Assembly (NCBI GenBank): GCA_002457735.1
Contig: NTKO01000001.1
Span: 1 to 64,000 of the forward strand
Reading direction: 5' to 3'
From: Bacteroidetes bacterium MED-G13
Lineage (GTDB): Bacteria > Bacteroidota > Bacteroidia > Flavobacteriales > Flavobacteriaceae
Length of the DNA: 64,000 bases
Each line of letters begins with the position of its first letter. Position 1 is the first letter of the stretch. A program made the position numbers and the translations under genes. Positions 1-64,000 of the stretch are shown in pieces. The notes beneath the pieces were generated by a model, which had not been told where the DNA came from, did no database searches, and saw only the letters and a list, made by a program, of their open reading frames with translations.

Positions 1-20
1 ACTAACAAAAAAATTTACTT

Positions 21-1169
21 ATGAAAAAAATTACTTATATATTTCTAGCTTTTTTAAGCTTTCAATTTTCATTTTCACAATGTCCAACCCCATACGTTAC
101 ACAATGGTCAATGACTGGCGATGGTGCCTCATTTGACGGCAATAATCAAAGTGAAGTTATAGGTTATGAAATTCATTACAGTACTAGTGATTTCACCCTA
201 GGAGATCCCACTGTAAGCGTTTATCAATTTATCTCATTCCCTCATGAAATGGCCGGAGTTTTAGAGACAGGTACCACATATTACATGACCATAAGGTCGG
301 TTTGTGGTGATAATGATTACTCCGATTGGGAACAGAATCCAGACAATAATGGTAACGGACCTGATATTTTCACAACAACAAACTGCGCTTCGAGTTATTC
401 ACTTCCTTATTTAAATGATTTTAATGATCCTGTTTTTTGGACTGCATGTCAAGCTTTTGAAGATGTTGATGCAGATGGGAACTTTTGGAATTATATAAAC
501 TATACAGTCGAAGAGGAAGGTGATTATGTTGCAATGTCTGAATCATATTCGAATACTACTGGAGTGTTGTTCCCTGATAACTGGTTGGTTATGGGTCCTG
601 TAGATTTAACATCCTCTAATGATGCAGAGTTAACTTGGAAGGCAAGAGGGATCGATTCATCCTGGTGTGAAGAAAATTATTCAGTTTACGTAAGTGTATA
701 CAGTAATTCCAATGCTATTTTAGGTGATGAAAATGCCGTTGTTTACAATGAAACCATTTCATCATTACTTGGTGACGGATGTGGTGACGCATTTGGAGAA
801 AGATCACTTGATATTTCTGCTGCTGCTGGTAATTTAGTTTACATTGCACTAAGACACCATGATATTGCTGATATGTGGCATTTGAATATTGATGATGTTG
901 CTGTTACCTCATCAACAATGAGTATTGATGATATTGAATTAGGTATTTTACACAGTTATGATAAGACCTCAAAATTACTTAAAATTCAATCAAGTAGTGA
1001 TTTAATTACTGGTGTTGAGATTTACGATCTTAATGGAAGAATGATTCAATCAAACTCTGGAAATGAGCCATCTATGATGATTTCATTTGAGTCATTTGAA
1101 AACGGAATTTATATTGTTAATGTTTCAACTGAAGTTGGACAGAAAAGTATTAAGTTACTTAAACAATAA
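21..1169 (+). CDS. T9SS-secreted protein with fibronectin III-like and MAM-like (choice-of-anchor J) regions
   Basis: 382 aa. A Sec signal peptide covers about residues 1-19, ending FSFSQ. Residues 20-118 resemble a fibronectin type III domain (strands ending TTYYMTIRSVCGDNDYSDW). Residues 120-300 resemble the cleaved-adhesin / choice-of-anchor J jelly roll found in flavobacterial exoproteins (DNWLVMGPVDL; an LNIDDVAV strand near the end). The last 75 residues look like a type A T9SS sorting domain (GVEIYDLNGRMIQ, then ENGIYIVNVS and a basic end IKLLKQ). The likely role is a secreted or surface-attached adhesin-like protein; no catalytic motif is visible. It is a single gene ending in a strong hairpin and converging on rlmN. 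The exact function is unknown. Confidence 0.8.
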   Translation: MKKITYIFLAFLSFQFSFSQCPTPYVTQWSMTGDGASFDGNNQSEVIGYEIHYSTSDFTLGDPTVSVYQFISFPHEMAGVLETGTTYYMTIRSVCGDNDYSDWEQNPDNNGNGPDIFTTTNCASSYSLPYLNDFNDPVFWTACQAFEDVDADGNFWNYINYTVEEEGDYVAMSESYSNTTGVLFPDNWLVMGPVDLTSSNDAELTWKARGIDSSWCEENYSVYVSVYSNSNAILGDENAVVYNETISSLLGDGCGDAFGERSLDISAAAGNLVYIALRHHDIADMWHLNIDDVAVTSSTMSIDDIELGILHSYDKTSKLLKIQSSSDLITGVEIYDLNGRMIQSNSGNEPSMMISFESFENGIYIVNVSTEVGQKSIKLLKQ

Positions 1170-1185
1170 TAAAAAAATTTTTAAT

Positions 1186-1217
1186 AAAAAAAGCACCCAA
1201 ATTGGGTGCTTTTTTTA
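1186..1217. terminator. bidirectional intrinsic terminator
   Basis: A GCACCCAA / TTGGGTGC stem is flanked by an A-run on the left and a T-run on the right, so it works as a terminator in either direction. It lies between the converging 5' secreted-protein gene and rlmN, and overlaps the rlmN stop codon. It would end the long minus-strand run that begins at the phe attenuator. Confidence 0.9.
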
Positions 1218-2249
1218 TTTGTTTGCTAACTGACCACATGCTGCATCAATATCATTACCTCTTGACATTCTTATGGTTGCTGTGATATTATTTTTTTCTA
1301 ATAATGAAATATACTTGGAAAGTGTTTCGTCTGAGGCTTGAATAAAGTTTGGATCATTAATAGAATTATATTGAATTAAGTTTACTTTACTTGGGATTTT
1401 TTTACAAAAATTTACCAGTGCATTGATATCTTCTTCTTTGTCATTGAATCCTTTCCAAACGACATACTCGTAGGTTACCATACTTTTGGTTTTATCATAC
1501 CAATAAACCAAAGAATCCCTTAGCTGAGAAAGATCCATTTTGGCATTAAAAGGCATGATGCTAGTTCTTGTTTCATCTATTGCTGAGTGAAGGGAAACAG
1601 CAAGCTTGAATTTTACTTTGTCGTCTGCCATTTTTTTAATCATTTTTGGTACTCCCGAAGTCGAAAGGACTATTCTCTTTGAGGACATACCAAGTCCTTC
1701 ATTTGAAGTGATCATTTCGATTGCCTTAGTTACATTTTTATAATTCATTAACGGTTCTCCCATTCCCATAAATACAATATTGGTTAAAGGTCTTTTATAA
1801 AAATCTTGACTTTGTTTAGCTATTAAAACAACCTGATCATAAATTTCATCTGCATTCAAATTTCTCATCCTTTTGAGCCTAGCTGTTGCACAAAATTTAC
1901 AATTTAAACTACACCCAACCTGAGACGAAACACAAGCTGTAATCCTTTTTTTTGATGGTATCAAAACACATTCAACAATTAAATCATCAAAAAGCTTAAT
2001 TGCGTTTTTAATGGTTCCATCTTTACTCTTTTGCTGTCTAGAAATCTCAATTTTTCTTATAACAAAGTTGTTTTCTAAAAAAGTTAGTAATTTTTCTGGA
2101 AGGTTGTGCATGGATAAAAAGTCATGAGATGACTTTTTCCATAACCAATGATAAATTTGTTTAGCTCTAAAAGATTGAAAGGAATTTTCTTCTAAAATTT
2201 CTTTTAGTTCATCAATAGTAAGTGATCTAATGTCCTTTTTGGCAGCCAA
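1215..2249 (-). CDS. rlmN: 23S rRNA (adenine2503-C2)-methyltransferase / tRNA A37 methyltransferase RlmN
   Basis: 344 aa, the usual family length. It is a radical SAM enzyme that methylates C2 of A2503 in 23S rRNA and, in characterised homologues, A37 of some tRNAs. The CxxxCxxC cluster motif is at C113, C117 and C120 (CSLNCKFC). GMGEPLMNY is the SAM-binding GGE-like motif, and the catalytic cysteine near the C-terminus is C338 (ACGQL). It is the last gene of the minus-strand run, 2 bases after queA, and ends in the terminator at 1186-1217. It is probably co-transcribed with queA from the promoter at 3328-3359. Confidence 0.97.
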   Translation of the reverse strand: MAAKKDIRSLTIDELKEILEENSFQSFRAKQIYHWLWKKSSHDFLSMHNLPEKLLTFLENNFVIRKIEISRQQKSKDGTIKNAIKLFDDLIVECVLIPSKKRITACVSSQVGCSLNCKFCATARLKRMRNLNADEIYDQVVLIAKQSQDFYKRPLTNIVFMGMGEPLMNYKNVTKAIEMITSNEGLGMSSKRIVLSTSGVPKMIKKMADDKVKFKLAVSLHSAIDETRTSIMPFNAKMDLSQLRDSLVYWYDKTKSMVTYEYVVWKGFNDKEEDINALVNFCKKIPSKVNLIQYNSINDPNFIQASDETLSKYISLLEKNNITATIRMSRGNDIDAACGQLANK

Positions 2250-2251
2250 TT

Positions 2252-3307
2252 TTAAATAATTAGCATCGAGTCTCCATAGCTAAAGAAATTATACTTTTCT
2301 TTGATTGCTTCTTCATATGCTTTTTTGATAAAATCATTTCCCATAAAAGCAGAAGACATCATCAATAGGGTTGATTTTGGCATATGAAAATTTGTGATCA
2401 TGGAGTTTGCGATATTAAACTCGTAGGGTGGAAAAATAAACTTATTTGTCCAACCATCAAACTCATTCAAATTACCCATGGATGAAACTGAACTTTCTAT
2501 GGCTCGCATCACTGTTGTGCCAACTGCGCAAATTCTTCTTTTATTTACAATTCCATTATTTATAATGTCTGCAGAAGCTTGCTCAATAATAACCCTCTCG
2601 CTATCCATCTTGTGTTTAGATAAATCCTCTACTTCAACAGGTGAAAAAGATCCTAATCCAACATGTAAAGTAACCTCTGAAAATTTAATTCCCTTAATTT
2701 CTATTCGTTTCATTAGATGTTTAGAGAAATGTAAACCCGCAGTGGGGGCGGCAACAGCTCCTTCGTTTTTTGCATATATTGTTTGATATCTTTCTTTATC
2801 ATCTGGCTCTACCTCCCTATTTATATATTTTGGAAGTGGTGTTTCTCCAAGTTCTATTAATAATTGTCTAAAATCTTGATAGCTTACATCACATAAGAAC
2901 CTGAGAGTCCTACCTCTAGAAGTCGTATTGTCAATAACCTCAGCAACTAATGTATCATCATTACCAAAATATAACTTATTTCCGATTCTAATTTTTCTTG
3001 CAGGATCAACTAAAACATCCCAAAGCCTTTGCTCTGCATTTAATTCTCTCAGTAAAAAAACCTCAATTCTAGCACCGGTTTTTTCTTTATTACCGTATAA
3101 TCTTGCCGGGAATACTTTTGTATTGTTTAAAATAATAATATCATCTTCATTAAAATATTCAATCATATCCTTAAACTGACGATGTTGAACTGAATAATCT
3201 TTTCTATCAATTACCATAAGCTTGGCTTCATCCCTAACTTTATTGGGATATTCAGCAACAAGTTCCTTTGGTAGTTCATAATTAAAATCAGATAATTTTT
3301 TTCTCAT
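2252..3307 (-). CDS. queA: S-adenosylmethionine:tRNA ribosyltransferase-isomerase QueA
   Basis: 351 aa, full length. It transfers and isomerises the ribosyl part of SAM onto preQ1 at tRNA position 34, giving epoxyqueuosine. Family signatures visible are [17 protein letters not shown] at the N-terminus, the central [10 protein letters not shown] motif, and [11 protein letters not shown] near the C-terminus. It begins after a 64-base gap from aroA that contains a good Bacteroidetes promoter, so queA-rlmN can be transcribed apart from the aromatic genes upstream. A queuosine-precursor transporter of the YhhQ family is encoded at 47.7 kb, which suggests precursor salvage. Confidence 0.97.
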
Positions 3308-3327
3308 AAAGTAAGTATTAAATGTTG

Positions 3328-3359
3328 CAAATATACAATCTGATTATAGGGGATGTCAA
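3328..3359 (-). promoter_or_regulatory. predicted promoter of queA-rlmN (TTG-N21-TATATTTG)
   Basis: On the minus strand there is a TTG at 3359-3357, a 21-base spacer, then TATATTTG at 3335-3328. The last element matches the Bacteroidetes -7 consensus TAnnTTTG exactly. Transcription would start about 3320, some 15 bases before the queA ATG. This is the only sizeable gap inside the eleven-gene run. Confidence 0.65.
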
Positions 3360-3371
3360 GTAAATGAGTAG

Positions 3372-4577
3372 TTAATTTACTCCTATTGAGGCAAGATGAT
3401 CCCAAAACTCAGGGTAAGATTTGGAAACAACTCCAGAATCTTGTATTTCAAGATCTGTCTTTATAGCTAAACATGCGAATGCCATAGCCATTCTATGATC
3501 CTCATAAGTTGAAATTTTCGTTGTATTGAAAATTGCTTTTGAAGCATTAAATTCAATGGACTCATTTGTTACTGTTGGAAATACATTAAACTTCCTGATT
3601 TCATTTTCTAAGGCAATTATTCGATCTGTTTCTTTAATTTTTAAGGTGTGGAGCCCAATTAATTTACAAGACATTTTTAATGCAAGACAGGTTACTGCAA
3701 TTGTTTGGGCAAGATCTGGATTTGCTGAAAGATCTAGATTTATTATTTGTTCTGCTTCTCCAATTTTTTCTACTAGAACAGATTCATCCAAAAATGTAGT
3801 TTTTACACCAAAAAGCTCAAAGATTTCACTTAATCTTTTATCCCCCTGAATACTATAGCTATTAAAATGTGTTAATTCTAAAGAATATCCTATATCAGCC
3901 AATGATACAATTGAATAAAAATAAGAGGCAGATGACCAATCTGGTTCTACTGTAATTTCAATTGCATTTATTTTCTCTTTTTGATTAACAGAAATAATAT
4001 TTTTATGGTATGTTACCATAACTCCAATTTTTTTTAAAAGATCAATTGTCATTTCAATGTATGGCAGTGAAGTATCTTTTGCGGTCATTTCAATTTCTAA
4101 ACCACCCTCAATCTTAGGTGAAATTAATAGTAGAGACGAAATAAATTGACTACTTATTGACGAATCAATTCTAAGTTTTTTTGATTGAAGTTTGTGGCCA
4201 GTTATCCTCAATGGTGGAAAACCACTGTTTTCTAAGTATTCAATTTTAGCACCTATCTTCTTTAATGATTTTACCAAAATAGATATGGGTCTTTTATGCA
4301 TTCTTTTGGAACCGTATATATCAACTATTGAGTTTTTTTTCACAGAAAAAAAAGAAGTTAAAAACCTCATAGCTGTTCCTGCATGCCTAATATTAATTTT
4401 ATTTGAGCTTGATTTTAGAGCATCTGACATGTGTCTTGTATCATCGCTCGTTGACAGATTTTTAATTGTAATATTTGGAAAAATGGATTGTAAAATTAAT
4501 AGTCTGTTGGAAATACTTTTAGATCCACTGATTGTAATTTTTCTTTGAGATATTAAATTTGTACATCTTAAAACCAT
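3372..4577 (-). CDS. aroA: 3-phosphoshikimate 1-carboxyvinyltransferase (EPSP synthase)
   Basis: 401 aa. It makes EPSP from shikimate-3-phosphate and phosphoenolpyruvate, the sixth shikimate-pathway step. It is somewhat shorter than the 427-aa enterobacterial enzyme, as is common in Flavobacteria. Visible motifs are SGSKSISNRLLIL near the N-terminus (PEP/S3P-binding lysine), RHAGTAMRFLTSFF, the EPDWSSASYFYS strand, and KETDRIIALENEIRKF with DHRMAMAFA in the C-terminal domain. It lies 8 bases from the mazG-like gene and in the same run as the DAHP synthase and terminal Phe/Tyr genes. Confidence 0.96.
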   Translation of the reverse strand: MVLRCTNLISQRKITISGSKSISNRLLILQSIFPNITIKNLSTSDDTRHMSDALKSSSNKINIRHAGTAMRFLTSFFSVKKNSIVDIYGSKRMHKRPISILVKSLKKIGAKIEYLENSGFPPLRITGHKLQSKKLRIDSSISSQFISSLLLISPKIEGGLEIEMTAKDTSLPYIEMTIDLLKKIGVMVTYHKNIISVNQKEKINAIEITVEPDWSSASYFYSIVSLADIGYSLELTHFNSYSIQGDKRLSEIFELFGVKTTFLDESVLVEKIGEAEQIINLDLSANPDLAQTIAVTCLALKMSCKLIGLHTLKIKETDRIIALENEIRKFNVFPTVTNESIEFNASKAIFNTTKISTYEDHRMAMAFACLAIKTDLEIQDSGVVSKSYPEFWDHLASIGVN

Positions 4578-4585
4578 CGCCTTAT

Positions 4586-4912
4586 TTATCCTAACTTGGA
4601 ATTAGAGTGATGTCTATCATGATCTCTTTTTGCTTTTTGCTCAAGTCTTTTATCAAAAGACTTTTGTAAATCCACTCCAGTTTGATTAGCCAAACATAAT
4701 AAAACAAATAAAACATCAGAAAGTTCATCATCAAGGCTGATTTTTTCATCTGATTTTTTAAAACTTTGTTCACCGTATTTTCTTGCAATTATTCGTGCAA
4801 CTTCGCCTACTTCTTCAGTAAGTTGCGCCATGTTTGTAAGCTCATTAAAATATCTTACACCATGCTTTTTGATCCAATTATCAACTTTTATTTGTAGATT
4901 TTTTATTTCCAT
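4586..4912 (-). CDS. MazG-like nucleotide pyrophosphohydrolase
   Basis: 108 aa, a single-domain MazG-like / dCTPase-type all-alpha NTP pyrophosphatase. Helix motifs EEVGEVARIIARKYGE and DDELSDVLFVLLCLANQ supply the acidic Mg2+-binding residues typical of the superfamily (ExxE and ExxD). The likely role is cleavage of non-canonical or excess NTPs to NMP plus PPi. The substrate cannot be read from the sequence. It lies between the Lnb-like gene (4 bases) and aroA (8 bases), so it is a passenger in the same transcription unit. Confidence 0.85.
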   Translation of the reverse strand: MEIKNLQIKVDNWIKKHGVRYFNELTNMAQLTEEVGEVARIIARKYGEQSFKKSDEKISLDDELSDVLFVLLCLANQTGVDLQKSFDKRLEQKAKRDHDRHHSNSKLG

Positions 4913-4916
4913 AAAA

Positions 4917-6107
4917 CTAACTTATTAATTTTTTATGATTATATATTAGAAATAGATACCTGATTAGTAATGCAAAAATAAATGAAAAAAGAGTAATATT
5001 AAATGTTTGAACTGAAAGAATCCAATGACTCATCATCAATAGTAGCATTAAAAATATGAATTTCAAATAGCCTAATATCCACTTTCTTTTTTTTCTTGTA
5101 AATAAATCTATAAATAATAGAATATTAAGGGGAGGTGCCCACAGAATATTATAATTTTGAGAAGCAGCTGAGTGATCACTATAAAACCATAAGTAGCTAA
5201 TTAATAGACCAATCATAGTGGTAATTGAAATTAGTAAAATATCTAAAACCTTTGTTTGCTTATTATTCCTAAAATCTAGAAAAGAAACTAGGATTATAAA
5301 TATTGAAATAAACAATATAACAAACAGAGGACTGGTTAAGTTGAAACCAGATTCTTCAAAAATATCTTGGCTTTTTAGCAATAATTTTGACTCTATAATT
5401 TCTGGGTTCACGGATTCAATTGTATCTAAAAAGCTACCGAACTTCGATGGAAGAAAAAATGTTTGCCTATAATTAATATCTTGATCTATAATTGAACCAA
5501 GACATATATCAATTGCTAATGAACCCCATGAATTTTTTGGAATCATTTTATAAATTAATGATCTATAACTATAATTTGATTTACTTGATAAGTTTATTTC
5601 AAAATTATAGATCTCATCATTAAAATTTTCAATAAATAAATCAGCAACTTTTGTGGAGCAATTATCATTAAAATATTCATATACATAAAATTTATTCTCT
5701 TGTCTTGAATTTTCAAATAGTAGTCGAATTAAAGCATCTTTTTTATTTTTTGAGATCTGAATTTTGTGCTCAAGAATTCCTCTTTTTTGATTTTTATAGT
5801 CATTAAAAAATCTATTATAATTATTGATGCCTAAAGAGTAAATTGGCCTGCCTTTAACAAAATTGGAATAAAAGTCCGGAGCTTGAAAATCATAAATTCC
5901 AAAATTAAAAACTATATCATAATTTAATTCGTTATCAACTACTCTGATCCCACTATGTCCAAATGCATCTACTAAGTCTTTTCCAGGCGATACAGTTAAA
6001 ATGCTAATATTATATCGATCAATATCTTGCTCCATTGAAAAAGAGAAACTTGATAAAAAAAAGAAAATTAGAAGTAAAACTTTATTATTTATATTTTTTA
6101 TTTCCAT
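4917..6107 (-). CDS. DUF4105 / Lnb-like periplasmic-domain membrane protein
   Basis: 396 aa. It has a signal peptide (residues 1-24, ending SFSFS), then a periplasmic domain of about 230 residues with the DUF4105/Lnb signatures DAFGHSGIRV (H51) and FNDNCSTKVADL (C150). This His/Cys pair fits the NlpC/P60-like catalytic centre of that family. The C-terminal 140 residues form about five membrane segments, starting near residue 257. A member of this family in Bdellovibrio was described as a lipoprotein N-acyltransferase (Lnb); that role here is inference. It lies between dtd and mazG-like with gaps of 6 and 4 bases. Confidence 0.8.
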   Translation of the reverse strand: MEIKNINNKVLLLIFFFLSSFSFSMEQDIDRYNISILTVSPGKDLVDAFGHSGIRVVDNELNYDIVFNFGIYDFQAPDFYSNFVKGRPIYSLGINNYNRFFNDYKNQKRGILEHKIQISKNKKDALIRLLFENSRQENKFYVYEYFNDNCSTKVADLFIENFNDEIYNFEINLSSKSNYSYRSLIYKMIPKNSWGSLAIDICLGSIIDQDINYRQTFFLPSKFGSFLDTIESVNPEIIESKLLLKSQDIFEESGFNLTSPLFVILFISIFIILVSFLDFRNNKQTKVLDILLISITTMIGLLISYLWFYSDHSAASQNYNILWAPPLNILLFIDLFTRKKRKWILGYLKFIFLMLLLMMSHWILSVQTFNITLFSFIFALLIRYLFLIYNHKKLIS

Positions 6108-6113
6108 GATAAG

Positions 6114-6557
6114 TTAGGAATTTTCAATGATAATTGTTACGGGTCCATCATTTACCAATCGAACTTGCATCTTCGCACCAAACTTTCCAGTTTTTATTTT
6201 ATCTCCTAATGCAACATTTAACTTTTCAAGAAACTTATTATAAATAGGCTCGGCATTTTTGGGGTGAGCTGCCTGTATAAAACTTGGTCTATTACCCTTT
6301 TTAGTATCAGCATATAATGTGAATTGACTGACTAATAATATTTCACCACTAATTTCTAAAATATTATAATTCATTTTTGAGTTTTCATCTTCAAAAATCC
6401 TTAATTTCAGTAACTTTTCAATGAGCTTATCAATTATATTCACATTATCAGATTTAGAGATTCCTATCAATACTACTAACCCTTTTTTAATTTGTGAAAT
6501 GAGAGATCCCTCAATGTATAAACTAGAACTTAAAACTCTTTGAATCACTAATTTCAC
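6114..6557 (-). CDS. dtd: D-aminoacyl-tRNA deacylase
   Basis: 147 aa, standard length. It hydrolyses D-aminoacyl-tRNAs, classically D-Tyr-tRNA(Tyr), and Gly-tRNA(Ala). The two active-site motifs are present: SQFTLYADTKKGNRPSF and, near the C-terminus, NDGPVTII, whose Gly-Pro pair gives chiral proofreading. The start codon is GTG, sharing its G with the rsgA stop codon (TAGTG), so translation is probably coupled. Its place in a Phe/Tyr biosynthesis run fits the tyrosine link, but may only reflect operon packing. Confidence 0.95.
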   Translation of the reverse strand: MKLVIQRVLSSSLYIEGSLISQIKKGLVVLIGISKSDNVNIIDKLIEKLLKLRIFEDENSKMNYNILEISGEILLVSQFTLYADTKKGNRPSFIQAAHPKNAEPIYNKFLEKLNVALGDKIKTGKFGAKMQVRLVNDGPVTIIIENS

Positions 6558-7483
6558 TACCTATATTTTAAATCATTAGAATCTAACATCTGAAGATAAC
6601 TTTTATATCTAGATTGTGAAATATCCCCCTTCTCAACAAGATATTTGATTTTACAGTTTGGTTCATTTAAATGCATACAATTGCTAAACTTACAACCATC
6701 TTTGTTAGATAAAAACTCGGGAAAGTAGTCGCCCAATTCGTAATTGTCATAATTGATTAATCCAAACCCCTTTATTCCAGGGGTATCAATTAGCTCTGTT
6801 TCACTATCTAATTCAAATAACTCGGCATAGGTTGTGGTATGTTTTCCTTGAGAGCGTTGAGAAATACCACTAACTTTTAAATTTAAAGATGGTTTAAGCA
6901 TATTAACTATTGATGTTTTACCAACTCCTGAATGTCCACCAAGCATGATGGTTTTACCCTTAATTAATTGCTTCAAGGCTTCAATATTTGATAAATCCTT
7001 TGTTGATAAGGTCAAACACTGATAACCTATTTTTTTATAAATATTAATTGTTTCATTTAAATTTTTAATTTCGTTTTTTTTGTAAGTATCAAACTTGTTA
7101 AAAATTAATGTTGTTTTAATGGTATATGCTTGTGCGGCTACCAAAAACCTATCAATAAAACTTGTAGTCGTTATAGGATCTTTTAATGTAATTACTAATA
7201 ATAAAAGATCAATATTTGAAGCTAGAATATGAGTTTGTTTTGAAAGGTTAACAGACTTCCTTAAAATGTAATTCTTTCGATCCTTAATTTTTTCGATTAT
7301 CCCTATTTCCCTCTTTTCCTCCTCATGCAAGTTGAAATTTACAATATCTCCTACGACCACAGGATTTGTACTAGAAGCTGCATTTAACCTTAATTTTCCC
7401 TTAATTTTACATTCGTAAAAGTTATCATCTTCAGATTTAACCAAATACCAAGAACCTGTGGATTTATAAACTTTACCTTCCAA
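6557..7483 (-). CDS. rsgA: ribosome small subunit-dependent GTPase RsgA
   Basis: 308 aa. It is a circularly permuted GTPase that acts late in 30S subunit assembly. An N-terminal OB-fold covers about residues 1-70. The G4 motif NKFD comes before the P-loop GGHSGVGKTS, followed by the G3 motif DTPG, the permuted order that defines the family. The C-terminal zinc site is CKFSNCMHLNEPNC. It is 7 bases after the DAHP synthase gene and overlaps dtd by one base. It belongs to the run headed by the phe attenuator. Confidence 0.97.
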   Translation of the reverse strand: MEGKVYKSTGSWYLVKSEDDNFYECKIKGKLRLNAASSTNPVVVGDIVNFNLHEEEKREIGIIEKIKDRKNYILRKSVNLSKQTHILASNIDLLLLVITLKDPITTTSFIDRFLVAAQAYTIKTTLIFNKFDTYKKNEIKNLNETINIYKKIGYQCLTLSTKDLSNIEALKQLIKGKTIMLGGHSGVGKTSIVNMLKPSLNLKVSGISQRSQGKHTTTYAELFELDSETELIDTPGIKGFGLINYDNYELGDYFPEFLSNKDGCKFSNCMHLNEPNCKIKYLVEKGDISQSRYKSYLQMLDSNDLKYR

Positions 7484-7490
7484 TGAATGT

Positions 7491-8573
7491 CTATTTTTTT
7501 AAAATTTGATTTTGGTTGTTAATAGATTCCTGATGAATTGCTTTAAAAACCTTTAATATTAACTCTTCACTCAACCCTTTACTCTTTCCATCTTTTATCA
7601 TTCTTAATAAAATTTCACTCCATCTTCCAGATTGTAGAATAGCAACATTATTTTCTTTTTTTAAAAACCCTATTTTTTTAGCAACCTTCATTCTATTTCC
7701 TAAAACGTTAATTAATTGCTCATCATGCATGTTAATTTGAGCTCTTAAATTTTCTAACTTTGTTTTAAAATCATCATTGTCATTGCTTTTCCGTCTAACA
7801 ACTAATTTTTTAGTTATTTCTTTTAAGAATGAAGGAGTAATTTGCTGTTTGGCATCGCTCCATGCGTTATCAGGATCATTATGCGTTTCAATCATAAGTC
7901 CATCATAATTAAGGTCCAGTGCTGTTTGACACAAGTCAAAAATTAAATCTCTTCTTCCAGCAATATGTGATGGATCAAGAATTAGAGGAAGATCTGGTAA
8001 TTTTGTCTGTAAATCGATAGCAATTTGCCATTCAGGGTTATTTCTATATTTAGTTTTTTCATAGGTCGAAAATCCACGATGAATTGCTCCAATGTTTTTT
8101 ATGTTGGATGTGTAAATCCTTTCAATTGCACCAAGCCATAAAGACAAATCAGGATTTACAGGATTTTTTATCAAAACTATTTTATCTGTACCATTCAGGG
8201 CATCAGCAATTTCTTGAACAATAAAGGGACTGACCGTAGTTCTCGCTCCAATCCATAAAATATCAATATCATTTTTTAGTGCCAAATCTACGTGGTTTGC
8301 ATTAGCTACCTCTGTCGTAGTTAAAATATTCGTTTCACTTTTAACTTTTTTGAGCCAATCCAATGCTAATGAACCAACACCTTCAAAATTTCCAGGTCTT
8401 GTTCTTGGCTTCCAAATACCAGCTCTATAAATAGTTGTATCACTATCTTTTAGCTGATTTGCAATCTCAAGAACTTGATTTTCTGTTTCTGCACTGCAGG
8501 GTCCTGCAATAAGTAATGGATGTGATAAATTAAAATTATCAAGCCATCCTCTTAAGTTTTTATTATTCTTCAT
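7491..8573 (-). CDS. bifunctional DAHP synthase (type I beta) / chorismate mutase type II
   Basis: 360 aa. The N-terminal 255 residues are a KDO8P-like DAHP synthase (LLIAGPCSAE; GIWKPRTRPGNFEGVG; ILWIGARTTVSPF; DPSHIAGRRDL), which condenses PEP and erythrose-4-phosphate. Residues 265-355 are an AroQ-type chorismate mutase (LRAQINMHDEQLINVLGNRM), converting chorismate to prephenate. In related fused enzymes the mutase domain also acts in allosteric control. It therefore covers both the first shikimate step and the branch to Phe/Tyr. It overlaps tyrA by 4 bases (ATGA). Confidence 0.96.
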   Translation of the reverse strand: MKNNKNLRGWLDNFNLSHPLLIAGPCSAETENQVLEIANQLKDSDTTIYRAGIWKPRTRPGNFEGVGSLALDWLKKVKSETNILTTTEVANANHVDLALKNDIDILWIGARTTVSPFIVQEIADALNGTDKIVLIKNPVNPDLSLWLGAIERIYTSNIKNIGAIHRGFSTYEKTKYRNNPEWQIAIDLQTKLPDLPLILDPSHIAGRRDLIFDLCQTALDLNYDGLMIETHNDPDNAWSDAKQQITPSFLKEITKKLVVRRKSNDNDDFKTKLENLRAQINMHDEQLINVLGNRMKVAKKIGFLKKENNVAILQSGRWSEILLRMIKDGKSKGLSEELILKVFKAIHQESINNQNQILKK

Positions 8574-9427
8574 AGATTAATGCCATTTAGTATATTCTTA
8601 ATATAATTGATCTTTTTTAGCTCTGTCTCTAATTCATCAAATTTATTATCATTTATTAGTTTTCTAATATTATTCAAATTTAAAATATAGTCATCAAGTG
8701 CCTCAGTTATATTTAGTTTATTATCTTCAAATATGTGTGTCCACATTTTTGGGGAACTTTTTGCTAACCTAACGGTAGATTCAAATCCACTACCTGCCAT
8801 TTCAAAAATATTTTTTTCATTTTTTTCCTCATCAATTACAGTTTTTCCCAACATGAATGAACTTATGTGAGATAGGTGTGATACGTATGCAATATGTTTA
8901 TCATGGGATTCTGGATCCATAAAACTAATATTCATTTTCAAGTCTTTAAATATATTGATAGCGAAATCAACAAGTTTATTATTAGTTTTATTGTTTTCAC
9001 AAATAATCATTGTTTTATTCGTGAATAGGCCCTTTACAGCAGCGTTAGGTCCGGAAAATTCATTTCCTGCTATGGGGTGAGCGGCAAGAAAATTAGATCT
9101 TAACTTATGAGTTTGAAGATTTTTACAAATATTTAATTTTGTTGAACCAAAATCTATAACAAGGGTTTCAGGTAAAATAAAATCTAAGATTTTTGGCAAA
9201 ATCTTAATTATCGCTTTTACAGGCACAGCAATGATTATTATGAAAGCATTGGTAATATCATTTATTTCTGCGTATGAGTCAATAATATTTTTTTGTTTAG
9301 CAATCTTCAGATTTTGTGCAGATTTATCAATTCCGATTATATTATTATCCTTAAAAATATCCTTCAACTCAAGAGCAAAGCTACCTCCAATAAGACCTAC
9401 ACCAACTATATATATATTTTTTTTCAT
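8570..9427 (-). CDS. tyrA: prephenate dehydrogenase
   Basis: 285 aa. It oxidatively decarboxylates prephenate to 4-hydroxyphenylpyruvate with NAD(P)+. A Rossmann motif GVGLIGGSFALEL lies at the N-terminus. AAHPIAGNEFSGP and the YVSHLSHISSFMLG helix are the substrate-site motifs of the family. No chorismate mutase or ACT domain is attached; the mutase is fused to the next gene instead. It overlaps the aminotransferase and DAHP synthase genes by 4 bases each, consistent with translational coupling. Confidence 0.95.
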   Translation of the reverse strand: MKKNIYIVGVGLIGGSFALELKDIFKDNNIIGIDKSAQNLKIAKQKNIIDSYAEINDITNAFIIIIAVPVKAIIKILPKILDFILPETLVIDFGSTKLNICKNLQTHKLRSNFLAAHPIAGNEFSGPNAAVKGLFTNKTMIICENNKTNNKLVDFAINIFKDLKMNISFMDPESHDKHIAYVSHLSHISSFMLGKTVIDEEKNEKNIFEMAGSGFESTVRLAKSSPKMWTHIFEDNKLNITEALDDYILNLNNIRKLINDNKFDELETELKKINYIKNILNGINL

Positions 9428-10566
9428 AATCGGGAAATTGCCTTCTTAATATTAGCTGTAGTGTTACACAATGATATTCTAATATATCCTTCCCCATTTG
9501 TTCCAAATATTATTCCAGGAGCAACGAAAATTCCGAATTTTTGAAGAAGATTATCAACAAATTCTTTTGATGAAATCGACTTATTAATTTTTGCCCAAAC
9601 AAACATGCCAACATTATCCTTAGAAAAAGTACAGCCTAGTTTTGATGTAAGTTCCCAAACTAATTCACGTCTTTCTTTATATTTCATATTTAGTTTCTCA
9701 AACCAATCATTATTTTGAGACAATGCATGAGCAGCACCCATTTGAACTGGGTAAAACATGCCAGAATCTATATTACTTTTAACCTTCAATATATTTCTAA
9801 TAAAAGTGGAATTTCCGATAACAAACCCCACTCGCCAACCAGCCATATTGTATATTTTACTCATTGAGTTTAACTCAATACAATTTTCCATTGCACCAGA
9901 AATACTCATAATACTTAGGGGATTGTCATTTAAAATAAAGCTGTATGGGTTATCATTAACTATTAATATGTTATTTTCTTTTCCAAATTGAATAATTTTT
10001 TCAAATAACTTTAATGATGCTGTTTGTCCAGTTGGCATATTTGGGTAATTAACCCACATTATTTTTACTTTACTTAAATCCAACTGTTTTAATTTACTAA
10101 AATCTGGTTCCCAATTATTTTTTTCGGTTAGATCATAGTGGATTATTTTATTTCCCATCAATTTTGTGATAGAGGAATAAGTAGGATAGCCTGGGTTGGG
10201 GATTAAAACAGAATCATCATCATTTAAAAAAGACATTGATATATGAAATATACCCTCCTTGCTTCCAATTAATGGTAATATATTTTGATCAGGATGAAGA
10301 TCAACTTTATAATATTTTTTATAAAAAGAAGAAATCTTTGCACGTAATTGGTAAATACCAGAATAACCCTGATACTTATGAGCATGTTTTTGATTCAAAC
10401 TTTTTACAACTGTTTTAATTGAATTTTCAGGTGGCAATAAATCTGGGCTTCCAATTCCTAAATTAACAATATCTTTTCCTTTATCAATTAAGGCTTTTAC
10501 CTCTCTTAACTTCTTGGAAAAATAATATTCAGAAATATGTTCTAACCTTTTGGAATTATCAATCAT
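9424..10566 (-). CDS. PLP-dependent aminotransferase class I/II, probably aromatic amino acid transaminase
   Basis: 380 aa, fold-type I. The PLP-binding lysine is K237 in NSMSKIYNMAGWRVGF. The PNPGYPTYSS and VNYPNMPTGQ motifs and the terminal GEGYIRISL arginine strand are present. Its position between pheA and tyrA points to transamination of phenylpyruvate and 4-hydroxyphenylpyruvate, the last step to Phe and Tyr. Sequence alone cannot exclude an LL-diaminopimelate or alanine/aspartate specificity. It overlaps pheA by 8 bases and tyrA by 4. Confidence 0.9.
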   Translation of the reverse strand: MIDNSKRLEHISEYYFSKKLREVKALIDKGKDIVNLGIGSPDLLPPENSIKTVVKSLNQKHAHKYQGYSGIYQLRAKISSFYKKYYKVDLHPDQNILPLIGSKEGIFHISMSFLNDDDSVLIPNPGYPTYSSITKLMGNKIIHYDLTEKNNWEPDFSKLKQLDLSKVKIMWVNYPNMPTGQTASLKLFEKIIQFGKENNILIVNDNPYSFILNDNPLSIMSISGAMENCIELNSMSKIYNMAGWRVGFVIGNSTFIRNILKVKSNIDSGMFYPVQMGAAHALSQNNDWFEKLNMKYKERRELVWELTSKLGCTFSKDNVGMFVWAKINKSISSKEFVDNLLQKFGIFVAPGIIFGTNGEGYIRISLCNTTANIKKAISRL

Positions 10567-11389
10567 TTTTTGAGTTTTTATATTCTCCTAAAATTTTAAA
10601 ATCTTTTGCCATAATTTCTATTATTGATTTTGCTTTAAAATAATCATCTAATGATTCAAATGTGATATCTACAAAAAAAGAATATCTCCATGGAGTTTCA
10701 ATTTTTGGCATTGACTGAATTTTAGTCAAATTAATTTTACAATCGCTCAAAACATTTAGTATTGTTGCCAAACTCCCTCTTTTATGATCCAATTCAAATT
10801 TAATAGAAGCCTTGTTAAATACAGATTTACTATTTATAATTGATCTTTTGAGAACAACAAATCTTGTTTCATTATTTTTAATTGTCTGAATATTTTCAGC
10901 TAATACATTTAAACTGTATAGATTAGATGCTAATTCGCTAGCAATTGCAGCTCTACCTTTAACATTGCTAATATAAATTTCTTTAGCAGAGAGTGCAGTA
11001 TCGGTGTCCTCAACTAATTTAATTTTTGGATGTTTTTTAAAAAAATCTCTACACTGAAGTAATGCCATTGGATGTGAGTGGACTTCTTTAATATCATCAA
11101 TGGACTGGTTTTCTAGAGCTAATAAATTATGAGAAATTTTCAAATAATACTCTCCAACAATGGAAAGATTATATTCATCAATCAGTGCGTAATTAGGAAT
11201 GATTGATCCTGCAATAGAATTTTCAATCGCCATTATTGATGCATCAGATTTTCCTTCGGCAAGATGTCTTGACATCATTTCAAAAGTTAAGAATTCATCA
11301 ATATCGATATTACTACCATAATATTCATTCGCCACAATATGGTGAAATGAACCTTGTATTCCTTGTATTCCTATATTTTTTTTACTCAT
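10559..11389 (-). CDS. pheA: prephenate dehydratase
   Basis: 276 aa from the ATG at 11389 (MSKKNIGIQGIQGSFHH). It converts prephenate to phenylpyruvate. The catalytic NNETRFVVL motif is present, and residues of about 190-270 form an ACT regulatory domain (ELDHKRGSLATIL), the usual Phe-feedback site. The ESRP motif of classical enzymes reads KIETPWRY here. An in-frame ATG exists at 11425, but it would run through the attenuator hairpin, so 11389 is preferred; homologues also begin close to the GIQG strand. It is the first gene after the phe leader, with its ATG directly after the terminator T-run. Confidence 0.95.
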   Translation of the reverse strand: MSKKNIGIQGIQGSFHHIVANEYYGSNIDIDEFLTFEMMSRHLAEGKSDASIMAIENSIAGSIIPNYALIDEYNLSIVGEYYLKISHNLLALENQSIDDIKEVHSHPMALLQCRDFFKKHPKIKLVEDTDTALSAKEIYISNVKGRAAIASELASNLYSLNVLAENIQTIKNNETRFVVLKRSIINSKSVFNKASIKFELDHKRGSLATILNVLSDCKINLTKIQSMPKIETPWRYSFFVDITFESLDDYFKAKSIIEIMAKDFKILGEYKNSKND

Positions 11390-11416
11390 AAAAAAAGTCC
11401 CGAATAATTCGAGACT
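11390..11416 (-). terminator. phe-operon attenuator terminator
   Basis: On the minus strand AGTCTCGAA and TTCGGGACT form a 9-bp stem (one G-U pair) with loop TTA, followed by seven T. It lies inside the pheA leader and its T-run touches the pheA ATG. Its 5' arm (11417-11411, TAGTCTC) can instead pair with GAGACTA at 11453-11447, just after the leader peptide stop codon. That makes a mutually exclusive antiterminator. Confidence 0.85.
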
Positions 11417-11446
11417 AGATTTCATTAATATTATGATTACATATTA

Positions 11447-11471
11447 TAGTCTCTACCTATTCTTAGAATAG
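11447..11471 (-). promoter_or_regulatory. phe attenuator segments 1 and 2 (pause hairpin and antiterminator strand)
   Basis: Segment 1 is the small hairpin CTATTC-TAA-GAATAG (11471-11457) within the last leader codons. Segment 2 is GAGACTA (11453-11447), which begins in the leader stop codon TAG. A ribosome stalled at the Phe/Tyr codons would leave segment 2 free to pair with 11417-11411. A ribosome reaching the stop codon would cover it and let the terminator form. Confidence 0.75.
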
Positions 11472-11518
11472 AAAAAGAAATAATAAAATCCAAAATTTAT
11501 TGTAATCAAATTGGTCAT
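11453..11518 (-). CDS. phe/tyr operon leader peptide (attenuation peptide)
   Basis: 21 codons, ATG at 11518 and TAG at 11455-11453. The peptide begins MTNLITIN and continues FGFYYFFFYSKNR, so five Phe and three Tyr fall within nine residues. This is far beyond chance and is the signature of a ribosome-stalling leader, like enterobacterial PheL. It is followed by the alternative antiterminator and terminator at 11453-11390 and then pheA. It lies 42 bases after the gapN stop codon. The Phe/Tyr mix matches the operon, which makes both amino acids. No good Shine-Dalgarno sequence is visible. Confidence 0.88.
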   Translation of the reverse strand: MTNLITINFGFYYFFFYSKNR

Positions 11519-11522
11519 GGCA

Positions 11523-11530
11523 CGAATGTA
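11523..11530 (-). promoter_or_regulatory. possible -7 element of the phe operon (TACATTCG)
   Basis: TACATTCG on the minus strand differs from TAnnTTTG at one position, and T-rich sequence lies about 20 bases upstream. The same TTCG variant occurs before tig. It ends four bases before the leader ATG, so the transcript might start at or next to the ATG. The match is imperfect and an upstream promoter inside gapN cannot be excluded. Confidence 0.35.
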
Positions 11531-11560
11531 TATAATATTTATGAGAAAATAAAAAATTGA

Positions 11561-13153
11561 CTAAAGAATATAATCAGTAGAAACAAAATTAGATTGTTTT
11601 GATCCTAATAAATCCTTAATTATTTTGTTGTTGTTATCATTATCTTTAGAGGCAACAAATGTTCTAATTGAAAAAGATCTAAGTGCATCACGAACACTTA
11701 GGGTACTGAAAGCTGAGTCTTTTCTTCCGGTAAAAGGATAAATATCAGGACCTCTTTGACAAGAACTATTAATATTAACTCTACAAACTAAATTAACTAA
11801 AGTGTCAATTAGTGGCCCTAATGTTTTGGTGTCTTTACCAAACAAACTTACCTGCTGTCCATAGTTAGATTCAGCCATATCATTTAATGGTTCATTAATA
11901 TTTTTAAAAGATATAATTGGAATTACAGGTCCAAATTGCTCATCTTTATATACTTCCATATCTTTTGTTACAGGGAATAAAACAGATGGGTAAATATAAT
12001 TTTCACACATTAACCCTCCTTTTTTGTTCATGACTTTTGCACCCTTTTTTAAAGCATCTTGAACAAGTGAGTTAATATATTTTGGTTTATTTGGTTCAGG
12101 AAGTGGTGTAAGCATAACATCAGGCTCCCATGGGTTTCCATACTTCAGATTATCAACTTCTTTTGAAAATTTTTTAATAAAATTATCTCTGATTTTTTCA
12201 TGAATATATATTATTTTAAGGGCTGTACATCTTTGTCCATTGTATGAAAGGGATCCATTAATACATTCCTTTATAACCAAATCTAAATCAGCATCAGGAA
12301 GTATTATTGCTGGATTCTTGGCCTCCAAACCCAGTACCAATCGTAATCTGTTTTTTTTAGGATGAGATTCCTGAAGGGCGTTCGCGGAGGAGCTGTGTCC
12401 GATTAAAGCTAAAACATTTACTTTACCTGTTTCCATAATAGGTGTTGCTAGAGACCTACCTCTACCGAAGAGAATATTTACAACGCCAGGTGGGAAATGG
12501 TTTTTAAAAGCTTCTAATAAAGGAGTAATTAGTAAAACTCCATGTTTAGCGGGCTTGAAAATTACTGTATTCCCCATGATAAGAGCTGGTATTAACAAAC
12601 AGAAAGTTTCATTTAAAGGATAATTATAGGGGCCTAAACACAAAACTACTCCCAAAGGACCTCTTCTAATGTGAGCATTGATACCACTATTTTTTTGGAA
12701 TTTAGCCGAGTCTCTATCAATTTGTTTATATGCTTCAATCGTATCATATATGTAGTCAACCGTTCTATCAAATTCTTTTTTAGAGTCATTAAAATTTTTA
12801 CCAATTTCCCACATTAAAAGATTAACAATAATATCTCTTTTAGTTTTCATCTCAGCTACAAAGTTTTCCATTGCTTTGATTCTGTCTAAAACCTTCATGG
12901 TTGGCCAGATCCCTTTTCCATTGTCAAATGCATTACATGCAGAATCCAGGGCAAGTATAGCTTCTTTTTTTCCTAAACTTGGTATTTCACCTAATTTGGT
13001 TGGTTTATATTTTTTGCTTGAAGAAATTGTAGAATAAACAGGTGATAAATCTCCACTCCAATTTACCAGTTTTCCATTAACTAAAAACTGGTTTTGAACT
13101 ATTTCATTTTTGATCTTATAATGATCAGGTATTTTTTCAAAATTAAAATACAT
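11561..13153 (-). CDS. gapN: NADP-dependent non-phosphorylating glyceraldehyde-3-phosphate dehydrogenase (aldehyde dehydrogenase family)
   Basis: 530 aa. It is an aldehyde dehydrogenase superfamily member of the GapN type that oxidises glyceraldehyde-3-phosphate directly to 3-phosphoglycerate, giving NADPH and no ATP. The catalytic cysteine is C309 (NGQRCTALK) and the general base is E277 (LGLEAKNPA). The [11 protein letters not shown] and FKPAKHG cofactor strands are intact. Long GapN enzymes of this length occur across Flavobacteria. It stands alone between the ilv operon and the phe operon on the same strand; no terminator is visible after it, so read-through into the phe leader is possible. 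Substrate is assigned by family resemblance. Confidence 0.85.
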
Positions 13154-13233
13154 ATTTATAATTTATCAATTTTTATTCCAAAAAATGTTATTAATATACT
13201 TAAACAATATTATGTAAAAAAAGAAAAAGTTTT

Positions 13234-13293
13234 TTAACCATTTCTTTCACTTCCATCAAACCTAAAAATTACAGCATTAAATTCAAAATTCAT
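13234..13293 (-). CDS. 19-codon micro-ORF overlapping the ilvA stop codon (uncertain)
   Basis: It reads MNFEFNAVIFRFDGSERNG and then TAA. Its ATG overlaps the ilvA TGA as ATGA, the coupling arrangement common in this genome. It contains four Phe but not in tandem, and no terminator/antiterminator pair follows, so it is not an obvious attenuator. The A/T palindrome AAAATTCATT-TT-AATGAATTTT (13285-13306) spans its start. It may be chance, or the eroded remnant of a longer ilvA 3' end. Confidence 0.25.
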   Translation of the reverse strand: MNFEFNAVIFRFDGSERNG

Positions 13294-14291
13294 TTTAATG
13301 AATTTTTCCAATTAATTGCTCTTTTAGATATTTCTTTCATTCTAGAATCATCATTATTTCCACCACAAATTATACAAACCACATTTTTTTTAACTATTTT
13401 TTCTTTATACATTCTCAAAGCAGCTGAAGACATCGCCCCTGCAGGCTCAGCGTTAATTTTCTCAATAGATTTCAAATCTAAAATTGATTGACAGATTTCA
13501 CCTTCATTAATTACCAATAAGTCATCTAAGTAATCTTTACAAAATTCAAATGGGATAGTGCCAATTTTGTGCACTGCAGCACCATCCACGAAATTATCAA
13601 TTTTATGGAGTTTTATTATTTTATTTTTGATGATAGATTCCTTCATGGAGGGCGCACCTGCAGGCTCAATACCAATTATCTTTGTTTTTGGACTAAGTTG
13701 TTTGAATATATTTATAGCACCAGAAATAAGTCCACCACCTCCTATTGGAATAAAAATATAATCAATATGATTTTTTATCTGTTTAATAATCTCCAAAAAC
13801 AAGGTAGCCTGTCCTTCAATAACTTTAATATCATCAAATGGATGAATAAATGTTTTTCTATTCCTTGCACAATAATCAAACGCAGCTTTATAAGCTTTTG
13901 AAAAGTTTTCACCGACAAGCTTGGTCTTGATGTTCTTTCCTCCTAACTTTTTTACCAATCTAACCTTTAAACTTGGGGTTGAGTTTGGCATAAATACTGT
14001 TCCATTGTAATCTAAAAGAGAGCAACTAACAGCAAAGCCTTGAGCATGATTTCCAGCACTTGCACATACAAGTCCATTTTGAGCACTCGCTTTTTCAACA
14101 CTGAGAATTTTCGTATATGCGCCTCTTATCTTAAATGATTTAACATCCTGAAGATCTTCTCTCTTAAAAAATATTTTTGAATTATATTTTTGTGAATAAT
14201 TAAGGCTCTCTTGTAAAGGCGTTTTTTTTACAATTCCTCTGATTTTTCTTGTCGCACTTCTAATATGAGCTAAATCAATTAACTTTTGCAC
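13290..14291 (-). CDS. ilvA: threonine ammonia-lyase (threonine dehydratase), catalytic domain only
   Basis: 333 aa. It deaminates threonine to 2-oxobutyrate, the first committed step to isoleucine. The PLP lysine is K54 (SFKIRGAY). The SAGNHAQG and IGGGGLISG phosphate-binding loops are present. Biosynthetic IlvA proteins normally carry a C-terminal ACT-like regulatory domain and exceed 400 aa. This one stops just after the catalytic domain (ISKRAINWKNSLK), so isoleucine feedback through that domain is not expected. It is the last gene of ilvD-B-N-C-A and shares one base with the end of ilvC. Confidence 0.93.
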   Translation of the reverse strand: MQKLIDLAHIRSATRKIRGIVKKTPLQESLNYSQKYNSKIFFKREDLQDVKSFKIRGAYTKILSVEKASAQNGLVCASAGNHAQGFAVSCSLLDYNGTVFMPNSTPSLKVRLVKKLGGKNIKTKLVGENFSKAYKAAFDYCARNRKTFIHPFDDIKVIEGQATLFLEIIKQIKNHIDYIFIPIGGGGLISGAINIFKQLSPKTKIIGIEPAGAPSMKESIIKNKIIKLHKIDNFVDGAAVHKIGTIPFEFCKDYLDDLLVINEGEICQSILDLKSIEKINAEPAGAMSSAALRMYKEKIVKKNVVCIICGGNNDDSRMKEISKRAINWKNSLK

Positions 14292-15760
14292 TAAAATAAA
14301 TTTTTCATCTCAGTCATTGATTTTCTTAATTGCAAACCAATTTTTTCAACCGGATGATTTTTTATTTCAAAGTTAATTTTTTTCACCAATTCATTGTCAA
14401 TTTCATTTATGTTATCTTTTTCAGCCCCGTTTAAATAAAGATTTAGATGTTTAAACTCAGATTCAAATAGTTTTTTTGCCTCATTAGAAAACAAATAACA
14501 ACCATATTCTGCCGTATCAGAGATGATTCTGTTCATCTCATATAGTTTTTTCCTGGAAATCAAATTTGCAATAAGTGGTAATTCATGAAGTGATTCATAA
14601 TATGCTGATTCATCAATTATACCTGCATTTATCATCGTTTCAAATGCTAACTCAACTCCAGATTTTACAAATGCAATCATTGCAATACCTTTTTCAAAAT
14701 ATTCCTTATTTTCAATTTTTATTTCAGTTGATATTGTTTTTTCAAATTCGGTATTTCCAGTTTCCTCTCTCCATTTTAATAGCTTAAAATCATTATTTTT
14801 CCAATCATCCATCATCTCACTTGAAAACTTACCAGAAATAATTTCTTGCATGTGCTTTTCAAAAAGTAACTTCATTTTAACTTTTAGCTCAGCAGCTAAA
14901 TTAAATGTATTTATTTTTGACTGATCACTTAACTGATTCATCATTTTGGTGATTCCACCATGTTTTAAAGCTTCAGTAATTACTTCCCATCCATTCTGAA
15001 TTAATTTTGATGAATAGTTTTTATCCATTTGTGCATCACACATTTTATTGAACAAAAAAATTGAAGCCGATTGAAGAACTCCACATAATATAGTCTGCTC
15101 ACCCATCAAATCACTTTTGACTTCAGCAACAAAGGATGACTCCAAAACACCAGCTTTATGAGAACCAAGAGAGAAAGCATAAGCCTTGGCAAACTCAAGG
15201 CCATTTCCGTGAGGGTCATTTGAGGAATGAACAGCAATTAAAGTAGGAACGCCAAAACCTCTTTTAAATTCTTCTCGCACCTCAGTTCCTGGACACTTTG
15301 GAGCAACCATAATTACAGTAATATCATTCCTAATTATAATACCCTCCTCCACAATATTGAAACCATGGGAATAGGAAAGAATTGATCCTTTTTTCATCAA
15401 TGGGACAACACTATTTATCACATCAGAATGGTTCTTGTCAGGAGTTAAATTAATAACCATATCGGCATCTGGAACTAAATCTTGAATAAGTCCATAAGTA
15501 AAGTTGTTTTCAGTGACATTGATAAAAGATTGTCGTTTCATTTTAATGGCCTTTTCTCTAAGAGCATATGAGACATCTAAGCCAGAATCACGCATATTTA
15601 AACCCTGATTTAGCCCCTGTGCGCCACAGCCAATTATTAAAATTTTTTTACCGATTAAAAATTTATTCTCTTGACTAAACTCATCAAGATTCATAAATCT
15701 ACATTTAGATAACTGATCTCTTTTTTCGGTTTCACTTAGAAAATTAAAATAATTTTTCAT
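14291..15760 (-). CDS. ilvC: ketol-acid reductoisomerase, class II (long form)
   Basis: 489 aa. It isomerises and reduces acetolactate or acetohydroxybutyrate with NADPH and Mg2+. The N-terminal Rossmann motif is [22 protein letters not shown]. The length shows the class II form with a duplicated all-helical C-terminal half, as in E. coli and Bacteroidetes, rather than the 330-aa class I form. [21 protein letters not shown] is a conserved family motif. It lies 1 base after ilvN and shares one base with ilvA. Confidence 0.97.
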
Positions 15761-15761
15761 T

Positions 15762-16295
15762 TTATTTTTTTTTAAATTTTTTCAGAATTTCAGAAATCAT
15801 TAGAGGGGATTTGGTTACTGAGATTCTTGCAGATCTAACGTACTGTAATATTCCATATTTACTTAGCTTTTCGTATAAATCATCTAACTCAAAACTTCTA
15901 CCAGACTTTTCAATAACAAAAAACTCAGAGTTAACCGTTACTATTACTGCATTACTCTCCTTGATTATATTTTGTATTTTCCGATCATCAAAAAGAAGGG
16001 ATGACTTAATTTTAAATAAACATGATTCTTGATAAATTGTCTCTTCATCTGTATGGTAAAAAGACTTAATTACCCCAATCTGTTTATTAATTTGACCAAC
16101 TATTTTTTTTATTTTAATATCAGAGGATTCAACCATTATTGTCCACCTTTTGATATCTTTGATTTCAGTTATTGAGACATTAAAACTTATAATATTTATA
16201 TGTCTTTTTTGAAATATTGCAGAAATTCTGTTCAATAAACCTACACTATCCTCTGAGTAAACCGATACAGTATATTTAATTTTATTTTCACTCAT
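15762..16295 (-). CDS. ilvN: acetolactate synthase small (regulatory) subunit
   Basis: 177 aa. An N-terminal ACT domain ([28 protein letters not shown]) binds the feedback effector, usually valine, in characterised enzymes. A second ACT-like half follows. It regulates and activates the catalytic subunit encoded immediately upstream (ilvB; 5-base gap). The C-terminus is basic (EILKKFKKK). Order ilvD-ilvB-ilvN-ilvC-ilvA is the normal one for Flavobacteria. Confidence 0.92.
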
Positions 16296-16300
16296 ATTAA

Positions 16301-17989
16301 TTAACTTAGCCTTATTTCAGAAACAGATGAGCCAGTAGGAATCATCGGAAAAACATTTGCTTCTTTCTCAACTACAACCTCTAAAAAATAAGGCTCTTTT
16401 GATTTAATCATTTCTTCAATGGCTGAAGCGAGCTCATCTCTTTTATTTACCCTTTTAGCTTTTATGTAATATCCTTCAGCTATTTTAACAAAATCAGGAT
16501 TTACCATTTCAGTAGAAGCATATCTTTTTTCAAAAAATAATTGTTGCCATTGTCTTACCATTCCTAAAAAGTCATTGTTTAGTACTACGATCTTAACTGC
16601 AGCTTTAGTTTGAAAAACAGTTCCAAGCTCCTGAATGGTCATTTGATAACCTCCGTCACCAATTATAGCAACTACCTCCCTATTTGGGGCAGCCATTTTT
16701 GCACCCAGAGCAGCTGGTAATGCAAAACCCATTGTTCCCAAGCCACCCGATGTTATATTACTTTTTGAAATTTTAAAATTTGCATACCTGCAAGCTACCA
16801 TTTGATGTTGCCCGACATCGGAAACAATCGCAGCATTTCCTTTGGTAAATTCATTAATTTGTTTAATTACCTCACCCATAGTTAAACCCTTCTTAGTTGG
16901 GTTTATTTCGGCATTAATTACTTTATTAAATTCAACTTGATATAAATCTGAAAATTCTTTTAGCCAATTTTTATGAGAATTAACATGAACGTACTTTATT
17001 ACTTCTTTTAATGTCTGTTTTGCATTTCCCAAAACAGCTATATCGACTTCAATATTTTTATTCACCTCCGCTGGATCAATTTCAAAATGAATAATTTGAG
17101 CCTGTTTAGCATATCTGGTAACATCTCCAGTTACTCGGTCATCAAATCTCATTCCTATAGCAATTAATACATCGCATTCATTTGTTTTAATATTTGGAGC
17201 ATAATTTCCATGCATTCCGAGCATACCAACATTTAATGGATGTTCTGTTGGAATAGCAGATGCACCTAATATTGTCCATGCTGCAGGAATTCCGGTTTTA
17301 TCAACTAAATTTATTAACTCTTTTTCGGCGTTTCCAAGAATAATTCCTTGCCCCCAAACTATCAGAGGTTTTTTTGCTTGGTTAATTAGTTTTGCTGCTT
17401 CTTTTATTTTGTTGTTGTTGATGTCTGGAATAGGATTATAACTTCTAATACCATTGATTTTACTATATGAAAAATCAAAAAGTTCAAACTGAGCATCTTT
17501 TGTTATGTCTATTAAAACAGGACCGGGTCTTCCGCTTTTAGCAATATAAAAGGCTTTTGCAAAAATTTCAGGTATTTCTGAAGCATTTGTTATTTGATAG
17601 TTCCACTTTGTTATGGGTGTGGAAATGCCAATAATATCAGTTTCTTGAAAAGCGTCACTTCCTAAAAGTTTTGAACTTACTTGTCCAGTTATGCATATCA
17701 TTGGAGTTGAATCAATTTGAGCGTCTGCTAAGCCTGTGACAAGGTTTGTTGCTCCAGGGCCAGATGTGGCAATTGCCACACCAACCTTACCAGAGATTCT
17801 TGCAAATCCCTGAGCAGCATGAGATGCACCTTGCTCATGTCTTGTCAAAACATGGTGGATTTTATCTTGGTACTTAAATAACTCATCATAAACAGGCATG
17901 ATTGCACCTCCAGGGTAACCATATATTATTTCAATGCCTTCATTTATAAGGCACTTAATTACTGCTTCGCTTCCTGAAATTTTTGGCAT
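16301..17989 (-). CDS. ilvB: acetolactate synthase large (catalytic) subunit
   Basis: 562 aa, full length. It is a thiamine diphosphate enzyme that makes 2-acetolactate and 2-aceto-2-hydroxybutyrate. The catalytic glutamate lies in RHEQGASHAAQGFAR. The ThDP/Mg motif starts IIGDGGYQMT and ends LNNDFLG. GYPGGAIMPVYDEL at the N-terminus and the central FAD-binding domain are typical of AHAS. It follows ilvD by 10 bases and precedes ilvN by 5, forming the holoenzyme pair. Confidence 0.97.
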   Translation of the reverse strand: MPKISGSEAVIKCLINEGIEIIYGYPGGAIMPVYDELFKYQDKIHHVLTRHEQGASHAAQGFARISGKVGVAIATSGPGATNLVTGLADAQIDSTPMICITGQVSSKLLGSDAFQETDIIGISTPITKWNYQITNASEIPEIFAKAFYIAKSGRPGPVLIDITKDAQFELFDFSYSKINGIRSYNPIPDINNNKIKEAAKLINQAKKPLIVWGQGIILGNAEKELINLVDKTGIPAAWTILGASAIPTEHPLNVGMLGMHGNYAPNIKTNECDVLIAIGMRFDDRVTGDVTRYAKQAQIIHFEIDPAEVNKNIEVDIAVLGNAKQTLKEVIKYVHVNSHKNWLKEFSDLYQVEFNKVINAEINPTKKGLTMGEVIKQINEFTKGNAAIVSDVGQHQMVACRYANFKISKSNITSGGLGTMGFALPAALGAKMAAPNREVVAIIGDGGYQMTIQELGTVFQTKAAVKIVVLNNDFLGMVRQWQQLFFEKRYASTEMVNPDFVKIAEGYYIKAKRVNKRDELASAIEEMIKSKEPYFLEVVVEKEANVFPMIPTGSSVSEIRLS

Positions 17990-17999
17990 TATCTAATTT

Positions 18000-19682
18000 T
18001 TAAAATTCATCTGTTACACATCCTTTTGATGCTGAGGACACAAATTTAGCATACTTAAATAAGGAACCATTACTAGCTTTTAATTTGGGCTTTTTCCAAT
18101 TAAGTTTTCTTTTGTTTATCTCAGCTTCTGAAACATGCAAATTTATACTATTTTCATTAGCATCAATTGAAATAATATCACCATCCTCAACTAAAGCAAT
18201 ATTCCCACCAACTTGGGCCTCAGGTGTGATATGACCTACTACAAAGCCATGAGTTCCACCTGAAAATCTTCCATCCGTAATTAAAGCTACGTCTTTTCCC
18301 AAACCAGCACCCATTATCGCAGCAGTTGGTTTTAACATTTCCGGCATTCCTGGACCACCTTTTGGACCTACATATCTTATAACCACAATATTTCCTTTTT
18401 TCACCAATCCTTTCTTAATTCCAAGATTAGCTTCTAGCTCAGAATCAAAAACTTTAGCTTTACCCTTAAAATATAATCCTTCTTTTCCTGATATTTTTGC
18501 AACACTTCCTTTCAGAGCTAAATTTCCATATAATATCTGAATATGACCAGATTTTTTAATTGGGTTTTCTACAGGCATTACTACATCTTGGTCAAATGAT
18601 AATGGCTCCACTGATCTTAAATTTTCTTCTAAACTTTTTCCAGTTACTGTAAGGCAGTCTCCATGTAAAAACCCAGCATCTAACATATATTTTAAAATTA
18701 CCGGAATACCACCGATTTCATGTAAATCCTCCATTAAATATTTGCCACTTGGTTTTAAATTGGCAATATAGGGAGTCTTATCACTAATCTTTTGAAAATC
18801 GTCTAAGTTGAACTCAATATTTGCAGATCTAGCAATTGCTAAAAAATGTAATACAGCGTTTGTAGATCCACCCAAAGCAATAACTACTGAAATTGCATTT
18901 TCTATGGAATTTTTTGAAATAATATCAAGTGGCTTAATATCTCTTACAATTAATTTTTCTATGGATTTTCCCACCTCTTTTGATAAACTCTCTCTATTCA
19001 AATCATTTGCAGGAATGGAGGAAGAAAATGGAAGTGACATCCCTAATGCTTCAATTGCAGAGGCCATTGTATTGGCTGTATACATACCACCACATGCACC
19101 AGAACCAGGACAGGATTTTTTAATAATTTGTTTGTATTCAATTTCATTTATTTTGCCTGAAACCTTACCCCCCCATGCCTCAAATGCAGAGACAATATCA
19201 AGTTTTTTATCATTATGACATCCTGAATCAATAGTTCCCCCATACAAAAGAATAGAAGGTCTATTAAGTCTAATCATTCCCATAAGAGCACCTGGCATAT
19301 TTTTATCGCATCCAACAACAGTAATCAAACCATCATAAGACATGGCTTCAACTACAGTTTCAACTGAGTCTGCAATAATATCTCTAGAGGGTAAGGAATA
19401 TCTCATTCCCGGAGTTCCCATTGATATTCCGTCACTTACTCCAATTGTATTGAAAATTAAACCAACATAATCCATTTCTTGCACACCTTTTTTTACATCT
19501 AATGCCAATTTGTTAAGGTGCATATTACATGGGTTACCCTCATATCCCGTACTCGCAATACCAATTATTGGTTTATTAAAGTCTTCATCTTTAAAACCGA
19601 TCGCATATAGCATTGCTTGAGCAGCCGGCTGAGAGTCATCTTGAGTGATGATTTTGCTGTATTTATTTAATTTTTCTTTCAA
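18000..19682 (-). CDS. ilvD: dihydroxy-acid dehydratase
   Basis: 560 aa. It is an Fe-S dehydratase of the third common branched-chain step (dihydroxyisovalerate to 2-oxoisovalerate). Cluster cysteines are in [18 protein letters not shown] and [16 protein letters not shown]. The start is a TTG at 19682 preceded by AAGGA; the following residues ([19 protein letters not shown]) match the usual N-terminus, so no ATG start is missing. It heads the ilv operon. The 85 bases upstream contain a run of 13 T but no leader peptide or attenuator that I can find. Confidence 0.96.
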
Positions 19683-19767
19683 TCCTTTTTAAAAGTTAAT
19701 TTTTAAATAATTCAACCTATAAAGAAAAACTATTTATCTAATTAAAAAAAAAAAAAGTGGACAAAAG

Positions 19768-22506
19768 TTAAAGACTATATATAAGTCTAAATGTAACAAA
19801 TCTTGGTTGAACAAAGTATTCAGTTGTATTAACAAAAATATTTGAAGTACTTGATTGACTCTGAGAGCTCGTGTTTAGTAAGTTATTTGCTTTTATTTCA
19901 AATTCAAATTTACTTTCTTCATTAGCCCTGTAAGAGGCAGAAGCATCAAAAAACTTGTATTCGTTAATTATATCATCTTCATCACTAAATTTAGAATAGG
20001 AAAAATTGGTTCTAAAAGTAATTTTTTTTAAAACTAGGGCGTCGATTTCGATAAATGGAGTTTCAGTAAAATATTTGGTCTCTAAAGACCCAATGTTTGT
20101 TTCACTAATAGAATACTTTAACCCAGTTTCCAAATTAGGTGCATTTCTAAATAGGGTCCTTAAAGAAATATTATAACCTTGAGAAAAAGTTTCACTTAAA
20201 TTAGGATTTAAATCACTCTGAATGAATTGATTGAACTTTGAAAAATTAAAATTAGAGCCGATTGTTGCCCTAAATTTCCCCATAGATCTCTGATATCTAC
20301 CATACATTGAAAAATTTTCATCAGCAAATGGTGAATTAAATGGAGAGCTCGTAGCTATCACGCTTTCAAAACTCGTTAAATTTCTGATTTGATCAATAGA
20401 TTTATTATAATTTAATCCAGCATATACATTTGTGTAATTGAATAAATTAAAAGAATAATAATTAAGATTTACATTATGTGATACAGCATTTTGAAGGTAT
20501 TGATTTCCAATAAAAATCGAATTGTAATTATTTAAAACTAGGCCTCTCGCAATTTTTGTAATATCGGTAAACTGAGTTCTCATTGAATAATTAAACCTAA
20601 TATTTTCACTGTCTTTCAGTTGAATTATTAAATTGAAATTCGGAAGAAATTTAAAAAACGACTTTTTGTATGAAATATCAGAAACTAAACCCGAGTTTAC
20701 AACATTATATTGATCATTTTTTGAGCTGTAAGAATGTGCTGAAAAGCCAGGAGAAATTGTAAATTTACCAAGCTTAAGTCTGTATCTCATACCTAAATAT
20801 AAATCATCAAAAATATAATTAATATCATTGGAGCCATGTCCGTTATTAATTAAAGGATAAGGATAATATTGATCTGAATTTTCTAGAATTTGAAATATTT
20901 TTGAATCGAAATCTTGCTTACTATATATTGTTCCAAGGGTAATATTCAAATCACTTTTAAGATTTAATATATTCCAATAATCAATCTTAGCATCCAATTG
21001 ATTTGACTTAACTTTTCTATTTTGATTAATGTTAAAATTTAAAAATGAATCATCAAGACCCAACCCGTTAGCAGTTGGTTGAAAATTTTCGTTATTTTCT
21101 AACCTGGCATTGTAAAAAGGATCTTCATTTCTCAATAAATGTTGTGCTTCAAACGCAAATATATTTTTTTCATTCAATGTAAAGTAGTAATTGAAATTTT
21201 GACTTACATTAAATGATTCAGAGTCATCTAATTGCTCAATTTCTCCAATTACAGAAGATAAATAATTTTGATCTTGAAATTCATTAGTTAGCCTTCCTAA
21301 AATTTCATAATCCATTTGATTATTTGCATCTGGAGTATATTTTATACTCAATTTTCCTATACCTAACTCACTGTTTTGAATAGTATTTTGCTGAACAAAT
21401 TCGTCAGGAATTTCTTGAGAACTACCTACATACTGCGTAGTATTGTTTTGTTGAATCTTTATTTGGCTATTTGTTAGAATGATAAATGATGAAAAATCAA
21501 TTTTTTCACTTGGAGAGAAACTGCCATTAATAGCAGCAAACTCTGTATTTATGTCTTTTGCCCTGTTATTTTGAAGCTGTAAAAAACTTAAATTATTGTT
21601 ACCAAGAGAAATATTAGTACCACTTTTTGAGCTTGGTTTATTAAAACCCCCAGAAAAATTCCAGTAATCTCTCCTTGTGAATGCTTGCTCACCAATATTA
21701 TTAAGATCTCCAATTATATTTATACTGTACTTGGGACTATAATAAAATAGTTTTGGTTGAAATATGTGTAAATTAGTAACTGGAGATTCACCTGCTCCAG
21801 CCAAAATATCTCCAAACCAAAATTTATCTTTTCCTTTTTTGAGTTTGATGTTAATGGCAATATTATCTTGATTATTTTGAACTGAACTTAACTGCGATAT
21901 TTCTGAATAATTCTTTAGTATCTGAACTTTATCAACAGCACTTGAAGGAATATTTTTTGAAGCAATTTTTGAATCCCCATCAAAAAAATCTTTACCCTCA
22001 ACCATCACTTTTGAAACAGTTTTTCCTTCAACTTCAATTTCTCCATCGTCATTAATTTCAACTCCTGGTAAATTTTTTAAAACGTCCTCTAATTTTCTTT
22101 CTGTTCCTGTTTTGAAAGAATCAGCATCATAAATTAAAGTATCTCCACTAATTACTACGGGCATCTCATAAGTTAATTGAACGGCATCTAGAATGTTATT
22201 TTCATTTAATCTAACGTTCTTTACTATATCATCCTCTTTGGAAATAATTAATTGAGAAAATGTAGCCATCCCTATATAGCTAACCTGGAAATTATAACTT
22301 TTATTTTTTCTTAATTGTATTTTATATTCTCCCTTTTCATTGGAAGTTCCAAAAGACTCTAATATATCTGTTTCAGCATCAATCAAAATTATATTTGCTA
22401 ATTCTAGAGGATTTCCGATACTGTCTGTTACTTTACCAGACATTTTGATTTGAGAAAATGAGCTTATGGAAAAGAAAAAACATAAAATAATAATTATTTT
22501 ATTCAT
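19768..22506 (-). CDS. outer-membrane beta-barrel receptor with carboxypeptidase-regulatory-like and plug domains (TonB-dependent-receptor type)
   Basis: 912 aa. Signal peptide 1-18 (ISSFSQ); a CarboxypepD_reg-like domain at about 22-95 (MSGKVTDSIGNPLELANIILID); a plug-like region at about 120-215 (KLEDVLKNLPGVEINDDGEIEVEGK). A long beta-barrel follows, ending in an aromatic-rich strand (PRFVTFRLIYSL). It resembles the OMP_b-brl_3 receptors of Bacteroidetes. The ligand is unknown. Its ATG overlaps the alkB stop by 4 bases, so it is translated from the same mRNA as the alkane monooxygenase. That hints at uptake of an alkyl or other hydrophobic substrate, which is inference. Confidence 0.88.
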   Translation of the reverse strand: MNKIIIILCFFFSISSFSQIKMSGKVTDSIGNPLELANIILIDAETDILESFGTSNEKGEYKIQLRKNKSYNFQVSYIGMATFSQLIISKEDDIVKNVRLNENNILDAVQLTYEMPVVISGDTLIYDADSFKTGTERKLEDVLKNLPGVEINDDGEIEVEGKTVSKVMVEGKDFFDGDSKIASKNIPSSAVDKVQILKNYSEISQLSSVQNNQDNIAINIKLKKGKDKFWFGDILAGAGESPVTNLHIFQPKLFYYSPKYSINIIGDLNNIGEQAFTRRDYWNFSGGFNKPSSKSGTNISLGNNNLSFLQLQNNRAKDINTEFAAINGSFSPSEKIDFSSFIILTNSQIKIQQNNTTQYVGSSQEIPDEFVQQNTIQNSELGIGKLSIKYTPDANNQMDYEILGRLTNEFQDQNYLSSVIGEIEQLDDSESFNVSQNFNYYFTLNEKNIFAFEAQHLLRNEDPFYNARLENNENFQPTANGLGLDDSFLNFNINQNRKVKSNQLDAKIDYWNILNLKSDLNITLGTIYSKQDFDSKIFQILENSDQYYPYPLINNGHGSNDINYIFDDLYLGMRYRLKLGKFTISPGFSAHSYSSKNDQYNVVNSGLVSDISYKKSFFKFLPNFNLIIQLKDSENIRFNYSMRTQFTDITKIARGLVLNNYNSIFIGNQYLQNAVSHNVNLNYYSFNLFNYTNVYAGLNYNKSIDQIRNLTSFESVIATSSPFNSPFADENFSMYGRYQRSMGKFRATIGSNFNFSKFNQFIQSDLNPNLSETFSQGYNISLRTLFRNAPNLETGLKYSISETNIGSLETKYFTETPFIEIDALVLKKITFRTNFSYSKFSDEDDIINEYKFFDASASYRANEESKFEFEIKANNLLNTSSQSQSSTSNIFVNTTEYFVQPRFVTFRLIYSL

Positions 22507-23582
22507 GATTTAGTTTTTAAAGCAATCGAAATCATTTCTTTGGGAATTCTAGGGTTCATTATTTTAAACCACAAAACAGGAATGAATGATATTAAAATAC
22601 TTGTTGGATATCCAAAAGGCAACTGTGGAGAATTGTCAATTGATTTAAGGTTTTGATATTCAATTGTTGATGATCTGTGATGATCGCTATGTCGTGTAAG
22701 CTCATATAAAACAATTCTTCCTAGTATGTGATTTGAATTCCAAGAGTGCTTCTCTTGAACTCTTTCATACCTTCCAGAATTTAGTTTTGTCCTCAGCAAC
22801 CCATAATGTTCAATGTAGTTAACTGACTCAAACATTAAAATTGCAATGATAGCCACTACAATGATTAAAATCAAACCCTTTAATCCAAAAACTATTAAGC
22901 CAGTTACTAAGTAGATAAATTGAATTATTCCGTACCAAAGCATATCATTTTGAAGAGAAAAAAATGGCAGGTTTTTATCTTGTAATCTTTTTCTTTGAAT
23001 TTTCATTGCCCCATTTAACTCTCCACAAACAGCACTTATCCAAAAAGAATATAAAGGTTCGTTGTACTTTGCTGTTACGGGATCATTAGGAGTAGCAACA
23101 TTCAAGTGATGACCAAAGTTATGTTCGAGATAAAAATGCATGTATAAAGATGGAATTAGTAAAAATTTTCCGAGGCATCTTTCAAACAAATTTTTTCTGT
23201 GACATAGTTCATGTGCAACATTAATACCGTTGGAAACAATTACCATTCCAACAGTAAATAAAATTCCAAGAAAATCTAATGAAATCATATTAATAGGAAT
23301 AGATTTAATTAGAGCATAAATTAAAACTCCAAAAACTAAGAGGATGTTTATGTAAAGCATCCAGTTAAAAATCCAGTGAATACCTTTTGATGAACGACTC
23401 TTGAATTTATCGTCTAATTTTAGAAATGTTAAAACAGCTTCAATTACAGGGATCCCGATGAAAATATAAATTGGAGTCAGAAAATAAAAAAAACCTTCAA
23501 TAGTCAAGCCTATAATAGCACTTATTGGTATACTATATGCCATTAAATATTTTAAATCACTTAAATGAAATTTTTTTTGCAT
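22503..23582 (-). CDS. alkB: alkane 1-monooxygenase (AlkB-type membrane di-iron hydroxylase)
   Basis: 359 aa, with about six membrane segments. The three histidine boxes and the HYG motif of AlkB are intact: HELCH at 124-128, EHNFGHH at 153-159, NYIEHYG at 255-261 and RHSDHH at 297-302. This class hydroxylates the terminal carbon of medium-chain n-alkanes using electrons from rubredoxin. No rubredoxin domain is fused and none is encoded in the window, so the donor is elsewhere. It is 15 bases after the GLPGLI gene and overlaps the receptor gene by 4 bases. Related membrane hydroxylases such as XylM have similar boxes, so the alkane substrate is probable, not proven. Confidence 0.88.
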   Translation of the reverse strand: MQKKFHLSDLKYLMAYSIPISAIIGLTIEGFFYFLTPIYIFIGIPVIEAVLTFLKLDDKFKSRSSKGIHWIFNWMLYINILLVFGVLIYALIKSIPINMISLDFLGILFTVGMVIVSNGINVAHELCHRKNLFERCLGKFLLIPSLYMHFYLEHNFGHHLNVATPNDPVTAKYNEPLYSFWISAVCGELNGAMKIQRKRLQDKNLPFFSLQNDMLWYGIIQFIYLVTGLIVFGLKGLILIIVVAIIAILMFESVNYIEHYGLLRTKLNSGRYERVQEKHSWNSNHILGRIVLYELTRHSDHHRSSTIEYQNLKSIDNSPQLPFGYPTSILISFIPVLWFKIMNPRIPKEMISIALKTKS

Positions 23583-23597
23583 ATGTAAATTTAAAAT

Positions 23598-24401
23598 TTA
23601 TCTTTTCGACCTTGGTCCTCTGTACATTTCTCTCATCTCCTTAACCTTAACCTCGACAATTTTATCATATTCGTTTTTAGAAACAACCTCTCCTTTCCTA
23701 GGCTCATTTATCTGAATTTTCTTTTCCGGGTTCATTACAACTTTGGTGCATAATATGACCGTTTTTTCATAGTTTAACTCCAAAATAAGTCCCGGTAATC
23801 CATCAAACTCAGAAGGGCCATTTGCAATTGGGATCTGAGGAGAATACCAAGCATTAACTTTTATATAATCATTTTGTATATCAGTAGAATCACTTTTCTC
23901 TAACTTTCTCCATTCACTAGAGATAGTTTTTTTCCTTGGAATCTCAGCAGTAGCTTTAAAACAAAGATAATTGCCTATCATTTTTTGTTCTTTTTCCAAA
24001 ACCCAATTAAATTTATTTACAGAATCAGTTATTAAAAATTTCTTACCCATAAATTCTGAGTCTTGTATGAATTTTTTGGTTTTTAAATTTTTAAAAATAG
24101 GGCCGCTATTCCCTGACATCATTTTACCCCACCCACTTCTGCCACCAGATCCTGGGGCATCTAGTCTTTCCTGCTCTTTGTACACAGATTTTTCTCTTTC
24201 AAAAGTTAATATAAATGTAGGCTCCAAATATGGCCTCATCCTCTCTTTCATCATCTTTTTTCTCTCTGATGACATCTTATCACCCCATGAACCAAAGTCC
24301 ATTGTTGTCTTTGTCTTGTAGTATGCTTTCCCCTGAAAGTCTTGAGCTGTGATTGAAAAGCTGCCTAGGATTAAAAAAAATAATATAAAAGTTCTTTTCA
24401 T
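23598..24401 (-). CDS. GLPGLI family secreted protein
   Basis: 267 aa. A signal peptide (1-19, FSITAQ) is followed by the domain that defines the family, with the name motif seen as EFDGLPGLILELNYE near residue 213 and a preceding WYSPQIPIANGP. The C-terminus is charged (VKVKEMREMYRGPRSKR). The function of GLPGLI proteins is not known; in Flavobacteria they are often next to CarboxypepD_reg outer-membrane receptors, as here. It is the first gene of a three-gene unit with alkB and the receptor. Confidence 0.85.
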   Translation of the reverse strand: MKRTFILFFLILGSFSITAQDFQGKAYYKTKTTMDFGSWGDKMSSERKKMMKERMRPYLEPTFILTFEREKSVYKEQERLDAPGSGGRSGWGKMMSGNSGPIFKNLKTKKFIQDSEFMGKKFLITDSVNKFNWVLEKEQKMIGNYLCFKATAEIPRKKTISSEWRKLEKSDSTDIQNDYIKVNAWYSPQIPIANGPSEFDGLPGLILELNYEKTVILCTKVVMNPEKKIQINEPRKGEVVSKNEYDKIVEVKVKEMREMYRGPRSKR

Positions 24402-24424
24402 TTTTTATTGTAAATATAATTGTA

Positions 24425-24442
24425 AGATTAACTTGTTAATCT
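24425..24442. promoter_or_regulatory. perfect inverted repeat between divergent genes (possible operator)
   Basis: AGATTAAC-TT-GTTAATCT is a perfect 8-2-8 palindrome in the 84-base gap between the GLPGLI/alkB/receptor unit and the plus-strand gene at 24486. A -7-like TATATTTA (24418-24411, minus) lies just downstream of it, so the palindrome would sit in the spacer of that promoter. Operator function is inference. Confidence 0.35.
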
Positions 24443-24485
24443 AATTCAGAGTTAAATTAATCATAATATTTTGTACTTTAATAAT

Positions 24486-25265
24486 ATGAGATATTTAATT
24501 GTTTTTTTTCTATTCATATTTTTTTCAAGTACTTCACAGGAAAAGTTTTATTTGGAAATGACAAAAAAATTAATCAAACATGAAGATAAAATTAAATTGC
24601 ACTGTGACAAGTTTGACAACTGTTACTATTTAAGTAATCAAGAGTTAATCAAAAATAATAATGAAAGATTTAATAGTGTTAAGATCGGAGAAATAACAAA
24701 AATTGACTTTTACAATCCAATGGAAATAAAAATATGGTATGAAAAATTTAATATGTTAATATTGTTGGATAATAAACTTAATGAGATTATAAAGCTAGAC
24801 TTCAATAAATTAACCGATAATATTGAAGTAACAAATATCTCAAATTCCAATAAAAACTTTATTTGGATTTTTGACGAAAATAATGACGAGATATTAAAGT
24901 ATGATTTTTTTAAAAAAAGAATTTTAAATAATATTAAAATTAAATTAACAGGGAAATTACATGACATCATTAGTGATTATAATTCCTTATGGATTTTAAC
25001 ATCAAATGAGTTAATGAAAGTTGATTATAATGGTTTGTTAGATTACAAAATCCCAAATTCTACTAACTTTAATAAAATAAGATTTTTTAAAAAAAATATT
25101 TTTTTAGCATCTGATGATAGTGTAGGATATATAAACGAAAAAGAATTAAAAATAAATTTATTCAAAATACCAAAATTATTTATTAAAGATTTTTTTGTAA
25201 TCAATGAATCCTTGTATATTTATGAAGAGGATTTTTATAATAGATTTTTAATTAAAAAAAATTAG
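24486..25265 (+). CDS. secreted protein of unknown function, possibly beta-propeller-like
   Basis: 259 aa from the ATG at 24486, which opens a clean signal peptide (MRYLIVFFLFIFFSSTSQ); an ATG five codons earlier is less likely. No catalytic motif is recognised. Repeating strand pairs such as KNFIWIFDENNDEILKYDFF and NSLWILTSNELMKVDYNG suggest WD/NHL-like blades. It lies 3 bases before the deoxynucleoside kinase gene, so the two are co-transcribed, but no functional link is evident. Extremely AT-rich and lysine/asparagine-rich. Confidence 0.6.
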   Translation: MRYLIVFFLFIFFSSTSQEKFYLEMTKKLIKHEDKIKLHCDKFDNCYYLSNQELIKNNNERFNSVKIGEITKIDFYNPMEIKIWYEKFNMLILLDNKLNEIIKLDFNKLTDNIEVTNISNSNKNFIWIFDENNDEILKYDFFKKRILNNIKIKLTGKLHDIISDYNSLWILTSNELMKVDYNGLLDYKIPNSTNFNKIRFFKKNIFLASDDSVGYINEKELKINLFKIPKLFIKDFFVINESLYIYEEDFYNRFLIKKN

Positions 25266-25268
25266 CAT

Positions 25269-25874
25269 ATGCATATAGCAATAGCAGGCAATATTGGTGC
25301 TGGTAAGACAACTCTTACAAAGCTTTTATCAAAACATTATAAATTTAAAAAGGAACTTGAGGATGTTTTAAAAAACCCTTATTTAGATGATTTCTACAAC
25401 CAAATGGAAAGGTGGAGTTTTAATCTTCAAGTATATTTTTTGAATAGTAGATTTAGACAAATTAAGGATATTCAAAAAAAGGGGATTAATGTAATTCAGG
25501 ACAGAACTATATATGAAGATTCAAACATCTTTGCTCCCAATCTTCATGCTATGGGATTAATGACAAATAGAGACTTTAAAAATTATAAATCCCTTTTTAG
25601 TCTAATGGAGGAAGACGTAGCGCCCCCAGATTTACTTATTTATTTAAGAAGTTCAATTCCTAACCTAGTTTCACAAATTCATAAAAGAGGTAGGGATTAT
25701 GAAAACTCTATTAGTATTGATTATTTGAGCAGGCTAAATGAACGATATGAAGCATGGATTCATAACTACAAAAAAGGAAAGTTACTTATTATCGAGATTG
25801 ATAACTTAGATTTTGTTGAAAACAAAAAAAACCTTAACAAAATTATTTCTTTGATAGATGAAAAAATAAAATAA
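25269..25874 (+). CDS. deoxynucleoside kinase
   Basis: 201 aa, of the dNK/deoxyadenosine-deoxyguanosine kinase family. The P-loop is AGNIGAGKTTL at 6-16. The ERS/DRT-type motif is IQDRTIYEDSNIFA, and the lid region is HKRGRDYENSI. It phosphorylates salvaged deoxynucleosides; the preferred base cannot be read from the sequence. A second dNK domain is fused to FolK at 46.6 kb. A nucleoside transporter (nupC) and thyA/folA are also in the window, which together point to active deoxynucleoside salvage. Confidence 0.92.
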   Translation: MHIAIAGNIGAGKTTLTKLLSKHYKFKKELEDVLKNPYLDDFYNQMERWSFNLQVYFLNSRFRQIKDIQKKGINVIQDRTIYEDSNIFAPNLHAMGLMTNRDFKNYKSLFSLMEEDVAPPDLLIYLRSSIPNLVSQIHKRGRDYENSISIDYLSRLNERYEAWIHNYKKGKLLIIEIDNLDFVENKKNLNKIISLIDEKIK

Positions 25875-25892
25875 ATAAAAGCCTTTATTTAT
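25871..25892. terminator. weak AT-only hairpin between converging genes
   Basis: ATAAATAAA-AGCC-TTTATTTAT is a 9-bp perfect stem after the deoxynucleoside kinase stop codon and before the converging hppA. All pairs are A-T and there is no clear T-run, so termination efficiency is doubtful. Confidence 0.3.
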
Positions 25893-25936
25893 TAGGTATT
25901 TCTAAATCTTGATCTTATATAAACTGATCAATTTCG

Positions 25937-28303
25937 TTAATACCCCTTTTTTACCTCACTAATTATTTCCTCTTGTGAACCATTTATTGTTTCGGCGTTG
26001 CTCATCGATCCAGAATTTGCTTGATCAGTTGTTATTGTCCAAACATCATTTTGTGCTTCAGTTGGAACTTCTTTATTATGCTGATGGTCAATAGTAGTGT
26101 GACTAGAATCCATAGAGTGACCGCCAAGAATTGGTGCAATTACAAGCCCAATCAAACATGTAAGTTTAATGAGTATATTCATGGATGGGCCAGAGGTATC
26201 TTTGAAAGGATCTCCAACTGTATCACCAGTGACTGAAGCTTTGTGTGCTTCAGACCCCTTGAAAGTCATTTTTCCATTTATTTCAACACCTGCTTCAAAA
26301 GATTTTTTTGCATTATCCCATGCTCCACCAGCATTGTTTTGAAAAATAGCCCATAAAACTCCACTTACTGTAACTCCTGCCATATATCCACCAAGCATCT
26401 CAGCAATCTGCTGATTTTCAATTCCGATTAACATTGGTAAAGCTGTTATAATTATTGGAGTACCAATTGCTAAAACACCAGGCAACATCATTTCTCTTAA
26501 GGATGCTTTAGTTGATATATCAACACATTTATCGTATTCGGGTTTTGCCTTTCCTTTCATGATTCCAGGGATTTCTTTAAATTGTCTTCTGACTTCATAT
26601 ACCATTTCCATAGCTGCTTTACCAACTGCATTCATTGCAAGAGCTGAGAAAACAACTGGTACCATACCTCCAATGAATAACATGGCCAAAACCGGTGCTT
26701 TAAAAATATTAATTCCCTCAATTCCAGTGAATGTAACATATGCTGCGAATAAAGCGAGTGAGGTAAGCGCTGCAGAGGCAATAGCAAAACCCTTACCAGT
26801 AGCAGCCGTTGTATTACCAACAGAGTCGAGAATATCAGTTCTTTCCCGAACAATTGGTTTTTGACCACTCATTTCTGCAACACCACCCGCATTGTCAGAG
26901 ATTGGGCCAAAAGCATCGATTGCTAGTTGCATTCCTGTGGTAGCCATCATAGCAGATGCAGATAATGCAACACCGTAAAATCCAGCAAATGCATATGCTG
27001 CCCAAATTGCAGCTGCAAATAATATGACAGACCCAAATGTTGAGATCATTCCAGTGGCAAGGCCAGCAATAATGTTTGTGGCTGCACCAGTACTTGATTT
27101 TTGAACAATTTCCAAAACTGGCCTTTTACCCAAACCAGTATAATATTCAGTGATAGCTGAAATAAACCAACCAACAATTAATCCAGTTAATGCAGCAAAA
27201 AATACGTTTAAAGATGAAATATCCTTGACTCCTTCACCGAAAAACTCCATCTGTAAGGTTTCTGGTAACATATAGTCAATAAGGAAATATGAAGAAATTG
27301 CAACTAAAATTATCGAGATTCCATTTCCCTTATTAAGCGCACCCATAACTTCTGCTTCTTTGGCATTATTAGAATTAATTTTTACAAATAATGTCCCAAT
27401 TAATGATATAATTATTCCAAGTCCAGCAATAGCCATTGGTAATAAAATTGGACCAATTCCACCAAAGGAATCGTCAATCGATCCACCCATATCAATAATT
27501 ACGTAATTACCTAATACCATTGCTGCTAAAACTGTAGCAACATAAGATCCAAATAAATCTGCACCCATTCCTGCGACATCCCCAACGTTATCCCCTACAT
27601 TATCAGCAATAGTAGCTGGATTTCTAGGATCATCTTCAGGAATACCTGCTTCAACTTTACCAACCAAATCAGCCCCTACATCGGCTGCTTTAGTATAAAT
27701 TCCACCTCCTACTCTAGCAAAAAGTGCTATCGATTCTGCACCTAATGAAAAACCTGCTAGAGTTTCTAAAACAACAATCATGGTATCACTAGCTGAGCCA
27801 TAGTCACTAGATGACCAAACTCCACCCATGAAATAATTAAAAAATATTATAAAAAATGTGGTTAGACCCAAAACAGCAAGACTTGCAACACCTAACCCCA
27901 TGACTGTGCCGCCAGCAAAAGAAATTTTTAAAGATTCTGGAAGTGATGTTTTAGCAGCCTGCGTTGTTCTAACATTTGTTTTGGTAGCTATTTTCATCCC
28001 TATGTTTCCTGCAAATGCAGAAAAGAATGCCCCAAAAATAAATGAAACTACAATTAAAATATGTGTTGTTGGAACAACAAATGATATACCTGCTAAAACA
28101 ATACTGACAATCAGAACAAAGATTGACAGTAATCTGTATTCAGCATTCAAAAAAGCAAGGGCTCCCTGATAAATATGATCAGAAATTTCTTTCATTTTAC
28201 CGTCACCAGAATCTTGCTTAAGTACCCAAGATCTTCGAATAAAAACATAAATCAGTCCTAAAACTGACATAATTATAGGCATGTAAATCATCATAGCATC
28301 CAT
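25937..28303 (-). CDS. hppA: membrane-bound ion-translocating inorganic pyrophosphatase, K+-dependent type
   Basis: 788 aa, with about 16 membrane helices. It couples PPi hydrolysis to H+ or Na+ export. Substrate motifs are [37 protein letters not shown] and a third near [28 protein letters not shown] carries Ala and Gly where K+-independent pumps have Lys and Thr, so it should require K+. Whether the ion is Na+ or H+ cannot be settled by eye. The last 60 residues after the final helix form a hydrophilic tail with a His-rich start ([15 protein letters not shown]). A TATTTTTG element lies 24 bases before the ATG. Confidence 0.95.
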
Positions 28304-28326
28304 AGGTATTTTTTTTAAATTGGACG

Positions 28327-28334
28327 CAAAAATA
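28327..28334 (-). promoter_or_regulatory. predicted -7 element of hppA (TATTTTTG)
   Basis: An exact TAnnTTTG match on the minus strand, with TTTTCG about 19 bases upstream as a degenerate -33 element. It lies 24 bases from the hppA ATG in the short gap after pdhB. Confidence 0.5.
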
Positions 28335-28368
28335 GTGAAATAGTGTTAATTTCCGAAAACTCTTCTAA

Positions 28369-29346
28369 TTATTTGTAAAGCACTTTTTTTACAGCATTTA
28401 TAACGTCATTGCTGTTTGGCAACCACTCCTTCAGTAAAACTGGGGAATATGGAGCAGGAGTATCTGCTGTATTTATCTTTTCAATAGGGGCATCTAAAAA
28501 ATCAAATGCTTGCGATTGAACTTGATAAGTTATTTCAGTTGAAACATTTCCAAAGGGCCATGCCTCTTCTAAAATCACTAATCTATTTGTTTTTTTAACT
28601 GAATCAATAATTGTTTTGTAATCCATTGGACGCACAGTTCTGAGGTCAATAATTTCGCACTCAATTCCTTCGCTTGATAAAAGCTCAGCTGCCTTGTAAG
28701 CCTCCTTTATAATTTTTCCAAACGAAACAACCGTAACGTCATTGCCTTCTCTCTTAATATCAGCTAAGCCAATGGGTATTGTATATTCTCCCTCTGGAAC
28801 CTCACCTTTATCACCATACATTTGTTCACTTTCCATAAAAATTACGGGATCATCGTCTCGAATTGCTGATTTTAGTAATCCCTTTGCATCATATGGATTT
28901 GATGGAACTATTACTTTTAAACCTGGTGTATTGGCAAACCAATTTTCAAAAGCTTGTGAATGTGTAGCAGCTAACTGGCCAGCAGAACCCGTTGGACCCC
29001 TAAAAACAATTGGGCATTTAAATTGACCACCTGACATTTGTCGAATTTTAGCAGCATTATTAATTATTTGATCAATGCCAACTAGAGAAAAATTGAATGT
29101 CATATACTCTACAATCGGACGATTTCCCGTCATGGTTGAACCAATTGCAATACCAGCAAATCCTAATTCAGAAATAGGTGTGTCAATAACTCTTTTAGGG
29201 CCAAATTCATCCAACATTCCTTTAGATGCTTTGTAAGCCCCATTATATTCAGCAACTTCTTCACCCATGAGAAAAATACTTTCATCTTTTCTCATCTCCT
29301 CACTCATTGCTTCACAAATAACTTCCCTGAACTGCAGAGTCCTCAT
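28369..29346 (-). CDS. pdhB: pyruvate dehydrogenase E1 component subunit beta
   Basis: 325 aa, the length of the beta subunit of the alpha2-beta2 type E1. It works with a ThDP-binding alpha subunit to decarboxylate pyruvate. Signatures: MGEEVAEYNGAYKASKGM, DTPISELGFAGIAIG, and ILEEAWPFGNVSTEI near the C-terminus. The alpha subunit and E2 are not in the window, so pdhB stands apart from them. Branched-chain oxoacid E1-beta is similar, but the pattern here fits PDH best. It is divergent from etfBA with a 125-base gap that contains a long AT palindrome. Confidence 0.92.
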   Translation of the reverse strand: MRTLQFREVICEAMSEEMRKDESIFLMGEEVAEYNGAYKASKGMLDEFGPKRVIDTPISELGFAGIAIGSTMTGNRPIVEYMTFNFSLVGIDQIINNAAKIRQMSGGQFKCPIVFRGPTGSAGQLAATHSQAFENWFANTPGLKVIVPSNPYDAKGLLKSAIRDDDPVIFMESEQMYGDKGEVPEGEYTIPIGLADIKREGNDVTVVSFGKIIKEAYKAAELLSSEGIECEIIDLRTVRPMDYKTIIDSVKKTNRLVILEEAWPFGNVSTEITYQVQSQAFDFLDAPIEKINTADTPAPYSPVLLKEWLPNSNDVINAVKKVLYK

Positions 29347-29360
29347 AATTAAAATTTTTA

Positions 29361-29368
29361 CAAAAATA
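29361..29368 (-). promoter_or_regulatory. predicted -7 element of pdhB (TATTTTTG)
   Basis: Exact TAnnTTTG on the minus strand, 15 bases before the pdhB ATG. No convincing -33 TTG at the normal spacing; the palindrome at 29373-29400 occupies that position. Confidence 0.45.
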
Positions 29369-29372
29369 GTAA

Positions 29373-29400
29373 AGCATTAATAATAAATTATTATTAAGCT
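29373..29400. promoter_or_regulatory. long AT-rich inverted repeat between pdhB and etfB
   Basis: AGC(A)TTAATAATAA, a central A, and TTATTATTAAGCT give 13-bp arms with one bulged A (29376). It sits in the divergent promoter region next to the pdhB -7 element, so it is positioned like an operator rather than a terminator. AT richness lowers its significance. Confidence 0.3.
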
Positions 29401-29441
29401 AAAAATATTTGGCAAATAAAGTTTATTGAATGACAAATTCG

Positions 29442-29449
29442 TAAATTTG
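29442..29449 (+). promoter_or_regulatory. predicted -7 element of the etfBA unit (TAAATTTG)
   Basis: Exact TAnnTTTG followed by C, 22 bases before the etfB ATG. A -33 TTG at the usual 17-23 spacing is not evident; the nearest is 13 bases away. Confidence 0.5.
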
Positions 29450-29471
29450 CAGTGTAACATTTATTTTTCTT

Positions 29472-30218
29472 ATGAAGATTTTGGTTTGTATTAGCCATGT
29501 CCCTGACACAACTTCAAAAATTAATTTTTCTGAAAATAATACACTATTTGATAATGATGGTGTGCAATTTATCATTAACCCAAATGACGAGTTTGGACTT
29601 ATTAGAGCAATCTGGTTTAAAGAAAAAATGGGTGCAACTGTAGATGTTATTAATGTAGGAACAAAAAATACTGAGCAAACATTGAGAAAAGCTTTGGCAA
29701 TTGGTGCAGATAAAGCTATCAGAATTAACACTATTTCAAAATGCTCAAAAGTGGTTGCCAAATCAATATCAAAATATTTAGAATTGAATCAATATGACTT
29801 GATTATCGCTGGTAGAGAATCTATTGATTATAATGGAGGTATGATTCCCGGGATGATCTCTGCGCTATCTAAAATTAATTTTATTGATAAATGCACCCAT
29901 ATAGAAATTTCCAATAATAATGTTAAGGCAGTCAGAGAAATTGAGGGTGGTGTAGAAAATATTTCAACAACATTGCCGCTCATAATCAGCTCACAAAAAG
30001 GTCTAGTTGAGGAAAAAGATTTAAGGATTCCGAATATGAGAGGTATTATGATGGCTAGAAAAAAAAAGCTGATTGTTATTGAAGATTACGGATTTAAAAC
30101 ATCTTCTCAAACAATTAAATTTGAAAAACCTTTATCCAAAAATAAGGTTACATTAATTCCTAGCGATAACGTTGATAAATTGATTGAGCTATTAAATAAA
30201 GAGGCTAAAGTTATATGA
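29472..30218 (+). CDS. etfB: electron transfer flavoprotein subunit beta
   Basis: 248 aa. It is the AMP-binding partner of the ETF heterodimer that takes electrons from acyl-CoA dehydrogenases. Family motifs are MKILVCISHVPDT at the N-terminus, AIGADKAIRI, IIAGRESIDYNGGMIPGM, and the recognition loop around ISSQKGLVEEKDLRIPNMRGIM. It is followed by etfA after one base and is first in a plus-strand run to lspA. Confidence 0.95.
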   Translation: MKILVCISHVPDTTSKINFSENNTLFDNDGVQFIINPNDEFGLIRAIWFKEKMGATVDVINVGTKNTEQTLRKALAIGADKAIRINTISKCSKVVAKSISKYLELNQYDLIIAGRESIDYNGGMIPGMISALSKINFIDKCTHIEISNNNVKAVREIEGGVENISTTLPLIISSQKGLVEEKDLRIPNMRGIMMARKKKLIVIEDYGFKTSSQTIKFEKPLSKNKVTLIPSDNVDKLIELLNKEAKVI

Positions 30219-30219
30219 T

Positions 30220-31179
30220 ATGGGCATTTTAATATACGCTGAAGTTGAAAAAGGGAAACTTAAAAAAGACTGTTTTGAGTTGGCCTCATATGCCTCTCAA
30301 ATTGCAGATATTTTTAGTTTTGAAGTACATGCCGTGTGCTTCAATGCGGACAACCCTGAAGAACTTTCAAACTATGGTATAAAAAAAATATATAACTACA
30401 GAAATAAAAATTACTTTAATTTTGATGCTACTATTTATTCAGATTATATATCGAAAATTTTTATTAAAAAATTTAGATTTTTAATTTTGAGCTCGAGTTC
30501 TAACTCAAGATATCTTGGGGGAATTCTTTCAATTACGTTAAATGCATCGTACATTTCAAATGTAATTTCAAAATTTGAATCTAATTCTTCAATTAAAGTC
30601 ATTAGAAACTCATTTACAAACAAAGCATTTGAAACAGTTGAAGCATTAGAAAAAAATGTAATACTTTCCATTGCAAAAAATTCGTTTGAAATAATAAAAA
30701 AATCTTTCACAGCAGAAATTGAGGAAATAAATTTTGAAATGATTAATCCAATGAATAATGTTACATCAATTGAAAAATCTGAAAATAAAGTTTCTATTTC
30801 TGATGCAGATATAGTAGTTTCTGGGGGCAGAGGTCTTAAAGGACCTGAAAACTGGCATTTAATTGAGGATTTAGCAAATGTTCTAGGAGGTGCTACCGCT
30901 TGTTCAAAACCCGTTTCAGACCTGGGATGGAGACCACACAGTGAACACGTTGGGCAGACCGGAAAGCCCGTTTCATCCAATCTTTATGTAGCAATTGGTA
31001 TTTCTGGAGCTATACAACATCTTGCTGGAGTTAATGCTTCTAAAACTAAATTAGTAATTAATACTGATCCTGAAGCCCCATTTTTTAAAGCTGCAGATTA
31101 TGGGATTGTTGGGGATGCATTTGAAGTTGTCCCTGATTTAATTAATAAAATAAAAGAATTTAAATCCTTAAACTCATAA
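30220..31179 (+). CDS. etfA: electron transfer flavoprotein subunit alpha
   Basis: 319 aa. The C-terminal FAD domain is well conserved: VSGGRGLKGPENW, ATACSKPVSDLGW, HVGQTGKPV, YVAIGISGAIQHLAGV, and NTDPEAPFFKAADYGIVGDAFEVVP. The N-terminal domain (1-190) is more divergent. It forms the ETF dimer with EtfB. The partner ETF dehydrogenase is not in the window. Confidence 0.96.
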   Translation: MGILIYAEVEKGKLKKDCFELASYASQIADIFSFEVHAVCFNADNPEELSNYGIKKIYNYRNKNYFNFDATIYSDYISKIFIKKFRFLILSSSSNSRYLGGILSITLNASYISNVISKFESNSSIKVIRNSFTNKAFETVEALEKNVILSIAKNSFEIIKKSFTAEIEEINFEMINPMNNVTSIEKSENKVSISDADIVVSGGRGLKGPENWHLIEDLANVLGGATACSKPVSDLGWRPHSEHVGQTGKPVSSNLYVAIGISGAIQHLAGVNASKTKLVINTDPEAPFFKAADYGIVGDAFEVVPDLINKIKEFKSLNS

Positions 31180-31181
31180 AT

Positions 31182-31766
31182 ATGAGCCTCATTGAATTAC
31201 ATATTAATGGTATTTCGTATAGTCAAACAGAGAACGGTGCATACGCATTAATTCTTAGCGAAACCGAGGGAGAAAGAAAATTACCTATTGTAATCGGAAC
31301 TAATGAAGCACAATCCATTGCTATTGCAATTGAAAAAGAGATTAAGCCTCCTCGTCCATTAACCCACGATCTGTTCAAAAATTTCTGCAATATTTTTGAT
31401 ATAAAAATTATAAAAGTTATTATTTACAAGTTAGAGGACGGAGTATTTTTTTCAAGTGTTATTTGCGAGAAAGATGGCAAGGAAGAAATAATTGATTCAA
31501 GATCAAGTGATGCAATAGCATTAGCAATTCGATTTGAAGCACCAATATATACTTATGAAAAGATATTGAAAAAGGCAGGAATCATAATAAAAATTGAAAA
31601 AGATGTTGAAGAAAAATCATTAATTAACGATTTGCTTGAAGATAAAAAAATTGAAACCAATAAGAAATCTTTGGAAGAACTCAAAGAGCTTTTGAATTCA
31701 GCAATAAATAATGAGGATTATGAATCAGCAGCAAAAATAAGAGATGAGATATCTAAAAGAAAATAA
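31182..31766 (+). CDS. bifunctional nuclease family protein (DUF151) with C-terminal UVR motif
   Basis: 194 aa. Residues 1-130 are the DUF151 / bifunctional nuclease domain (LPIVIGTNEAQSIAIAIE; SRSSDAIALAIRFEAPIY). Residues 158-192 form a UvrB/UvrC-type helical hairpin (ALINNEDYESAAKIRDEI-like, here NSAINNEDYESAAKIRDE). The two-domain layout is usual in Bacteroidetes. Nuclease activity was reported for plant and mycobacterial relatives; the cellular role here is unknown. It starts 2 bases after etfA and overlaps nupC by 23 bases. Confidence 0.85.
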   Translation: MSLIELHINGISYSQTENGAYALILSETEGERKLPIVIGTNEAQSIAIAIEKEIKPPRPLTHDLFKNFCNIFDIKIIKVIIYKLEDGVFFSSVICEKDGKEEIIDSRSSDAIALAIRFEAPIYTYEKILKKAGIIIKIEKDVEEKSLINDLLEDKKIETNKKSLEELKELLNSAINNEDYESAAKIRDEISKRK

Positions 31767-33144
31767 AATATTTTTAATCACACTAATATTAACATTCTTT
31801 AGTATTAATTCATATTCCCAAACGAGTGAGATTTATCCAAGTCAAGGATTTGGATTAGAGAGTTTTTACAGAGGTTGTTTAGGTATTACTTTTTTAATGT
31901 TGTTAACTTATTTTTTAAGTGCAAACAAGAAGGCAATTAATTGGAAAACTGCTATTACTGGACTGCTACTTCAATTGGTTCTTGCTATAGGTGTATTAAA
32001 GGTTTCATGGATCAAAGCTGTTTTTGAAAGTGCAGGAAAAGTATTTGTAAAAATTTTGGACTTTACCATGGAGGGAACAAGATTCCTTTTTGGAGATCTA
32101 GTTAGTCCAGAGAACTTTGGAAATGTATTTATTTTTTCAATTTTACCTACTGTAATATTTTTTGCAGCTCTTACATCAATACTATTTTATTTAGGTGTTA
32201 TTCAAAAAATTGTAAAAGCAATGGCTTTTCTGCTTTCCAAGCTATTAGGTGTTTCAGGGCCAGAAAGTTTGAGTGTTGCTGGTAATATATTTTTAGGGCA
32301 AACAGAATCACCATTAATGATTAAGGCCTATTTAGAAAAAATGTCCAAATCGGAAATCTTATTGGTAATGATTGGAGGGATGGCCACTGTAGCTGGTGGA
32401 GTTTTAGCTGCATATATTGGTTTCTTGGGTGGTGATGATCCTGAAATGAAAATTTTTTATGCTAAGCATCTTTTAACAGCCTCTGTGATGGCAGCACCTG
32501 GAGCAATAGTAATTTCCAAGATATTATACCCTGAAACAGAAAAAATTAATACTGATATTAAAATTTCACAAAATAAAATTGGTACTAATTTTTTAGATGC
32601 AATTTCAATTGGAACCTCAGAAGGGCTAAAACTTGCCGCAAATATCGCTGCAATGCTTCTTGTGTTTATTGCTTTTATTGCACTTATAAATTATTTGCTC
32701 AATGGGTTTGGGTCCATAACAAATATTAATGATTGGATTTCTAAAAACACTGTTTATAGCAATTTATCCCTTGAGCTAATTTTAGGATATATTTTCTCAC
32801 CTTTTATGTGGCTAATTGGTGTTGCAAAAGAGGATTGTACTCTAATGGGACAATTATTAGGAATTAAACTTGCCGCAAGTGAATTTATAGGATATATCCA
32901 ATTATCTGGATTAAAAGATGCCACAAGTGTTATTCATTTAAATTATCAAAAATCAATTATTATAGCAACTTATATGCTGTGCGGCTTCGCAAATTTTGCC
33001 TCCATAGGAATTCAAATTGGAGGAATTGGAGCATTGGAACCAAAGCAAAGAAAAAATCTTTCAAAATTTGGGTTTAAAGCTTTAATTGGTGGAACATTAG
33101 CATCATTATTATCAGCAACAATTGCAGGGATGATAATTGGCTAA
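31744..33144 (+). CDS. concentrative nucleoside transporter (CNT/NupC family)
   Basis: 466 aa. It is an ion-coupled nucleoside importer of the inner membrane. The core motifs are GQTESPLMIKAYLEKM (nucleoside site), GGMATVAGGVLAAYIGF, and the CGFANFASIGIQIGG region. The N-terminus (KIFLITLILTFFSINSYSQ) looks like a cleavable signal peptide ahead of the usual helices. The ATG overlaps the DUF151 gene by 23 bases. With two deoxynucleoside kinases, thyA and folA nearby, a role in (deoxy)nucleoside salvage is likely. Confidence 0.93.
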   Translation: MRYLKENKIFLITLILTFFSINSYSQTSEIYPSQGFGLESFYRGCLGITFLMLLTYFLSANKKAINWKTAITGLLLQLVLAIGVLKVSWIKAVFESAGKVFVKILDFTMEGTRFLFGDLVSPENFGNVFIFSILPTVIFFAALTSILFYLGVIQKIVKAMAFLLSKLLGVSGPESLSVAGNIFLGQTESPLMIKAYLEKMSKSEILLVMIGGMATVAGGVLAAYIGFLGGDDPEMKIFYAKHLLTASVMAAPGAIVISKILYPETEKINTDIKISQNKIGTNFLDAISIGTSEGLKLAANIAAMLLVFIAFIALINYLLNGFGSITNINDWISKNTVYSNLSLELILGYIFSPFMWLIGVAKEDCTLMGQLLGIKLAASEFIGYIQLSGLKDATSVIHLNYQKSIIIATYMLCGFANFASIGIQIGGIGALEPKQRKNLSKFGFKALIGGTLASLLSATIAGMIIG

Positions 33145-33214
33145 AAAGTTAATAACTTTTCATTACGTAATTTACTTAACCTCTATCTATTAATTATTTT
33201 TACTTCACAACTTT

Positions 33215-34039
33215 ATGAAGCAATATTTAGAATTAGTAAGACATGTCCTCCAAAATGGGGAAGTAAAAGAAGATAGAACGGGAACAGGAACAAAAAGCAT
33301 TTTTGGATACCAAATGAGATTTGATTTAAGTAAGGGTTTTCCAATGGTAACCACAAAAAAATTACACTTAAAATCGATTATTTACGAATTATTATGGTTT
33401 TTAAAAGGGGATACTAATATTGACTATTTAAAAGAAAATGGTGTAAATATTTGGAATGCATGGGCTGATAAAAATGGAGATCTTGGGCCGGTTTATGGCT
33501 TTCAATGGCGAAATTGGAATAATGATGGAATTGATCAAATAAAAATTTTGATGGAAGATTTAGTTAATAATCCAAACAGCAGAAGACATTTAATTTCGGC
33601 ATGGAATCCTTCAGTCCTACCTGACACAAGTATATCATTTGAATCAAATATTGCAAACGGGAAAGCAGCATTACCACCATGCCATGCTTTTTTTCAATTT
33701 TATGTATCCAATCAAAAACTTTCATGTCAATTATATCAAAGAAGCGCAGACGTTTTCTTGGGTGTTCCTTTTAATATTGCATCTTATTCCTTACTCACCA
33801 TGATGATTGCCCAAGTATGTAATCTAAAATTAGGTGATTTTGTGCATACCTTTGGAGACGCTCATATCTACAGCAACCATTTTGAACAAATGAATATTCA
33901 ATTAAAAAGAGAACCCAGGTCACTTCCAACTATGAAATTGAACCCGTCAGTAAACGATATTTTTGATTTTAGATTTGAAGATTTTTCTCTAGAGGACTAC
34001 GACCCACACCCTCATATTAAAGGAAAGGTTGCAGTCTAA
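33215..34039 (+). CDS. thyA: thymidylate synthase
   Basis: 274 aa. It methylates dUMP to dTMP with methylenetetrahydrofolate. The catalytic cysteine lies in [14 protein letters not shown], and the [11 protein letters not shown] phosphate-binding arginines, the [20 protein letters not shown] block and the terminal [13 protein letters not shown] are intact. folA follows after 9 bases, the common thyA-folA pairing, since ThyA produces the dihydrofolate that FolA recycles. The 70-base gap upstream has a short AAAAGTTA-A-TAACTTTT palindrome (33144-33160), which is at best a weak terminator of nupC. Confidence 0.98.
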
Positions 34040-34048
34040 TCTATTTCT

Positions 34049-34555
34049 ATGACTCAATCAAATCAAATTATCACAATTATAGTCGCTGCATCTGAAAATA
34101 ATGTTATTGGCAAAAACAATGACTTAATTTGGCGACTTCCAAACGACTTGAAAAGATTCAAAGAGCTAACTTCAGGTCATAGTATAATAATGGGTAGAAA
34201 AACATTTGAATCATTACCAGGAATTTTACCCAATAGAAAACACATTGTCTTGACAAGAAAACGCAAAGATGAATTTGCAGAAAATATTTCAGTTGTAAAT
34301 AACTTTGAAGAAGCTTTACATGAAGCTAGAAACGATTTAAATCCATTTATAATTGGAGGAGGTGAAATCTATAAAAGTGGAATCAAATTTGCGGAAAAAA
34401 TCGAACTAACCAGAGTTCATAAGAATTTTGATGGAGATACTTTCTTTCCCGAAATTGATTCAGATATATGGACTTTAATTAATAAAGTGGAAAATAATTC
34501 TGACGAAAAACATCTATATAACTATACTTTTGAAACTTATATTAAGAAATTATGA
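34049..34555 (+). CDS. folA: dihydrofolate reductase
   Basis: 168 aa. It reduces dihydrofolate with NADPH. Conserved parts are IVAASENNVIGKNNDLIWRLPNDLKRFKELT (the loop and substrate acid at the WRLPNDL position), IIMGRKTFESLPG, and IIGGGEIYKSG. The extra residues before IITIIVAA suggest the true start may be the annotated ATG or slightly later. It overlaps fabD by 4 bases (ATGA). Confidence 0.97.
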   Translation: MTQSNQIITIIVAASENNVIGKNNDLIWRLPNDLKRFKELTSGHSIIMGRKTFESLPGILPNRKHIVLTRKRKDEFAENISVVNNFEEALHEARNDLNPFIIGGGEIYKSGIKFAEKIELTRVHKNFDGDTFFPEIDSDIWTLINKVENNSDEKHLYNYTFETYIKKL

Positions 34556-35433
34556 AAGCATATATATTTCCAGGGCAGGGAGCTCAATTTGTCGGAATGG
34601 GTAAAGAATTATATGATGGAAATTCCTATGCTAAAGAACTTTTTCAAAATGCCAATAATATTTTAGGTTTTAATATTACAGAAATAATGTTTGAGGGTGA
34701 TAGTGAGAGTTTAAAAAAAACAAATGTAACACAACCTGCTATATTTATTCACTCTACAATCCTTGGAAAAATCAATGATGATTTGATAAAACCTGACATG
34801 GTTGCAGGGCATTCATTAGGTGAATTTTCAGCACTTGTGATTAATAAATGTATCTCTTTTGAAGATGGTTTAGAGTTGGTAAAGTTACGTGCTAATGCAA
34901 TGCAAAGGGCTTGTGAATTAACACCTGGAACCATGGCAGCAATACTTGGAATTAGTTTTGAAGAAGTTGAGAAAGTTTGTAACTCTATTGCTGAGATCGT
35001 TGTTCCTGCAAATTATAATTGTCCAGGACAATTAGTAATTTCTGGATCTATTAATGGTATAAACTTAGCTTGTGATAAATTGAAAAATCTAGGTGCGAGA
35101 AGAGCAATAATATTACCTGTTGGAGGAGCATTTCACTCACCGTTGATGGAGCCTGCAAAAAAGGAATTAGAGTCAGCAATTAATAAAATTAATTTTTCAT
35201 CTCCAATATGTCCTATTTACCAAAATGTAAATGCCAAAGCATCCATTGATAAAAATGAAATTAAAAAAAATTTAATTTTACAATTAACTAGTCCAGTACT
35301 ATGGTCGCAATCGGTTGAAGCGATGTGTACAAATTCAGCTACTACATTTATTGAAGTTGGTCCTGGAAAAGTTCTTCAGGGATTAGTTAAAAAAATTAAT
35401 CCTGATGTTTCACTTGAATCTTTTGATATTTAA
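34552..35433 (+). CDS. fabD: malonyl-CoA:ACP transacylase
   Basis: 293 aa. It loads malonyl groups onto acyl carrier protein for fatty-acid synthesis. The motif IFPGQGAQFVGMG starts the protein, the active serine is in GHSLGEFSALV, and the catalytic histidine is in GGAFHSPLMEPA. It overlaps folA by 4 bases and precedes lspA by 3. Confidence 0.97.
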   Translation: MKAYIFPGQGAQFVGMGKELYDGNSYAKELFQNANNILGFNITEIMFEGDSESLKKTNVTQPAIFIHSTILGKINDDLIKPDMVAGHSLGEFSALVINKCISFEDGLELVKLRANAMQRACELTPGTMAAILGISFEEVEKVCNSIAEIVVPANYNCPGQLVISGSINGINLACDKLKNLGARRAIILPVGGAFHSPLMEPAKKELESAINKINFSSPICPIYQNVNAKASIDKNEIKKNLILQLTSPVLWSQSVEAMCTNSATTFIEVGPGKVLQGLVKKINPDVSLESFDI

Positions 35434-35436
35434 ATT

Positions 35437-35919
35437 ATGTTAAAAAACAATAGATACTACAAAATCTCTTCATTAATAATATTAAGTATCTTTTTTGATC
35501 AGTACTCAAAATTTTGGATAAGGAATAATATTGAAAGCTATAATGAAATAGAGCTTATTGGTAGTTTTTTCACCTTAATCAGAGTTGAGAACTCAGGAGC
35601 TTTTTTAGGGATGGGTAGTGAATTATCTTATATTCCTAAATTAATTTTATTAATTATATTTCCAATTCTCGTATTAGTTGCTGTAAGTATATATACTTAT
35701 GTGGATAAAAAGCTTGATAATTTATCATTAGTTGGATTTTCTTTGATTATAGGTGGAGGAATCGCGAATATTTTTGACCGAATTGTTTATGGGTCCGTTA
35801 CTGATTTTTTATACATAAACTTAGGTTTTTTTAAAACGGGGATCTTCAACATTGCTGATCTTTCTGTCACCACAGGAATGATTTTAATTTTAATTGCTAG
35901 CTTTAAAAAAGGTACTTAA
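35437..35919 (+). CDS. lspA: lipoprotein signal peptidase (signal peptidase II)
   Basis: 160 aa, with four membrane segments. It removes signal peptides from prolipoproteins after lipidation. Both catalytic aspartates are visible, in NIFDRIVYGSVTDFL and FNIADLSVTTG. It is the last gene of the plus-strand run; the 41 bases before trpA contain no clear terminator. The Lnb-like protein at 5-6 kb may act in the same lipoprotein pathway. Confidence 0.96.
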   Translation: MLKNNRYYKISSLIILSIFFDQYSKFWIRNNIESYNEIELIGSFFTLIRVENSGAFLGMGSELSYIPKLILLIIFPILVLVAVSIYTYVDKKLDNLSLVGFSLIIGGGIANIFDRIVYGSVTDFLYINLGFFKTGIFNIADLSVTTGMILILIASFKKGT

Positions 35920-35960
35920 TTTTAAATATTAGGGAAGTATACATAAAATTCTTTAGTGAG

Positions 35961-36725
35961 TTAAGATGTAATTCCTTTAACAAAAGATCTAATTGAAGAA
36001 ATACCATTTTTTTGTATATGTTTAATAAAAGCACTCCCAATTATAGATCCATTTGCATACTTATTCACTGTTAAAAAGGTTTCCCTATTTGAAATACCAA
36101 ATCCAATTATTTTTGGGGTTTTTAATTTTAAATTCTTTATTCTTTTAAAATAATCAATATTTTTCTTGTTAAAATTATTTTCACCACCTGTTATACTTGA
36201 TGAACTTACCATATAAATAAATCCATCTGAGATTGAGTCAATGTACCTTATTCTATCCTCTGACGTTTGAGGAGTAATTAAAAATATATTGATTAAATTA
36301 TTTTGTTGGAAAAAAAATTTATAATCACTTATATATATTTCAGGCGGTAAATCAGGAATAATCAATCCGTCAATACCTACCTCTTTACATTTTTTACAAA
36401 ATAAATCAATCCCATATTGAAAAATAGGATTAAAGTACCCCATTATTATTAATGGTATATCAGTATGATTTCTTATATCAATAAGCTGTTCAAATAATAA
36501 TTGTGTAGACATTCCATTAGCTAAAGCAATTTTTGAACTATTTTGAATTGTTTGACCATCAGCTAATGGATCACTAAATGGTAACCCTAGCTCAATCATA
36601 TCAACTTTACTAGCATCTAGTTTTTTGATGATCTGCACTGTATCATTTAAACAAGGAAACCCAACGGTAAAATAAATAGAAAGAATATCTTCCGATTGTT
36701 TTAATTTTTTTTTAATTCTATTCAT
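35961..36725 (-). CDS. trpA: tryptophan synthase alpha chain
   Basis: 254 aa. It cleaves indole-3-glycerol phosphate to indole and glyceraldehyde-3-phosphate. Signatures are FTVGFPCLNDTVQIIKKLD, MIELGLPFSDPLADGQTIQ (catalytic Glu and Asp) and IIGFGISNRETF. It is the last of the trp genes, abutting trpB by one shared base. The complete set trpEGDCFBA lies on one strand without gaps, downstream of the trp attenuator. Confidence 0.97.
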   Translation of the reverse strand: MNRIKKKLKQSEDILSIYFTVGFPCLNDTVQIIKKLDASKVDMIELGLPFSDPLADGQTIQNSSKIALANGMSTQLLFEQLIDIRNHTDIPLIIMGYFNPIFQYGIDLFCKKCKEVGIDGLIIPDLPPEIYISDYKFFFQQNNLINIFLITPQTSEDRIRYIDSISDGFIYMVSSSSITGGENNFNKKNIDYFKRIKNLKLKTPKIIGFGISNRETFLTVNKYANGSIIGSAFIKHIQKNGISSIRSFVKGITS

Positions 36726-37906
36726 TAAATTTTAAAATAATCTGTATAATTTTCTAAATCTTTATCTCCTCTACCTGATAGGTTTACCACTACTACGTCC
36801 TTTGGTTTAAATTTTTTATTTTCAAAAATAGCAAATGCATGAGCAGTTTCAATAGCTGGTATAATGCCCTCAGTTTGCGATAACATCAAGCCTGCGGCCA
36901 TTGCCCCATCATCATCAATAGAAATAAATTGCCCTCTATTTGAAGTAAAAAGATTAGCATGCATAGGTCCTATACCTGGGTAATCTAAACCAGCAGAAAT
37001 TGAGTATGGCTCAGTTATTTGCCCATCATCAGTTTGCATCAGCAGAGTTTTACTTCCATGGATAATTCCAAGTTTTCCAAGCTTTGTAGTAGCAGCTGAT
37101 TTTCCAGAATTTATTCCTTTTCCTGATGCTTCAACACAAATTATTTTAACTCTTTTGTCATCCAAATAATCGTAAAAAGTTCCCGCAGCATTACTTCCAC
37201 CTCCGACACAGGCAACTAGATAATCAGGATAATCTCTTCCTTCAACCTGCATAAGTTGTTCTTTAATTTCTTTTGATATTACAGATTGGAATCTTGCAAC
37301 CATATCAGGAAATGGGTGTGGTCCAACTACACTTCCAACAATATAATGTGTATCAATTGGATTATTTATCCAATCTCTCATTGCCTCATTCGTTGCATCC
37401 TTCAAAGTTGAACTTCCAGAGGTGACTGAAATTACCTCAGCTCCTAACATTTTCATTCTTGCAACATTTGGAGACTGTCTTTTAATATCTGTGGCACCCA
37501 TATAAACAATACATTTTAAGCCCATTAATGCACATACAGTTGCAGTAGCTACTCCATGTTGACCTGCACCAGTTTCAGCGATAATCCTAGATTTCTTTAA
37601 TCTTTTTGCAAGAAGTATTTGACCAATAGTATTATTAATTTTATGTGAACCAGTGTGATTTAAATCTTCTCTTTTTAAATAAATTTTAGCTGAATATTTT
37701 CGAGACAAATTTTTTGAAAAATATAATGGAGAGGGTCTGCCTACATAATCCTTTAAAAGTTCGTTAAATTCTTTTAAAAAACTCTGATCATTAATAATTT
37801 TTAAATAATTATCATTCAGTTCTTCTATATTATGTAATAACATTTCTGGAATGTAAGCACCTCCAAAACTTCCATAGTATCCCTTAGAATTTATATTATA
37901 ACTCAT
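36725..37906 (-). CDS. trpB: tryptophan synthase beta chain
   Basis: 393 aa. It condenses indole with serine using PLP. The PLP lysine is K89 in HTGSHKINNT, the glycine-rich phosphate loop is VGGGSNAAG, and SAGLDYPGIGP is the TrpB1 hallmark. It overlaps trpF by 11 bases and trpA by one, so the subunits of the complex are made from coupled reading frames. Confidence 0.98.
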   Translation of the reverse strand: MSYNINSKGYYGSFGGAYIPEMLLHNIEELNDNYLKIINDQSFLKEFNELLKDYVGRPSPLYFSKNLSRKYSAKIYLKREDLNHTGSHKINNTIGQILLAKRLKKSRIIAETGAGQHGVATATVCALMGLKCIVYMGATDIKRQSPNVARMKMLGAEVISVTSGSSTLKDATNEAMRDWINNPIDTHYIVGSVVGPHPFPDMVARFQSVISKEIKEQLMQVEGRDYPDYLVACVGGGSNAAGTFYDYLDDKRVKIICVEASGKGINSGKSAATTKLGKLGIIHGSKTLLMQTDDGQITEPYSISAGLDYPGIGPMHANLFTSNRGQFISIDDDGAMAAGLMLSQTEGIIPAIETAHAFAIFENKKFKPKDVVVVNLSGRGDKDLENYTDYFKI

Positions 37907-38504
37907 TAATAAAATTTTTAATTAATTGAAAATCTTTTATACCATAGTCAATTTCAAATTGACTATTAATGTCTACTGCAACACAATTTTTTGAAACAAC
38001 AGAATTTAAAAATATCTTAAGATTTTTAAGAGATTTAATTCCAATACCACCACTTAAAAAAAATTGTTTATTTATTTTATAATTACTTAATATATTCCAA
38101 TCAAAGGATATGCCATTACCACCTGGTAAATTACCTGCAGTGTCAAACAAAAAGTAATCACAGCTTAAATAGTTTTTGAGAACATTAAAATTAAAGTTTG
38201 CATCAACAGCAAAAGCTTTAATAATTTTAATGTCCTTAATTTTAGAAATAAATTTTGGTGTTTCATTTCCATGTAATTGAATGAAATCTAATTTGTGTTT
38301 ATTTACCATTTTATTTATGTATTCAATTTCAGGATCAACAAAAACACCAACTTTCTTTATATTTTTATTTATTGTTGGGATGTTGTGTTTATTGATATAC
38401 CTTTTTGAGTTGTTGTAAAAAATAAATCCCATAAAATCAGGCCCTAATTCTGCAATCAATTTGATATTTTCTGCATATTTCATACCACAAACTTTTAGTT
38501 TCAT
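37896..38504 (-). CDS. trpF: phosphoribosylanthranilate isomerase
   Basis: 202 aa. It is the TIM-barrel isomerase producing CdRP. Visible motifs are KVCGMKYAENI (catalytic cysteine), DFIQLHGNE, the LFDTAGNLPGGNGISFDW general-acid region, and FLSGGIGIKSL for phosphate binding. It is separate from TrpC rather than fused, overlaps trpC by 4 bases and trpB by 11. Confidence 0.95.
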   Translation of the reverse strand: MKLKVCGMKYAENIKLIAELGPDFMGFIFYNNSKRYINKHNIPTINKNIKKVGVFVDPEIEYINKMVNKHKLDFIQLHGNETPKFISKIKDIKIIKAFAVDANFNFNVLKNYLSCDYFLFDTAGNLPGGNGISFDWNILSNYKINKQFFLSGGIGIKSLKNLKIFLNSVVSKNCVAVDINSQFEIDYGIKDFQLIKNFINEL

Positions 38505-39286
38505 TGCTCTATTTTTTTTATTAAATTCTTTGCAGCTGTTCCAGGATCTGCTGATTTCATGAAATATTCTCCAATTAAGAAACCCTCAAATCCATACAAT
38601 CTCAAATCATTAATCGATTCATAGCTATGAAACCCACTTTCTGAAATTTTTATAAAATCATTAGGGATTTTTTTTGAAATATTTTTTGAAATATTAATAT
38701 CTGTTTTAAATGTTTTCAAATCTCTATTATTTACTCCAATCAGATCAACATATTGGCATAGTGCCTTATCTAATTCCCTCTCACAATGGATTTCAACTAA
38801 CACTTCTAAATTTAATTCTTTTGCTAGTTTTGATAGATTATTTATTTCTTTTTTCGATAAGATTGAGGCAATTAATAATACTACATCAGCTCCCAATGAT
38901 TTTGATTCAATAATTTGAAATTCATCTATAATAAAATCCTTTCTTAAAACTGGACCTGAGAAAATTTCTTTGGAAATTTTTAAATCTTGGTTAGATCCAC
39001 CAAAAAAATGGTAATCCGTTAAAACAGAAATACCGGAAACTTTCGCTTTTTTATAGCCATTAATTACATCCTCTACATACAAATAATCATTAATTATATT
39101 TTTTGAGGGAGACTTTCTTTTGTGTTCAGCAATGATTCCTGATTTACTAGATTTTAAATTTTTTTTTAGGGAAACCGTAAGCTTTTCAAATAGTTTTGTG
39201 GATTGTAAATCATTGATTGTATAATTAGATTTGAGAATATTTATCTCATTTTTTTTATACTTAATTATTTTATTTAGGATATTCAT
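38501..39286 (-). CDS. trpC: indole-3-glycerol phosphate synthase
   Basis: 261 aa, a monofunctional TIM barrel closing the indole ring. Conserved stretches are IIAEHKRKSPSKNII, VLTDYHFFGGSNQDL, VLRKDFIIDEFQI, VEIHCERELDKAL, IGVNNRDLKTF and SESGFHS. It overlaps trpD and trpF by 4 bases each (ATGA type). Confidence 0.97.
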   Translation of the reverse strand: MNILNKIIKYKKNEINILKSNYTINDLQSTKLFEKLTVSLKKNLKSSKSGIIAEHKRKSPSKNIINDYLYVEDVINGYKKAKVSGISVLTDYHFFGGSNQDLKISKEIFSGPVLRKDFIIDEFQIIESKSLGADVVLLIASILSKKEINNLSKLAKELNLEVLVEIHCERELDKALCQYVDLIGVNNRDLKTFKTDINISKNISKKIPNDFIKISESGFHSYESINDLRLYGFEGFLIGEYFMKSADPGTAAKNLIKKIEQ

Positions 39287-40278
39287 TTACTCATACCTAT
39301 TAGTTTATTAAATGAATTGAGTGCTTTTTTGCTAAACAAAGAATCTTTAGCAAGCTCACAAGCTTGATTAAGGTCTACCCCTTTTGCAATAGAAATTGCT
39401 AATGCAGAATTTGCCAATACCACATTGATTTGTTCTTTAGTCCCATTTAGATTTAAAATATCATAAAAAATCTTTGCAGCTTCCTTGACAGAGTTTCCTC
39501 CAAAAATTTTATCGGGAGATATTTTCCCGAAATTAAGATCACTTGGTTTTAATAAAAACTCTTTATTATTAAAAGCAACTTTAGTTTCAGAAGTAAGAGA
39601 AATTTCATCATAGCCATCCAAAGAATATACTATAGAATATTGAAGTTTAGTTGTTTTTTCAAAGACAGACTTATATAATCGAAATACATCTAATCCATAA
39701 ACACCTACAAGCTGAAAATCAGGTTGACAAGGATTCACCAATGGGCCCAGAATATTAAAAAATGTTTTTAACCCTAAGGCTTTTCTAACAGGTGCAACAT
39801 TTTTCATTGCTGGATGAAATAAAGGTGCATGTAAAATGCATATGTTTGCTTTATCTAAACAATCGTTTAGAAAATTAAAATCATTACTAAATTTGATCCC
39901 AAAATATTCTAAAAGGTTTGATGAACCACAAGCTGATGAAACAGAGTAATTTCCATGTTTAGTTACATGGATACCTGCACCAGCTGTAACGAATGAAGCC
40001 AATGTTGATATATTAAAGGTATTTTTATTATCTCCACCAGTTCCACACAAATCAATTGTTTGAAAATCCTTGAAATCTATTTTCACACATAATTCAAGAA
40101 GGGCACTTTTAAAACCAATTATTTCCTCTGAAGTAACACCTCTCATCATAAAAATAGTCAAGAAAGATGCTATTTGTTCATCGTTATATTTACCACTTGA
40201 AATTTCAATTAGTATATTTCTAGATTCTATTTGATCTAGATTTTCGTGATTGATAAGTCGCTGAATTATTTCTTTCAT
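39283..40278 (-). CDS. trpD: anthranilate phosphoribosyltransferase
   Basis: 331 aa from the ATG at 40278 (MKEIIQRLINHENL), one base after the trpG stop; an ATG eight codons further up is also in frame but would lie inside trpG. It couples anthranilate to PRPP. Motifs are DLCGTGGDNKNTFNIST (PRPP loop), KHGNYSVSSACGSSNLLE and FHPAMKNVAPVRKALG. It is a stand-alone enzyme, not fused to TrpG. Confidence 0.96.
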   Translation of the reverse strand: MKEIIQRLINHENLDQIESRNILIEISSGKYNDEQIASFLTIFMMRGVTSEEIIGFKSALLELCVKIDFKDFQTIDLCGTGGDNKNTFNISTLASFVTAGAGIHVTKHGNYSVSSACGSSNLLEYFGIKFSNDFNFLNDCLDKANICILHAPLFHPAMKNVAPVRKALGLKTFFNILGPLVNPCQPDFQLVGVYGLDVFRLYKSVFEKTTKLQYSIVYSLDGYDEISLTSETKVAFNNKEFLLKPSDLNFGKISPDKIFGGNSVKEAAKIFYDILNLNGTKEQINVVLANSALAISIAKGVDLNQACELAKDSLFSKKALNSFNKLIGMSK

Positions 40279-40279
40279 T

Positions 40280-40843
40280 TTAGCTCTTGACCCAATTCTC
40301 AATTAATTTTTTTCCATGGGGAGTTAGTATTGATTCCGGATGAAACTGCACACCTTTTACATCATATTTTTTATGTCTAATTGACATAATTTGGTTGTTG
40401 TTATCTATTGATGTGATTTCTAAATCTTCAGAAATTGTATCAACAACCCATGAATGATACCTTGCAGCAAGGAAGTTATTTTTGATTCCTTTAAAAATTA
40501 ATTCATCCCCAACACAGATATTTATTTCAGTTGAAACACCATGAAAAACATCATCTAAGTTTTTAAGAGTTCCTCCGTATACCTCTGCAATTGCTTGTTG
40601 ACCCAAACATACTCCTAGAATACTTTTCGTTGACCCATATTTTGAAATAACTTCTTTTAAAAGACCAGCTTCATCAGGAATTCCAGGACCAGGAGAAAGT
40701 AAAATTTTAGGAAAGTTTACAATATCTTCTATTATAAACTTATCATTTCTAAACACAGACACATCACAATTTAATTCCTTTAACAAGTGAACCAAATTAT
40801 AAGTAAAACTATCATAATTGTCTATAACTAATACTTTTTTCAT
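40280..40843 (-). CDS. trpG: anthranilate synthase glutamine amidotransferase subunit
   Basis: 187 aa, class I glutamine amidotransferase. The catalytic cysteine is in LGVCLGQQAIAE and the His-Glu pair in VQFHPESILTPHGK. LLSPGPGIPDEAG is the oxyanion region. It gives ammonia to TrpE. In some bacteria the same subunit also serves p-aminobenzoate synthase; no pabB is in the window. It overlaps trpE by 4 bases. Confidence 0.96.
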   Translation of the reverse strand: MKKVLVIDNYDSFTYNLVHLLKELNCDVSVFRNDKFIIEDIVNFPKILLSPGPGIPDEAGLLKEVISKYGSTKSILGVCLGQQAIAEVYGGTLKNLDDVFHGVSTEINICVGDELIFKGIKNNFLAARYHSWVVDTISEDLEITSIDNNNQIMSIRHKKYDVKGVQFHPESILTPHGKKLIENWVKS

Positions 40844-42243
40844 ACCTGTAAATTATTTGCTATTTCTATTGACTTTGTTAGGGCGTTTAATTTGTTATAA
40901 ACTTCCTGTAATTCATTTTCATTTTCTGACTTATCTACAATACCTGCACCCGCTTGCCAATACAAATAATTGTCTTTACTTAAAAAAGTTCTTATCATTA
41001 TTGCGTGATTATAATTTCCGTGGAAATCCAATAAACCAATTGCTCCTCCGTAGTATCCCCTATTTGTTTTTTCATATTTTTCAATTAAATTCATTGCCAT
41101 ATGCTTTGGCGCACCGGACAGGGTTCCTGCAGGAAAAGTGTCAGCAATAATTTTTAAATTATTATTAAGGGTTTCTAGTTCACCTGTTACTTTACTTACA
41201 AGGTGTATAACATGAGAGAAATACTGTACTTCTTTGAACTTATCAACTCTAACAGTTGAACAATTTCTACTTAAATCATTCCTCGCTAAATCTACTAGCA
41301 TTACATGCTCACTTCCTTCTTTTGGATCATTGATTAGTTGCTTGGCAAGTAATTTATCTTCAGCTTCATTTCCGGTTCTCTTGAAAGTTCCAGCAATTGG
41401 ATGGATTTCAGCAAACTTATCATTGATTACTAATTGAGCTTCTGGTGAGCTACCAAATATTTTATAACTACCAAAATCAAAATAAAATAAATAAGGTGAT
41501 GGATTTATACTTCTTAATGCTCTATAGACGTTAAAATCATCACCCTTAAATTGTTGTGAGAACCTCCTGGACAAGACTAATTGGAAAACATCTCCTCTTT
41601 TACAATGTTGCTTCGCATCAGTAATATGCTTAAGAAATTCTGTATCTGTTAAATTTGATTTGATTTTATCAATTGATTCAAAGCTGAAATTGTAGGAATT
41701 GGATACTTTAATAAGCTGGTATACTTCATCGATATTATTACTTTCATCCAAAGAATGACAAAAAATATATGCTTCATTTTTGAAATGATTAATGGCAATT
41801 ATATTTTTATATACGCCGTAATACATTTCTGGGATTTTAATGGAATTTTCTTTTTCTATAATATTTACATCTTCAAAATATTGTACAGCATCATAGGATG
41901 TAAATCCAAAAAGACCATTATTTATAAACGAAAATTTACTTTTTTCAACTTTAAATGAATTAATGAAGTTCTGCAGCTCTTCAATTACATTTTTTTTGGA
42001 ACAAGGAATATTTTTATATGAATTGTTTGGCAATTTTGATGAAATAATATTATTGGAAACTTCAAATGAAGCAATCTGATCAAAACATATATAAGAGAAG
42101 CTATTATTAATGGAATTATAATCACTGCTCTCTAATAATAGACTTTTTGGGAATTTATCTCTTACCCTTAAATAGATACTAACAGGTGTTATTGTATCAA
42201 CTAAAAAATTTTTATATGTGGTTTTTAATTCTATTTTTTCCAT
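40840..42243 (-). CDS. trpE: anthranilate synthase component I
   Basis: 467 aa. It converts chorismate and ammonia to anthranilate. C-terminal chorismate-binding motifs: RRFSQQFKGDDFNVYRALR, PIAGTFKRTG, EHVMLVDLARNDL, FPAGTLSGAPKHMAMNLIE and YGGAIGLLDF. The N-terminal region carries a LLESSDYNS stretch equivalent to the Trp-binding LLES motif, so feedback inhibition by Trp is likely. First gene of the trp operon. Its ATG is preceded by a stem-loop (42250-42278) and the leader-peptide attenuator. Confidence 0.97.
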   Translation of the reverse strand: MEKIELKTTYKNFLVDTITPVSIYLRVRDKFPKSLLLESSDYNSINNSFSYICFDQIASFEVSNNIISSKLPNNSYKNIPCSKKNVIEELQNFINSFKVEKSKFSFINNGLFGFTSYDAVQYFEDVNIIEKENSIKIPEMYYGVYKNIIAINHFKNEAYIFCHSLDESNNIDEVYQLIKVSNSYNFSFESIDKIKSNLTDTEFLKHITDAKQHCKRGDVFQLVLSRRFSQQFKGDDFNVYRALRSINPSPYLFYFDFGSYKIFGSSPEAQLVINDKFAEIHPIAGTFKRTGNEAEDKLLAKQLINDPKEGSEHVMLVDLARNDLSRNCSTVRVDKFKEVQYFSHVIHLVSKVTGELETLNNNLKIIADTFPAGTLSGAPKHMAMNLIEKYEKTNRGYYGGAIGLLDFHGNYNHAIMIRTFLSKDNYLYWQAGAGIVDKSENENELQEVYNKLNALTKSIEIANNLQV

Positions 42244-42249
42244 TTTTCA

Positions 42250-42278
42250 AAAGAGAGCCACTTAATGTGACTCTCTTT
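42250..42278 (-). promoter_or_regulatory. second stem-loop immediately upstream of trpE
   Basis: On the minus-strand RNA AAAGAGAGUCAC and GUGGCUCUCUUU form a 12-bp stem (one U-G pair) with loop AUUAA, ending 6 bases before the trpE ATG. It lies downstream of the attenuator terminator, so it is in the read-through transcript only. The wobble pair occurs only in the minus-strand RNA, which suggests that strand is the functional one. It could stabilise the mRNA 5' end, act as a second terminator (only four U follow), or affect trpE translation. Confidence 0.6.
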
Positions 42279-42310
42279 GATTTAATCAACAAACTAAACT
42301 AACTATTATG

Positions 42311-42343
42311 AAAAAAAAAAGCTTATCGTGATGATAAGCTTTT
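42311..42343 (-). terminator. trp-operon attenuator terminator
   Basis: On the minus strand AAAAGCTTATC and GATAAGCTTTT form an 11-bp stem with loop ATCAC, then a run of ten T. Its 5' half and loop contain CATCACGA (42333-42326), which can pair with TCGTGATG (42376-42369) at the end of the leader peptide to form the antiterminator. A-rich sequence on the other side means it could also terminate plus-strand transcription. Confidence 0.9.
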
Positions 42344-42368
42344 AATTTTTTTTTACAAATAGCAGTTA

Positions 42369-42376
42369 CATCACGA
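42369..42376 (-). promoter_or_regulatory. trp attenuator antiterminator strand (segment 2)
   Basis: TCGTGATG on the minus strand spans the last sense codon (TCG) and stop codon (TGA) of the trp leader peptide. It is fully complementary over 8 bases to CATCACGA in the terminator. A ribosome stalled at the Trp codons, about 20 bases upstream, would leave this segment free; one that reaches the stop codon would mask it. Confidence 0.78.
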
Positions 42377-42427
42377 AATAGGTATTTCATGCATCCACCA
42401 CCATTTATTTGTAATTCTTTTAATCAT
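42371..42427 (-). CDS. trpL: trp operon leader peptide
   Basis: 18 codons: MIKRITNKWWWMHEIPIS, then TGA. Three consecutive TGG codons in so short a frame, followed by a terminator with an alternative pairing partner and then trpE, identify a ribosome-mediated attenuation peptide equivalent in role to enterobacterial TrpL. ATG is at 42427, 35 bases after the stop codon of the plastocyanin-like gene on the same strand. No Shine-Dalgarno sequence is visible; the start may be at the very 5' end of the mRNA. Confidence 0.9.
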   Translation of the reverse strand: MIKRITNKWWWMHEIPIS

Positions 42428-42431
42428 TTCT

Positions 42432-42439
42432 TAAATATA
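42432..42439 (-). promoter_or_regulatory. possible -7 element of the trp operon (TATATTTA)
   Basis: TATATTTA on the minus strand differs from TAnnTTTG only at the last base, with TTT at the 19-base spacing for the -33 element. It ends four bases before the trpL ATG, the same spacing as TACATTCG before the phe leader. The transcript would start at about the ATG. Confidence 0.4.
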
Positions 42440-42462
42440 ATAATCTATTTACTATAAAAAAA

Positions 42463-43035
42463 TTATTTTTTAATGAATCTTTTGTACGAGGTAGATTCAC
42501 TGTTAGAAACTTTTAAAATGTAAACTCCTGTAGCAAATTCAGAAATATCTATCGATAAACTCTCTGCATTTAAATCATAAGATTTTTTCATAACAACTTT
42601 ACCTAACATATTGTAAATCTCCAGGTCAGCATCTTCATTAAGTGTATTTAACTTAATGTTCACTATATCAAATGCAGGGTTTGGATAGACATCAAGCTGT
42701 ATAATATTATAATCATTTACAGAAAGTGGATCCGTAACATTTACTACACCATACATTGATGCATGAGGACTACATGTAAAAGTAGTACTGCCAACGAGGT
42801 TGAATGTATGTGAGAAAACATGTCCTTGTCCATTATAACCACTATCAAAAGATTCGACACCTCCAGTTGATATTAAGTTGTGTGTTCCTGATCCCCAAGT
42901 CCAAACAACTGTATCCCCAATTTCAATATTGATTGTTTGATTCGTACTTTGCATATTCCAAGGATATTGATGCGTTGTCTGGGAAAATACAAATGAAGAA
43001 ATAAGGAAAAATAAAAAAAGTAATTTTTGTTTCAT
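42463..43035 (-). CDS. T9SS-secreted plastocyanin/cupredoxin-like protein
   Basis: 190 aa from the ATG at 43035, which begins a clean signal peptide (MKQKLLFLFFLISSFVFSQ); an ATG 17 codons upstream has no signal sequence. Residues 20-100 are a small cupredoxin: the copper ligands would be the His in GTHNLIS and the Cys-His-Met of TCSPHASMYG, typical of type 1 blue copper. Residues 110-190 are a T9SS sorting domain (LDVYPNPAFDIVNIKL, ATGVYILKVS, ending KRFIKK). It probably carries an electron-transfer or copper-binding domain to the cell surface. It lies alone between the tRNA genes and trpL. Confidence 0.85.
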   Translation of the reverse strand: MKQKLLFLFFLISSFVFSQTTHQYPWNMQSTNQTINIEIGDTVVWTWGSGTHNLISTGGVESFDSGYNGQGHVFSHTFNLVGSTTFTCSPHASMYGVVNVTDPLSVNDYNIIQLDVYPNPAFDIVNIKLNTLNEDADLEIYNMLGKVVMKKSYDLNAESLSIDISEFATGVYILKVSNSESTSYKRFIKK

Positions 43036-43099
43036 AATATTATTGTTTTGTATAAAGTTAACAATTTCTGTTCCAAATCTTAGCAATTAGTTAAAACAA

Positions 43100-43127
43100 A
43101 AAACCCGTAATGTTTATTACGGGTTTT
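43100..43127 (-). terminator. intrinsic terminator of the tRNA-Gly-tRNA-Leu transcript
   Basis: AAAACCCGTAAT and ATTACGGGTTTT form a 12-bp stem with loop of four, followed on the minus strand by TTGTTTT. It starts right after the tRNA-Leu 3' end. Confidence 0.88.
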
Positions 43128-43128
43128 G

Positions 43129-43214
43129 TACTGAAGGCGGGACTTGAACCCGCACGGATATTACTATCCATTGGATTTTAAGTCCAACGTGTCTACCAAT
43201 TCCACCACTTCAGC
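43129..43214 (-). tRNA. tRNA-Leu (anticodon TAA)
   Basis: 86 nt on the minus strand. Acceptor GCTGAAG pairs with CTTCAGT (a G-U closing pair), discriminator A. The anticodon stem-loop TGGACTTAAAATCCA gives anticodon TAA, decoding UUA. A long variable arm (class II), as required for tRNA-Leu, precedes the GGTTCAAGTCC T-arm. CCA is not encoded. It shares a transcript with tRNA-Gly 12 bases upstream. Confidence 0.96.
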
Positions 43215-43226
43215 ATTATTGTGTGG

Positions 43227-43298
43227 AGCGAAAGACGGGATTTGAACCCGCGACCCTCACCTTGGCAAGGTGATGCTCTACCCCTGAGCTACTTTCGC
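43227..43298 (-). tRNA. tRNA-Gly (anticodon GCC)
   Basis: 72 nt on the minus strand. Acceptor GCGAAAG pairs with CTTTCGC, discriminator T. The anticodon loop TTGCCAA gives GCC. D-arm AGCTCAGGGGTAGAGC and T-arm GGGTTCAAATCCC are canonical. CCA is not encoded. It is the first of two tRNAs in one transcript. Confidence 0.97.
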
Positions 43299-43334
43299 TT
43301 ATTTTAATGAACATTTTACCCTAAAGCAGGGATG

Positions 43335-43364
43335 CAAATTTAAAATTTTATTTTTATTAAGCAA
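43335..43364 (-). promoter_or_regulatory. promoter of the tRNA pair (TTG-N19-TAAATTTG)
   Basis: On the minus strand TTG (43364-43362), a 19-base spacer, and TAAATTTG (43342-43335) match the Bacteroidetes housekeeping promoter exactly, including spacing. The start would be near 43328, about 30 bases before tRNA-Gly. This is the cleanest promoter in the window and supports the class-level taxonomic call. Confidence 0.8.
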
Positions 43365-43374
43365 GAAAATAGAA

Positions 43375-45966
43375 TTATGAATTATTTGCTTTTCTTTTCA
43401 AATCATTTAATATAACTAAAGCTTCAATTGGAGTTAACTTATCTGAATCTATTTTCATTAATTCTAGTTTTATTTCTTGTGAAATGGGGTCTTGAATAGT
43501 GAAAAAATCTAATTGATTTTTTTCACTTGTTTTATTGCTTATTTTATCATGCCCTCTGTCTTTTTCTAAATTTAATAATATTTTATTAGCATTCTTGATA
43601 ACACTTTTAGGTACACCTGCCATCTTAGCAACATGAATTCCAAAACTATGTTCACTACTTCCCGGGATTAATTTCCTGAGAAATAATATTTGATTACTTT
43701 CCTCTTTAATAGAAACATTAAAATTTTTAATTCTTTCAAATAAACCCTGCATTTGATTTAACTCATGATAATGAGTTGCAAATAATGTTTTGGGTCTGGC
43801 GCTGTGATTATGTAGGTACTCAGTTATTGCCCATGCAATTGAAATTCCGTCATAAGTACTTGTTCCTCTACCAATCTCATCTAATAAAATAAGACTCCTT
43901 GGGGATATATTATTTAAAATTAAAGCTGTTTCGTTCATTTCAACCATAAAAGTTGATTCACCCATACTAATATTATCCGACGCCCCAACTCTGGTGAAAA
44001 TTTTATCAACTATACCCATTCTTAATTTTTTTGCAGGAACAAAACTACCTATTTGGGCCATTAGACTTAAAATTGCCGTTTGTCGTAATATTGCTGATTT
44101 TCCAGACATATTTGGTCCTGTGATCATTATGATTTGCTGATTCCTTGGTGTGATCAAAATATTATTAGGAATGAACGGTTTTTCACTTGATAATTGAGAT
44201 TCAATTACCGGATGTCTTGCTTCCAAAATTTCTATGTCATAAGAATCATCAAAAATAGGTCGACAATATTTTTTTGAAATAGCAAGATTACAAAATGACA
44301 ATAGACAATCTAATCTAGAAATAACAAAAGAGTTTTTTTGGATTTTTTTTATGTAGGATTGACTCCAATTCAATAGTTCATCATAAATTTGTAATTCAAG
44401 ATTAAGTATTTTCTCTTCAGCACCTAAAATTTTTGACTCATATTCTTTTAATTCTTCTGTTATATATCTTTCAGCATTCACCAATGTCTGTTTCCTAATC
44501 CATTCTGATGGTACTTTTTCTTTATGTGTATTTCTAACCTCAATATAATATCCAAAAACATTATTAGATGAAATCTTAAGTGAAGGAATATTAGTTTTTT
44601 TAGATAAATCCTGTAGCATTTTTTCCAAAAATTCTTTATTATTTTTGGAAATTTCTCTAAGTTCCAAAAGCTCACTAGAAACTGCTGAAGAAATAGTATT
44701 TCCTTTGCTGATACTTACAGGTGGATCTGAATTTAAAGTATTACTAACTTTTGAAATAAATTCTGTACAATTTGCAATCAAATAAATAAGATGATTTAAT
44801 TCCTTGCAATCAGTCTTAGATATATCATTTTTTAAGTTTTCAATTAATTCAACAGAATCCTTTAAATTAAAAATTTCCCTAGGATTAATTTTCTTTGTTG
44901 CTACTTTTGAAGTTAATCTTTCAATATCACTAAGTTTCGAAATTACATTATAAATTAATGCATTCGTTTTTTCATCACTTATCAAAAATTCAACGATATT
45001 ATGTCTTGATATAATTACTTCTTTTTCACATGATGGTAAAGCTACCCATCTTTTTAGAAGTCTTCCTCCCATTGGAGATAATGTTTGATCAATTACATCA
45101 ATCAAGCATTTACCCTCTACTGAGTTAGGTCTAAATAACTCTAAATTTCGTATTGTAAATCTATCAAGCCAAACATGCCCTTCTTTTGGTATTCTTTTTA
45201 TCGATGTAATATGGCTCAATCGCTCATGCTGAGTTTCATTTAAATAATGCATTATAGCGGAAGAGGCTATAATACCATTATTCAGATCATTAATGCCAAA
45301 GCCTTTGAGGGATGAAATTTCAAACTGTTTTTTTAATAAATCATTAGCATAATCTATATTAAAAACCCACTCGTCTAAAAAAAATAGGTTAAATGACTCA
45401 CCATATGAGTTAACAAAAAGTTTCTTATTTTCTTTGGTAATCAAAACTTCATTTGGAGAAAAATTATCTAGCAACTTAGCAATATATTCAATATTTCCCT
45501 CTGCAATTAAGAATTCCCCAGTTGAAATATCCAGTAAGGATAAACCGACTGTTTTCCCAAAATATAAAGATGCAAGAAAGTTATTAGATTTAGGATTCAC
45601 AACACCATCCACAGTAGCAAGACCAGGCGTTATAATTTCAGTTACCCCTCTTTTTACAATTTTTTTTGTTTTTTTAGGGTCCTCTAATTGATCACAAACT
45701 GCGACACGTAATCCTGCTTTTACAAGTTTTGGCAAATATAAATTCAAGGAATGATATGGAAATCCTGCAAGCTCCGTTTCACTTTGACTTCCAGCACCTC
45801 TTTTTGTTAAAACTATATCTAAAATTTTGGAAGCATTAATTGCATCCTTGCCAAATGTTTCATAAAAATCTCCAACTCGGAATAAAAGAAGTGCATCAGG
45901 GTATTTAACCTTTATAGAATTATATTGCTTCATCAAAGGAGTTGTTTTTTTTACTTCTTTTTCCAA
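43375..45966 (-). CDS. mutS: DNA mismatch repair protein MutS
   Basis: 863 aa from the TTG at 45966 (reads EKEVKKTTPLMKQYNSIK). The frame is open to a TTG at 46029, and an ATG lies at 45933. Homologues begin close to the TPLMKQY segment, so the far-upstream start is unlikely. Domain I has the mismatch-contact motif LLFRVGDFYETFG. The ATPase has Walker A GPNMSGKSAILRQTA, signature DNISMGESTFMVEM, and Walker B LILLDEIGRGTSTYDG. It recognises mispairs. It is divergent from the SpoU-family gene; if the start at 46029 were used only 9 bases would separate them. Confidence 0.95.
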   Translation of the reverse strand: MEKEVKKTTPLMKQYNSIKVKYPDALLLFRVGDFYETFGKDAINASKILDIVLTKRGAGSQSETELAGFPYHSLNLYLPKLVKAGLRVAVCDQLEDPKKTKKIVKRGVTEIITPGLATVDGVVNPKSNNFLASLYFGKTVGLSLLDISTGEFLIAEGNIEYIAKLLDNFSPNEVLITKENKKLFVNSYGESFNLFFLDEWVFNIDYANDLLKKQFEISSLKGFGINDLNNGIIASSAIMHYLNETQHERLSHITSIKRIPKEGHVWLDRFTIRNLELFRPNSVEGKCLIDVIDQTLSPMGGRLLKRWVALPSCEKEVIISRHNIVEFLISDEKTNALIYNVISKLSDIERLTSKVATKKINPREIFNLKDSVELIENLKNDISKTDCKELNHLIYLIANCTEFISKVSNTLNSDPPVSISKGNTISSAVSSELLELREISKNNKEFLEKMLQDLSKKTNIPSLKISSNNVFGYYIEVRNTHKEKVPSEWIRKQTLVNAERYITEELKEYESKILGAEEKILNLELQIYDELLNWSQSYIKKIQKNSFVISRLDCLLSFCNLAISKKYCRPIFDDSYDIEILEARHPVIESQLSSEKPFIPNNILITPRNQQIIMITGPNMSGKSAILRQTAILSLMAQIGSFVPAKKLRMGIVDKIFTRVGASDNISMGESTFMVEMNETALILNNISPRSLILLDEIGRGTSTYDGISIAWAITEYLHNHSARPKTLFATHYHELNQMQGLFERIKNFNVSIKEESNQILFLRKLIPGSSEHSFGIHVAKMAGVPKSVIKNANKILLNLEKDRGHDKISNKTSEKNQLDFFTIQDPISQEIKLELMKIDSDKLTPIEALVILNDLKRKANNS

Positions 45967-46038
45967 ATGCTTGAGTTTAATAGTATTTTTACCACTTAGT
46001 TTTACTAATGTAATGAATATAAAACACAAATAAATCTA

Positions 46039-46569
46039 GTGAAAAAATTAAAAAATAGTGAGCTTGATAGAATTTCCATTGAAGAATTTAAAAAGTCAAA
46101 AAAGATTGCAATTACAATACTTCTGGAGAATATTAGAAGTGCTCATAATATTGGCAGTATTTTTAGAACAGCTGACTCCTTTTTAATAAATGAGATAATA
46201 TTGTGTGGTATTTCTGCTCAACCTCCAAATAAAGATATTAGAAAAACAGCTCTAGGAAGTAGTGAATCAGTTGAATGGAGATATGAAAAGAATATTGATA
46301 AAGCTATCGAAAAATTGAAGAATGAAGGAAACAAAATAATATCAATTGAACAAACAACCAATTCTATTTCTCTTGAAAATTTCAAGCCACAAAAAAATGA
46401 TAAATATGCCATTATTTTTGGAAATGAGGTAAACGGAATAGAACAAAGAACGATTAACTTAAGTGATATGGCTATTGAAATTCCTCAATTTGGAACTAAG
46501 CATTCTTTAAATATTTCGGTTGCAGCAGGAATTATTATTTGGGATTTATTTTCAAAAATTAATCATTAA
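46039..46569 (+). CDS. RNA 2'-O-methyltransferase of the SpoU/TrmH (SPOUT) family
   Basis: 176 aa, starting at a GTG (46039). The knotted SPOUT fold motifs are all present: ENIRSAHNIGSIFRTAD (motif 1, with the catalytic Arg), IIFGNEVNGI (motif 2), and IEIPQFGTKHSLNISVAAGI (motif 3). It probably methylates a ribose in tRNA or rRNA; the site is not predictable. The C-terminus overlaps the converging folK-dNK gene by 11 bases. Confidence 0.9.
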   Translation: MKKLKNSELDRISIEEFKKSKKIAITILLENIRSAHNIGSIFRTADSFLINEIILCGISAQPPNKDIRKTALGSSESVEWRYEKNIDKAIEKLKNEGNKIISIEQTTNSISLENFKPQKNDKYAIIFGNEVNGIEQRTINLSDMAIEIPQFGTKHSLNISVAAGIIIWDLFSKINH

Positions 46570-47689
46570 TGATCTCTGTTAAGATTGATAAATAATCCAA
46601 CCTATTTTCAACAAAATCAATATCTGAAACATCAATATATTTAACTTTTAAATCAGGTCTTGATTTGAAAAAATCAGAATAACTTGAATTAATATTAATT
46701 AAATAGTCATCTGATATATTTGATTCATAACTTCTGCCCCTTTTTTTTATATTTTTTTTCAAGTTTTCAATTGAGTTTTTAAGAAAAATTATCAAGTCAG
46801 GCTTTACTATACTTTTGTGTAAAGAATAAAATAATTTTCGATATAAATTAAATTCATCAATATTCAAATTAATTTTTGAAAAAATTAAGGATTTATGAAT
46901 ATCATAATCGCTTATTGTTATACTATTGAAGAAATTTAATTGTGATAAATCATCAACTGTTTGTTGATACCTGTCAGCTAAAAAAGACATTTCTAATTTA
47001 AATGCATATTGTTTCTTGTCATCATAAAACTTTTCTAGGAAAGGATTGTCAATAAATCTTTCAAGGATTAATTTGGAATCAAAATCATTTGCAATTTGAT
47101 TTGAGAGTGATGTTTTTCCTGAACCAATATTTCCTTCAACAGCTATATAATTATACTTATTTAAAATTTCAGGATTTCTTGGATTATTTAACACAAGAGT
47201 TGTTTTTTTTACACCATCATTTTTTTTGATTTTATTTAATATTTCTCGACAGGAAAGGTTTAGGATTGGGTGTAATAAATTTGGTTCAATTTCAACAAGT
47301 GGAAGCATTACAAAAAGTCTATCAGTCATTCTTGGATGCGGTAAAGAAAGTGTTTGGTTTTCAATTACAAGATCACCAGCAATTAGTATATCAATGTCAA
47401 TTATCCTTGATTCATATGTATTAGTATTTTTTCTAATTCTACCCATGGAAATTTCAATTTGTAATAATTCATTCATTAAATTTTCAGGTTCAATTCTTGA
47501 GTTAAATGAAGCACATATATTAAAAAAATTATCCCCTTTAAAACCAACTGCCTTAGTTTCATAAACAGCAGAAATTGATATAAAAGAGGCAATCTTTGTA
47601 TGTATTATATCCAATGCAGTTTGGATATTTTTAAACCTATCACCTATATTTGATCCAATGGAAAGATAATATTTTTGGAATGTATTCAT
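46559..47689 (-). CDS. folK: FolK (HPPK) fused to a deoxynucleoside kinase domain
   Basis: 376 aa. Residues 1-160 are 6-hydroxymethyl-7,8-dihydropterin pyrophosphokinase (YYLSIGSNIGDRFKNIQTAL; YETKAVGF; RIIDIDILIAGD; PHPRMTDRLFVMLPLVEI). Residues 178-374 are a dNK-type kinase with P-loop VEGNIGSGKTSLSNQ and lid KRGRSYESNI. The LERFIDNPFLEKFYDD segment resembles the substrate-binding ERF motif. The fusion joins folate synthesis with deoxynucleoside salvage, both of which feed dTMP synthesis. It appears intact in both halves, with no frameshift. Confidence 0.93.
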   Translation of the reverse strand: MNTFQKYYLSIGSNIGDRFKNIQTALDIIHTKIASFISISAVYETKAVGFKGDNFFNICASFNSRIEPENLMNELLQIEISMGRIRKNTNTYESRIIDIDILIAGDLVIENQTLSLPHPRMTDRLFVMLPLVEIEPNLLHPILNLSCREILNKIKKNDGVKKTTLVLNNPRNPEILNKYNYIAVEGNIGSGKTSLSNQIANDFDSKLILERFIDNPFLEKFYDDKKQYAFKLEMSFLADRYQQTVDDLSQLNFFNSITISDYDIHKSLIFSKINLNIDEFNLYRKLFYSLHKSIVKPDLIIFLKNSIENLKKNIKKRGRSYESNISDDYLININSSYSDFFKSRPDLKVKYIDVSDIDFVENRLDYLSILTEIIND

Positions 47690-47749
47690 AAAAGGATTGG
47701 TAAATTAAATAAAAGAAATGATTTATTATATTTGATTAAAGACAATTTA

Positions 47750-48454
47750 GTGAATCCTGAAAAAAAAATACTTGCTAGAAAAATTTATCTACTACTAGCA
47801 TCACTGTTTATTACGTCCTTAGTAGTTTCAAATCTAATTTTTCAAAAATTCTTTTATTGGTATCCATTTGAAATTGAAATTTTTGGTGAAAAGTTATTTA
47901 ACCTTTCTGTAGGAATACTACCCTATCCAATAACATTTTTAATTACAGACTTAATTAGTGAAATATATGGAAAGAAAAAAGCAAATCAAGTAGTAACATT
48001 GGGAATTTTTGCAGCAGTTTTTTCAATTCTAATAGTTTATGTTGCAGACTTAATGCCAGCAATTCCTAATTCACCCGTTAATGATGAAATATTCAGTAGG
48101 GTTTTTGGGAGTACATTTATAGCAGTCTTTGCTAGTATGTTAAGCTATTTATTTGCACAATACATTGATATTCATATATATCATTTTTGGAAAAAACTTA
48201 CAAAAGGAAAAATGCTATGGCTTAGAAATAATTTTTCAACTTTCTTTTCACAGTTTATAGACACTTTTACCATAATTTTTTTGTTATGTGTTACAAACGT
48301 GTTACAATGGGATCAATTCCTCGGACTACTTCTTTCAGGTTTTTTATTTAAAGTTTTAGTGGCCCTAATTGATACCCCATTCTTATATATTGGTGTATAT
48401 GCCTTTAGAAAAAAGTTTAATTTAGAAATCAATGAAGAGATAAATATAGATTAA
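47750..48454 (+). CDS. queuosine precursor transporter (YhhQ / VUT family)
   Basis: 234 aa from the GTG at 47750 (reads NPEKKILARKIY). An in-frame ATG at 47675 lies inside folK and adds an atypical hydrophilic leader. Six or so membrane segments; family motifs are VSNLIFQKFF, PYPITFLITDLISEIYGKKKA, FSQFIDTFTIIFLL and LIDTPFLYI. It likely imports preQ0/preQ1. queA is at 2.3 kb but no de novo preQ1 genes are in the window. Its end overlaps the converging DUF2797 gene by 4 bases. Confidence 0.88.
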   Translation: MNPEKKILARKIYLLLASLFITSLVVSNLIFQKFFYWYPFEIEIFGEKLFNLSVGILPYPITFLITDLISEIYGKKKANQVVTLGIFAAVFSILIVYVADLMPAIPNSPVNDEIFSRVFGSTFIAVFASMLSYLFAQYIDIHIYHFWKKLTKGKMLWLRNNFSTFFSQFIDTFTIIFLLCVTNVLQWDQFLGLLLSGFLFKVLVALIDTPFLYIGVYAFRKKFNLEINEEINID

Positions 48455-49248
48455 AAATCTATTTCAATTTTAAAAATGTGCCCTTCATGTGCCCGGTAAT
48501 TTAGAACTTGGTTGTTTTCAAAAATTAAATATTGACCCTTGACTCCTTTTAGAGTTCCAGAAAAAACTAAATCTTTATTTAGTTTAATTGATTTTGGATT
48601 ATCTGGAAACTCCATAACAGGAAAATCAATACTTACAACATTTGAAGTATCATTAAAATAATGCAACAAATTGCTGGGTAAAAAATTTTTAGCTTGGTCC
48701 TTTGAACTTTTGATATTACTTGAATCTCTTTCATTCTTGAGCATTGACCTCCAATTAGTTTTATCGCTCATATATTTTTTTAAAGCTACCTCAGCCTCTC
48801 CTGCCAGAAACCGATTTGGAGTTTGTAAAAGTTCTATAGCCTCATGTGCCCCTTGGTCAATCCACCTGTAGGGAATTTGCGATTTTCTAGTAACTCCAAC
48901 TTTAATCCTACCGGTATTTGATAGGTAAACTACATGTGGTTGTAGCTGGATTTTCTTCTCGTAATCCAAGTCTCTGTCACCAATATTTAAATGGGCTTTG
49001 CTTAGCTCGGGTCTCATGATCCAATCACCTGCTAAAGGAGTTTCAAAAAAACATGATTTGCAAAAACCTTGCCTGTATATGTTCACGCTATCAGAACATG
49101 ATAAACAGGAATAACCAATACACTCAAATTTAAATGACTTTTCAATAAATTGGTTAAGATGGATGAAATTATCCTCAAATTCAATAAAATAATTTACAGG
49201 CTTAGCTAATTCTGTAACCATTTTTTTTACTACCCCTTGAAAATGCAT
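48451..49248 (-). CDS. DUF2797 family protein (zinc ribbon plus GIY-YIG-like strand)
   Basis: 265 aa. It has two CxxC knuckles near residues 48-68 (CLSC and CKSC), presumably binding zinc, then HVVYLSNTGRIKVGVTRKSQIPYRWIDQGA, which resembles the start of a GIY-YIG fold, followed by AIELLQTPNRFLAGEAEVAL. The function of the family is unknown; the resemblance suggests a nucleic-acid role. It is divergent from the GH3 gene (41 bases apart). Confidence 0.75.
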   Translation of the reverse strand: MHFQGVVKKMVTELAKPVNYFIEFEDNFIHLNQFIEKSFKFECIGYSCLSCSDSVNIYRQGFCKSCFFETPLAGDWIMRPELSKAHLNIGDRDLDYEKKIQLQPHVVYLSNTGRIKVGVTRKSQIPYRWIDQGAHEAIELLQTPNRFLAGEAEVALKKYMSDKTNWRSMLKNERDSSNIKSSKDQAKNFLPSNLLHYFNDTSNVVSIDFPVMEFPDNPKSIKLNKDLVFSGTLKGVKGQYLIFENNQVLNYRAHEGHIFKIEIDF

Positions 49249-49289
49249 AAAAATTTATTATTTTAAAGAAATTAAATTACGAAAAAAAC

Positions 49290-50804
49290 ATGCCAATTCC
49301 ATTAGTTAATTCAATTGCTTCGTGGTTCCTTAAAAAAAGAATGCATCAAATTGAATTATTTATAAAATATCCTACAGAAGTTCAAAGCGATGTTTTATCA
49401 AAACTAATTGCAATTGCAAAGAATACAGTAATTGGAGAAAAATATGACTTTGGAAGCATAAAAAATTATAAACAATTTTCTGAAAGAGTTCCAGTGTTTA
49501 GCTATGAACAATTTTCAGACAAAATTGAGTTAGCCAGACAAGGCAAAAAGAATATTTTCTGGCCATCAAAAATTAAATGGTTTGCTAAATCCAGCGGAAC
49601 TACCAATTCTAGAAGTAAATATATTCCGGTGAGTGATGAATCTTTAGAAGATTGTCACTATGCTGCAGGAAAAGATCTCTTGTGTATGTATTTTAATAAT
49701 AACCCTAACTCTCAACTTTTTACAGGAAAAAGTTTAAGGTTAGGTGGCAGCAAAACTCCTTATGAGAAAAATGGTACCTTTTATGGTGATCTCTCAGCAA
49801 TTTTAATTGACAATATGCCATTTTGGGCGGAGTTCAGTAGTACACCCAGTAATAAAACTTCATTAATGGAAGATTGGAATTATAAAATTAATGCAATAAT
49901 AAATGAAACTAAAAATGAAAATGTAACTAGCCTTGCAGGAGTTCCATCATGGATGTTGGTGTTGTTAAATAGAATTTTGAAAGAAACAAATACAAATCAA
50001 ATTTTTGAGGTGTGGCCAAATATTGAAGTTTATTTTCATGGTGGAGTTAGTTTTAAACCTTATTTAAACCAATACAAAAAGTTGATTGGTAAACATGAGA
50101 TGAGATATTATGAAATTTATAATGCTTCGGAAGGATTTTTTGCAATACAATATGAAAATAACTCTGACGAATTATTATTAATGTTAGATTATGGTATCTT
50201 TTATGAATTCATAGAAATGGATAAATATGGAACTAAAGATGAGAGAGTTATTTCTCTGGCTGAAGTGAAATTAAAAACGAATTATGCAATACTAATTACT
50301 ACCAATGCTGGATTGTGGAGATATAAAATTGGAGATACCGTAAAATTTACTTGTTTATCTCCATTCAAAATTATTGTTTCTGGAAGAACAAAGCATTATA
50401 TCAATGTTTTTGGTGAAGAAGTAATTATTGAAAATACCGATAATGTTATTAACAGAATATCTTCAAAATATAATTTAGAACTTGTTGATTATACAGTTGC
50501 TCCAGTATTTATGAAAAATAAAAAAAAGGGTGCGCATGAATGGTTCATAGAATTCAAAACCAAACCAACAGAGAGTATAAATTTATCTGCAATTATTGAC
50601 AGGGAACTAAGACGTGAAAATTCTGATTATGATGCTAAAAGATATAACAATTTTACTTTGAATAAACCAAAAATTACAATTGGAAAGCCAGGTGTTTTTT
50701 TAAAATGGCTTGAAAAAAATAATAAAATGGGAGGACAAAATAAAATTCCCAGATTATCAAATGGTAGAAAGTTTATGGAAAGTATTAAAAAATTAAATAC
50801 TTAA
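49290..50804 (+). CDS. GH3 auxin-responsive promoter family protein (acyl-adenylate/amidosynthetase fold)
   Basis: 504 aa. It resembles plant GH3 acyl-acid amidosynthetases of the ANL superfamily. The ATP motif is [17 protein letters not shown], with [16 protein letters not shown] and [13 protein letters not shown] as motifs 2 and 3, and a C-terminal domain beginning near residue 370 ([14 protein letters not shown]). Plant enzymes conjugate amino acids to jasmonate or auxin. Bacterial substrates are not known in general, so no reaction is assigned. It is common in Bacteroidetes. The stop overlaps the converging clpX by 4 bases. Confidence 0.85.
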
Positions 50805-52033
50805 GATGCAGCTTTTAGCTTTTCCAAATTAATTCTAGCAATTTGTTCGGTAGCATATTTTCTAGTTACTACTAATTTTTTTGTTTCACTTCCGGGTAAG
50901 CTAAACATTGCATCATTTAATATTTCTTCACATAATGATCTTAGGCCTCGAGCGCCTAGCCCATAGTCAACTGCTTTATCTACGATAAAATCAAGGGCAC
51001 TTTCATTAAATTCCAATTTAATATTATCTAATTCAAATAATTTAACGTACTGCTTAATTAAAGCATTTTTAGGTTTTGTTAAAATATTTAACAATGTATT
51101 TTTATCTAATGGTTCCATGTAAGTAACTACCGGTAAACGACCAATAATTTCAGGGATTAATCCATATTCCTTTAAGTCTTTTGGATTAATATACTTTAAT
51201 ATATTTTTAGAAACTATTGGATTATTTTCGGCACTTTTATATCCGATTACATTTAAATTTAATCTCCTTGAAATATACCTTTCAATTCCAACAAATGCAC
51301 CACCAGCAATAAATAATATATTTTCAGTATTTATTTCAATAAATTTTTGATCAGGATGTTTTCTTCCACCTTTTGGGGGGACATTAACGATTGTTCCTTC
51401 TAATAATTTAAGTAATGCCTGTTGAACTCCTTCGCCAGAAACATCTCTTGTAATTGATGGATTATCACTTTTTCTTGCAATTTTATCAATTTCATCTATA
51501 AAAACAATTCCCTTTTCAGCCTTTTCAACATTATAACTGGCTGATTGTAATAGCTTTGTCAAAATACCTTCAACATCCTCTCCAACATAACCAGCCTCAG
51601 TTAAGACAGTTGCATCTACGATTGCTAAAGGAACATCAAGCATTTTAGCGATTGTTTTAGCAATTAATGTTTTTCCAGTCCCTGTTTGACCAACCATAAT
51701 TATGTTACTCTTTTCTATTTCAATTTCATTTTCAACTTGTTGCGAAATTCTTTTGTAATGGTTATATACTGAAACTGCAATTATTTTTTTCGTATAATCC
51801 TGTCCAATGACATAATCATCCAAAAAAAGTTTTATTTGTTGAGGTTTAATAAGTTTTTGATCCGAACTTTTGTTAGAAATAGATTCCTCAGAATTGTTCT
51901 CTTGAATGATAATCCCATTTGCCTGCTCTATGCATACATCACAAATATGGGCATCAATTCCAGCGATTAAAAGTTTTGTTTGGTCTTTTTTCTTACCACA
52001 AAATGAGCATTGTAAATCTGACTTGGACATCAA
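50801..52033 (-). CDS. clpX: ATP-dependent Clp protease ATP-binding subunit ClpX
   Basis: 410 aa. An N-terminal zinc-binding domain ([10 protein letters not shown] and CDVCIEQA) is followed by the AAA+ core: Walker [15 protein letters not shown], the pore loop [11 protein letters not shown], Walker [12 protein letters not shown], and the sensor/arginine region [14 protein letters not shown]. It unfolds tagged proteins and feeds them to ClpP. It follows clpP by 2 bases and is last in tig-clpP-clpX. Confidence 0.98.
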
Positions 52034-52035
52034 AT

Positions 52036-52710
52036 TTAATTTTTAGTAAGTATTTCGTCAATCATACCATATTCTAAAGCTTTTTGAGCTTTCATCCAAT
52101 AATCCCTATCACTATCGGCATATACTTTCTCATAATCTTGACCAGTGTGTTTACTTATTATTTTATATAACTCCTCTTTAAGCGAAAGAATTTCTCTTGT
52201 AGTGATTTCAATATCACTTGCTTGACCTTGAGCGCCACCCAATGGTTGATGAATCATTACTCTGGAATGAGTCAACCCACTTCTTTTACCTTTTTGACCA
52301 GCACATAATAACACAGCACCCATTGAAGCGGCCATTCCTGTACAAATAGTTGCAACATCTGGTTTAATAAGCTGCATTGTATCATAAATTCCTAAGCCAG
52401 CATAAACGCTGCCTCCTGGTGAATTAATATAAATTTGAATATCTTTTGAAGAGTCTGTACTTTCTAAGAATAATAATTGCGCTTGAATTATATTAGCAAC
52501 TTGATCATTAATGGCAGTACCTAAAAATATAATTCTATCCATCATAAGTCTTGAGAAGACATCAAATATGGCAATATTCATTTGTCTTTCTTCAATAATA
52601 TTTGGGGTTAAAGCCGAAGGAAACATACTACTGATAATATCATTGTAATATGTACTACTTATGCCCTTTTCTTTTGTTGCAAATTTTTTAAATTCTCTTC
52701 CTAAATCCAT
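52036..52710 (-). CDS. clpP: ATP-dependent Clp protease proteolytic subunit
   Basis: 224 aa. The serine protease triad is S129 ([11 protein letters not shown]), H154 ([14 protein letters not shown]) and an Asp near residue 203 ([10 protein letters not shown]). The N-terminal 35 residues before [14 protein letters not shown] look like the propeptide. It forms the tetradecameric barrel with ClpX from the next gene. It is 34 bases downstream of tig. Confidence 0.97.
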
Positions 52711-52744
52711 GTCTAATGTTTCTGGTTATAAATATAACAAATAA

Positions 52745-54067
52745 TTATGCTTGATATGCCACTTTAATAAACTGATCGTAAGTTAATTTTTTTGATTTAT
52801 ATGAAATATTTTCTTTAAAGAAATTAAGTATTCTTTCTCCACTTAGTTGTTCTGTAAGTCTCTTTACTTCCTCTTTATTGCTCATAACCCTTGCAACTGT
52901 TTGCTCAATATTTTTTTCATCAGCAGAAGATTGACCATATTGCTGCATTTGTATTTTTATTAAATCAGAGGTGTATTTTTTTAAGTCTTCAAAATTAACT
53001 TGCAGATTATTTTCAACAATTATTTTACTTTCAATCAGCTGATATTTCATCCCCTTCTCAGATTTTTCGTACTCCACTTTTGCTTCATCTGAATTAATTT
53101 TTTTATCACTATTTAGTTGAATCCATCTAGTTAGAAAATCTTTTGGTAAATCTATTTTTGTAGAACTAACAAGAAATTCAATTGTGTCATTCATTAATTT
53201 TTGGTTTGTCTGGGTTTGAAATTGTTTTATGAAATCCTCAGATAGTTTATTTTTCATTTGAGAAACATTTTTAACTACATCTTTTCCAAAAATTTTATCG
53301 AATAAATCTGGATTTAGCTTTGCAGGTTCTCTTTCATTTATCTCATTAATTCTGACTTTAACAACTTTCTTAAGCTTTTCTTTATCCGTTGATTCAATTT
53401 TTAATTTTGATGAAATACCTCTGGAATCCTTAAAAATTTTTGAGGCTTGCTCCTCAATTTCTTTTCCAACTGTAAGACCTAAAACTTTTTTTCTAAAAGA
53501 TGGTTTTAAAATATCAGTTTTAAAAACTATAGACTCGTTGATCATATTATCATCTGAGAAAAATGAACCGGCAATTTCATATTTTTCTTTGATTTTGGAC
53601 TTGTTGATCAATTTTCCATATCTATCCTGAATATTTTTAATCTGATCATTTATATTCTTTTTATCAGGGATAATGTCATACTGAATAATCTGTTTTTTGG
53701 GCTTAAAATTTAATTTGAATTTAGGTGAGTAACCAATTTGAAAATCAAAGCTTATGCTGTCTGACGTCCAATCTAAATTGTTGTTTTCGCTTGGTATTGG
53801 TCCACCAAGTAAATCCAATTTTTCATCATTTATAAATTTCTTTAAGCTTGAATCAACTAGCTTATTGATTTCATCAACTTTTACTGCACTTTCATATTGT
53901 TTTTTTATGAGTGATAAAGGAACAAAACCTTTTCTAAAACCTGGAATACTTGCTGTCTTTGAATATTTTTTCAAAACACCAGCAACTTTCTGTTCATAAT
54001 CATCCTTTTCTATGACTATGGTTATTATTCCATAAAGTTTATTTTTTTTTGCTGAGGATATTTTCAT
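52745..54067 (-). CDS. tig: trigger factor (ribosome-associated chaperone), divergent
   Basis: 440 aa. The N-terminal ribosome-binding domain has the signature PGFRKGFVPLSLIKKQYE near residue 41. The middle PPIase/FKBP-like part (about 150-240) is very divergent, as is usual in Bacteroidetes, so isomerase activity is uncertain. A helical C-terminal chaperone domain follows. The order tig-clpP-clpX is the classic arrangement and supports the call. A TTTG-N18-TAATTTCG promoter lies just upstream. Confidence 0.93.
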   Translation of the reverse strand: MKISSAKKNKLYGIITIVIEKDDYEQKVAGVLKKYSKTASIPGFRKGFVPLSLIKKQYESAVKVDEINKLVDSSLKKFINDEKLDLLGGPIPSENNNLDWTSDSISFDFQIGYSPKFKLNFKPKKQIIQYDIIPDKKNINDQIKNIQDRYGKLINKSKIKEKYEIAGSFFSDDNMINESIVFKTDILKPSFRKKVLGLTVGKEIEEQASKIFKDSRGISSKLKIESTDKEKLKKVVKVRINEINEREPAKLNPDLFDKIFGKDVVKNVSQMKNKLSEDFIKQFQTQTNQKLMNDTIEFLVSSTKIDLPKDFLTRWIQLNSDKKINSDEAKVEYEKSEKGMKYQLIESKIIVENNLQVNFEDLKKYTSDLIKIQMQQYGQSSADEKNIEQTVARVMSNKEEVKRLTEQLSGERILNFFKENISYKSKKLTYDQFIKVAYQA

Positions 54068-54085
54068 TTTAAAAGAATTGGTCTG

Positions 54086-54115
54086 CGAAATTAATCTTTT
54101 TTTAAATGTATCAAA
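54086..54115 (-). promoter_or_regulatory. predicted promoter of tig-clpP-clpX (TTTG-N18-TAATTTCG)
   Basis: On the minus strand TTTG (54115-54112), an 18-base spacer, and TAATTTCG (54093-54086), one base from TAnnTTTG. The start would be about 10 bases before the tig ATG. Confidence 0.5.
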
Positions 54116-54132
54116 AACAATGATGTTAATAC

Positions 54133-54897
54133 TTAGATGTTTGCTAGTAAATGTCTCAATACATCAAACATATTGTCTCTATGAAGCCAATGACCAGCAT
54201 TTTTAATTTCTATAACCTCTGCATTTGGAAATAAAGAATATATTAGTGAGTGGTCAGATGAATTTATATAGCTAGATTTTTCGCCTTTGAAAAAAAATAT
54301 TCTTTTAAAAAATTTATGAGATGATGAAATCTCTTCTCCGACAATTTCTACATTTTTGGAAAGCGATTCTAAATTGAACCTAATCCCAAACTTATTATTA
54401 GATTTTCTAAAAATACTTTTCATTATAAATCCTCTAATTTCTGGCATAGTTATAGATTTCGAAAGCATCTTCTCGATTTCTTTTCTACGATCAAATTTCT
54501 CTAAATCTATTTTTTTTAAGGCATCGATAATGTGCTGATTATGATTTGGATAGAATTTGGGGGATATATCCATTATGAAAACCCTTGAAATTAGTTCGGG
54601 GTACTTTAAAGAAAACAGCATTGCAGTCTTACCACCCATGGAGTGACCCAAAAGAACAGGTTTGGTAATTTTATAATGTTTGATGTAGTAAAGCAAATCA
54701 TTGCACATGTCGTCATAGTTAAATGATTCTGCATGAAAACTTCTACCATGATTTCTTTGATCAATTAAATGAACTTTAATATTTTTTTTACATAATTCCC
54801 TTGCAACTGAAAGCCAGTTATCACCTGAACCCAAGAATCCATGAAGAATCAAAACTTCTGTAGATGACTCACCTAAAATTTTTGAGTGTAGCAACAT
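54133..54897 (-). CDS. alpha/beta-fold hydrolase (YbfF-like esterase)
   Basis: 254 aa. Oxyanion loop LHGFLGSGDNW, nucleophile elbow GHSMGG with S86, and the catalytic histidine in NAGHWLHRDN near the C-terminus. The LIDQRNHGRSFH segment is typical of the YbfF/abhydrolase-11 group of small acyl-esterases. The substrate is unknown. It is 2 bases after pdxJ on the same strand, so they are co-transcribed. Confidence 0.88.
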   Translation of the reverse strand: MLLHSKILGESSTEVLILHGFLGSGDNWLSVARELCKKNIKVHLIDQRNHGRSFHAESFNYDDMCNDLLYYIKHYKITKPVLLGHSMGGKTAMLFSLKYPELISRVFIMDISPKFYPNHNQHIIDALKKIDLEKFDRRKEIEKMLSKSITMPEIRGFIMKSIFRKSNNKFGIRFNLESLSKNVEIVGEEISSSHKFFKRIFFFKGEKSSYINSSDHSLIYSLFPNAEVIEIKNAGHWLHRDNMFDVLRHLLANI

Positions 54898-54899
54898 AA

Positions 54900-55613
54900 T
54901 TATGATAAAAAGTACAAATATTTCTTGATTGTTTTTTCTAAACCGTTATATAAGCTCTCACTTATGAGCGCATGTCCAATTGACACCTCTAATAAATTTT
55001 CTATGTTGTCAGCAAAATACTTTATGTTTTTTAATGAAAGGTCATGACCTGCATTAATCCCTATATTCTCTTTGGATATTTTTTCTGCGCAAACTTTGTA
55101 TTTGTCAATAATGGAAAAATTACCAATTAAAAATTCTTTTGCGAATTCTTCTGTATATAATTCCACCCTATCAGGGTTAATTTCTAAGAGTGAATCAATA
55201 TATTTGATTTCAGGATCCAAAAAAATTGAAGTTCTTATACCGTAAGACTTTAATTCATTAATAATATCCTTTAACATGTTTTTATACTTAATAGTATTCC
55301 ACCCAGAATTTGAGGTAATAGCATCTACTTTATCAGGAACTAGAGTTACTTGAGTTGGCTGTACATCAATAACCAATTTCATAAACTTATCAATTGGATT
55401 ACCTTCAATATTAAATTCTGTATAAACCTCATTTTTTAAGGCAAATACATCATCATACTTTATGTGTCTTTCATCGGGTCTTGGATGTATAGTTATTCCA
55501 TCAGCACCAAAACTTTGAATGTCTGCTGCAAAATCGACTATATTTGGTTCATTTCCACCTCTTGAATTTCTTAAAGTAGCTATTTTATTTATGTTAACAC
55601 TTAGCTTAGTCAA
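54900..55613 (-). CDS. pdxJ: pyridoxine 5'-phosphate synthase
   Basis: 237 aa. It condenses 1-deoxyxylulose-5-phosphate with 3-amino-2-oxopropyl phosphate in DXP-dependent vitamin B6 synthesis. Motifs are LSVNINKIATLRNSRGGNEP, ITIHPRPDERHI, VTLVPDK, SIFLDPE, and INAGHDLSLKN. It is divergent from nadK, with overlapping promoters in the 89-base gap. Confidence 0.97.
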   Translation of the reverse strand: MTKLSVNINKIATLRNSRGGNEPNIVDFAADIQSFGADGITIHPRPDERHIKYDDVFALKNEVYTEFNIEGNPIDKFMKLVIDVQPTQVTLVPDKVDAITSNSGWNTIKYKNMLKDIINELKSYGIRTSIFLDPEIKYIDSLLEINPDRVELYTEEFAKEFLIGNFSIIDKYKVCAEKISKENIGINAGHDLSLKNIKYFADNIENLLEVSIGHALISESLYNGLEKTIKKYLYFLS

Positions 55614-55636
55614 TGATAATATTTTAAGTAGATTTA

Positions 55637-55671
55637 TTTGGGCAAAACTAATTTATTTTTACTTAATTTTG
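55637..55671 (+). promoter_or_regulatory. predicted promoter of nadK and the envelope cluster (TTTG-N23-TAATTTTG)
   Basis: TTTG at 55637-55640, a 23-base spacer and an exact TAnnTTTG (TAATTTTG, 55664-55671), 31 bases before the nadK start. Confidence 0.55.
55643..55650 (-). promoter_or_regulatory. predicted -7 element of pdxJ (TAGTTTTG)
   Basis: Exact TAnnTTTG on the minus strand, 29 bases before the pdxJ ATG. It falls within the spacer of the divergent nadK promoter, so the two probably interfere. Confidence 0.5.
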
Positions 55672-55702
55672 AAACTAATAATTTCATTTTTTCCAGATTG
55701 TT

Positions 55703-56575
55703 TTGAAAATCGCCCTTTACACAAAATCTAATTCTACCGAAAATTTTCAGCACATTTTTTCTCTGATCAAAGTTCTTGAAAAGAATAAAATAATTTGTGA
55801 AATTGATGAAAACATGTTTAAATTAATTTCAAAAAATAAAGACTGCAAAATTAATCTCTTAAACACAAGAAAATTTATTCAGCTAGATAAAAGTTTTGAC
55901 TATGTAGTTACCGTGGGAGGAGATGGAACATTTCTGAGAGCTGCAAAAGAAATTGCTGATTTTAATATTCCGATCATTGGAATTAATAAAGGAAGACTTG
56001 GATTCTTAGCTAGCTCGAATATTGAAAATATAGACCAAATAGTAAAAAAACTGGTAAATAAAGAATATGAAATTTCAGAAAGGACTTTGATTGAAGTTGA
56101 AATTGATGGAAGTAAAAAATATGCTTTAAATGAAATAGCTATTAGCAGAAAAAATACTACTTCACTGATATCGATAAAAACAATGATTGATAATCAATAC
56201 TTGAATACTTACTGGGCTGATGGATTAATTATTTCAACTCCAACTGGATCTACTGGATACTCACTAAGTTGTGGTGGTCCAATTATTTTACCTGATGCAG
56301 AAAGCTTAGTTTTTACTCCAATTGCTCCACATAATTTAAATGCTAGACCTCTAGTTGTTCCTGACAATAAAAAAATTGATCTTGAAATCTACAGTCGAGA
56401 GAAAGAATGCCTTTTATCTGCAGATTCAGAAATTTTTTCAATTCCTGTAAAAACAAAGTTATCAATTAATAAATCAAAACATAAATTACAATTAATTGAC
56501 ACTGGTGATTTAGATCCCCTTAACACGCTTAGGGAAAAACTTCTATGGGGAAAAGATAAAAGAACAGAACAATAA
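55703..56575 (+). CDS. nadK: NAD kinase
   Basis: 290 aa, with a TTG start at 55703 (reads KIALYTKSN). It phosphorylates NAD to NADP. The GGDGTFLRAAKE motif, NKGRLGFLA and the GSTGYSLSCGGPII block are intact. It is the first gene of the plus-strand envelope cluster that continues with DUF6089, uppS, bamA, two skp genes and murI, the usual flavobacterial order. Confidence 0.97.
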   Translation: MKIALYTKSNSTENFQHIFSLIKVLEKNKIICEIDENMFKLISKNKDCKINLLNTRKFIQLDKSFDYVVTVGGDGTFLRAAKEIADFNIPIIGINKGRLGFLASSNIENIDQIVKKLVNKEYEISERTLIEVEIDGSKKYALNEIAISRKNTTSLISIKTMIDNQYLNTYWADGLIISTPTGSTGYSLSCGGPIILPDAESLVFTPIAPHNLNARPLVVPDNKKIDLEIYSREKECLLSADSEIFSIPVKTKLSINKSKHKLQLIDTGDLDPLNTLREKLLWGKDKRTEQ

Positions 56576-56611
56576 TACGGTTTCATTTAAGTTTTATGTT
56601 AAAGAAAAAAA

Positions 56612-57304
56612 TTGAAAATTAATCATTTAATATTATTATTTTCATTATTGTGTAATAGTTTATTTTGTCAAATTTATGAAGTTGGCTACATACATGGGAA
56701 ATCTAATTTTATAGGTGATATTGGTGATACTAAATTTATTAATCCATTCCAAAAAGACATAAGTGATAATAATGTTTCAGGCTTTTCACTGAAATGGAAT
56801 AGAAGTCCTAGACATTCAATCAAATTAACTTTTATAAAATCCAATTTAATTGCAAATGATATAAATTCAAAAGACCCCAGGAGAATTGAAAGAGGCTACA
56901 GTTTTTCAACACCAATCTCTGAAGTTTCTGCTGGAATTGAGTTTAATATGCTTGATTTCAACCTTCATGAAGACTATGATATCTTTAGCCCTTACATGTA
57001 TACAGGGATATCCTATTCAAAATTTAATGAAATTTTGTTAGAAGGAGATAATTTTATTTCAGGAAATAAAAAAAATAAATCTTTTGGCATTCCAATGATT
57101 GTTGGCTTAAAAACAAGGATTCTTGAAAAATTTATTTTTTCAATAGAAGGTGGCGCTAGATACTTATTTTCGGATGATATTGACGGAAATTCGTCTTTAA
57201 ATCATAATTTTGGAAATATTAATAACAATGACTGGTATTTTTTTAGTTCTTTAGGAATTTCATACACATTTGGAAGAAGACCATGTTATTGCAATATTAA
57301 ATGA
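56612..57304 (+). CDS. DUF6089-type outer-membrane barrel protein
   Basis: 230 aa, TTG start at 56612 (then KINHLILLFSLLCNSLFCQ, a signal peptide). Alternating strands and the close GISYTFGRRPCYCNIK suggest a small beta-barrel. The position between nadK and uppS is where Flavobacteria carry DUF6089 proteins. Its function is unknown; neighbours uppS and bamA point to the envelope. It overlaps uppS by 4 bases. Confidence 0.75.
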   Translation: MKINHLILLFSLLCNSLFCQIYEVGYIHGKSNFIGDIGDTKFINPFQKDISDNNVSGFSLKWNRSPRHSIKLTFIKSNLIANDINSKDPRRIERGYSFSTPISEVSAGIEFNMLDFNLHEDYDIFSPYMYTGISYSKFNEILLEGDNFISGNKKNKSFGIPMIVGLKTRILEKFIFSIEGGARYLFSDDIDGNSSLNHNFGNINNNDWYFFSSLGISYTFGRRPCYCNIK

Positions 57305-58044
57305 TGAAGAAAGTTGAAATTGATAAAAACAAAATTCCTAACCACGTTGCTGTGATAATGGATGGGAATGGAAGATGGGCAAAAAATAAAGGTTTAAGTA
57401 GGGAATTTGGTCACAAGGCAGGCAAAAAAGCGGTAAAAAATATTATTGAAGCATGTATTGAGTTGAATATTAAAAATCTAACTCTCTATGCATTTTCTAC
57501 AGAGAATTGGAAAAGACCAAAATTAGAAATTGATTTTTTAATGGAACTTCTACTGCTTTCTCTAAAAAATGAACTAAAAAATCTCAACAAAAATGATATA
57601 AGATTTACAACAATTGGAACGCTTAAAAAATTACCTAGAAAAATTGGCGATTATCTGATTAAGGTAAAGGAGGAAACTAAAAACAATAAAAGCTTAACCC
57701 TAACTTTAGCATTAAGCTATGGTGCAAGAAGTGAAATAATTGATGTTGTAAAAGAAATTTCTGACAAAGTTAAAAATAATATAATTTCCACTAAAAATAT
57801 TGATGAATCAGTTATAAATGACCATCTTTACACTCGATTTTTACCGGATGTAGATTTATTAATCAGAACAAGTGGTGAAAAAAGAATAAGTAATTTTTTA
57901 TTATGGCAAATAGCATATTCTGAACTATATTTTTCAAAAAAACTATGGCCAGATTTCAAGAAAAAAGACCTGTACAAAGCAATTATTAACTACCAAAGCA
58001 GAGAAAGAAGATTTGGAAAAATCAGTGAGCAAATCAAAAATTAG
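57301..58044 (+). CDS. uppS: undecaprenyl diphosphate synthase (cis-prenyltransferase)
   Basis: 247 aa. It builds the C55 lipid carrier for peptidoglycan and glycan export. The substrate motif is VAVIMDGNGRWAKNKG (catalytic Asp), followed by TLYAFSTENWKRP, LSYGARSEIID, PDVDLLIRTSGEKRISNFLLWQ and ELYFSKKLWPDF. It is 11 bases before bamA. Confidence 0.97.
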   Translation: MMKKVEIDKNKIPNHVAVIMDGNGRWAKNKGLSREFGHKAGKKAVKNIIEACIELNIKNLTLYAFSTENWKRPKLEIDFLMELLLLSLKNELKNLNKNDIRFTTIGTLKKLPRKIGDYLIKVKEETKNNKSLTLTLALSYGARSEIIDVVKEISDKVKNNIISTKNIDESVINDHLYTRFLPDVDLLIRTSGEKRISNFLLWQIAYSELYFSKKLWPDFKKKDLYKAIINYQSRERRFGKISEQIKN

Positions 58045-58055
58045 TTTTAATCAAT

Positions 58056-60602
58056 ATGAAAACATATAGGTTTTATTTAATACTATTTTTACTATTTTTT
58101 GGAAATAAAATTCATCCACAGGACGGTATTGAAAAATATGAAATTGGTGAAATTACTGTTTCCGGTAATACATCTTTTAGCCCATTGACCATTATTACAT
58201 ATTCTGGCCTTGAAAAAGGGGAAAACATTTCGATCCCAGGAGAAAAATTAAGTAATGCTATAAAAAAGCTTTGGGCATCAAACTTATTTAGTTCAGTAAA
58301 TGTTTACAAGAGAAATATCTCTGATAATAAAATTGACCTTGAAATTGAATTATTTGACCTGGCAGAATTGAAAGAATTAGAAATAAATGGTATTAAAAAG
58401 AGAAAAGTTGAAGAGGTTATAAAAGAAAATAAATTACAAATTGGGGTTAAAGTCACCGAAAACTTAATTACAACAACAAAAAATTACCTTGAAAATAAGT
58501 ACAGGGAAAAAGGATTTTTAAAAGCGAAAGTAAATATTTTTTCTGAAGATTATACTGATTCTACAGGCAAGGCAAAAGTAAATATGAAAATTAATATTGA
58601 TAAAGGCCCAAAAATTAAGATAAAAAAAATAAACATCCTGGGAAATGAAAAATTGAGCTATAGAATGATTGAAAAGTCAATGAAAAATACTAAAAGAAAA
58701 AAATTCTACAGGGTTTTTAAGAGATCAAAATATATTCCTGAAGACTTTCAGGAAGACCTTTCTAGTATTATTGAAAAATACAAGGAAAGAGGTTATCGTG
58801 ACGCTAGAATAATTTCTGATTCAATATATGATGAAAATAAAAATGAAATAAATATTGAAATTTCCTTAACTGAGGGTGAAAAGTATTCATTTGGAAAAAT
58901 AGAATATTTAGGTAACACAATTTACACTGATCAACAACTCAATCAAATTCTCAAGATTAAAGAAGGTGACACTTATAATGGTGTTGAGCTTGAAAAGAGA
59001 ATTGCAGATAGATCAGACCCTGATGCTAACGATTTAAGTAATTTATATCAAAACAATGGATACTTATTTTCATCTGTAACACCTGTTGAAGTTAATGCTG
59101 ATGGAAACGAAATAGACTTAGAAATTAGAATAAACGAAGGCAAACCAGCATATTTTAACAAAATTACCGTTGTCGGAAATAATAAAACAAATGACCACGT
59201 AATTTATAGAGAAATAAGAACTCGACCGGGTCAACTGTATAGTAAGGCTAATGTGTTTAGATCTTTAAGGGAACTAGGTCAATTAGGGTTTTTTGATCCT
59301 CAACTTATTACACCTGATTTTAAAAATATTAACCCTACTACTGGAACCGTTGATTTAGAGTATTCACTAGTTGAAACTGGTTCGAGCACCATTGAATTAC
59401 AAGGGGGGTATGGTGGTGGAGGTTTTATTGGAACTCTTGGTTTTTCTTTTAATAATTTTTCTGTGAAAGATATCTTTAAAAAAGAAGCATATAAACCTGT
59501 ACCAATGGGTGATGGGCAAAGATTAGCACTTAGATTGCAGGCAAGTAGATTCTACACAGTAAATAGCTTCAACTTTACTGAACCATGGCTTGGAGGTAAA
59601 AAACCTGTTCAATTTTCTGTTCAACTATCTCAAACCAAGCAATTCATGTTTAATCCCTACAGCTACACAGCTGATAAATCAAGATATTTTAATATTTCAG
59701 GGCTATCGATTGGAATTGCAAAGAGACTAACTGTACCTGATGATTATTTTACCCTTGCTCAATATATTGGATTTCAATATTACGACTTAAATGACTATAG
59801 AACCGGTCTATTTACATTTGGTAATGGTTCTTCCAGTAATTTTTCTTACACAATCGCGTTGAGCAGAAATAACACATATACCGATCCAATTTATCCGACT
59901 GGCGGTTCTAACTTTAGTATTTCAGCTAAGTTGACACCTCCATATTCAGCATTTAATAATGTAGACTATAATGCATTAAAAGAGGAAAGATCAAGTATGG
60001 TTGAAATACTTTCAGAAGATCCAACGAATTCTGATGCGTCTGATAGAATAGCTGATATTGATCAGGAAAGATATAAGTGGCTCGAATTTTATAAAATAAA
60101 ATTTAAAGGGGAATGGTTTACCGCACTCACAGAAAAGCTTGTCTTAAGACCATCCTTTGATTTTGGATTTCTTGGCGCATACAATAATGATAGAGGAATA
60201 ATTCCTTTTGAAAGATTTTTCTTGGGTGGAGATGGAATGGGAATGTATAATCTAGATGGAAGAGAGAATGTACCGCTTAGAGGATATCCAAACTCATCAC
60301 TTTCTACTCAGGATGGAGGCTCTATTTTCAATAAATATTCGTTAGAACTTCGATATCCTATCAGCTTGGGTGAGCAAGCTAAAATTTTTGCTTTATCATT
60401 CATTGAGGGAGGTGCTTCATACAATAGCTTTAGAGATTTCAACCCCTTTTTATTAAACAGATCAGCTGGCGTAGGAATTAGACTTTTTATGCCCCAATTT
60501 GGCTTATTAGGTATTGATTTTGGTCATGGTTTTGATCCTATACCTGGGCAATCAACAAAACATGGATGGGAAACACATTTTATATTTGGACAAAATTTTT
60601 AA
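58056..60602 (+). CDS. bamA: outer membrane protein assembly factor BamA
   Basis: 848 aa. A signal peptide (1-21) precedes five POTRA repeats to about residue 420 (for example EIGEITVSGNTSFSPLTI and SFGKIEYLGNTIYTDQQL). The Omp85 barrel follows, with the loop-6 motif VPLRGYP and a terminal strand THFIFGQNF. It inserts beta-barrel proteins in the outer membrane. The two downstream OmpH/Skp chaperones serve the same route. Confidence 0.97.
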   Translation: MKTYRFYLILFLLFFGNKIHPQDGIEKYEIGEITVSGNTSFSPLTIITYSGLEKGENISIPGEKLSNAIKKLWASNLFSSVNVYKRNISDNKIDLEIELFDLAELKELEINGIKKRKVEEVIKENKLQIGVKVTENLITTTKNYLENKYREKGFLKAKVNIFSEDYTDSTGKAKVNMKINIDKGPKIKIKKINILGNEKLSYRMIEKSMKNTKRKKFYRVFKRSKYIPEDFQEDLSSIIEKYKERGYRDARIISDSIYDENKNEINIEISLTEGEKYSFGKIEYLGNTIYTDQQLNQILKIKEGDTYNGVELEKRIADRSDPDANDLSNLYQNNGYLFSSVTPVEVNADGNEIDLEIRINEGKPAYFNKITVVGNNKTNDHVIYREIRTRPGQLYSKANVFRSLRELGQLGFFDPQLITPDFKNINPTTGTVDLEYSLVETGSSTIELQGGYGGGGFIGTLGFSFNNFSVKDIFKKEAYKPVPMGDGQRLALRLQASRFYTVNSFNFTEPWLGGKKPVQFSVQLSQTKQFMFNPYSYTADKSRYFNISGLSIGIAKRLTVPDDYFTLAQYIGFQYYDLNDYRTGLFTFGNGSSSNFSYTIALSRNNTYTDPIYPTGGSNFSISAKLTPPYSAFNNVDYNALKEERSSMVEILSEDPTNSDASDRIADIDQERYKWLEFYKIKFKGEWFTALTEKLVLRPSFDFGFLGAYNNDRGIIPFERFFLGGDGMGMYNLDGRENVPLRGYPNSSLSTQDGGSIFNKYSLELRYPISLGEQAKIFALSFIEGGASYNSFRDFNPFLLNRSAGVGIRLFMPQFGLLGIDFGHGFDPIPGQSTKHGWETHFIFGQNF

Positions 60603-60637
60603 ATAAAATAAATTACAACATCAAACGTTAGAAAAAT

Positions 60638-61381
60638 ATGAGAAAAGTATTCATTTTAATTTTATGTTTTTTAACCACTAATGCCATTGTTTCTCAAAAA
60701 GGAGTAAAAATCGGATATATAGACACCGAATACATTCTTGAAAATTTATCTGAATACTCTGAAGTTTCTGAAAGACTTGAGAGCCAAGCACAAAGATGGA
60801 ATTCAGAAATTCAAAAGAAAAAAAGAGAAATTTTAGGAATGAAAGAAGCATTAAATGCAGAAAGAATACTTCTAACTAAAGAGTTAACTGATGAAATGGA
60901 ACAAGAAATTTTGATTGAGGAAATTGATTTAGAAGAGTTTCAACAAAAAAAATTTGGACCTAATGGAGATCTGATTATTCAAAAAACACAATTAATTCAA
61001 CCAATTCAAGATCAGATTTTTAATGCTATAAGAGAAATTGCCAAATCAAAAAAATATGATTTCATTTTTGACAAATCATCAGACTTAGTAATGCTCTACT
61101 CAGATAAAAGGTATGATATAAGTGATCAAGTAATTCAGACTATTTCACGATCTAATAACAGAAAAAAATTGGATTCAAGAAAAGAAAAAAAAGAATTTGA
61201 TCAGCAGAAAAGGCAAGAAATTCAAAAAAATAACGATGAAAATGCTAAATTCAATTTGAGAGACAAAAAACAAGAAAATAAAATACAAGAAAAAGATAAC
61301 TCTAATAGAAAGCTCTCCGTTAAAGAATTATTAGAGCAAAGAAAACAAAAAAATAGTGCTAATAAAAAAGGAAAAGATTAG
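60638..61381 (+). CDS. OmpH/Skp family periplasmic chaperone, long form
   Basis: 247 aa. Signal peptide 1-19 (NAIVSQ). Residues 22-165 are the Skp/OmpH domain: a start strand KIGYIDTEYILENL, a long coiled coil, and a closing KYDFIFDKSSDLVMLY. A hydrophilic Lys/Glu/Gln-rich tail of about 75 residues follows, longer than in the second copy. It carries outer-membrane proteins to BamA. It is 35 bases after bamA. Confidence 0.93.
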   Translation: MRKVFILILCFLTTNAIVSQKGVKIGYIDTEYILENLSEYSEVSERLESQAQRWNSEIQKKKREILGMKEALNAERILLTKELTDEMEQEILIEEIDLEEFQQKKFGPNGDLIIQKTQLIQPIQDQIFNAIREIAKSKKYDFIFDKSSDLVMLYSDKRYDISDQVIQTISRSNNRKKLDSRKEKKEFDQQKRQEIQKNNDENAKFNLRDKKQENKIQEKDNSNRKLSVKELLEQRKQKNSANKKGKD

Positions 61382-61389
61382 TACATTTG
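61382..61389 (+). promoter_or_regulatory. predicted -7 element before the second skp gene (TACATTTG)
   Basis: Exact TAnnTTTG followed by C directly after the stop codon of the first skp gene, 26 bases before the second skp ATG. No TTG at standard spacing. It may give extra transcription of the short chaperone. Confidence 0.45.
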
Positions 61390-61415
61390 CCAAGACATTA
61401 ATAAAATTAAAAATT

Positions 61416-61922
61416 ATGAATTATATCAATAAAATCTTCCTAACTCTAATATTAGGTTTTGTATGCGTAAATATTTCTGCTCAATCAAATATTGCTCACA
61501 TAAATACTACTGAATTAGTAGGAGCTATGCCAGAAATGAATGATGCTAAAGCTGAGCTTGAAAAACTTGCAAAAACTTATGAAACTGATATTCAAACAAT
61601 GGCTTCTGAACTTCAAAGCAAGGTAAAACAATATGACTCTGAAGCTGCATCACAATCTGAGGAAGAAAATGCCAAAAGATTGCAGGAGGTTCAAGGGATG
61701 GAGCAAAGTATTAGACAATATCAAGCTCAAGCTCAACAAGAGTTACAAAAAAAAGAATTTGATCTTTTAAAGCCAATTACTGAAAAGGCTCAAGAGGCAA
61801 TTAATCAAGTAGCTGCTGATCTTGGATTTGATTATGTTTTAGATTCAACTCAGGGACAAGGGTTGATCGTTGCTAGCGGTAAGGATTTAATGGAAGAAGT
61901 AAAGAAAAAACTAAATTTTTAA
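61416..61922 (+). CDS. OmpH/Skp family periplasmic chaperone, short form
   Basis: 168 aa from the ATG at 61416, which opens a signal peptide (YINKIFLTLILGFVCVNISAQ); the earlier in-frame GTG at 61356 lies inside the first skp gene. The domain begins SNIAHINTTELVGAMPEM, has an Ala/Gln/Glu-rich coiled coil, and ends DLGFDYVLDSTQGQGLIVA. The GC content and codon choice look higher than its neighbours, suggesting strong expression. An intrinsic terminator follows. Confidence 0.95.
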   Translation: MNYINKIFLTLILGFVCVNISAQSNIAHINTTELVGAMPEMNDAKAELEKLAKTYETDIQTMASELQSKVKQYDSEAASQSEEENAKRLQEVQGMEQSIRQYQAQAQQELQKKEFDLLKPITEKAQEAINQVAADLGFDYVLDSTQGQGLIVASGKDLMEEVKKKLNF

Positions 61923-61943
61923 TTTAATTGTCAATAAAATTAG

Positions 61944-61971
61944 AAAGCTGTCAATAGACAGCTTTTTTTTT
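61944..61971 (+). terminator. intrinsic terminator after the second skp gene
   Basis: AAAGCTGTC-AATA-GACAGCTTT followed by a T-run of about nine, ending 5 bases before the murI ATG. It closes the nadK-to-skp transcript; murI must rely on read-through or a promoter overlapping it. Confidence 0.92.
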
Positions 61972-61975
61972 ACTC

Positions 61976-62758
61976 ATGGATAATAGACCTATAGGTATTT
62001 TTGACTCAGGGATAGGAGGTATTTCAATCCTAAATGAACTATTCAAAGAACTAAAAAATGAACAATTTATTTATCTAGCGGACAATAAAAATTGTCCTTA
62101 TGGAAATAAGTCAAAAAAAATTATTACAGAGTTAAGCATTAAGAACTGTAAAGAATTAATAAAACTAGATTGTAAAATCATCGTTATTGCTTGCAATACC
62201 TCAACAACAAATTCAATTGAATCATTAAGAAAAATTTTTAATTGTCCAATTATCGGAATTGAACCAGGCATAAAACCTGCAATTTTAGAAACAAAGACAA
62301 AAAAAATAGGCGTTTTAGCAACTAAAAAAACATTAAGTAGTGATATTTTTTGTAAAACACAGTATGCTAATAACAGAGAAAAAATTAAAATTTACGAGCA
62401 GCCTGGATTTGGTTTGGTAGAGAGTTTAGAAAAAGGCGTTAAAGTAAAATCAATAATTTTTAAGCAAAAATTACATCAATATTTATTTCCTATGATAGAA
62501 AAAAATATAGACCATCTTGTTTTAGGCTGTACACATTATAATTTTTTAAAAGATGAAATAAAGAAAATTATCGGTAATAAAATTACAATAGTTGATTCTA
62601 TTATTCCCGTGGTTAATCAAACAAAAAAAATATTAAACGAATTTAACTTAAGCTCTGGAAAAACTACACATGGAAGTGTCAAGTTATTTTATAATTCTAA
62701 AAAAATTCCAAAAGATTTTATTAATGAAATATTTAAGATAGAAAGAAAAGAATTCTAA
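61976..62758 (+). CDS. murI: glutamate racemase
   Basis: 260 aa. It makes D-glutamate for peptidoglycan. The two catalytic cysteines are in IACNTSTTNSIE and VLGCTHYNFL, and IGIFDSGIGGISIL is the N-terminal signature. It begins right after a terminator and converges on the PorP/SprF gene with only 5 bases between stops. Confidence 0.97.
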   Translation: MDNRPIGIFDSGIGGISILNELFKELKNEQFIYLADNKNCPYGNKSKKIITELSIKNCKELIKLDCKIIVIACNTSTTNSIESLRKIFNCPIIGIEPGIKPAILETKTKKIGVLATKKTLSSDIFCKTQYANNREKIKIYEQPGFGLVESLEKGVKVKSIIFKQKLHQYLFPMIEKNIDHLVLGCTHYNFLKDEIKKIIGNKITIVDSIIPVVNQTKKILNEFNLSSGKTTHGSVKLFYNSKKIPKDFINEIFKIERKEF

Positions 62759-62763
62759 GATAT

Positions 62764-63777
62764 TTACTTAATCCAAGGGCATTTACAGTCCATTCTATCT
62801 TTTCTACATCCTAAATCAAATCCCAAAGTTAATTGGTGGTAACCACCATTATCAAATACTACAGAATTTGATTGGTAAGAGTATGTGTAAGCAAATACAA
62901 AACTGTTAAACTTCATACCAATCAAAGGAGTAACATATTGTAGTTTTTGATTGGTCAACTGATTAGCATTATTTACATAATTTGCACCATCAAAGGATGT
63001 TCTATATGAAATTCCACCCCAAATCCTTCCAAAATTAAAATCTTTATACAATTTAAAATTTAAATCTGCAAAGGTTTCTTTAGTTGCGTCTTTATGTACA
63101 AACATTAGAGATGGTTCAAAATACCAAGAATCTGAGTTATTCGAAAACAAATAGCCAGAAGACATAATATAGGTTCTCAAATTATTGTAGCTCAAACCTT
63201 GTTCATTAAAATTAATACCATCATTTTTCAAAAGGTTTTTTATTGAAGTATGAATGTAGAAATCAAGATATTGATATGAAAAACCAAAATCAATATTGAA
63301 ATTAGTGGCACTTTGCTCAACACCAGAAATGAGTGGATCAAAACCTGCTGAAAGGAAAGATGATTCATCTAACTTATATTGAATTAATCCAGCACTCAGC
63401 CCAAAGGAAAGCATATCAAGATCCAATTCACTTCTAGAAAACATAATATGATGAGCATATGTTAAGTAGCCTCCAGATTGCGAATGATACCCATTTTGAT
63501 CATTGTATGCAATAGCACCTAGTGCAGATCTAGAATCTCCAAGCCTGCCATTAAAACTTATTGTCTGTAAATTAGGAGCTTTATCTGTATCAACCCATTG
63601 TTGTCTACCAGTAAATCTAATTTTTGAACAACTTGAAGCACCTGCCATTGAAGGAAATAATAAATAATAATTATCAGTCAAATAATCAGAATATATTGGT
63701 AATCCTTCTTGAGAAAAAGACCTATTGTTAAAAAAAACAATAATTAAAAAAAACAAGATTGGTATTTTATATCTCAT
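62764..63777 (-). CDS. PorP/SprF family type IX secretion membrane protein
   Basis: 337 aa. A signal peptide (1-22, NRSFSQ) precedes the family start QEGLPIYSDYLTDNYYLLFPSMAGAS (seen in two parts), the RQQWVDTDKAPNLQTISF motif and a barrel of alternating strands; the end is Cys-rich (LGCRKDRMDCKCPW). Members are outer-membrane proteins associated with gliding and T9SS. Several paralogues are normal per genome, so a specific partner cannot be named. It fits with the two T9SS cargo proteins in the window. Confidence 0.9.
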   Translation of the reverse strand: MRYKIPILFFLIIVFFNNRSFSQEGLPIYSDYLTDNYYLLFPSMAGASSCSKIRFTGRQQWVDTDKAPNLQTISFNGRLGDSRSALGAIAYNDQNGYHSQSGGYLTYAHHIMFSRSELDLDMLSFGLSAGLIQYKLDESSFLSAGFDPLISGVEQSATNFNIDFGFSYQYLDFYIHTSIKNLLKNDGINFNEQGLSYNNLRTYIMSSGYLFSNNSDSWYFEPSLMFVHKDATKETFADLNFKLYKDFNFGRIWGGISYRTSFDGANYVNNANQLTNQKLQYVTPLIGMKFNSFVFAYTYSYQSNSVVFDNGGYHQLTLGFDLGCRKDRMDCKCPWIK

Positions 63778-63823
63778 AATTAAAATAAAACTATTATTTA
63801 CAACTGATATTATCCAGCACGAC

Positions 63824-63831
63824 CAAATATA
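63824..63831 (-). promoter_or_regulatory. predicted -7 element of the porP/sprF gene (TATATTTG)
   Basis: Exact TAnnTTTG on the minus strand, 47 bases before the ATG. No convincing -33 element at 17-23 bases. Confidence 0.4.
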
Positions 63832-63884
63832 TAAATTTTAATAGACATATACTGATTAATATTTCCTTAAAGAATAATATTTAT

Positions 63885-63892
63885 TATTTTTG
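63885..63892 (+). promoter_or_regulatory. predicted -7 element of the last gene (TATTTTTG)
   Basis: Exact TAnnTTTG followed by CC, 18 bases before the ATG at 63910, with TTTCC about 20 bases upstream as a weak -33 element. Confidence 0.45.
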
Positions 63893-63909
63893 CCAAAGGC
63901 TTTATAATC

Positions 63910-64000
63910 ATGAAATACAAGGTAAAAATCGAAAAAACAGTTAACAAATTTATAAATAAATTTGAAATAAATAATTTTATAACTAATCACAAGAACTATG
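63910..64000 (+). CDS. partial gene at the window edge, unknown
   Basis: Thirty codons are visible from the ATG: it starts MKYKVKIEKTVNKF and is basic and AT-rich. The reading frame is open to the end of the window. It has a promoter-like element upstream, which supports a real gene. Nothing in this fragment identifies a family. Confidence 0.5.
   Translation, partial: MKYKVKIEKTVNKFINKFEINNFITNHKNY

Follow-up and report, generated by a model that had tools for sequence, protein, structure and literature searches.

Predicted leaderless initiation at the trp and, probably, the phe attenuator leader peptides of a flavobacterium

The 64,000-nt stretch of DNA from the small marine flavobacterium Bacteroidetes bacterium MED-G13 analyzed here (the window) contains a trp and a phe operon, both of which are likely to be controlled by attenuators whose leader mRNA would start at the leader ORF's AUG or 1 nt ahead of it. 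For trp, where the arrangement appears to hold throughout the genus, leaderless initiation is very likely, while for phe in the window species it is probable at a lower level of confidence. The transcription starts, translation from a 5′-terminal AUG and the attenuation response are what we infer from the comparisons described below.

By their sequence anatomy, both loci are textbook ribosome-mediated attenuators. On the minus strand, the trp leader ORF (42371-42427) encodes MIKRITNKWWWMHEIPIS and a stop codon directly before trpE (anthranilate synthase component I; 40840-42243), which heads a TrpE, TrpG, TrpD gene order. The trp antiterminator strand TCGTGATG (42369-42376) spans the leader stop codon, and its pairing with CATCACGA (42333-42326) excludes the 11-bp stem (42343-42333/42327-42317) of an intrinsic terminator hairpin (42317-42343) that is followed by a T-run. 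The phe leader ORF, also on the minus strand (11453-11518), encodes MTNLITINFGFYYFFFYSKNR and a stop codon directly before pheA (prephenate dehydratase), with genes for an aminotransferase, prephenate dehydrogenase and DAHP synthase/chorismate mutase following in that order. Here the antiterminator strand GAGACTA (11447-11453) opens with the final base of the leader stop codon, and its pairing with TAGTCTC (11417-11411) excludes the intrinsic terminator at 11416-11396, formed by the arms AGTCTCGAA (11416-11408) and TTCGGGACT (11404-11396) and again followed by a T-run. The longest pheA frame opens at 11425, within the attenuator terminator; translation more likely begins at the ATG at 11389, immediately 3′ of the T-run, giving a pheA gene of 10559-11389 on the minus strand. 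The leader regions fold better than shuffled sequences, with z = −7.0 (trp) and −3.1 (phe). Rfam at gathering thresholds returned no curated leader family in the window, its matches there being two tRNAs only.

Both leaders carry runs of codons for the end product of their operon. In the proposed mechanism, scarcity of charged tRNA would stall the ribosome on the WWW (Trp) or FYYFFFY (Phe/Tyr) codons, the antiterminator would form and RNA polymerase would proceed into trpE or pheA. With plentiful charged tRNA, the ribosome would instead reach the stop codon and cover the antiterminator strand, so that the terminator would form.

The initial annotation had placed a −7-like element exactly four bases before each leader ATG and had read the two peptides as possibly translated from leaderless mRNAs. 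Both strings and both spacings are present on the minus strand just as described: TATATTTA (42439-42432), AGAA and the ATG (42427-42425) for trp, and TACATTCG (11530-11523), TGCC and the ATG (11518-11516) for phe. Each element fits TAnnTTTG at five of the six fixed positions, with one mismatch apiece. In Flavobacterium johnsoniae the −7 element TAHHTTTG occupies positions −12 to −5, with transcription start sites (TSSs) 4 or 5 nt beyond it (PMC6847099), so a gap of 4 nt between element and ATG would put +1 on the A of the AUG. From this register we predict essentially no 5′ UTR (about 0 nt) at either locus, each leader ORF having its own ATG as its predicted TSS. We propose that a sigma-A −7 element is so placed that the usual TSS, 4 to 5 nt beyond it, falls on the AUG and the leader mRNA begins 0 to 1 nt before the leader ORF; because TSS and AUG would then coincide, the ribosome would have to initiate on a 5′-terminal AUG. 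No clear TTG of a −33 element (TTTG/TTG) was visible by eye at the expected spacing for trp or phe, and this element is weak genome-wide in F. johnsoniae too (PMC6847099). The remark that neither leader has a Shine-Dalgarno sequence was correct but carries no information, mRNAs of Bacteroidota being without one in any case (PMC6847099).

Taken alone, the window makes a weak case. Of its 2317 ATGs (both strands, 30% GC), 1.1% are preceded at precisely this spacing by an element that fits at five or more of the six positions, and finding two in two is suggestive, though it was noticed post hoc. The elements might instead be chance matches in A+T-rich DNA, with transcription coming from farther upstream, within or before the co-directional neighbors, and the peptides translated from ordinary leaders. 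At 30% GC, an element fitting at five or more of the six positions lies 0 to 8 nt before 13% of all window ATGs, and the upstream genes are close and co-directional, so that an upstream promoter may read through. In favor of the leaderless reading, only 35 bp (trp) and 42 bp (phe) lie between the leader ATGs and the stop codons of the upstream genes. The gene upstream of the trp operon (42463-43086, minus strand) encodes a protein with a Por secretion tail and a copper-binding domain; since it ends 35 bp before the leader ATG, the trp promoter has to lie almost against, or partly inside, its 3′ end. What decides against chance matches is the comparison with relatives: upstream of both leaders, the element is retained where the leader peptide is kept, so that the refuting condition set by the initial annotation, loss of the elements from such relatives, did not occur for either operon.

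For trp, we gathered the sequence upstream of trpE in the genus, the family, a few other families and a named set, and chose the leader ATG by the peptide alone (that nearest 8 codons before the first WW), ignoring the promoter. A perfect TAnnTTTG lies within 40 nt of the ATG in 177 of 197 distinct flavobacterial trp leaders, compared with 5% of shuffles. The gaps of these perfect elements fall into separate groups, with none at 0-3 nt, 20 at 4, 33 at 5, none at 6, 30 at 7-10, 3 at 11-13, 86 at 14-22 and 5 at 23 or more. Ten further loci have a 5/6 element at 4-5 nt, bringing the total at this spacing to 63, and the same pattern is seen among loci with a single possible in-frame ATG (22 at 4, 32 at 5, none at 0-3 or 6). 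Such a floor at 4, with occupancy of 4 and 5, is expected from the published TSS register provided that the AUG can fall on the TSS and cannot precede it. Retention of the elements in relatives, the excess of perfect matches over shuffles and avoidance of gaps 0-3 and 6, which is unexpected for random matches, leave the chance-match explanation very improbable. All ten trp leaders of the window's genus have the element at a gap of 4-5 nt, as does at least one member of 31 of the 99 genera in the first set. The trp leaders L010, L161 and L169 have an extra upstream in-frame ATG whose frame crosses the −7 element (MISIF...); automatic annotation might wrongly take this ATG as the leader start.

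The 4-5 nt spacing is enriched at trp leaders relative to ordinary genes. When the same element was sought in 40 pieces of these genomes, each 20 kb long, the 73 genes that had a perfect copy (the whole of this small control) included 5 at a gap of 4-5 nt, versus 53 of the 177 trp leaders (Fisher p = 3e-5, a value that overstates independence as the loci are related). The rate in this control is in line with those published for leaderless mRNAs, 5.5% in Flavobacterium psychrophilum (PMC9723704) and, for 5′ UTRs under 10 nt, 3.7% in Bacteroides thetaiotaomicron (PMC7366714). Three of the 73 ordinary genes have a gap of 6, and thus the vacancy at 6 among trp leaders is not due to the promoter search.

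Base composition around the start is consistent with the predicted 5′ ends. In leadered trp loci (gap 14-22 nt), the fourth base after the element is a pyrimidine in 81% and the fifth an A in 69%, which, judged by its position, is an initiator at the expected TSS. The same signature is found in the class with a 5-nt gap (pyrimidine at +4 in 88%, A at +5 in 85%), where it predicts a leader of one base, and in the class with a 4-nt gap the A at +5 is that of the ATG itself. In addition, leadered loci have 65-84% A at positions −8 to −1 of the ATG, akin to the Kozak-like preference of the phylum. This A tract is missing from the 4-5 nt class at −4 to −2 (43, 22 and 17% A), DNA that would there be untranscribed. 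These data also bear on the idea of a true TSS 6-7 nt past the element, under which transcripts of the 4-nt class would start too late to contain the whole AUG, and a second, longer transcript would serve for the peptide. At individual promoters the choice of TSS can shift over a few bases. However, the F. johnsoniae TSS peak is at 4-5 nt, the pyrimidine-A initiator occupies +4/+5 in the leadered and 5-nt classes alike, and none of the 195 trp loci that have an element places its ATG before +5. We therefore regard a shifted start as very improbable, more so even than chance matches.

Comparison of about 200 related trp operons suggests that the putatively leaderless arrangement arose repeatedly in flavobacteria. 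On a trpE tree of 135 rows, built by a quick search under a simple model, a minimum of 14 changes of spacing state is needed, 9 of these forced by well-supported branches, compared with 39.5 changes for shuffled labels; such counts cannot separate gain from loss. The window's genus (nine trpE rows, all at 4-5 nt) is sister to, or nested among, leadered relatives with gaps mostly of 12-19 nt (Tamlana and others). The genus Flavobacterium holds both states, the gap being 4 in F. frigidarium and F. kayseriense and 17 in F. xueshanense, whose peptide is nearly identical. Genome streamlining does not fully account for the spacing, as genomes of 3-6 Mb also have gaps of 4-5 nt; the larger-genome lineages sharing it include cultured Maribacter, Allomuricauda, Cellulophaga, Mesonia and some Flavobacterium. 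Cultured strains at 4-5 nt are, for example, F. frigidarium DSM 17623, Mesonia algae DSM 15361, Maribacter polysaccharolyticus and Zunongwangia mangrovi. As a separate observation, TrpE was found in 9 of the 21 genomes of the window's genus (G000-G020) and hisG in none of the 6 tested, which suggests patchy amino-acid auxotrophy, although genes may be missing only because the assemblies are incomplete.

The phe leader presents a different picture. The block AAATATTATnTACATTnG is kept across the genus, and thus the phe element is correctly identified. The gap is 16-19 nt in congeners, and only the window species and its nearest relative (G010) have 4. Alignment shows that a deletion of about 13 nt common to these two sets the phe ATG at exactly 4 nt. 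In the wider family phe gaps are mostly near 10 or 15-19 nt, with gaps of 4-5 nt and a plausible element in a few small-genome lineages (L137, L144, L296). An automatic scan also returned 5/6 phe elements at gaps of 1-5 nt in congeners (e.g., L035, L038, L043, L044, L046, L047), which were discounted after alignment as A+T-rich chance matches 3′ of the conserved TACATTAG. The phe promoter of the family mostly has a non-consensus −7 element, TAC[TA]TTAG, usually then C, in place of TAnnTTTG (L188-L216, L277-L295); the window has TACATTCG (11523-11530).

These findings leave room for a reading in which only trp is leaderless, and phe uses the same element but starts translation elsewhere, for instance at an in-frame TTG (codon 4, 13 nt after the element), or has a shifted TSS and a short 5′ UTR as in congeners. 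The 16-19 nt gaps of all other phe leaders in the genus, the prevailing gaps in the family and the non-consensus element of nearly all relatives favor it, while the conserved block, the exact 4-nt register created by the shared deletion and the recurrence of 4-5 nt spacing in the three small-genome lineages speak against it; on balance, we consider it unlikely. Leaderless initiation at both operons thus remains our preferred reading, with trp and phe differing in history: the trp arrangement would be common to the whole genus, whereas phe leaderlessness, which has less support, would be a local and recent change, plausible only in the window species and its closest relative. The proposal of leaderless translation fared differently at the two loci. 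At trp it is upheld by a spacing that is conserved in the genus, recurs in about one-third of sampled genera and has a sharp floor at the predicted TSS; at phe the spacing is not conserved. Weighing against the leaderless reading are the mismatch in each window element, the rarity of the 4-nt phe spacing in the family, and the rarity of leaderless mRNAs in Flavobacterium psychrophilum (5.5% of mapped mRNAs, PMC9723704).

Leaderlessness is not a general trait of the amino-acid attenuators of the family, a possibility rejected by the gaps at phe and at his. The his leaders have gaps mostly of 7-9 or 17-19 nt, with two at 5, and thus predicted leaderlessness is concentrated in trp, while very short leaders are common in his. 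Before hisG, the leader peptides with HHH runs (L377-L404) often have a gap of 7-9 nt, for which the predicted 5′ UTRs are only 3-5 nt. The initial annotation had further argued that a leaderless start would help the timing of attenuation by letting a ribosome load at once. As a requirement this is unsupported: most relatives keep the same attenuator with predicted leaders of 3-18 nt, so the timing argument is not needed.

Leaderless attenuator peptides are already known as a kind. In Sinorhizobium meliloti the Trp attenuator RNA (trpL/rnTrpL) begins at the leader ORF ATG (PMC7298713). It resembles the flavobacterial loci in this 5′ end and in transcription attenuation of trpE, but belongs to another phylum and promoter type, and peTrpL and rnTrpL also act in trans. 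TrpL1 (MFAHSTRNWWWTAHPAAH) of Streptomyces lividans, LeuL and other actinobacterial attenuator leaders are leaderless (PMC8079986), as is the attenuator peptide of the Corynebacterium diphtheriae ilvB leader (PMC5784534). TrpL1 shares with the flavobacterial leaders a WWW run before trpE, and its TSS at the leader start comes from transcriptome data. However, 17-33% of mRNAs are leaderless in Actinobacteria generally, so such leaders are unremarkable there, whereas in flavobacteria, at about 5%, the trp leaders stand out. Mycobacteria have leaderless polycysteine short-ORF attenuators (Canestrari et al. 2020, as cited in PMC13236596), likewise leaderless sensor ORFs controlling a biosynthetic operon; as the citing paper describes them, they work by translation attenuation of cysteine genes and not through competing transcription terminators. 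Closer to the present loci, PMC9723704 describes 5′ elements that are conserved among Flavobacteriaceae at pheA and hisG, and proposes leader-peptide attenuation at structured 5′ elements upstream of amino-acid operons in F. psychrophilum. We found no report of leaderless attenuator peptides in Bacteroidota in the open-access literature; the phylum and the discrete spacing classes appear to be new.

The empty spacing classes raise a broader idea, which we put forward tentatively and hold to be somewhat short of an even chance: that flavobacterial leader ORFs use discrete initiation modes, namely a 5′-terminal AUG (predicted UTR 0-1 nt), leaders of 3-6 nt, and A-rich, Kozak-like leaders of 10-18 nt, that a leader of about 2 nt would not be tolerated, and that trp attenuators switched modes many times via small indels between promoter and AUG. 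If true, this mode switching would amount to a natural experiment on how leaderless messages are initiated where, as in this phylum, Shine-Dalgarno sequences are not used. Bacteroidota are regarded as having few leaderless mRNAs, yet about one-third of flavobacterial trp attenuators appear leaderless, with repeated switches and empty spacing classes. Both spacing states occur within Flavobacterium, which would make leaderless initiation without a Shine-Dalgarno sequence, and its effect on attenuation, directly testable.
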